A model generated the notes under the pieces. The model was not told the origin of the DNA. It ran no database searches and was given only the letters and a program-made list of their open reading frames with translations. From positions 1 through 20,766 of IMG/VR virus record IMGVR_UViG_3300020470_003082: a DNA stretch of 20,766 bases. One strand, 5' to 3'. This DNA comes from a virus. Below, piece by piece: positions 1 to 20,766 of the stretch. Each line of letters starts with the position of its first letter. Position 1 is the first letter of the stretch. Made by a program: the position numbers and the translations under genes.

Positions 1-516
1 ACAGTTGAAGATGAAGGTTCTGCATTATCAACTTTAGCAACAACACTTGATTTTGTTGGATCTGGTGTTGTTGCCTCTGGTACTGGTGCAACTAAAACAA
101 TTACTATTGCTGGTGGAGGTGGTTCATTAGCATCAAGAACTACAAAGAGTGGTACTACTGCATCTCTTGCTGCTGCTGCTTCTGGTGATTTATCAATAAC
201 GGCATTTAAAGCATATAATTTGCTTAAAATAGCAATAGATCATCCTGCATGGGTCAGACTTTATGTTGATTCTGCATCTAGAACATCTGATGCTAGTAGA
301 GCAGAAGGAACAGATCCTACACCAGGGTCAGGTGTTATTGCAGAGGTTTTAACAACAACTGTGGGAGCAAGTACATTTTTGATGTCACCTGCTGTTTTTG
401 GTTGGAATAATGATGGAACTCCTTCTACAACAGTTTATGCTAAAGTGACCAATAAGGAAGCTTCTACTGCTCGTGCTATTACAGTAACTTTAACCCTAAT
501 AGAAGCGGAGGCATAA
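1..516 (+). CDS. Phage fibre-like virion structural protein, 3' part only
   Basis: Frame 1 is open from the first base to the TAA at 514-516, giving 171 visible residues; the true start lies upstream. A methionine-like TTG at 220 is internal and should not be taken as the start. The visible N-terminal part has a DEGSALSTLATTLDFVG segment followed by a TKTITIAGGGG stretch, a module I know from cyanophage tail-fibre and baseplate-associated proteins. The C-terminal part, from about the KAYNLLKIAIDHPAWVRLY region to the end, looks like a compact beta-sandwich domain that recurs in cyanophage structural proteins (R-T-S-D-A-S-R, then EGTDPTPGSGVIAEV, then YAKVTNK). The next gene starts immediately after its stop. 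Its place just before g8 is where T4 has g7, but I see no clear gp7 similarity, so a role as a baseplate or fibre component is inference. Confidence 0.7.
   Translation, partial: TVEDEGSALSTLATTLDFVGSGVVASGTGATKTITIAGGGGSLASRTTKSGTTASLAAAASGDLSITAFKAYNLLKIAIDHPAWVRLYVDSASRTSDASRAEGTDPTPGSGVIAEVLTTTVGASTFLMSPAVFGWNNDGTPSTTVYAKVTNKEASTARAITVTLTLIEAEA
504..511 (+). promoter_or_regulatory. Strong Shine-Dalgarno site for the subtilase gene
   Basis: AGCGGAGG, with GGAG at 507-510, ends a few bases before the ATG at 517. It lies inside the last codons of the upstream gene. This is the clearest Shine-Dalgarno match before any gene in the window, several of which have none, and it suggests efficient translation of the protease. 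Confidence 0.65.
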
Positions 517-2175
517 ATGGAAAAGGAATATGTCGTTACCCTTAAGGATTTTGACGAATCTGATCAATTTTATAATGATATGGAAACTAGTGGTGGAACA
601 AGTACTATCCCTGATAGGGTGGTGACTTGCTGCTGTAGGAGAACTATTAGTCGTAATACTCACTATATGCTTACAGATGAGGAAGCTCAGCAGATAAAAG
701 GGGATGCTAGAGTATTAGCATGTGAACTAACACCAGAACAATTGGGATTAGAACCAACTCCATATTGGAATGCAGCACAGGATGGTGATTGGGATAAAGA
801 TCCCAATGCTGCTGCTGATAAAAATTGGGGTTTAAAAAGATGTATTGATGCTCAGCAAACGGCAGGTTGGGGTGATAATGGAACTTCTCAAATAACTGGA
901 TCTGTTAATACTACAAGTTCTGGTTATAATGTAGATGTTATTATTTGCGATAGTCATCTTAATTTCAGCCATCCAGAATTTAGAGAAAATCCTGATGGAA
1001 CTGGAAATCTTCGTAGTGTTGAATTTGATTGGTTTCAGTATAGTAGTGCATTAGGTTATAGTACTAATGCAAATTATAGTTATGCTGGAGATGGCGGTAG
1101 TCATGGTACTCATGTAGCAGGTACTGTTGCTGGTAATACTCAAGGATGGGCAAGAAATGCCACTATTTACAATATGGAATTTATGAGCGATGCTGGTGGA
1201 GGAAATGGTGTAAGTAATTGGACTAATATACTATGGGATTATGTTAGGCATTTTCATAAGAACAAACCTATTAATGCTGCAACTGGTAGAAGAAATCCCA
1301 CAGTAATGAATAATAGTTGGGGATGGAGTGGCGGTTATAATTCAGGCGACCTTTCTAATGCTACTAGTATAACTTATCAAGGAACCACTACTGATTTAAC
1401 AGGAAATACGACTGCAGAGAAAAAAACTATACTTGAATCAAAAAGAGTTCCTGTTCCAGGAAATACATTTATCTATAAAAGACCTGGAAGGAATGCAGCA
1501 ACTGATGCTGATCTTCAGGATGCTATTACTGATGGTGTAATTGTAGTTGCTTCTGCAGGTAATAGTTATTGGCCCATGGATGTTAGTGGTGGTCCAGATT
1601 ATAATAATACACTTACTATATCTGGTACTACTTATGATGTAGGGAAAGGAGCAAGTCCTGGATCTGCAGATAATGTTATTTGTGTTGGATCCTTAGGAGT
1701 TGATACTGCTGATTATAAATCTGATTTTAGTAATTTTTCAGAGAGGGTTGATATATGGGCTCCTGGTTCTAATATTATGTCATCTGTAAAAAACAGTTCT
1801 TCTGGATATAATAATCAACAGCAGGATCCACGAGATTCCAGCTATTATAATGCATCTGTTAGCGGTACAAGTATGTCAAGTCCGCAAATTACTGGACTAC
1901 TTGCATGTATTGCAGAGCAATGGCCAAATATGACACAATCTGAAGCTCTTCAGTTTTTAATAGAATCATCTAAATCTCAGGTTGGAACTACAGGTACTGT
2001 TGTTACTAGTCCATATGAAGCCCTAGGTGATAGTAATAATAGATATGTAAGTTATCTTTATAAAAGACCTCAAAGTGGAACTTTATTCCCTCATGACAAT
2101 CATGGAAATAGAGTTTCATCAACCAATGGTGTAAAATATCCAAGGGTAACTAGCGTTGTCACTAAGACTTCGTAA
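517..2175 (+). CDS. Subtilisin-family serine protease (peptidase S8) with I9-like pro-domain
   Basis: This 552-residue protein has the complete subtilase signature: Asp145 in CDSHLNFSHPEF, His196 in GGSHGTHVAGTVAG, oxyanion Asn349 in VVASAGNSY and nucleophile Ser452 in SGTSMSSPQ, plus an NNSWG strand at about 265. Residues 1 to about 80 resemble an inhibitor-I9 pro-domain (YVVTLK start, then SRNTHYMLTDEEAQQIKGDARVLACEL), which in the family acts as intramolecular chaperone and inhibitor, so the product is probably a zymogen. Three consecutive cysteines occur at 38-40. There is no signal peptide or membrane segment, as expected for a protein used in the virion or released by lysis. It lies between a fibre-like gene and g8 with no gap upstream, so it is probably made late with the tail proteins. 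A role in digesting host surface protein or in maturing a tail protein is inference. The fold call is firm; the biological role is not known. Confidence 0.93.
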   Translation: MEKEYVVTLKDFDESDQFYNDMETSGGTSTIPDRVVTCCCRRTISRNTHYMLTDEEAQQIKGDARVLACELTPEQLGLEPTPYWNAAQDGDWDKDPNAAADKNWGLKRCIDAQQTAGWGDNGTSQITGSVNTTSSGYNVDVIICDSHLNFSHPEFRENPDGTGNLRSVEFDWFQYSSALGYSTNANYSYAGDGGSHGTHVAGTVAGNTQGWARNATIYNMEFMSDAGGGNGVSNWTNILWDYVRHFHKNKPINAATGRRNPTVMNNSWGWSGGYNSGDLSNATSITYQGTTTDLTGNTTAEKKTILESKRVPVPGNTFIYKRPGRNAATDADLQDAITDGVIVVASAGNSYWPMDVSGGPDYNNTLTISGTTYDVGKGASPGSADNVICVGSLGVDTADYKSDFSNFSERVDIWAPGSNIMSSVKNSSSGYNNQQQDPRDSSYYNASVSGTSMSSPQITGLLACIAEQWPNMTQSEALQFLIESSKSQVGTTGTVVTSPYEALGDSNNRYVSYLYKRPQSGTLFPHDNHGNRVSSTNGVKYPRVTSVVTKTS

Positions 2176-2182
2176 ATCTTTA

Positions 2183-2193
2183 ATAAATAAATA
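2183..2193 (+). promoter_or_regulatory. Putative T4-like late promoter upstream of g8
   Basis: Two overlapping ATAAATA boxes (2183-2189 and 2187-2193) sit in the short gap before g8. T4 late promoters use TATAAATA and cyanophage late promoters a closely related box. The boxes are close to the ATG at 2208, so the leader would be very short, which lowers confidence, and the gap is simply very AT-rich. Confidence 0.4.
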
Positions 2194-2207
2194 AAAAGTT
2201 CCAAAAA

Positions 2208-3761
2208 ATGGCTGCCATTATAACTGATCAAATTAGGATATTAAACGCAAAGAATTTTCTTGCGGGAGTACAAACTTCCAATAATTCCTATTATACCTTT
2301 ATTGGATTGCCAAATCCTACAGATTTTCAATCAAATTGGGATGTTAGTCCTCCTTCTCCTAAAGATTCATTCAATGATGAGAATGAATATTGGGATACTA
2401 TGATTGCAATGAAGAAACTTAATTCTACAGATGTTAGACAAGTAATTACTAAACGAATATGGTCATCTGGAATTACGTATGATTATTATAAGAATGATTA
2501 TACTATTTCCAATGTAGCTCCAGTTTCGGGAGCAACTAATTTGTATAATGCTTCATATTATGTTCTTAATAGCGATTATAGAGTTTATGAATGTTTGCAG
2601 AATGGTACTGATCCAGAGAATCCTAATGGAAGACCTTCTTTAGATGAACCAACTTTTACAGATTTAGAACCAAGATCTGCTGGTAGTAGTGGTGATGGTT
2701 ATATCTGGAAATATCTTTATACTATTAAACCTTCAGAGGTTACAAAATTTGATTCTATTGATTTTATGCCAGTTCCTCAAGATTGGGAAACTAATACTGA
2801 TGATTCTGCAGTAAGGTTAAATGCTATAGATGGATCTATTAAAACAATAATTATTACTCATCGTGGTGTTGGTATTGGTACTGCTAATAGAACTTATACT
2901 CAAGTGCCTATCAAAGGTGATGGTAGTGGAGCAGAAGCAACTATTGTAGTTAATAATGATTCTAAAGTTGATTCAATAACTATTTCTAATCAAGGATCTA
3001 ACTATACTTATGGTAGTGTTGATTTGGTTGCTGGAGGAGTTCCACTAGGAACTACACTTCCTACTTTTGATGTTATTATCTCTCCTGAAGGTGGACATGG
3101 TGCAGACATTTATAGGGAACTTGGAGCATATAATGTTCTTTTATATTCTAGAATTGAGAATGATAACGAAAATCCAGATTTTATAACTGGAAACCAATTT
3201 GCAAGAGTTGGTGTTGTAGAAAATCCAAAAGCATATGGTTCTACTGAAATTTTATCTAAAGATAAAGCTAGTGCTGTTGGAGCACTTAGATTGACTGGAG
3301 CTGGATATAGTTCAGCTACTTTTGCAGCAGATTCGACTTTTACACAAACTGTTGCAACTGGAGCAACTGCTGTTGGTAGGGTTATTAGTTATGATCAAAA
3401 TACAGGTGTATTAAAGTATTGGCAAGATAGGTCAATGGCTGGATTTACTACAGTTGGAACTGCAATAACAAATCCCACATATGGGTTTGAAATACAAGAA
3501 TTTACTGCTTATCCTTTAGGAACTGGTAGTATTACTATTGTTCCATCAACTGGTTCAAATTTGGCAATAAATACCTCATTTACAGGTCTATCTACTGTAA
3601 TAAATAATAGGACATATTACCTTGGTCAAGATTTTTCCAATGGTATTGCCAATCCAGAGGTTAAAAGACATTCTGGAAATATAATTTATGTTGATAATAG
3701 ACCATCTATTGTCAGATCATCGAATCAAAAAGAAGATATTAAAGTTGTTTTGCAGTTCTAA
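2208..3761 (+). CDS. 8: Baseplate wedge subunit gp8, enlarged
   Basis: This is the homologue of T4 gp8, a wedge protein that links inner and outer parts of the baseplate. The match is clearest at GDGYIWKYLYTI (from about residue 162; T4 has GDGYVWEYLFEI) and at the C-terminus from residue 487, RHSGNIIYVDNRPSIV followed by a hydrophobic end (T4 RHSGEMIYMENRPPII). The N-terminal YYTFIGLPNP and PPSPKDS segments also fit. T4 gp8 has 334 residues and this one 517. The extra length lies roughly between residues 210 and 460 and includes glycine-rich repeat-like pieces (SNQGSNYTYGSVDL near 260, LTGAGYSSATF, GATAVGRVISYDQNTGVLKYW) akin to modules in other proteins of this window. The start lacks a Shine-Dalgarno sequence and follows an A-rich run. 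It is the first clear T4 core gene of the window. Confidence 0.93.
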   Translation: MAAIITDQIRILNAKNFLAGVQTSNNSYYTFIGLPNPTDFQSNWDVSPPSPKDSFNDENEYWDTMIAMKKLNSTDVRQVITKRIWSSGITYDYYKNDYTISNVAPVSGATNLYNASYYVLNSDYRVYECLQNGTDPENPNGRPSLDEPTFTDLEPRSAGSSGDGYIWKYLYTIKPSEVTKFDSIDFMPVPQDWETNTDDSAVRLNAIDGSIKTIIITHRGVGIGTANRTYTQVPIKGDGSGAEATIVVNNDSKVDSITISNQGSNYTYGSVDLVAGGVPLGTTLPTFDVIISPEGGHGADIYRELGAYNVLLYSRIENDNENPDFITGNQFARVGVVENPKAYGSTEILSKDKASAVGALRLTGAGYSSATFAADSTFTQTVATGATAVGRVISYDQNTGVLKYWQDRSMAGFTTVGTAITNPTYGFEIQEFTAYPLGTGSITIVPSTGSNLAINTSFTGLSTVINNRTYYLGQDFSNGIANPEVKRHSGNIIYVDNRPSIVRSSNQKEDIKVVLQF

Positions 3762-3767
3762 AAAATC

Positions 3768-6700
3768 ATGCCCCAGCAAACTAATCTAAATGTAGCTCCA
3801 TATTTTGACGACTTTGATGCCGAAAGTGATTATCATCAGGTTTTGTTTAAACCTGGTTACCCAATACAAGCTAGAGAATTAAATAATTTACAATCAATAT
3901 TACAAAATGAGATTGAAAAGTTTGGTCAGCATTTTTTCAAGGAAGGTGCTAAAGTAATTCCTGGTAATACAGGATATACTCAAAGATATACTGGTATTCA
4001 ATTAAATAATGATTTTAAAGGAGTACCAGTTTCTGCTTATGTAGACCAGTTAATTGGGGCAAAAATTACTGGTTTAACATCTGGAGTAGCAGCGATTGTT
4101 GGTGAAGTTTTACTTCCTGAAGATTCTGAAAGAGATACTTTAACTCTTTATTGTAATTATGTATCTTCTAGTACTTCTGATAATCTTACAGAGACGTTTT
4201 CAGATGCAGAAGAATTGACATCTAATTCAGATATTATTTCTGGATTATTGAGTAATACTACAATTAAAGCAGGAGCACCTTTTGCAACAACTATTGCTAC
4301 AGATGCTGCAATTGTTGGATCTTCGTTTCAAATTGGAGATGGTGTTTATTTTGTTAGGGGAAAATTTGTTTTAGTAAATAAAGAAACTCTTATTCTTGAT
4401 CAATATGGATGGCTACCTTCTTATAGAATTGGTTTTTATGTAGATGAACAAATAATTACTGCAGACCAAGACGAAACTTTAAATGATAATTCGCAAGGAT
4501 TTAATAACTATGCTGCACCTGGGGCAGATAGATTAAAAGTTTCAGTATCATTATTTAAGAAGAGTCTTACTGATTTAGATGATAATAATTTTATTGAATT
4601 AGCAACTGTTGTTGATGGTGCTTTAAGGGCAGTTAATAGAAAAGGTTTTGGAGAAGGATCTTTTGATTATGATGTTGTAGATACTCTTGCAAGAAGAACT
4701 TATGATGAGAGTGGTAATTATTATGTAAAACCTTTTAACGTATTTGTAAGAGATTCTTTAAATAATAATATAGGAAATCAAGGAGTTTTTCAGGCTGATC
4801 AATTTACATATGGTGGATCTGTTCCATCTGATGATTTAGCATTATATAAAATTTCTCCCGGAAAAGCATATGTTAAGGGATATGAAGTAGAAACTATCAA
4901 TACTACTTGGATTGATGCGGATAAACCTAGATCAACTAAACTTTTAAAAGATCAATACTTTATATACAATACTGGATTAACTTTAGATTTAAATAGAAAT
5001 TATAGAACTCCTACAATAGGAATTGGTAATACTTATTATGTAAGTTTAAGAGATGAAAGAGTTGGAGATGATCAAGAAGTAGCTCCTGGAAATGAAATTG
5101 GACTTGCTAGAGTATATGATTATAGATTAAAATCTGGATCTTATAGTTCTACAAATGATAATATAAATGAGTGGGGAATTTCTTTATATGATGTTCAGAA
5201 ATATACTACACTTACTTTAAATCACGCACATACACTTTCTGTTCCTACTTTTATTGAAGGAAAAAATAGTGGTGCAACAGGATTCATTAGACATGCAGTT
5301 TCTGCTGGAACAGCTGTAACTGTATATGAAACAACTGGAGAATTTATTAAGAATGAAGAATTAATTTTTAATGGAATTGAAAATGGAAGAATTGCACTAG
5401 CAGTTAATAATGAATCTCTTTCTGATGTAAAATCGATTTTTGCTACAGATGATGGTGTTGTAGGGATTAATACTTTTAGTGCAGATGTAATTCAATCAAC
5501 CAAATTTAATGTCGGAATAGTATCGATAACAGGTATAACTACTACTCATGCTGGAGGTATAAGTACTGTAAGAGGTTCTAATCTATATAATTCTTCTACG
5601 GGATTGAATGTAAGTTTATCGGGCGAGAGGAGTATAAAAGTAGGAGATTTGGTTCAGTATACTGATAGTACTTATGAAGAACCTGTTAGAGCCAGAGTTA
5701 CTTTTGTTGGATCTGGAGATGATATAGCATCTTCTTATATTAATATTGCAGGAATTACCACAGTAACTGGAATTTCACAAGGTGCTCTTCCTACGTATGG
5801 TTCGGCACCAATTTTACCTACAGATTTTAAAGTATTATCTTCTCCTTTGAGTAGATCTACAGATAATTCATTATTTACACAACTTCCAAAACCAAATGTT
5901 TCTAATGTAGATTTAGATAAGTCAACTATTACTATTAGAAAGGTTTATACTGTTAATATAACATCAAATGAGATAGCGTCTGGAACTAAACCAGTAGCTG
6001 GAATTAATGAGACATTTTTAACTTATGATGAAGAGAGATATTCCTTAATAAGATCTGATGGAACTACAGAAGAATTAACTGCTGATAAATTTACCTTTAA
6101 TGCTACTGCAACAGAATTATCTATTCGGAATTTAGGATCTAATGATACTGGAGCAACATTGGTTGCAACATTAAGGAAAATAAAGCCAAAAGCAAAGAAA
6201 AAAATAAAAAATAGAGTTAATTCTATTATAATTGATAAATCAAAAAATTCAAATTCTGGTATTGGCACTACTACTACAAATGATGGATTAGATTATGGTA
6301 GTGGAAATTATCCTTATGGTACAAGAGTTCAGGATAAAATTATATCATTAAATAATCCTGATATTATTAAAATTCATGCAATTTATGAATCTGCAAATAT
6401 CTCAAATCCATTAGCACCTACAATAATTCTAACTTCGATTATAAGTGATACCAATACAACTGCTGAACTGATAGTTGGAGAACTTTTAATAGGTCAGACA
6501 AGTGGAGCAGTAGCAATTTGTGCTGAAAAATTAACTGATGCTCAAATTGCATATATTGAGGAAAATGATTTCTTCTTTAAAGAAGGAGAAACTGTAATAT
6601 TCCAAGAATCTGGAGTAAGTGCAATAGTTAGTACTTTAGGTGCTGGAAGTTTTGATATAAGTCCTAGTTATACTTTTACTTCTGGACAAAAAGAATCTTT

Positions 6701-9700
6701 CTATAATTATGGAACAATTAAAAGAAAAGCTGATGCACAATCTCCTACTAAGAGATTAAAGGTTTATTTTGAAAATGGTTATTATGATTCAACTGATGAA
6801 GGTGATGTTACTACAGTAAATTCATATGAAACTTATAATTATGGAACTGAAATTCAGGAGATTGGTGGAATAAGAACTAGTGATATTATTGATATTAGAC
6901 CAAGAGTTTCTGAATATGCAGTTGCTGAAAATGTAAGATCTCCTCTTGAATTTTTAGGAAGAGAATTTGATGGAAGTGGAAATTCTGCTACTAATATTTT
7001 AGCATCAAATGAAAGTATTATTGCTGATTTCTCATATTATCAAGGAAGAATTGATAGAATCTTCTTAACAAAAAATGGAAGGTTCCAGTTAGTATATGGT
7101 GTTCCTTCAGATAATCCACAGTATCCAAATCCAGTTGATGATTCTATAGAAGTAGCTACAGTTACTCTTCCACCATATTTGTATAATCCTGATGATGCGC
7201 GTATTAAGTTCTTAGAGCATAAACGCTTCCAAATGCAAGATATTAAAAAACTTGAAGATAGACTTAGAAATTTGGAGTATTATACTGCACTATCTTTATT
7301 GGAACTTAATACTGCTAATATTTTTATTCCTGATAGTGATGGTATAAACAGATATAAGTCTGGATTCTTTGTTGATAACTTTAGTACTTTTGGATCTCAA
7401 GATACTAGTAATAAAATTAATAATAGTATCGATAGAAGAAATGCTGCTTGTAGACCAAAGCATTATACTAACGCTATTGATCTTCAGATTGGTGGAATTA
7501 CTGGTATTTCCATTAGTAGTGAGATAGGAGCTATCGCAAATACAACTGTTGGAACTAATATAAGAAAACAGGAAAATGATATTCTAACTTTAGATTATGC
7601 TGATGTAGAATGGGTTAAGCAGGTTTATGGAACCAGAACAGAAAGTGTAACTCCTTTCATTATGAATTTCTGGCGGGGAACTGTTAATCTAACCCCAGCA
7701 TCAGATACTTGGATAGATACTGTAAGACTTGATGCTAAAATCATTGATGTTGAGGGTGATTATGCTGCAACTATGAGACTTGCAGTAGCTACAGAAGATG
7801 TAGATGCTCAGACAGGATTTGCACCTATTGTTTGGGATGCATGGTCTATTAACTGGACTGGTACAGAGACTAGATCTGGAGGAACTGAGGATAGAGTTAC
7901 TCAAGTATGGAGGGGAGGAACATTAGTTACTACAACTACCAGACATACAATGGAAGAAACCATTGATACTGGAGTTGAAAGTAGAGAAGGTACTCAATTA
8001 GTTATTTCAGAGAGATTTGATAGGGAATCTGTAGGGGATAGAGTAGTAAGTAGAGAAATTATTCCATGGATGAGATCTAGGAATATTGAATTTAATGGTA
8101 AGCGTATTAAGCCATTAACAAGAATGTATGCATTCTTTGATGGAGAAGATGTAACCAAGTATTGTGTTCCAAAACTTCTTGAAGTTACCATGACATCTGG
8201 TACTTTCCAAGTTGGAGAAACTGTACATGGTAGAATGGATATGACTGGTAATCATTCGGATCATGAACCACGTTGTTCTGAAATATATTTCAGAGTAGCA
8301 GCAGCTAATCATAGAGAAGGTCCTTATAATGTTCCGTCAGTAGTTTATCCTGAGAATCCTTATAATAGTCCGCAACTATTACCTGCTACATACTCGTCTA
8401 CTTCTACTATTTTGAATGTAGATACACATTCACTTGCTGATGAGGCAGTAGGAAGATTTTATGGATGGGTTGAAGAAGGTCTTAGATTGGTTGGACAAAC
8501 AAGTGGAGCAACTGCTTATGTCACACAAATTCGTCTTATTTCTGATATGGCAGCAGGTCTTATTGGAAGTTATTGGAACCCAGATCCAAATTGTAGAAAT
8601 TTCCCAAGGTTTGAAGCTGGAACTAAAACGTTTACTTTGATTAGTGAGGAAGATAATGATAGGTATGAGGCTGTTACTCTTGCTGATGAGGAATATATTT
8701 CTTCAGGAACTCTAGAAACGGTTCAGGAAAATATTATTTCTGTTAGAAATGCTGAACGTGAAGTTAGAGGTCAGCAGGAATCTAGGGGTGCTGAAAGAAC
8801 TACTGGTATGGTTTCTGTAGATCAAGAAGTAGTATCGGTAACTTTTTGGACGCCGCCGCCACCACCACCACCTCCTCCACCGCCGCCAAGAAACTGGGGT
8901 GATCCTATAGCACAATCATTCTTGGTTGAAGAGGATACTGGCATATTTGTAACTAGATGTGATGTATTCTTTAGAGATAAAGATGAAAATAATTTGCCAG
9001 TGACGTTCCAAATTAGAACTATGCGGGATGGAACTCCAACAGAAAAGATTCTTCCTTTCTCAGAAGTTGTCAAATCACCAGATGATGTTCTACTTTCTTC
9101 TGATGGATCTGTTGCTACTACATTCCAATTTGCAGCACCAGTTTATCTTGAAGCAGATCAAGAATATGCAATAGCACTAGAATCCGCATCTCCAGATTAT
9201 AGTGTTTATATTTCAAGAGTTGGTGAAAATGATTTAATAACACAATCATTTGTTACAAATCAACCTTATTTGGGATCATTATTTAAATCGCAAAATTCTT
9301 CTACATGGGAGCCAAGTCAGTGGGAAGATCTTAAGTTTACTCTTTATAGAGCAGAGTTTTTACCATCAGGGTCTGTTGATTTCTTTAGTCCAGAACTTAC
9401 TGAAGGAAATAAGCAAATTCCTTTGCTTATGCCAAATTCTCTTACTCCTATCGCAAGAAAGATAAGAGTTGGTTTAGGAACTACTGTTGCAGATTCTGGA
9501 TATGAATTTGGAAATACTTTCTTCCAACAAGAAACTAATGCAACTGCAAACCTAGTGGGAACTGCCGGAACAGCAACTGGAGATTTAACGATTTCTAATG
9601 CTGGTATTGGATATACTCCTAATACAGGAAGTTTTAGTTTCAGTGGTGTAACTTTAAATACTCTTACGGGTAATGGAAGAAACGCAACTGGAGACATTAC

Positions 9701-11342
9701 TATTAGTGATGGAATTGCTATTGGAGCTACTATTAATAATGGAGGATCTGGTTATCAGGTTGGTGATGTTCTTGAAGTCTCTAATATTGGAATTGCTTCT
9801 GTTGGTAAAAATATGAGATTGACAGTTGCTGGTATTGGATATACTAGTGAATTAGTTTTGGATAATGTACAGGGTAATTTTGTGGTTGGATCTGCAAATA
9901 CTGTGATGTATATTAATTCTAGTGGAGTTACAACTTCACTCAACTCTGTTAATGGTGGAGATGTTCAAATATCTTCTATTGTAGTGAATTCTGATGGTAC
10001 GCATATTAAAGTGAATCATAAGAATCATGGAATGTATGCAGATAAGAATGTTGTTAAAATAATGGATGTTAAGTCAGACATTAAACCAACAATACTCACT
10101 TCTGCTTATGAAGTTGGATCTGTTGGAGGAATACCTGTTCAGGATGGATCTATATTCTCAACTTTTGAGAATGTTGGTATTGGAACTACTAATACTGGAT
10201 TCCTTCGTATTGAAGATGAAATTATTGAATACACAAATGTATCTGGTAATACTATTGGTGGTATTACTAGAGGATCTAACAAAGCTAATTATCCTGTAGG
10301 AACACCTGTTTATAAGTATGAACTTTGTGGAGTTAATTTGAAGAGAATTAATGCGACTCATACATTAGCAGATGCTACAGTTTCTGATCCTATTACTCTT
10401 GATTCGTATCATATTAAAGTGGATATGTCTACGAAATTTAATGCTGCTAATGATGATAGGAGTAATGATACTGGATATCCAGCTTTATATTTAAATGAAA
10501 CTAAATCTACTGGTGGGTATAAGACAAAAGCAACTCAAAATATGCCTTTTGAACTTCTTACTCCAATTGTTCAAAATGTAACAACCAATGGAACTTCTAT
10601 TACTGGAGAAGTAAGAACTGTTACTAACAGTAGTATTAGTGGGAATGAAATTCCATTTGTTGATGCAGGATTTGAGACCTTTAATATAAATGGGACACAT
10701 TATTTTGATACTCCCAGAATGATAGCTTCTAAAGTTAATGAAGAAGCTAATATGAGTGAATTTGAAGGGAACAAATCATTGAATATGAGATTGGTCTTTG
10801 GATCAGTGGATAATAGAATAAGTCCAGTAGTTGATGGACAAAGAGTAGCTGCTATTCTTACTACAAATAGGGTTAATGATGTAATTTCAGATTATGCAAC
10901 AGATAATAGAGTAAATGGTATTGATAGTGATCCAACAGCATTTAAATATCTATCGAAGCAGATTAAATTACAACAATCTGCTACTTCTCTTAAGATATTT
11001 GTAGATGCTCACATTAATGTTAATTGTGATATTAGAGCGTTCTATGCTATAGGTGATGTATCCGGGTTTGATCCAATCTTTATTCCTTTCCCAGGATATA
11101 GTAACCTTAATGGTAGGGGACAAATAATCTCCAAAGAAAATAGTAATGGTGAATCTGATGTCTTTATTTCTCCATCTAATGAAGTTGGATTTACTGCTAA
11201 TAATGTAGACTTTAAAGAGTATACTTTTACTGCAGATAATTTACCTTCTTTTAGGTCTTATCAAATTAAGATTTTATTTACTTCTACAAATCAGGTTTAT
11301 GTTCCTCAAATGAAAGATTTGAGAGTTATCGCATTAGCTTAA
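3768..11342 (+). CDS. Giant virion structural protein with DUF4815-like region
   Basis: This 2,524-residue protein occupies the g9-g12/wac interval of T4. Its N-terminus (FKPGYPIQARELNNLQSIL near residue 28) and later segments (YYQGRIDRIFLTKNG near 1090, KRFQMQDIKKLEDRLRNLEYY near 1150, SGFFVDNFSTF near 1197, PFIMNFWRG near 1300) resemble the DUF4815-type phage structural family as I remember it. Residues 1696-1707 are twelve consecutive prolines. After that hinge a DPIAQSFLVEEDTGIFVTRCDVFF domain begins, then glycine-rich repeats near 1945-2030 (GIGYTP, GSGYQVGD, GIGYTS) and a GFLRIEDEIIEYT module near 2145. GQTSGA-type mini-modules occur near residues 101, 500, 909 and 1577. There is no transmembrane segment. 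It is probably a peripheral baseplate or fibre-attachment protein. Whether it replaces gp9-gp12 is inference. The start has no Shine-Dalgarno sequence, only an A-rich run six bases after the g8 stop. Confidence 0.85.
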   Translation: MPQQTNLNVAPYFDDFDAESDYHQVLFKPGYPIQARELNNLQSILQNEIEKFGQHFFKEGAKVIPGNTGYTQRYTGIQLNNDFKGVPVSAYVDQLIGAKITGLTSGVAAIVGEVLLPEDSERDTLTLYCNYVSSSTSDNLTETFSDAEELTSNSDIISGLLSNTTIKAGAPFATTIATDAAIVGSSFQIGDGVYFVRGKFVLVNKETLILDQYGWLPSYRIGFYVDEQIITADQDETLNDNSQGFNNYAAPGADRLKVSVSLFKKSLTDLDDNNFIELATVVDGALRAVNRKGFGEGSFDYDVVDTLARRTYDESGNYYVKPFNVFVRDSLNNNIGNQGVFQADQFTYGGSVPSDDLALYKISPGKAYVKGYEVETINTTWIDADKPRSTKLLKDQYFIYNTGLTLDLNRNYRTPTIGIGNTYYVSLRDERVGDDQEVAPGNEIGLARVYDYRLKSGSYSSTNDNINEWGISLYDVQKYTTLTLNHAHTLSVPTFIEGKNSGATGFIRHAVSAGTAVTVYETTGEFIKNEELIFNGIENGRIALAVNNESLSDVKSIFATDDGVVGINTFSADVIQSTKFNVGIVSITGITTTHAGGISTVRGSNLYNSSTGLNVSLSGERSIKVGDLVQYTDSTYEEPVRARVTFVGSGDDIASSYINIAGITTVTGISQGALPTYGSAPILPTDFKVLSSPLSRSTDNSLFTQLPKPNVSNVDLDKSTITIRKVYTVNITSNEIASGTKPVAGINETFLTYDEERYSLIRSDGTTEELTADKFTFNATATELSIRNLGSNDTGATLVATLRKIKPKAKKKIKNRVNSIIIDKSKNSNSGIGTTTTNDGLDYGSGNYPYGTRVQDKIISLNNPDIIKIHAIYESANISNPLAPTIILTSIISDTNTTAELIVGELLIGQTSGAVAICAEKLTDAQIAYIEENDFFFKEGETVIFQESGVSAIVSTLGAGSFDISPSYTFTSGQKESFYNYGTIKRKADAQSPTKRLKVYFENGYYDSTDEGDVTTVNSYETYNYGTEIQEIGGIRTSDIIDIRPRVSEYAVAENVRSPLEFLGREFDGSGNSATNILASNESIIADFSYYQGRIDRIFLTKNGRFQLVYGVPSDNPQYPNPVDDSIEVATVTLPPYLYNPDDARIKFLEHKRFQMQDIKKLEDRLRNLEYYTALSLLELNTANIFIPDSDGINRYKSGFFVDNFSTFGSQDTSNKINNSIDRRNAACRPKHYTNAIDLQIGGITGISISSEIGAIANTTVGTNIRKQENDILTLDYADVEWVKQVYGTRTESVTPFIMNFWRGTVNLTPASDTWIDTVRLDAKIIDVEGDYAATMRLAVATEDVDAQTGFAPIVWDAWSINWTGTETRSGGTEDRVTQVWRGGTLVTTTTRHTMEETIDTGVESREGTQLVISERFDRESVGDRVVSREIIPWMRSRNIEFNGKRIKPLTRMYAFFDGEDVTKYCVPKLLEVTMTSGTFQVGETVHGRMDMTGNHSDHEPRCSEIYFRVAAANHREGPYNVPSVVYPENPYNSPQLLPATYSSTSTILNVDTHSLADEAVGRFYGWVEEGLRLVGQTSGATAYVTQIRLISDMAAGLIGSYWNPDPNCRNFPRFEAGTKTFTLISEEDNDRYEAVTLADEEYISSGTLETVQENIISVRNAEREVRGQQESRGAERTTGMVSVDQEVVSVTFWTPPPPPPPPPPPPRNWGDPIAQSFLVEEDTGIFVTRCDVFFRDKDENNLPVTFQIRTMRDGTPTEKILPFSEVVKSPDDVLLSSDGSVATTFQFAAPVYLEADQEYAIALESASPDYSVYISRVGENDLITQSFVTNQPYLGSLFKSQNSSTWEPSQWEDLKFTLYRAEFLPSGSVDFFSPELTEGNKQIPLLMPNSLTPIARKIRVGLGTTVADSGYEFGNTFFQQETNATANLVGTAGTATGDLTISNAGIGYTPNTGSFSFSGVTLNTLTGNGRNATGDITISDGIAIGATINNGGSGYQVGDVLEVSNIGIASVGKNMRLTVAGIGYTSELVLDNVQGNFVVGSANTVMYINSSGVTTSLNSVNGGDVQISSIVVNSDGTHIKVNHKNHGMYADKNVVKIMDVKSDIKPTILTSAYEVGSVGGIPVQDGSIFSTFENVGIGTTNTGFLRIEDEIIEYTNVSGNTIGGITRGSNKANYPVGTPVYKYELCGVNLKRINATHTLADATVSDPITLDSYHIKVDMSTKFNAANDDRSNDTGYPALYLNETKSTGGYKTKATQNMPFELLTPIVQNVTTNGTSITGEVRTVTNSSISGNEIPFVDAGFETFNINGTHYFDTPRMIASKVNEEANMSEFEGNKSLNMRLVFGSVDNRISPVVDGQRVAAILTTNRVNDVISDYATDNRVNGIDSDPTAFKYLSKQIKLQQSATSLKIFVDAHINVNCDIRAFYAIGDVSGFDPIFIPFPGYSNLNGRGQIISKENSNGESDVFISPSNEVGFTANNVDFKEYTFTADNLPSFRSYQIKILFTSTNQVYVPQMKDLRVIALA
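8853..8888 (+). repeat. Twelve-proline tract in the giant structural protein
   Basis: Twelve consecutive proline codons (CCG, CCA and CCT mixed) form a GC-rich island in otherwise AT-rich sequence. It separates the DUF4815-like N-terminal two thirds from the DPIAQSF domain, so it looks like a rigid linker or hinge. The mixed codons argue that the protein sequence, not a simple trinucleotide expansion, is maintained. Confidence 0.9.
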
Positions 11343-11343
11343 T

Positions 11344-11568
11344 ATGGATACTTATAAAATAGATGGTAATAAGGATCTCGCAAGAGATCCTGAAACCAAT
11401 GCAATAGTTAATGTAAATAGTTTAGATTATATGAGATATATTGCCATGCGTAAGGCAAAAAATCAAAAAAATAAAGTGGTAGATACTATTGAGGAAGATT
11501 TAAATGAATTAAGAGGTGAAATTAATGAAATTAAATCCTTACTTAAAGAGTTAGTCAATGGCAACTAA
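11344..11568 (+). CDS. Small conserved phage protein with C-terminal coiled coil
   Basis: This 74-residue protein starts one base after the stop of the giant gene, which suggests translational coupling. The N-terminal half (LARDPETNAIVNVNSLDYMRYIAMRKAKN) resembles small hypothetical proteins I associate with the same locus in T4-like cyanophages. Residues from about 48 to 72 have a regular hydrophobic spacing (IEEDLNELRGEINEIKSLL) that predicts a short coiled coil, so it probably oligomerises or binds a partner helix. No catalytic motif is visible. It lies in the region corresponding to T4 wac, but it is far too short to be fibritin. The gene overlaps the next one by 11 bases. The function is unknown; a minor virion or assembly role is a guess from context only. 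Confidence 0.75.
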   Translation: MDTYKIDGNKDLARDPETNAIVNVNSLDYMRYIAMRKAKNQKNKVVDTIEEDLNELRGEINEIKSLLKELVNGN

Positions 11569-11953
11569 AAAGATAACATTTGATCCAACTTCTGGTGTTC
11601 CATATGGTTCAAATTTAACCATTTATGGAGGAGCTACATTTAAAGCTGATTTTAATATAGTTGATACTTCTAATGCTGCATATGATTTTTCGGGTGTGGG
11701 TTGGACTGCAAAATCTGAAATGGTAAAGAGTGTTGGAGTTGGTGCAACAACGGTTGCTGATGCTACATTTGTTGTTGGATTTACTAGTGCAGCAGATGGA
11801 AAGTTTCAATTAACCTTACCATCTACCGGAACTACTAGTCTTGCTGAAGGAAGATATGTATATAATGTTTTGGTAAGTTCAGGAACAACAGTTTATAATA
11901 TGATAAATGGTAATGTTCTTGTATATCAACAGATTAGTGCTCAACCTTCTTAA
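11558..11953 (+). CDS. Small beta-rich virion protein, function unknown
   Basis: This 131-residue protein starts inside the end of the preceding gene, with an AAAGAG purine stretch about nine bases before the ATG. Its pattern is that of a single beta-sandwich domain: YGGATFKADFNIVDTSNAAYDFSG, then GWTAKSEMVKS, then a DGKFQLTLPSTGTTSLAEGRYVYNVLV core and an INGNVLVYQQ final strand. Similar layouts (strand, D-L/F-S-G, membrane-free sandwich, GRYVYDV-like strand) are common in phage baseplate and fibre accessory proteins. I recognise it as the kind of small protein found before g13 in cyanophages but cannot name it. A role in decorating the baseplate or neck is inference. It is the last gene before a putative late promoter. 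Confidence 0.75.
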   Translation: MATKKITFDPTSGVPYGSNLTIYGGATFKADFNIVDTSNAAYDFSGVGWTAKSEMVKSVGVGATTVADATFVVGFTSAADGKFQLTLPSTGTTSLAEGRYVYNVLVSSGTTVYNMINGNVLVYQQISAQPS

Positions 11954-11961
11954 AGAGTTTC

Positions 11962-11968
11962 CTAAATA
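11962..11968 (+). promoter_or_regulatory. Putative late promoter upstream of g13
   Basis: CTAAATA lies in the 36-base gap before g13, at a suitable distance for transcription to begin before the GGGG stretch (11975-11978) that may serve as ribosome binding site. The box fits the cyanophage form of the T4 late promoter. Confidence 0.55.
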
Positions 11969-11989
11969 TTACACGGGGTAATAGTATAA

Positions 11990-12850
11990 ATGGCACAACC
12001 AGCAAGTAGACAAGAATTAATAGATTACTGTAAGAGACAGTTGGGTGCTCCCGTATTAGAAATTAATGTTGCAGAAGAGCAAATATCTGATTTATTAGAC
12101 GATGCTATTCAATATTTTCAGGAGAGACATTTTGATGGTGTCTCTCAGATGTATCTTAAATATCAAATAACACAAGATGATATTGATAGGGGTAGAGCAC
12201 CATATCAAAGTAGTGTAGGAATAGTTACAACCACAGCAACTGCACCAGCATCTTCAGGTATAGGAACTGATGGAAATGCAGTAGATTTTAAATGGGAAGA
12301 AACTAGTAATTATTTACAGGTTCCACCAGCTATTATTGGGGTAACTAAAATATTTCATTTTGATGGTTCTAATACTATCACTAATAATATGTTTAGTGTT
12401 AAGTATCAGTTATTTTTAAATGATATCTATTATTGGGGAAGCACTGAACTTTTAACTTATTCAATGCTTAAGACATATTTGGAAGATATTGATTTCTTAT
12501 TAACTACAGAGAAGCAAATAAGATTTAATCAAAGAATGGATAGATTATATCTTGATATTGATTGGGGAAGTCTGACTGTTGGTGATTGGATAATCATGGA
12601 TTGCTTTAGAGCTCTAGATCCCAATGATTTTGCTAGAGTTTGGAACGATTCATTCTTAAAACCATATGCGACTGCTTTAATTAAGAGGCAATGGGGACAA
12701 AACCTATTAAAATTCCAAGGGGTAAAACTTCCAGGTGGTGTTGAATTAAATGGAAGACAGATATATGATGATGCTCAAAAAGAATTAGATGTTATTAGAG
12801 AAAGAATGTCTAGTACTTATGAGTTACCTCCTCTAGATATGATAGGTTAA
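11990..12850 (+). CDS. 13: Neck protein gp13 (head completion)
   Basis: This is the homologue of T4 gp13, which with gp14 forms the neck that seals the filled head and accepts the tail. The length, 286 residues, is close to T4's 309. Matching segments are the N-terminal RQELIDYCKRQLGAPVLEINV (T4 has LRRLGAPIINVELT), the FQERHFDGVSQ segment near residue 43 (T4 LYGEYHFDGLNK), and the C-terminal LLKFQGVKLPGGVELNGRQI near residue 240 (T4 [21 protein letters not shown]) followed by the charged helix with EARLEKEALRE in T4. A short insertion around residues 65-95 contains the local TTTATAPASSGIGTDGNA low-complexity stretch. The gene is followed after four bases by g14, as in T4. The start is unambiguous. 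Confidence 0.95.
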   Translation: MAQPASRQELIDYCKRQLGAPVLEINVAEEQISDLLDDAIQYFQERHFDGVSQMYLKYQITQDDIDRGRAPYQSSVGIVTTTATAPASSGIGTDGNAVDFKWEETSNYLQVPPAIIGVTKIFHFDGSNTITNNMFSVKYQLFLNDIYYWGSTELLTYSMLKTYLEDIDFLLTTEKQIRFNQRMDRLYLDIDWGSLTVGDWIIMDCFRALDPNDFARVWNDSFLKPYATALIKRQWGQNLLKFQGVKLPGGVELNGRQIYDDAQKELDVIRERMSSTYELPPLDMIG

Positions 12851-12854
12851 TTTT

Positions 12855-15425
12855 ATGCTTAATCCATATTTTCAACAAGGGGCGAGATCTGAACAGAATT
12901 TAGTTCAAGATTTAATCAACGAACAGTTGAGAATGTATGGTGTTGAGATTTATTATTTACCTAGAAAATATATGACTGAAAATACAGTCATAAGGGAAGT
13001 TATTGAATCAAAATTTGATGATGCATATCCATTAGAAGCATATATTGATAATTATGATGGATATGCAGAAAATCCAGTTCTTTTATCAAAGTTTGGTATT
13101 GAAGCACAGAATGAAATAACATTAGTAGTTTCAAGAGAAAGGTGGGAAACATATATCCAACCTTTAATGGAGAATGAATCTAATGTAAAACTTACTAGTC
13201 GTCCTAAAGAAGGAGATATAGTATATTTCCCATTAGGAGATCGTTTATTTGAAATTAAATATGTAGAGCATGAAAAACCATTTTATCAACTTCAAAAAAA
13301 TTATACGTATACTTTACGATGTGAACTCTTCCGCTATGAAGATGAAGTTATTGATACTGGAGTAGAAGAAATTGATGATGAGTTGACAGGAGATAATTCT
13401 GATGGAACTGCCGGTGTAGATGATAGTATTTCAACTATTTTAGGTTCTACTCAAACACTTACTCTTGTTGGAACAGGAGTAACAGCAACTGCTCTAACAA
13501 ATATTGTTGATGGATATATTAGATCAATTTCTTTATCAAATCGTGGAGGAGGATATACTAGTATTCCTACTGTAGGTGTATCTTCAGCTCCTTCAGGAGG
13601 GATTACTGGTATACCTACTGCAAGTATGATTGGTGGAATACAGTATTGTAATTTAAATATAAATTCCAACCAAAAATCAGTTCAAGCAATCAATTTGGTA
13701 AATTCTGGTGCAGGATATACAGTTGCTCCTTATGTTACTATTACTGGAGGAAAAGGTAGTGGGGCAATAGCATCTGCTGGTATTGGAACCACTGGTGGTG
13801 TTGGAGTTGTAACTGTAAGTGGATCTGGTTCTGGATATGTTGTAGCACCTACAGTTACATTCTCTACTCCAACACACGTTGGTGCTGCTGCTACTGCTAT
13901 TTTAGATACTCCTATGGTTGGTGGTGGAGTAAGTATTACTTCTGCTGTTATTAGTATTGGTTCTTCTTCTTATCTATTCCCAGGTGGAACAACAGGTGGT
14001 GTATTCTATAAAAAGGCACCTACGATAACATTTAGTCTTCCAACAGGTTCTGGAAACATTGCCACAGCAACTGCAACGTTAGATAGTTGGGCATTAACAG
14101 GTGGTACTGTAGAAAGTGTTGCTATTAATACCGGCGGAAGATTCTATACAAGTGCTCCTACAGTCACCTTCTCTGCTCCTACTGGATCATTTGGTGCTGT
14201 TGCAACAGTTGGTTTAGCAGGTTCTTCTATAGATCCTGGTTCTGTAGCATTTACTACTACTGGTAGATCATATACTACAGCACCAACAGTTGCAATATCT
14301 ACTTCTGGTACACAACTTGCTCCATTAGTAGTTTCTGTTGGTATTGCTACTATTCATCCTATAACTGGTATTGTTACTGCGGTTGGATTTAACTCAACAA
14401 CAGATCCTTGGTGTGTTGGAACTGGTGCTACTATAGGACTTGGATATACTGTTGCACCATCTATTACATTCTCTGGTGCTACTTCTCAATATAGAGCAAC
14501 AGGAACTGCTACAATTGATGCAGATGGTCAAGTTGATGCTGTTTCTGTAGCAACTAGTGGTTATGGATATGATGCTGCTCCAACTGTTACAATATCTGCA
14601 CCTGCTGGAGGATCAGAAGAGTTTAGAGCACTAGGATTTACTACAATAAGATATAATTCTATTGAGACTTCAGGAACATTGGGTATTGGGTCTACCATCA
14701 TTACAGGAATTACTACTACTAATATTCTTGTTGGTGATAGGATTAGATTGGCTAGTGAGTATGATAATCCTCTTGTTAACTTTATTGAATCTGATACATA
14801 TGTATCTCAGATTGGGGTAAGCACCATTTACATGTCTTCTACTTCATCTAATGTTGGTATCGCAACATCAGCATTTGAATTTGGTATTGATAAGTGCGGT
14901 ATTGTTACAGGTATTGGTATTACCTATGGTGGAGGTGGATATTTAGAACCACCAACAGTATCTATTTCTAACACTGAAGGAGATAAGAACTATGTAGATA
15001 TTGCAGCTGGAATACATACTGCTACAGGTATTTCTACAATTACTTCTGGAGGATCAGTTGCTGGAATATGGATAAGTGATGCTGGTCATGGATATATACT
15101 AACCCCAACTGTTACTCTCTCCGATCCTTCAATGGATTCTACTGGTAACTTTATCTTTAATGAGATAGTTGAGGGTCAAACAAGTGGAACAACTGCAAGA
15201 GTAAAAACTTGGAATTCTACTACAAATACATTAGAAGTTGGTACTGTTGCTGGAACATTTGCTCTTGGAGAATATATAGTTGGTAAATCTTCTGGCGCTT
15301 CTCATAAATTAAGACTTCTTGATACAGATCCTCTTGATGATGGATTTGCTGATAATAAGACTATAGAAACAGTAGCAGATACTATTTTGGATTTCACAGA
15401 AGGTAATCCATTCGGTAATCCATAA
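12855..15425 (+). CDS. 14: Neck protein gp14 with a very large repeat-rich insert
   Basis: Residues 1 to about 150 align with T4 gp14: MLNPYFQQGARSEQNLVQDL, then GVEIYYLPRKYM (T4 GVECYYVPREYV), LLSKFGIEAQNEITLVV, and EGDIVYFPLGDRLFEIKYVE near residue 119 (T4 [20 protein letters not shown]). The last 20 residues (IETVADTILDFTEGNPFGNP, from 837) correspond to the NPFDN end of T4 gp14. T4 gp14 has 256 residues; this one has 856, because about 650 residues are inserted near residue 185. The insert holds about ten GYTxAPTVTIS-type repeats and, near its end, a GQTSGTTARV/GKSSGASHK module. The conserved head and tail parts should keep the neck function, while the insert probably projects from the neck. 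The call of gp14 is firm; the function of the insert is unknown. Confidence 0.93.
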   Translation: MLNPYFQQGARSEQNLVQDLINEQLRMYGVEIYYLPRKYMTENTVIREVIESKFDDAYPLEAYIDNYDGYAENPVLLSKFGIEAQNEITLVVSRERWETYIQPLMENESNVKLTSRPKEGDIVYFPLGDRLFEIKYVEHEKPFYQLQKNYTYTLRCELFRYEDEVIDTGVEEIDDELTGDNSDGTAGVDDSISTILGSTQTLTLVGTGVTATALTNIVDGYIRSISLSNRGGGYTSIPTVGVSSAPSGGITGIPTASMIGGIQYCNLNINSNQKSVQAINLVNSGAGYTVAPYVTITGGKGSGAIASAGIGTTGGVGVVTVSGSGSGYVVAPTVTFSTPTHVGAAATAILDTPMVGGGVSITSAVISIGSSSYLFPGGTTGGVFYKKAPTITFSLPTGSGNIATATATLDSWALTGGTVESVAINTGGRFYTSAPTVTFSAPTGSFGAVATVGLAGSSIDPGSVAFTTTGRSYTTAPTVAISTSGTQLAPLVVSVGIATIHPITGIVTAVGFNSTTDPWCVGTGATIGLGYTVAPSITFSGATSQYRATGTATIDADGQVDAVSVATSGYGYDAAPTVTISAPAGGSEEFRALGFTTIRYNSIETSGTLGIGSTIITGITTTNILVGDRIRLASEYDNPLVNFIESDTYVSQIGVSTIYMSSTSSNVGIATSAFEFGIDKCGIVTGIGITYGGGGYLEPPTVSISNTEGDKNYVDIAAGIHTATGISTITSGGSVAGIWISDAGHGYILTPTVTLSDPSMDSTGNFIFNEIVEGQTSGTTARVKTWNSTTNTLEVGTVAGTFALGEYIVGKSSGASHKLRLLDTDPLDDGFADNKTIETVADTILDFTEGNPFGNP
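13522..15127 (+). repeat. Degenerate GYTxAPTVTIS repeats inside gp14
   Basis: About ten diverged copies of one short beta-strand unit are readable in the translation: GGGYTSIPTV, GAGYTVAPYV, GSGYVVAPTV, FYKKAPTITF, RFYTSAPTVTF, RSYTTAPTVAI, GLGYTVAPSI, GYGYDAAPTV, GGGYLEPPTV and GHGYILTPTV. Spacing is irregular, roughly 40 to 60 residues with one longer gap. The DNA copies have diverged, so this is an old protein repeat and not a recent DNA duplication. Confidence 0.85.
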
Positions 15426-15428
15426 ATA
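15422..15428 (+). promoter_or_regulatory. Putative late promoter upstream of g15
   Basis: ATAAATA overlaps the stop codon of g14 and is followed by AAGAGGA (15435-15441), a good Shine-Dalgarno sequence about ten bases before the g15 ATG. The arrangement box, short spacer, ribosome binding site, ATG is compact but plausible for a T4-like late promoter. Confidence 0.5.
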
Positions 15429-15450
15429 TAATATAAGAGGAATCTAAAAA

Positions 15451-16479
15451 ATGTTTGACTATTTCTATAACGAAATATTGAGAAGGACCATTATATCTTT
15501 TGGTACTCTTTTCAATAATATTAATATTAAGCATACTAACAGTAGTGATAATACTGTAAGTGTTACTAAGGTTCCTTTGGCATATGGACCCACTCAAAAG
15601 TTTTTGGCTAGATTAGAGCAATCCCCAGATTTAAATAAATCTACTTCGATTACTCTTCCAAGAATGTCATTTGAGTTTACAGGAATGACATATGACCCAT
15701 CTAGAAAAGTAAGCACAACTCAGCAATTTGTAGTACAGGATCCAAATTCTAATTCTCCTTCAGAAAAAAAGGCATATATGCCGGTTCCTTATAATATGCA
15801 ATTTGAACTTGCTATTATGGCAAAATTAAATGATGATGCTCTACAAATCGTTGAACAAATTTTACCATACTTTCAACCATCTTTTAATGTAACAGTTAAT
15901 TTGGTTGATTCTATTAAAGAGAAAAGAGATGTTCCTGTCATTCTTGAAAATATAACAATGCAGGATGATTATGAAGGAAATTTTGATACAAGAAGAGTTC
16001 TTTATTATACTCTAAGATTTACTGCAAAAACTTATCTGTTTGGTCCTGTTTCCAGTGCTGTTACAGATATCATCAAGAAGTCCAGTGTTTCTTACATATC
16101 TGGAGATAGTAGATCTACTACTAGAGATATTACATATTCAGTTGAGCCAAGAGCACTTAAAGATTATAATGATAGTGTAGTCACTCAGTTGTCTGAAGAT
16201 CTTATTACTGAAGATGGTAAACGTGTTCCAACAGTATTTACAGTTGATGACGCTACTAATATTGAAGTTAGTGGATTGAATAATGTTTATATTGATATTG
16301 ATGGGGAAGAAATGAGAGTTAAATCTAAGACTGGCAATAAAGTCACAGTTGATAGAGGACAAGATGGAACTACAATTGCAGATCACTTAAAAGGTGCAGC
16401 AATTAAGAGTATTAATACTTTAGATAATGCTATGGTTGAAGAGGGAGATGATTTTGGATTTAGTGGAACCATTACATGA
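15451..16479 (+). CDS. 15: Tail sheath stabiliser / tail completion protein gp15
   Basis: This is the homologue of T4 gp15, which caps the tail tube and sheath and joins the tail to the neck. The start MFDYFYNEILRRTI matches T4 MFGYFYNSSFRRYA, and IVEQILPYFQPSFN at residues 133-146 is nearly identical to T4 IVEQILPYFQPHFN. KRDVPVILENITMQDDYEG and RRVLYYTLRFTAKTYLFGPV also align. T4 gp15 has 272 residues and this one 342. The excess is a C-terminal module from about residue 270 (VYIDIDGEEMRV, then GNKVTVDRGQDGTTIADHLKGAAI) that resembles a module in the giant protein of this window. The gene has a clear AGAGG ribosome binding site and ends in an ATGA overlap with g16. Confidence 0.95.
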   Translation: MFDYFYNEILRRTIISFGTLFNNINIKHTNSSDNTVSVTKVPLAYGPTQKFLARLEQSPDLNKSTSITLPRMSFEFTGMTYDPSRKVSTTQQFVVQDPNSNSPSEKKAYMPVPYNMQFELAIMAKLNDDALQIVEQILPYFQPSFNVTVNLVDSIKEKRDVPVILENITMQDDYEGNFDTRRVLYYTLRFTAKTYLFGPVSSAVTDIIKKSSVSYISGDSRSTTRDITYSVEPRALKDYNDSVVTQLSEDLITEDGKRVPTVFTVDDATNIEVSGLNNVYIDIDGEEMRVKSKTGNKVTVDRGQDGTTIADHLKGAAIKSINTLDNAMVEEGDDFGFSGTIT

Positions 16480-16910
16480 AAATGACAAAAAATTTAGATG
16501 ATACCTTTAACATTTCTCCTACTGAAATTACAGTAGATGAGGGGGAAGTTAAAGAACCAGTTGGAATACAAAAACCACCTAGATTAACTCAGGATGATAT
16601 TACTAAAGATTATGAATATACAAGAGGTAATCTTTATAGTATAATAGAGAAAGGACAAGAAGCAATTAATGGTATTCTTGAACTTGCTCAAGAAAGTGAA
16701 ATGCCTAGAGCATATGAAGTTGCTGGTCAGTTAATTAAGAGTGTTTCTGATGCAACTGATAAGTTGATGGATCTTCAGAAAAAACTAAAAGATGTAGAAG
16801 AAGAGACAAAACAAAAAGGTCCAAGTACTGTTAATAATGCACTTTTTGTTGGGTCAACAGCAGAACTACAAAAACTATTAAAGAGTGGACTAAAGGATAC
16901 TTCTAAATAA
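16476..16910 (+). CDS. 16: Small terminase subunit gp16
   Basis: This 144-residue protein is the homologue of T4 gp16 (164 residues), the small terminase subunit that recognises concatemeric DNA and stimulates the large subunit gp17. The central helical region (DYEYTRGNLYSIIEKGQEAI, then ESEMPRAYEVAGQLIKSVSDATDKLMDLQKKL) matches T4's DYGVVRRNMHFQQQML and [28 protein letters not shown]. The NNALFVGSTAELQKLL segment at about 121-136 matches T4 NATVFMGSPTELMDEI. The first ATG overlaps the g15 stop as ATGA, indicating translational coupling; a second in-frame ATG two codons later is an alternative start. The large terminase gene g17 is not in the window: the fibre genes below come first. Confidence 0.93.
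   Translation: MKMTKNLDDTFNISPTEITVDEGEVKEPVGIQKPPRLTQDDITKDYEYTRGNLYSIIEKGQEAINGILELAQESEMPRAYEVAGQLIKSVSDATDKLMDLQKKLKDVEEETKQKGPSTVNNALFVGSTAELQKLLKSGLKDTSK
16903..16909 (+). promoter_or_regulatory. Putative late promoter upstream of the long fibre gene
   Basis: CTAAATA overlaps the end of g16 and precedes the longest plausible leader in the window (to the ATG at 16953). The box is identical to the one before g13. The leader has a purine run, GGGTGGAGAGAAA at 16913-16925, but no Shine-Dalgarno sequence close to the ATG. Confidence 0.5.
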
Positions 16911-16952
16911 TAGGGTGGAGAGAAATCCCAAAGTACCTAAGTTACTCATAAT

Positions 16953-19900
16953 ATGTCGGAACAATTACCGTCGATAGATGACTTCTATGAGGAGTTACCA
17001 CAAGTCGATGAGGTTATAACAGAAGAGAATTTACCCTCTATTGATGAGTTCATTGAGAAGGAAGAAGAAGATATTGTAGAAGAGACAATAGAAGAACCTG
17101 TAGTATTAGAAGAAACAACAGGAGATCTTACAGAAATACTGCACTTAATTAATGCAGTAAGAAGGGATATTCCAGAGATTCCTGAAATTAAGTATTATGA
17201 TGAGGAACTGGAAAAGATTTCTGCATATATTGAGCAGGTTAAGGAAGGAATACCTGAAATACCTGAAATAAGGTATTATGATAATGAAGTAGAAGCAATA
17301 TGTGAACAGATTGATCAGGTAAGAGAAGAAATAAAGGATCTTCCTGAAGTAAAATATTATGATGAACAAGTAACTAATATTGAAGATAGGATTGATTTAC
17401 TTCGTCAAGAGGTGGTTAATCTTCCTGAAGTAAAATATTATGATAAAGAAATAGAAGCAATATGTGAGCAAATTGATAAAGTTAAGGCAGAGATTCCTAC
17501 TTTCCCTAAATGGGTTAATGAAGTAAATGAAGTTCCTGATTTTTCGTGGATTGGAAAAACCTTTAGTGTAATTGATGATGATTTTGTTAAAGTTGATGAT
17601 AATATAAGATCTATTAGAGATAGAATCGATCAAGAAGTTAAAGAGATTGCTGAAAATCTTGATGTAAAAGATTTTGAAAATAAACTTGAATTTGAAAAAG
17701 TAACTACCAATTTAAAAGAAACAAAGGATAAAATATATAAAGAACTAAGAGAAGCTGCTCTTGGGATATATGATGCTAAAAAGGGATATAAGGATGATGA
17801 TAGGAAATTAAAGAAGCAGATATTAAGTCAATATAATAAGTTAAGTCAAAATATTGATAAGCAATTACTTGAAACTAAAGAGGAACAGGATAAATCTAAT
17901 AATAATCTTATATCCTATTTTGAAGGGTTGAAAGAAGAAATTGCAAATCTTCCAAAACCAAAAGATTATGATGATCCGATTAAAGGTTTAGAAAAAGATT
18001 TATATACTCTAGACAAAAAGAGAGAGGATCAAGGAGTTAATATTGCTGAATTATATAAGATTGTTGGTGAATTAAAAGAAACTCAGCAAGAGTTAAAGGA
18101 GGTGTATAATGACCGTCCTTTAACTCCTGATCCAGCACTTAAGCAAGGAAATGATCCTCTTACTCCAACTGATAAAAAATTTGCTACTTTAGAAGATTTA
18201 GCAGCAAACTATAGATTATTTGTTAATAGGGTTGAGCAGCAATTATATACTATTGGTGGCGGTGGTGCAGGATTTCTTAAAGATCTTGATGATGTTAATC
18301 TTGCTGGATTGGAAAATGGTAATACTATAGTATGGAATGCCTCAACTAGTAAATGGGATGCTGGCACAGGTGTTGGTGCAGGTGGAACATGGGGAGTAGA
18401 TGCTGTTGGAATTCATACTACTAAGAGTGTTGGTATAAACTCCACATCTGCAAAAGCAGGATATGCTTTATGGGTTGGTGGTAAGTTAGGTGTTTCTGGT
18501 GATATTGAATATGATGAAGCAACTGCACGTAACTGGAATATATCTGGTGTTGCAACTGCTGCCAGAATGCAAGTTGGGGCAGGAACTACCTGGCCAGAAG
18601 ATTTAGTAGTTAATGGTAATGCAAGGGTAATTGGAATATTAACTATTGGTACAGGATCTGTTGTTATTGATGGTGATAATGAAGAGATTTTAATTGGTAG
18701 TGAAGATACTGTTAAGATTACCAATTCATCCGTTACTATTGGTGCTGGTGTAACCATTAATGCTACTGCGTCTGGCATTAACTCTGCACCTAATGTTTTA
18801 TATGTCGCAAAAGATGGTCAAGATACTAATAATGGTACTTCAATTGATAATGCATTTTTAACTATTAAAGCGGCAGTTGGTGCTGCTTCATCAGGAACTA
18901 CTGTTAAAGTTTTGTCTGGAAAATATATAGAAACTAATCCTATTGAAGTTCCTGCTTTTATATCTATTGTTGGTGATGACCAGAGAACAGTTGAAGTAAG
19001 TGGTAATACATCTACTAGTGATATTTTCCATGTAAGAAAGGGTGATAAGTTAGCAAATATGACTTTCAAAGGTCACCTTGCTCCTGCTGCTGCTGTTGCT
19101 TTTCCTACTGGAGATGATATAGCAGAAAATGTGGGTGGAGGAAAATGGAAAGGTCCATATATTCAAAATTGTACAAGTGATACTACCACAGGAACTGGAA
19201 TTTATATTGATGGTGATCAAGCTCAATTATTGAAAGCAATGAATGTAGATGCTTTCACTCAATATAATCAAGGTGGTGTTGGAGTTGCTGTTACTAATGG
19301 TGGATTTGCTCAGTTAGTTTCTCTCTTCACTATTTGTTGTAATGAAGCAGTTACTTGTGATAAGGGTGCTCAAGCAGATATAGCAAATAGTAATTGTAGT
19401 TTTGGTACTTATGGGTTAGTTGCTCGCGGAACTAGTGATTTACAATATACTGGTGTAGTTACAGCATCTGCTGCTGTATCTCAAGCAAATGTAAAAGTTA
19501 ATGTATCTACTCCTGAGAAAAATATCTCAGGATTTGTTTATGATCATATAAGTGGTATTGCTACCGTAACTACTAGTTCTGCTCATGATTTTCTTGTTGG
19601 AATGGGCGTTACTGTAGCTGGTGTGGGAATGACATGTACTTATGGTACTAAGACATATCCATATAGGATGCCACATATTTTTGAGGTTGAATCAATTCCT
19701 TCTACAACCAGTTTTTCGATTAATGTTGGTGTATCTACAGTTTCTCACCAATATGTTTCTGGTGGTACAGTAAGTATAGATGTAGATAGACCTTATGATG
19801 GACAGCTTGTTTATTTTGACACTCTCTATAACACCGTTGAGACCATTTCTGTAACTGATGGAGGAAGTGGATATACTTTGACTCCAACTGTTACTATTGC

Positions 19901-20465
19901 CGATCCTACAGGTCCTACAGGAGAGACTTGTACAGCATATGCTACTTTAAGTGGTGATGCTGTTTCTTCGATTACTATTATTAGTAGTGGCAATCAATAT
20001 ACTTCTGCTCCTAGTGTTACTATTAGTGGTGGAGGTGGATCAGGTGCTACTGCTACAGCAGCTATTCAGCCAATCTACTATACAATAAATAGTTCAACTC
20101 CTGTTACATCTGGAATTTCTACATTAACACTTCAATCTAATTTACTTAACACTGTTGGTGTTGGGTCTACAGCATACTTCTCTCAAGGAAGTAGAATTGT
20201 TGCTAGTTCACATACATTTGAATATGTTGGTGCGGGTAATCTTATTACTGAAGCTACTCCTAAAAGGGGTGGTGTTACCACTCAAGCAAATGAAGTTGTT
20301 ACTGAAGATGGTGGAAAGGTCCTTTATACCAGTACGGACCAAGCAGGCAACTTTAGAATAGGTGATGATTTACAGATTAATCAAGAAACTGGTACAATTA
20401 GTGGAAGATCTTTCAGCAAAAGTTTATTCTCAGAAATGACACCGTTTATCCTAGCACTCAGTTAA
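16953..20465 (+). CDS. Long fibre-like virion protein: coiled-coil repeats plus beta-helix
   Basis: This 1,170-residue protein is probably a tail or neck fibre. Residues 1-45 are acidic and carry LPSIDDF and LPSIDEF, a duplicated short motif. Residues 80-187 are four exact-period 27-residue coiled-coil repeats starting KYYD or RYYD, followed by more charged coiled coil to about residue 390. A LDDVNLAGLENGNTIVWNASTSKWD linker near 445 is typical of phage fibres. From about residue 615 (LYVAKDGQDTNNGTSIDNAFLTIKAA, then SGTTVKVLSGKYIE) it resembles the DUF1565/pectin-lyase type of right-handed beta-helix. GYTLTPTVTIADP and QYTSAPSVTISGG repeats lie near 970 and 1013. The end (TSTDQAGNFRIGDDLQINQETGTISG, then SFSKSLFSEMTPFILAL) is a C-terminal module I know from cyanophage fibres. 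Its place between g16 and g17 is an accessory slot in cyanophages. An in-frame stop at 16938-16940 fixes the ATG start, which lacks a Shine-Dalgarno sequence. Confidence 0.85.
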   Translation: MSEQLPSIDDFYEELPQVDEVITEENLPSIDEFIEKEEEDIVEETIEEPVVLEETTGDLTEILHLINAVRRDIPEIPEIKYYDEELEKISAYIEQVKEGIPEIPEIRYYDNEVEAICEQIDQVREEIKDLPEVKYYDEQVTNIEDRIDLLRQEVVNLPEVKYYDKEIEAICEQIDKVKAEIPTFPKWVNEVNEVPDFSWIGKTFSVIDDDFVKVDDNIRSIRDRIDQEVKEIAENLDVKDFENKLEFEKVTTNLKETKDKIYKELREAALGIYDAKKGYKDDDRKLKKQILSQYNKLSQNIDKQLLETKEEQDKSNNNLISYFEGLKEEIANLPKPKDYDDPIKGLEKDLYTLDKKREDQGVNIAELYKIVGELKETQQELKEVYNDRPLTPDPALKQGNDPLTPTDKKFATLEDLAANYRLFVNRVEQQLYTIGGGGAGFLKDLDDVNLAGLENGNTIVWNASTSKWDAGTGVGAGGTWGVDAVGIHTTKSVGINSTSAKAGYALWVGGKLGVSGDIEYDEATARNWNISGVATAARMQVGAGTTWPEDLVVNGNARVIGILTIGTGSVVIDGDNEEILIGSEDTVKITNSSVTIGAGVTINATASGINSAPNVLYVAKDGQDTNNGTSIDNAFLTIKAAVGAASSGTTVKVLSGKYIETNPIEVPAFISIVGDDQRTVEVSGNTSTSDIFHVRKGDKLANMTFKGHLAPAAAVAFPTGDDIAENVGGGKWKGPYIQNCTSDTTTGTGIYIDGDQAQLLKAMNVDAFTQYNQGGVGVAVTNGGFAQLVSLFTICCNEAVTCDKGAQADIANSNCSFGTYGLVARGTSDLQYTGVVTASAAVSQANVKVNVSTPEKNISGFVYDHISGIATVTTSSAHDFLVGMGVTVAGVGMTCTYGTKTYPYRMPHIFEVESIPSTTSFSINVGVSTVSHQYVSGGTVSIDVDRPYDGQLVYFDTLYNTVETISVTDGGSGYTLTPTVTIADPTGPTGETCTAYATLSGDAVSSITIISSGNQYTSAPSVTISGGGGSGATATAAIQPIYYTINSSTPVTSGISTLTLQSNLLNTVGVGSTAYFSQGSRIVASSHTFEYVGAGNLITEATPKRGGVTTQANEVVTEDGGKVLYTSTDQAGNFRIGDDLQINQETGTISGRSFSKSLFSEMTPFILALS
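17190..17513 (+). repeat. Four tandem 81-base repeats encoding a 27-residue coiled-coil unit
   Basis: The units are 17190-17270, 17271-17351, 17352-17432 and 17433-17513. Each begins with [KR]YYD and the first three end in a proline-containing turn, PE[IV]; the fourth ends FPKW. Units 2 and 4 share the EAICEQID core. A 26-base stretch at 17338-17363 recurs identically at 17419-17444, exactly 81 bases away, which points to fairly recent duplication or gene conversion. Confidence 0.9.
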
Positions 20466-20466
20466 T

Positions 20467-20766
20467 ATGGCACTCGCACTTAATAGATTTAAAACATATA
20501 CAAAGGTCCTTACTACTAGTGATCAAACAGTTTATACTGCACCAACTGGTTATACTGGGATTATTTTGTATGCTCACGTAACCAATTATGGTGCGTCTTC
20601 TACTACTATTACTATGTCTCATATAAGAAGTTCTACTACTACAGAAATAATTAAAGGAGCAAGTGTTCCGGTAGCAGATGCTTATATTCCTTTAGATGGT
20701 AAATTAGTATTAGAGACTAGTGATTCTATTCAAGCTAGTGCAGGTGCTAATACTACATTAAAGGTT
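20467..20766 (+). CDS. Small virion-type protein, 5' part only
   Basis: An ATG one base after the fibre stop opens a frame that stays open to the window end (100 codons). The translation begins MALALNRFKTYTKVLTTSDQ and continues VYTAPTGYTGIILYAHVTNYG, with SHIRSSTTTEIIKGASVPVADAY and a DGKLVLETSDSIQASAGAN strand pattern. This is a small all-beta domain that I associate with short structural proteins located between g16 and g17 in T4-like cyanophages, often carried in more than one copy. It resembles in style, though not in clear alignment, the C-terminal sandwich of the protein at the left edge of the window. No Shine-Dalgarno sequence is visible, so translation probably depends on the upstream gene. 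The function is unknown; a small tail or fibre accessory protein is a reasonable guess. Confidence 0.7.
   Translation, partial: MALALNRFKTYTKVLTTSDQTVYTAPTGYTGIILYAHVTNYGASSTTITMSHIRSSTTTEIIKGASVPVADAYIPLDGKLVLETSDSIQASAGANTTLKV

Follow-up and report, generated by a model that had tools for sequence, protein, structure and literature searches.

In T-even phages, the gene for the fibre protein gp37 is followed by that for gp38, a separately encoded tip adhesin or chaperone. T4 also encodes, near its virion genes, the prohead protease gp21, which belongs to a separate protease family and acts in the head. Here, we analysed a 20,766-nucleotide stretch of viral DNA (IMG/VR record IMGVR_UViG_3300020470_003082, hereafter the window), in which a gene for a subtilisin-like protease directly follows a fibre-like gene. 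Its product resembles gp21 in being phage-encoded near virion genes, but it matches S8 peptidases only. The resemblance to gp37/gp38 is one of arrangement, drawn from general knowledge, and no homology is claimed: the gene lies directly after a fibre gene (94/94 loci here), it is exchangeable between phages, and its product has a proposed seat at the fibre tip, but this product is a protease.

The closest described genes are found in isolated cyanophages. S-CREM1 (50% identical) and S-H38 (47% identical) carry the gene in the corresponding position, after a tail-pin gene and before gp8, where it is annotated as 'peptidase' and 'subtilisin-like serine protease', respectively; unlike the window, both have a 700-aa gene between the protease and gp8. 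The P-SSM2 homologue carries the note 'contains PF00082' (T4-GC 292). These three genes and those of S-WAM2 and S-H9-1 belong to the same family as the window protease, at 27-50% identity. Another S8 peptidase, T4-GC518, was mentioned in P-HM1 and P-HM2 (Sullivan 2010; PMC3037559). Our literature search found no paper describing this cyanophage protease experimentally. The gene is therefore not new, since annotations of it exist for this tail block in cyanophage isolates; the first-pass annotation of the window had missed the entries in S-H38 and S-CREM1. What is new, as far as could be found, is the anatomy formed by the protease, the fibre domain and the protease tail.

Gene order at the protease locus

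The protease gene is an open reading frame of 552 aa on the plus strand (517-2175), immediately 3' of the reading frame that ends at position 516, and the gp8 reading frame (2208-3761) begins 33 nt past it. The features of the locus are as follows.

1..516, plus strand: 3' end of a fibre-like gene, 5' part cut by the contig end, 171 aa readable (PHROG 15343 and 9627 matches)
139..513, plus strand: C-terminal companion domain of the fibre protein, residues ~47-171 (beta-sandwich model), proposed protease docking site
507..511, plus strand: Shine-Dalgarno-like GGAGG (sequence), within the last codons of the fibre gene
517..2175, plus strand: S8 subtilase gene, 552 aa (Pfam PF00082, PHROG 9158, fold)
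517..729, plus strand: I9-like pro-domain, residues 1-71 (modelled topology; weak PF05922 matches in relatives)
730..774, plus strand: low-confidence linker, residues 72-86 (pLDDT ~54), presumed self-cleavage region
772..2064, plus strand: catalytic domain, residues 86-516 (VIA-align range 86..516 against proteinase K-like structures)
949..951, plus strand: catalytic Asp145 (invariant)
1102..1104, plus strand: catalytic His196 (invariant)
1561..1563, plus strand: oxyanion-hole Asn349 (invariant)
1870..1872, plus strand: catalytic Ser452, in GTSMSSP (invariant)
2110..2145, plus strand: C-terminal tail motif RVSSTNGVKYPR, residues 532-543 (motif counts; pLDDT <50), proposed docking tag
2208..3761, plus strand: gp8-like baseplate wedge gene (PHROG 438, E 2e-165; Pfam Phage-Gp8)

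The coordinates and the PHROG and Pfam matches confirm the earlier description of an adjoining fibre-like gene with gp8 next in order. Homologues of the 1..516 gene in complete loci are annotated as tail fibre or tail pin. A survey of relatives found the protease gene at the same tail block, including 11 further viral contigs in which it leads directly to gp8. A chimeric assembly is ruled out because these contigs share the protease-gp8 order.

Elsewhere in the window, gp8 is followed by a gene for a 2524-aa protein (3768-11342) that contains 12 consecutive prolines (TPPPPPPPPPPPPRNW), encoded around 8.8-8.9 kb. Repeats of the GGGYTSAPTVTIS type are inserted in a gp14-like neck protein and also occur in a fibre-like protein (12855-15425, 16953-20465).

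The catalytic domain and a predicted pro-domain

Pfam Peptidase_S8 (PF00082) matched residues 139-486 (E 6.6e-29, 101.6 bits against a cut-off of 21.8), and PHROG 9158, a family of cyanophage proteases, covered nearly the whole protein (residues 1-547, E 1.2e-94). S8 was the sole protease match in the Pfam and PHROG profile searches. The residues D145, H196, N349 and S452 are invariant in 16/16 aligned homologues, and in an alignment of 97 sequences they are unchanged wherever covered (96 sequences each, two fragments apart). We modelled the protease with AlphaFold2 from 60 viral sequences (pLDDT 84), and found that the model superposes on proteinase K-like structures (keratinase, aqualysin, proteinase K) with Z 34-36 and rmsd 2.1-2.7 over ~270 residues. 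The superposition on keratinase 5wsl (Z 36.2, rmsd 2.2, 274 residues) identifies a subtilisin fold. The window protein shares with these S8A enzymes the fold, the D-H-(N)-S order of the triad and an I9-like N-terminus. It departs from them by its additional insertions (270 aligned positions are spread over 430 residues), by its conserved C-terminal tail and by its setting among phage tail genes.

At the N-terminus, DSSP applied to the model gave E3-9, H12-23, E38-40, E47-52, H54-60 and E66-71. This beta-alpha-beta-beta-alpha-beta order is ferredoxin-like and is that of the I9 pro-domain, and it sits before the catalytic domain, followed by the low-confidence linker. Structures of mature enzymes align with the model only from residue 86 on. 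The I9 profile PF05922 did not match the window protein; it matched 19/39 N-termini of the family weakly (best E 0.0024) and was the commonest match among them, and FluMu_N matched 8/39, also weakly. A PDB profile search with the pro-domain as query returned nothing relevant. Residues 1-71 thus look like an I9 pro-domain in the model, and by sequence the assignment is weak.

These results bear on the first-pass annotation, which had described an apparently active zymogen in the tail block. Its placement of the four catalytic residues in S8 motifs proved exact, the S8 profile and the predicted structure agree with it, and its I9 claim holds for the modelled topology and not at the level of a profile match in the window protein. 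Judged from sequence and model, the window protein is almost certainly an active S8 protease, and the invariant triad, the fold and the I9-like N-terminus support a predicted zymogen.

Distribution of the protease family

A tblastn search found the gene in 39 phage records, all from cyanophages or marine viruses. A pattern search of IMG/VR confirmed at least 545 relatives among the 600 candidates listed. Among bacterial genome contigs, just nine loci were found, and every one of them lies in a MAG or metagenome bin; the family therefore appears confined to viruses. These nine loci are probably viral in origin, and a recent capture of a host gene was provisionally rejected on this basis.

Several relatives and another S8 gene stand out in domain content or setting. 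The proteases of S-H9-1 (L015), S-CAM4 (L018) and AG-345-P14 (L016) have a fused cupredoxin-like C-terminal domain (HPF...YYYICQFHxxM), and Pfam Copper-bind matched three protease relatives (best E 0.029). S-BM3 encodes a 'peptidase S8' of ~2650 aa (SBM3_00202, L114:1-1355) that precedes a companion-domain fibre by a few genes. One protease fragment, 85% identical to the window protease (L011:2-418), lies beside Phage_base_V and terminase genes in an order unlike that of T4-like cyanophages.

Genetic coupling to the upstream fibre domain

In the 94 loci with a readable upstream gene, this gene ends <=10 nt from the protease start, and in most relatives its last codons contain a purine-rich sequence resembling a ribosome-binding site. 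The upstream proteins range from 90-aa fragments to >1300 aa. Of these 94 proteins, 90 have in common a C-terminal companion domain of ~110 residues, with fibres that otherwise vary; the remaining four (P-SSM2, S-SCSM1, S-T4, Sf-CH5) have a second type of C-terminal domain in common. The companion domain was modelled as a beta-sandwich with pLDDT mostly >=96. We did not name it by fold, since its best PDB matches are jelly-roll-like domains of many kinds at Z 7, below a meaningful level; the C-terminal beta domain of the subtilase Tk-SP (3afg 421-518) is among them.

Pairwise comparison of 62 nonredundant loci showed relatedness of both the protease and the companion domain in each of the 1891 pairs; the loci were picked by protease, so relatedness of the protease holds by construction and that of the companion domain does not. 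In the same loci, the share of related pairs falls to 7.8% for the stretch of fibre that immediately precedes the domain and to 10.8% for the downstream gene. The conserved unit is therefore the protease together with the fibre tip domain. gp8 lies directly downstream of the protease in just 12/97 loci, and the mirror-tree correlation is moderate (r 0.53). The conserved partner is thus the C-terminal domain of the upstream gene, not gp8 or the 2524-aa gene, a point that had gone unnoticed in the first reading of the window.

In the converse search with the companion domain as query, 75/79 informative genes were directly followed by this protease family, a proportion that overstates exclusivity because the query profile was made from protease-linked companions and the best 80 loci were kept. 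The other four are followed by another S8 protein (L143), an S53 protein (L154; 425 aa, kumamolisin match, E 8.8e-31) and two members of a family of large non-protease proteins (L179, L190). In S-CAM1, the gene after the companion-domain fibre again encodes an S8 protein. The family of L179 and L190 is found after companion-domain fibres in Sf-CH1b, ACG-2014i, S-BM3, S-SCSM1, S-H9-1 and AG-345-F15 as well. Since the domain stands before tail-less non-protease proteins (L179, L190, Sf-CH1b, ACG-2014i, S-BM3), it is not protease-specific.

Proteins of one family, 450-930 aa long, occupy the protease's place after companion-domain fibres at eight loci (L113, L114, L120, L023, L015, L119, L179, L190). 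They start like MAVTKTEYLVNGGNTGW, and several end in ARTT. A Pfam scan gave no match in the members scanned.

A conserved C-terminal tail

The last 27 residues of the protease have pLDDT <50 in the model, so the tail is probably disordered when alone. Within it, R532, P542 and R543 are invariant in an alignment of 60 sequences. The motif R-x(2-5)-G-x2-[YFW]-P-R is present in 69/79 nonredundant relatives (73/79 with a relaxed pattern), usually ending 5 to 9 residues short of the C-terminus. It occurs in 0/476 other ORFs (last 60 residues) and in 0.18% of shuffled tails. It is missing from the four relatives whose upstream companion is of the second type (P-SSM2, S-SCSM1, S-T4, Sf-CH5); in these, both the upstream fibre domain and the protease tail differ in type from those of the window.

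The same tail was also found in an S53 protein, in a second S8 group and in S-CAM1 gp5. The kumamolisin-like S53 proteins (L154, L196-L205) have an upstream companion domain and a C-terminal tail as in the window, although they belong to another peptidase family. Among S53 sedolisins, the tail is present in 10/10 proteins with the companion domain upstream, compared with 0/4 complete ones without it. In the second S8 group the numbers are 4/4 and 0/7. With near-duplicates removed by eye, the tail is present in ~11/11 with the domain and 0/8 without, counts that are not phylogenetically independent. The association between tail and domain thus recurs in separate protease groups. Because the tail is predicted to be disordered, is invariant, and is present or absent together with the companion domain, it is best explained as a docking tag. 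This tail had been overlooked in the first-pass annotation.

A second tail type, ~[LVI][YF]xP[FY]xN, lies near the protease C-terminus at L004, L013, L014 and L017, and also at L215-L221. It pairs with a different C-terminal domain of the upstream fibre and may be a second docking pair.

Evidence from virions

Mass spectrometry of S-SCSM1 virions detected 45 phage proteins (PMC9602691). The GenBank record of this phage labels 47 CDS '(virion protein)' and leaves several predicted structural proteins unlabelled, and from these numbers the label probably marks the proteins that were detected. The label is carried by gp144, the protease homologue. This is a distant relative (~28%) with the second companion type upstream and without the R-x(2-5)-G-x2-[YFW]-P-R tail. 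In S-CREM1, virion proteomics covered only 14 proteins, and the main text is silent on a peptidase among them (PMC9964418). The earlier proposal that the protease is virion-borne thus gains indirect support from a labelled distant homologue in a genome with virion mass spectrometry. We consider it likely that the protease is carried on the virion.

S-SCSM1 gp144 (L013:9932-14167) is 1411 aa long and has C-terminal ConA/LamG-like lectin domains (Laminin_G_3, E 1.2e-25).

Proposed role and alternatives

The first-pass annotation had proposed two possible roles, digestion of a protein coat on the host and processing of a large tail protein encoded nearby. The constant company of the protease and the end piece of a fibre gene suggests an enzyme mounted on fibre tips. 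The protease would be made late, together with the upstream fibre, and the I9-like domain would fold it and keep it silent until the chain cuts itself near residues 72-86. Through its C-terminal tail, the enzyme would dock on the beta-sandwich domain at the C-terminal end of the fibre, as a tip protein with a gene of its own. Host surface proteins would be cut at adsorption, which would expose a receptor or clear the path of the baseplate. Docking on the upstream fibre through the tail, as read from sequence, is reasonably probable. A host surface protein as the substrate is more tentative, at a little under an even chance. The whole reading, a virion-borne, tail-fibre-mounted subtilase made as a zymogen and acting on host surface proteins at adsorption, is one towards which we lean slightly. 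The lectin-like or cupredoxin-like extensions of some relatives agree with this reading.

The main rival is that the protease processes the fibre. During assembly it would cut another tail protein or the upstream fibre, whose C-terminal domain it might remove or nick, in the way that gp21 acts on the T4 head, and it would not be an infection enzyme. Such a role would suit the invariant active site and the position of the gene, which in every locus lies next to one fibre domain and is probably co-translated with it. However, the fibre domain is also retained by phages whose next gene encodes a non-protease, so it needs no such cut, and the swapping of two peptidase families at this site is easier to reconcile with a mounting site than with a specific cleavage. 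The lectin-like extensions in one relative also suggest action outside the cell, and we regard a maturation protease as unlikely.

It is quite unlikely that the fibre domain and the protease merely travel together as a recombination block without contact, with the tail serving, for instance, in folding or in attachment to the host surface. Fibre genes often recombine, adjacency by itself would hold the pair together, and the mirror-tree correlation is only moderate (r 0.53); however, linkage alone is insufficient because in two other protease groups the tail occurs only with the domain upstream and is absent beside fibre genes of other types. A late intracellular protease, digesting host proteins or helping release and merely encoded among tail genes, would agree with the host-directed genes common in phage fibre regions, such as the neighbouring metabolic genes of S-RSM4 and S-WAM2. 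Against it stand the tail-gene position in the isolates examined, the virion label in S-SCSM1, the conserved coupling to the fibre domain, and the danger that a broad protease active in the cell during assembly would pose to the virion, which make it improbable.

The fibre-tip reading may extend to a general plug-in system, to which we give an even chance. A receptor domain at the fibre C-terminus would take interchangeable S8 or S53 enzymes through the shared tag R-x(2-5)-G-x2-[YFW]-P-R, and other types of domain and tag, such as the FNPF-type tail of the P-SSM2 group, would work likewise.

To our knowledge, phage fibre enzymes degrade polysaccharides. If true, a fibre-tip protease carried on a short exchangeable tag would open a distinct route across the host surface, one that is widespread among viruses infecting the main photosynthetic bacteria of the ocean, and it would indicate host surface proteins as a barrier or receptor. 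The pairing of tail and domain is a concrete binding prediction, and it would let such enzymes be found in metagenomes and matched to their fibres.
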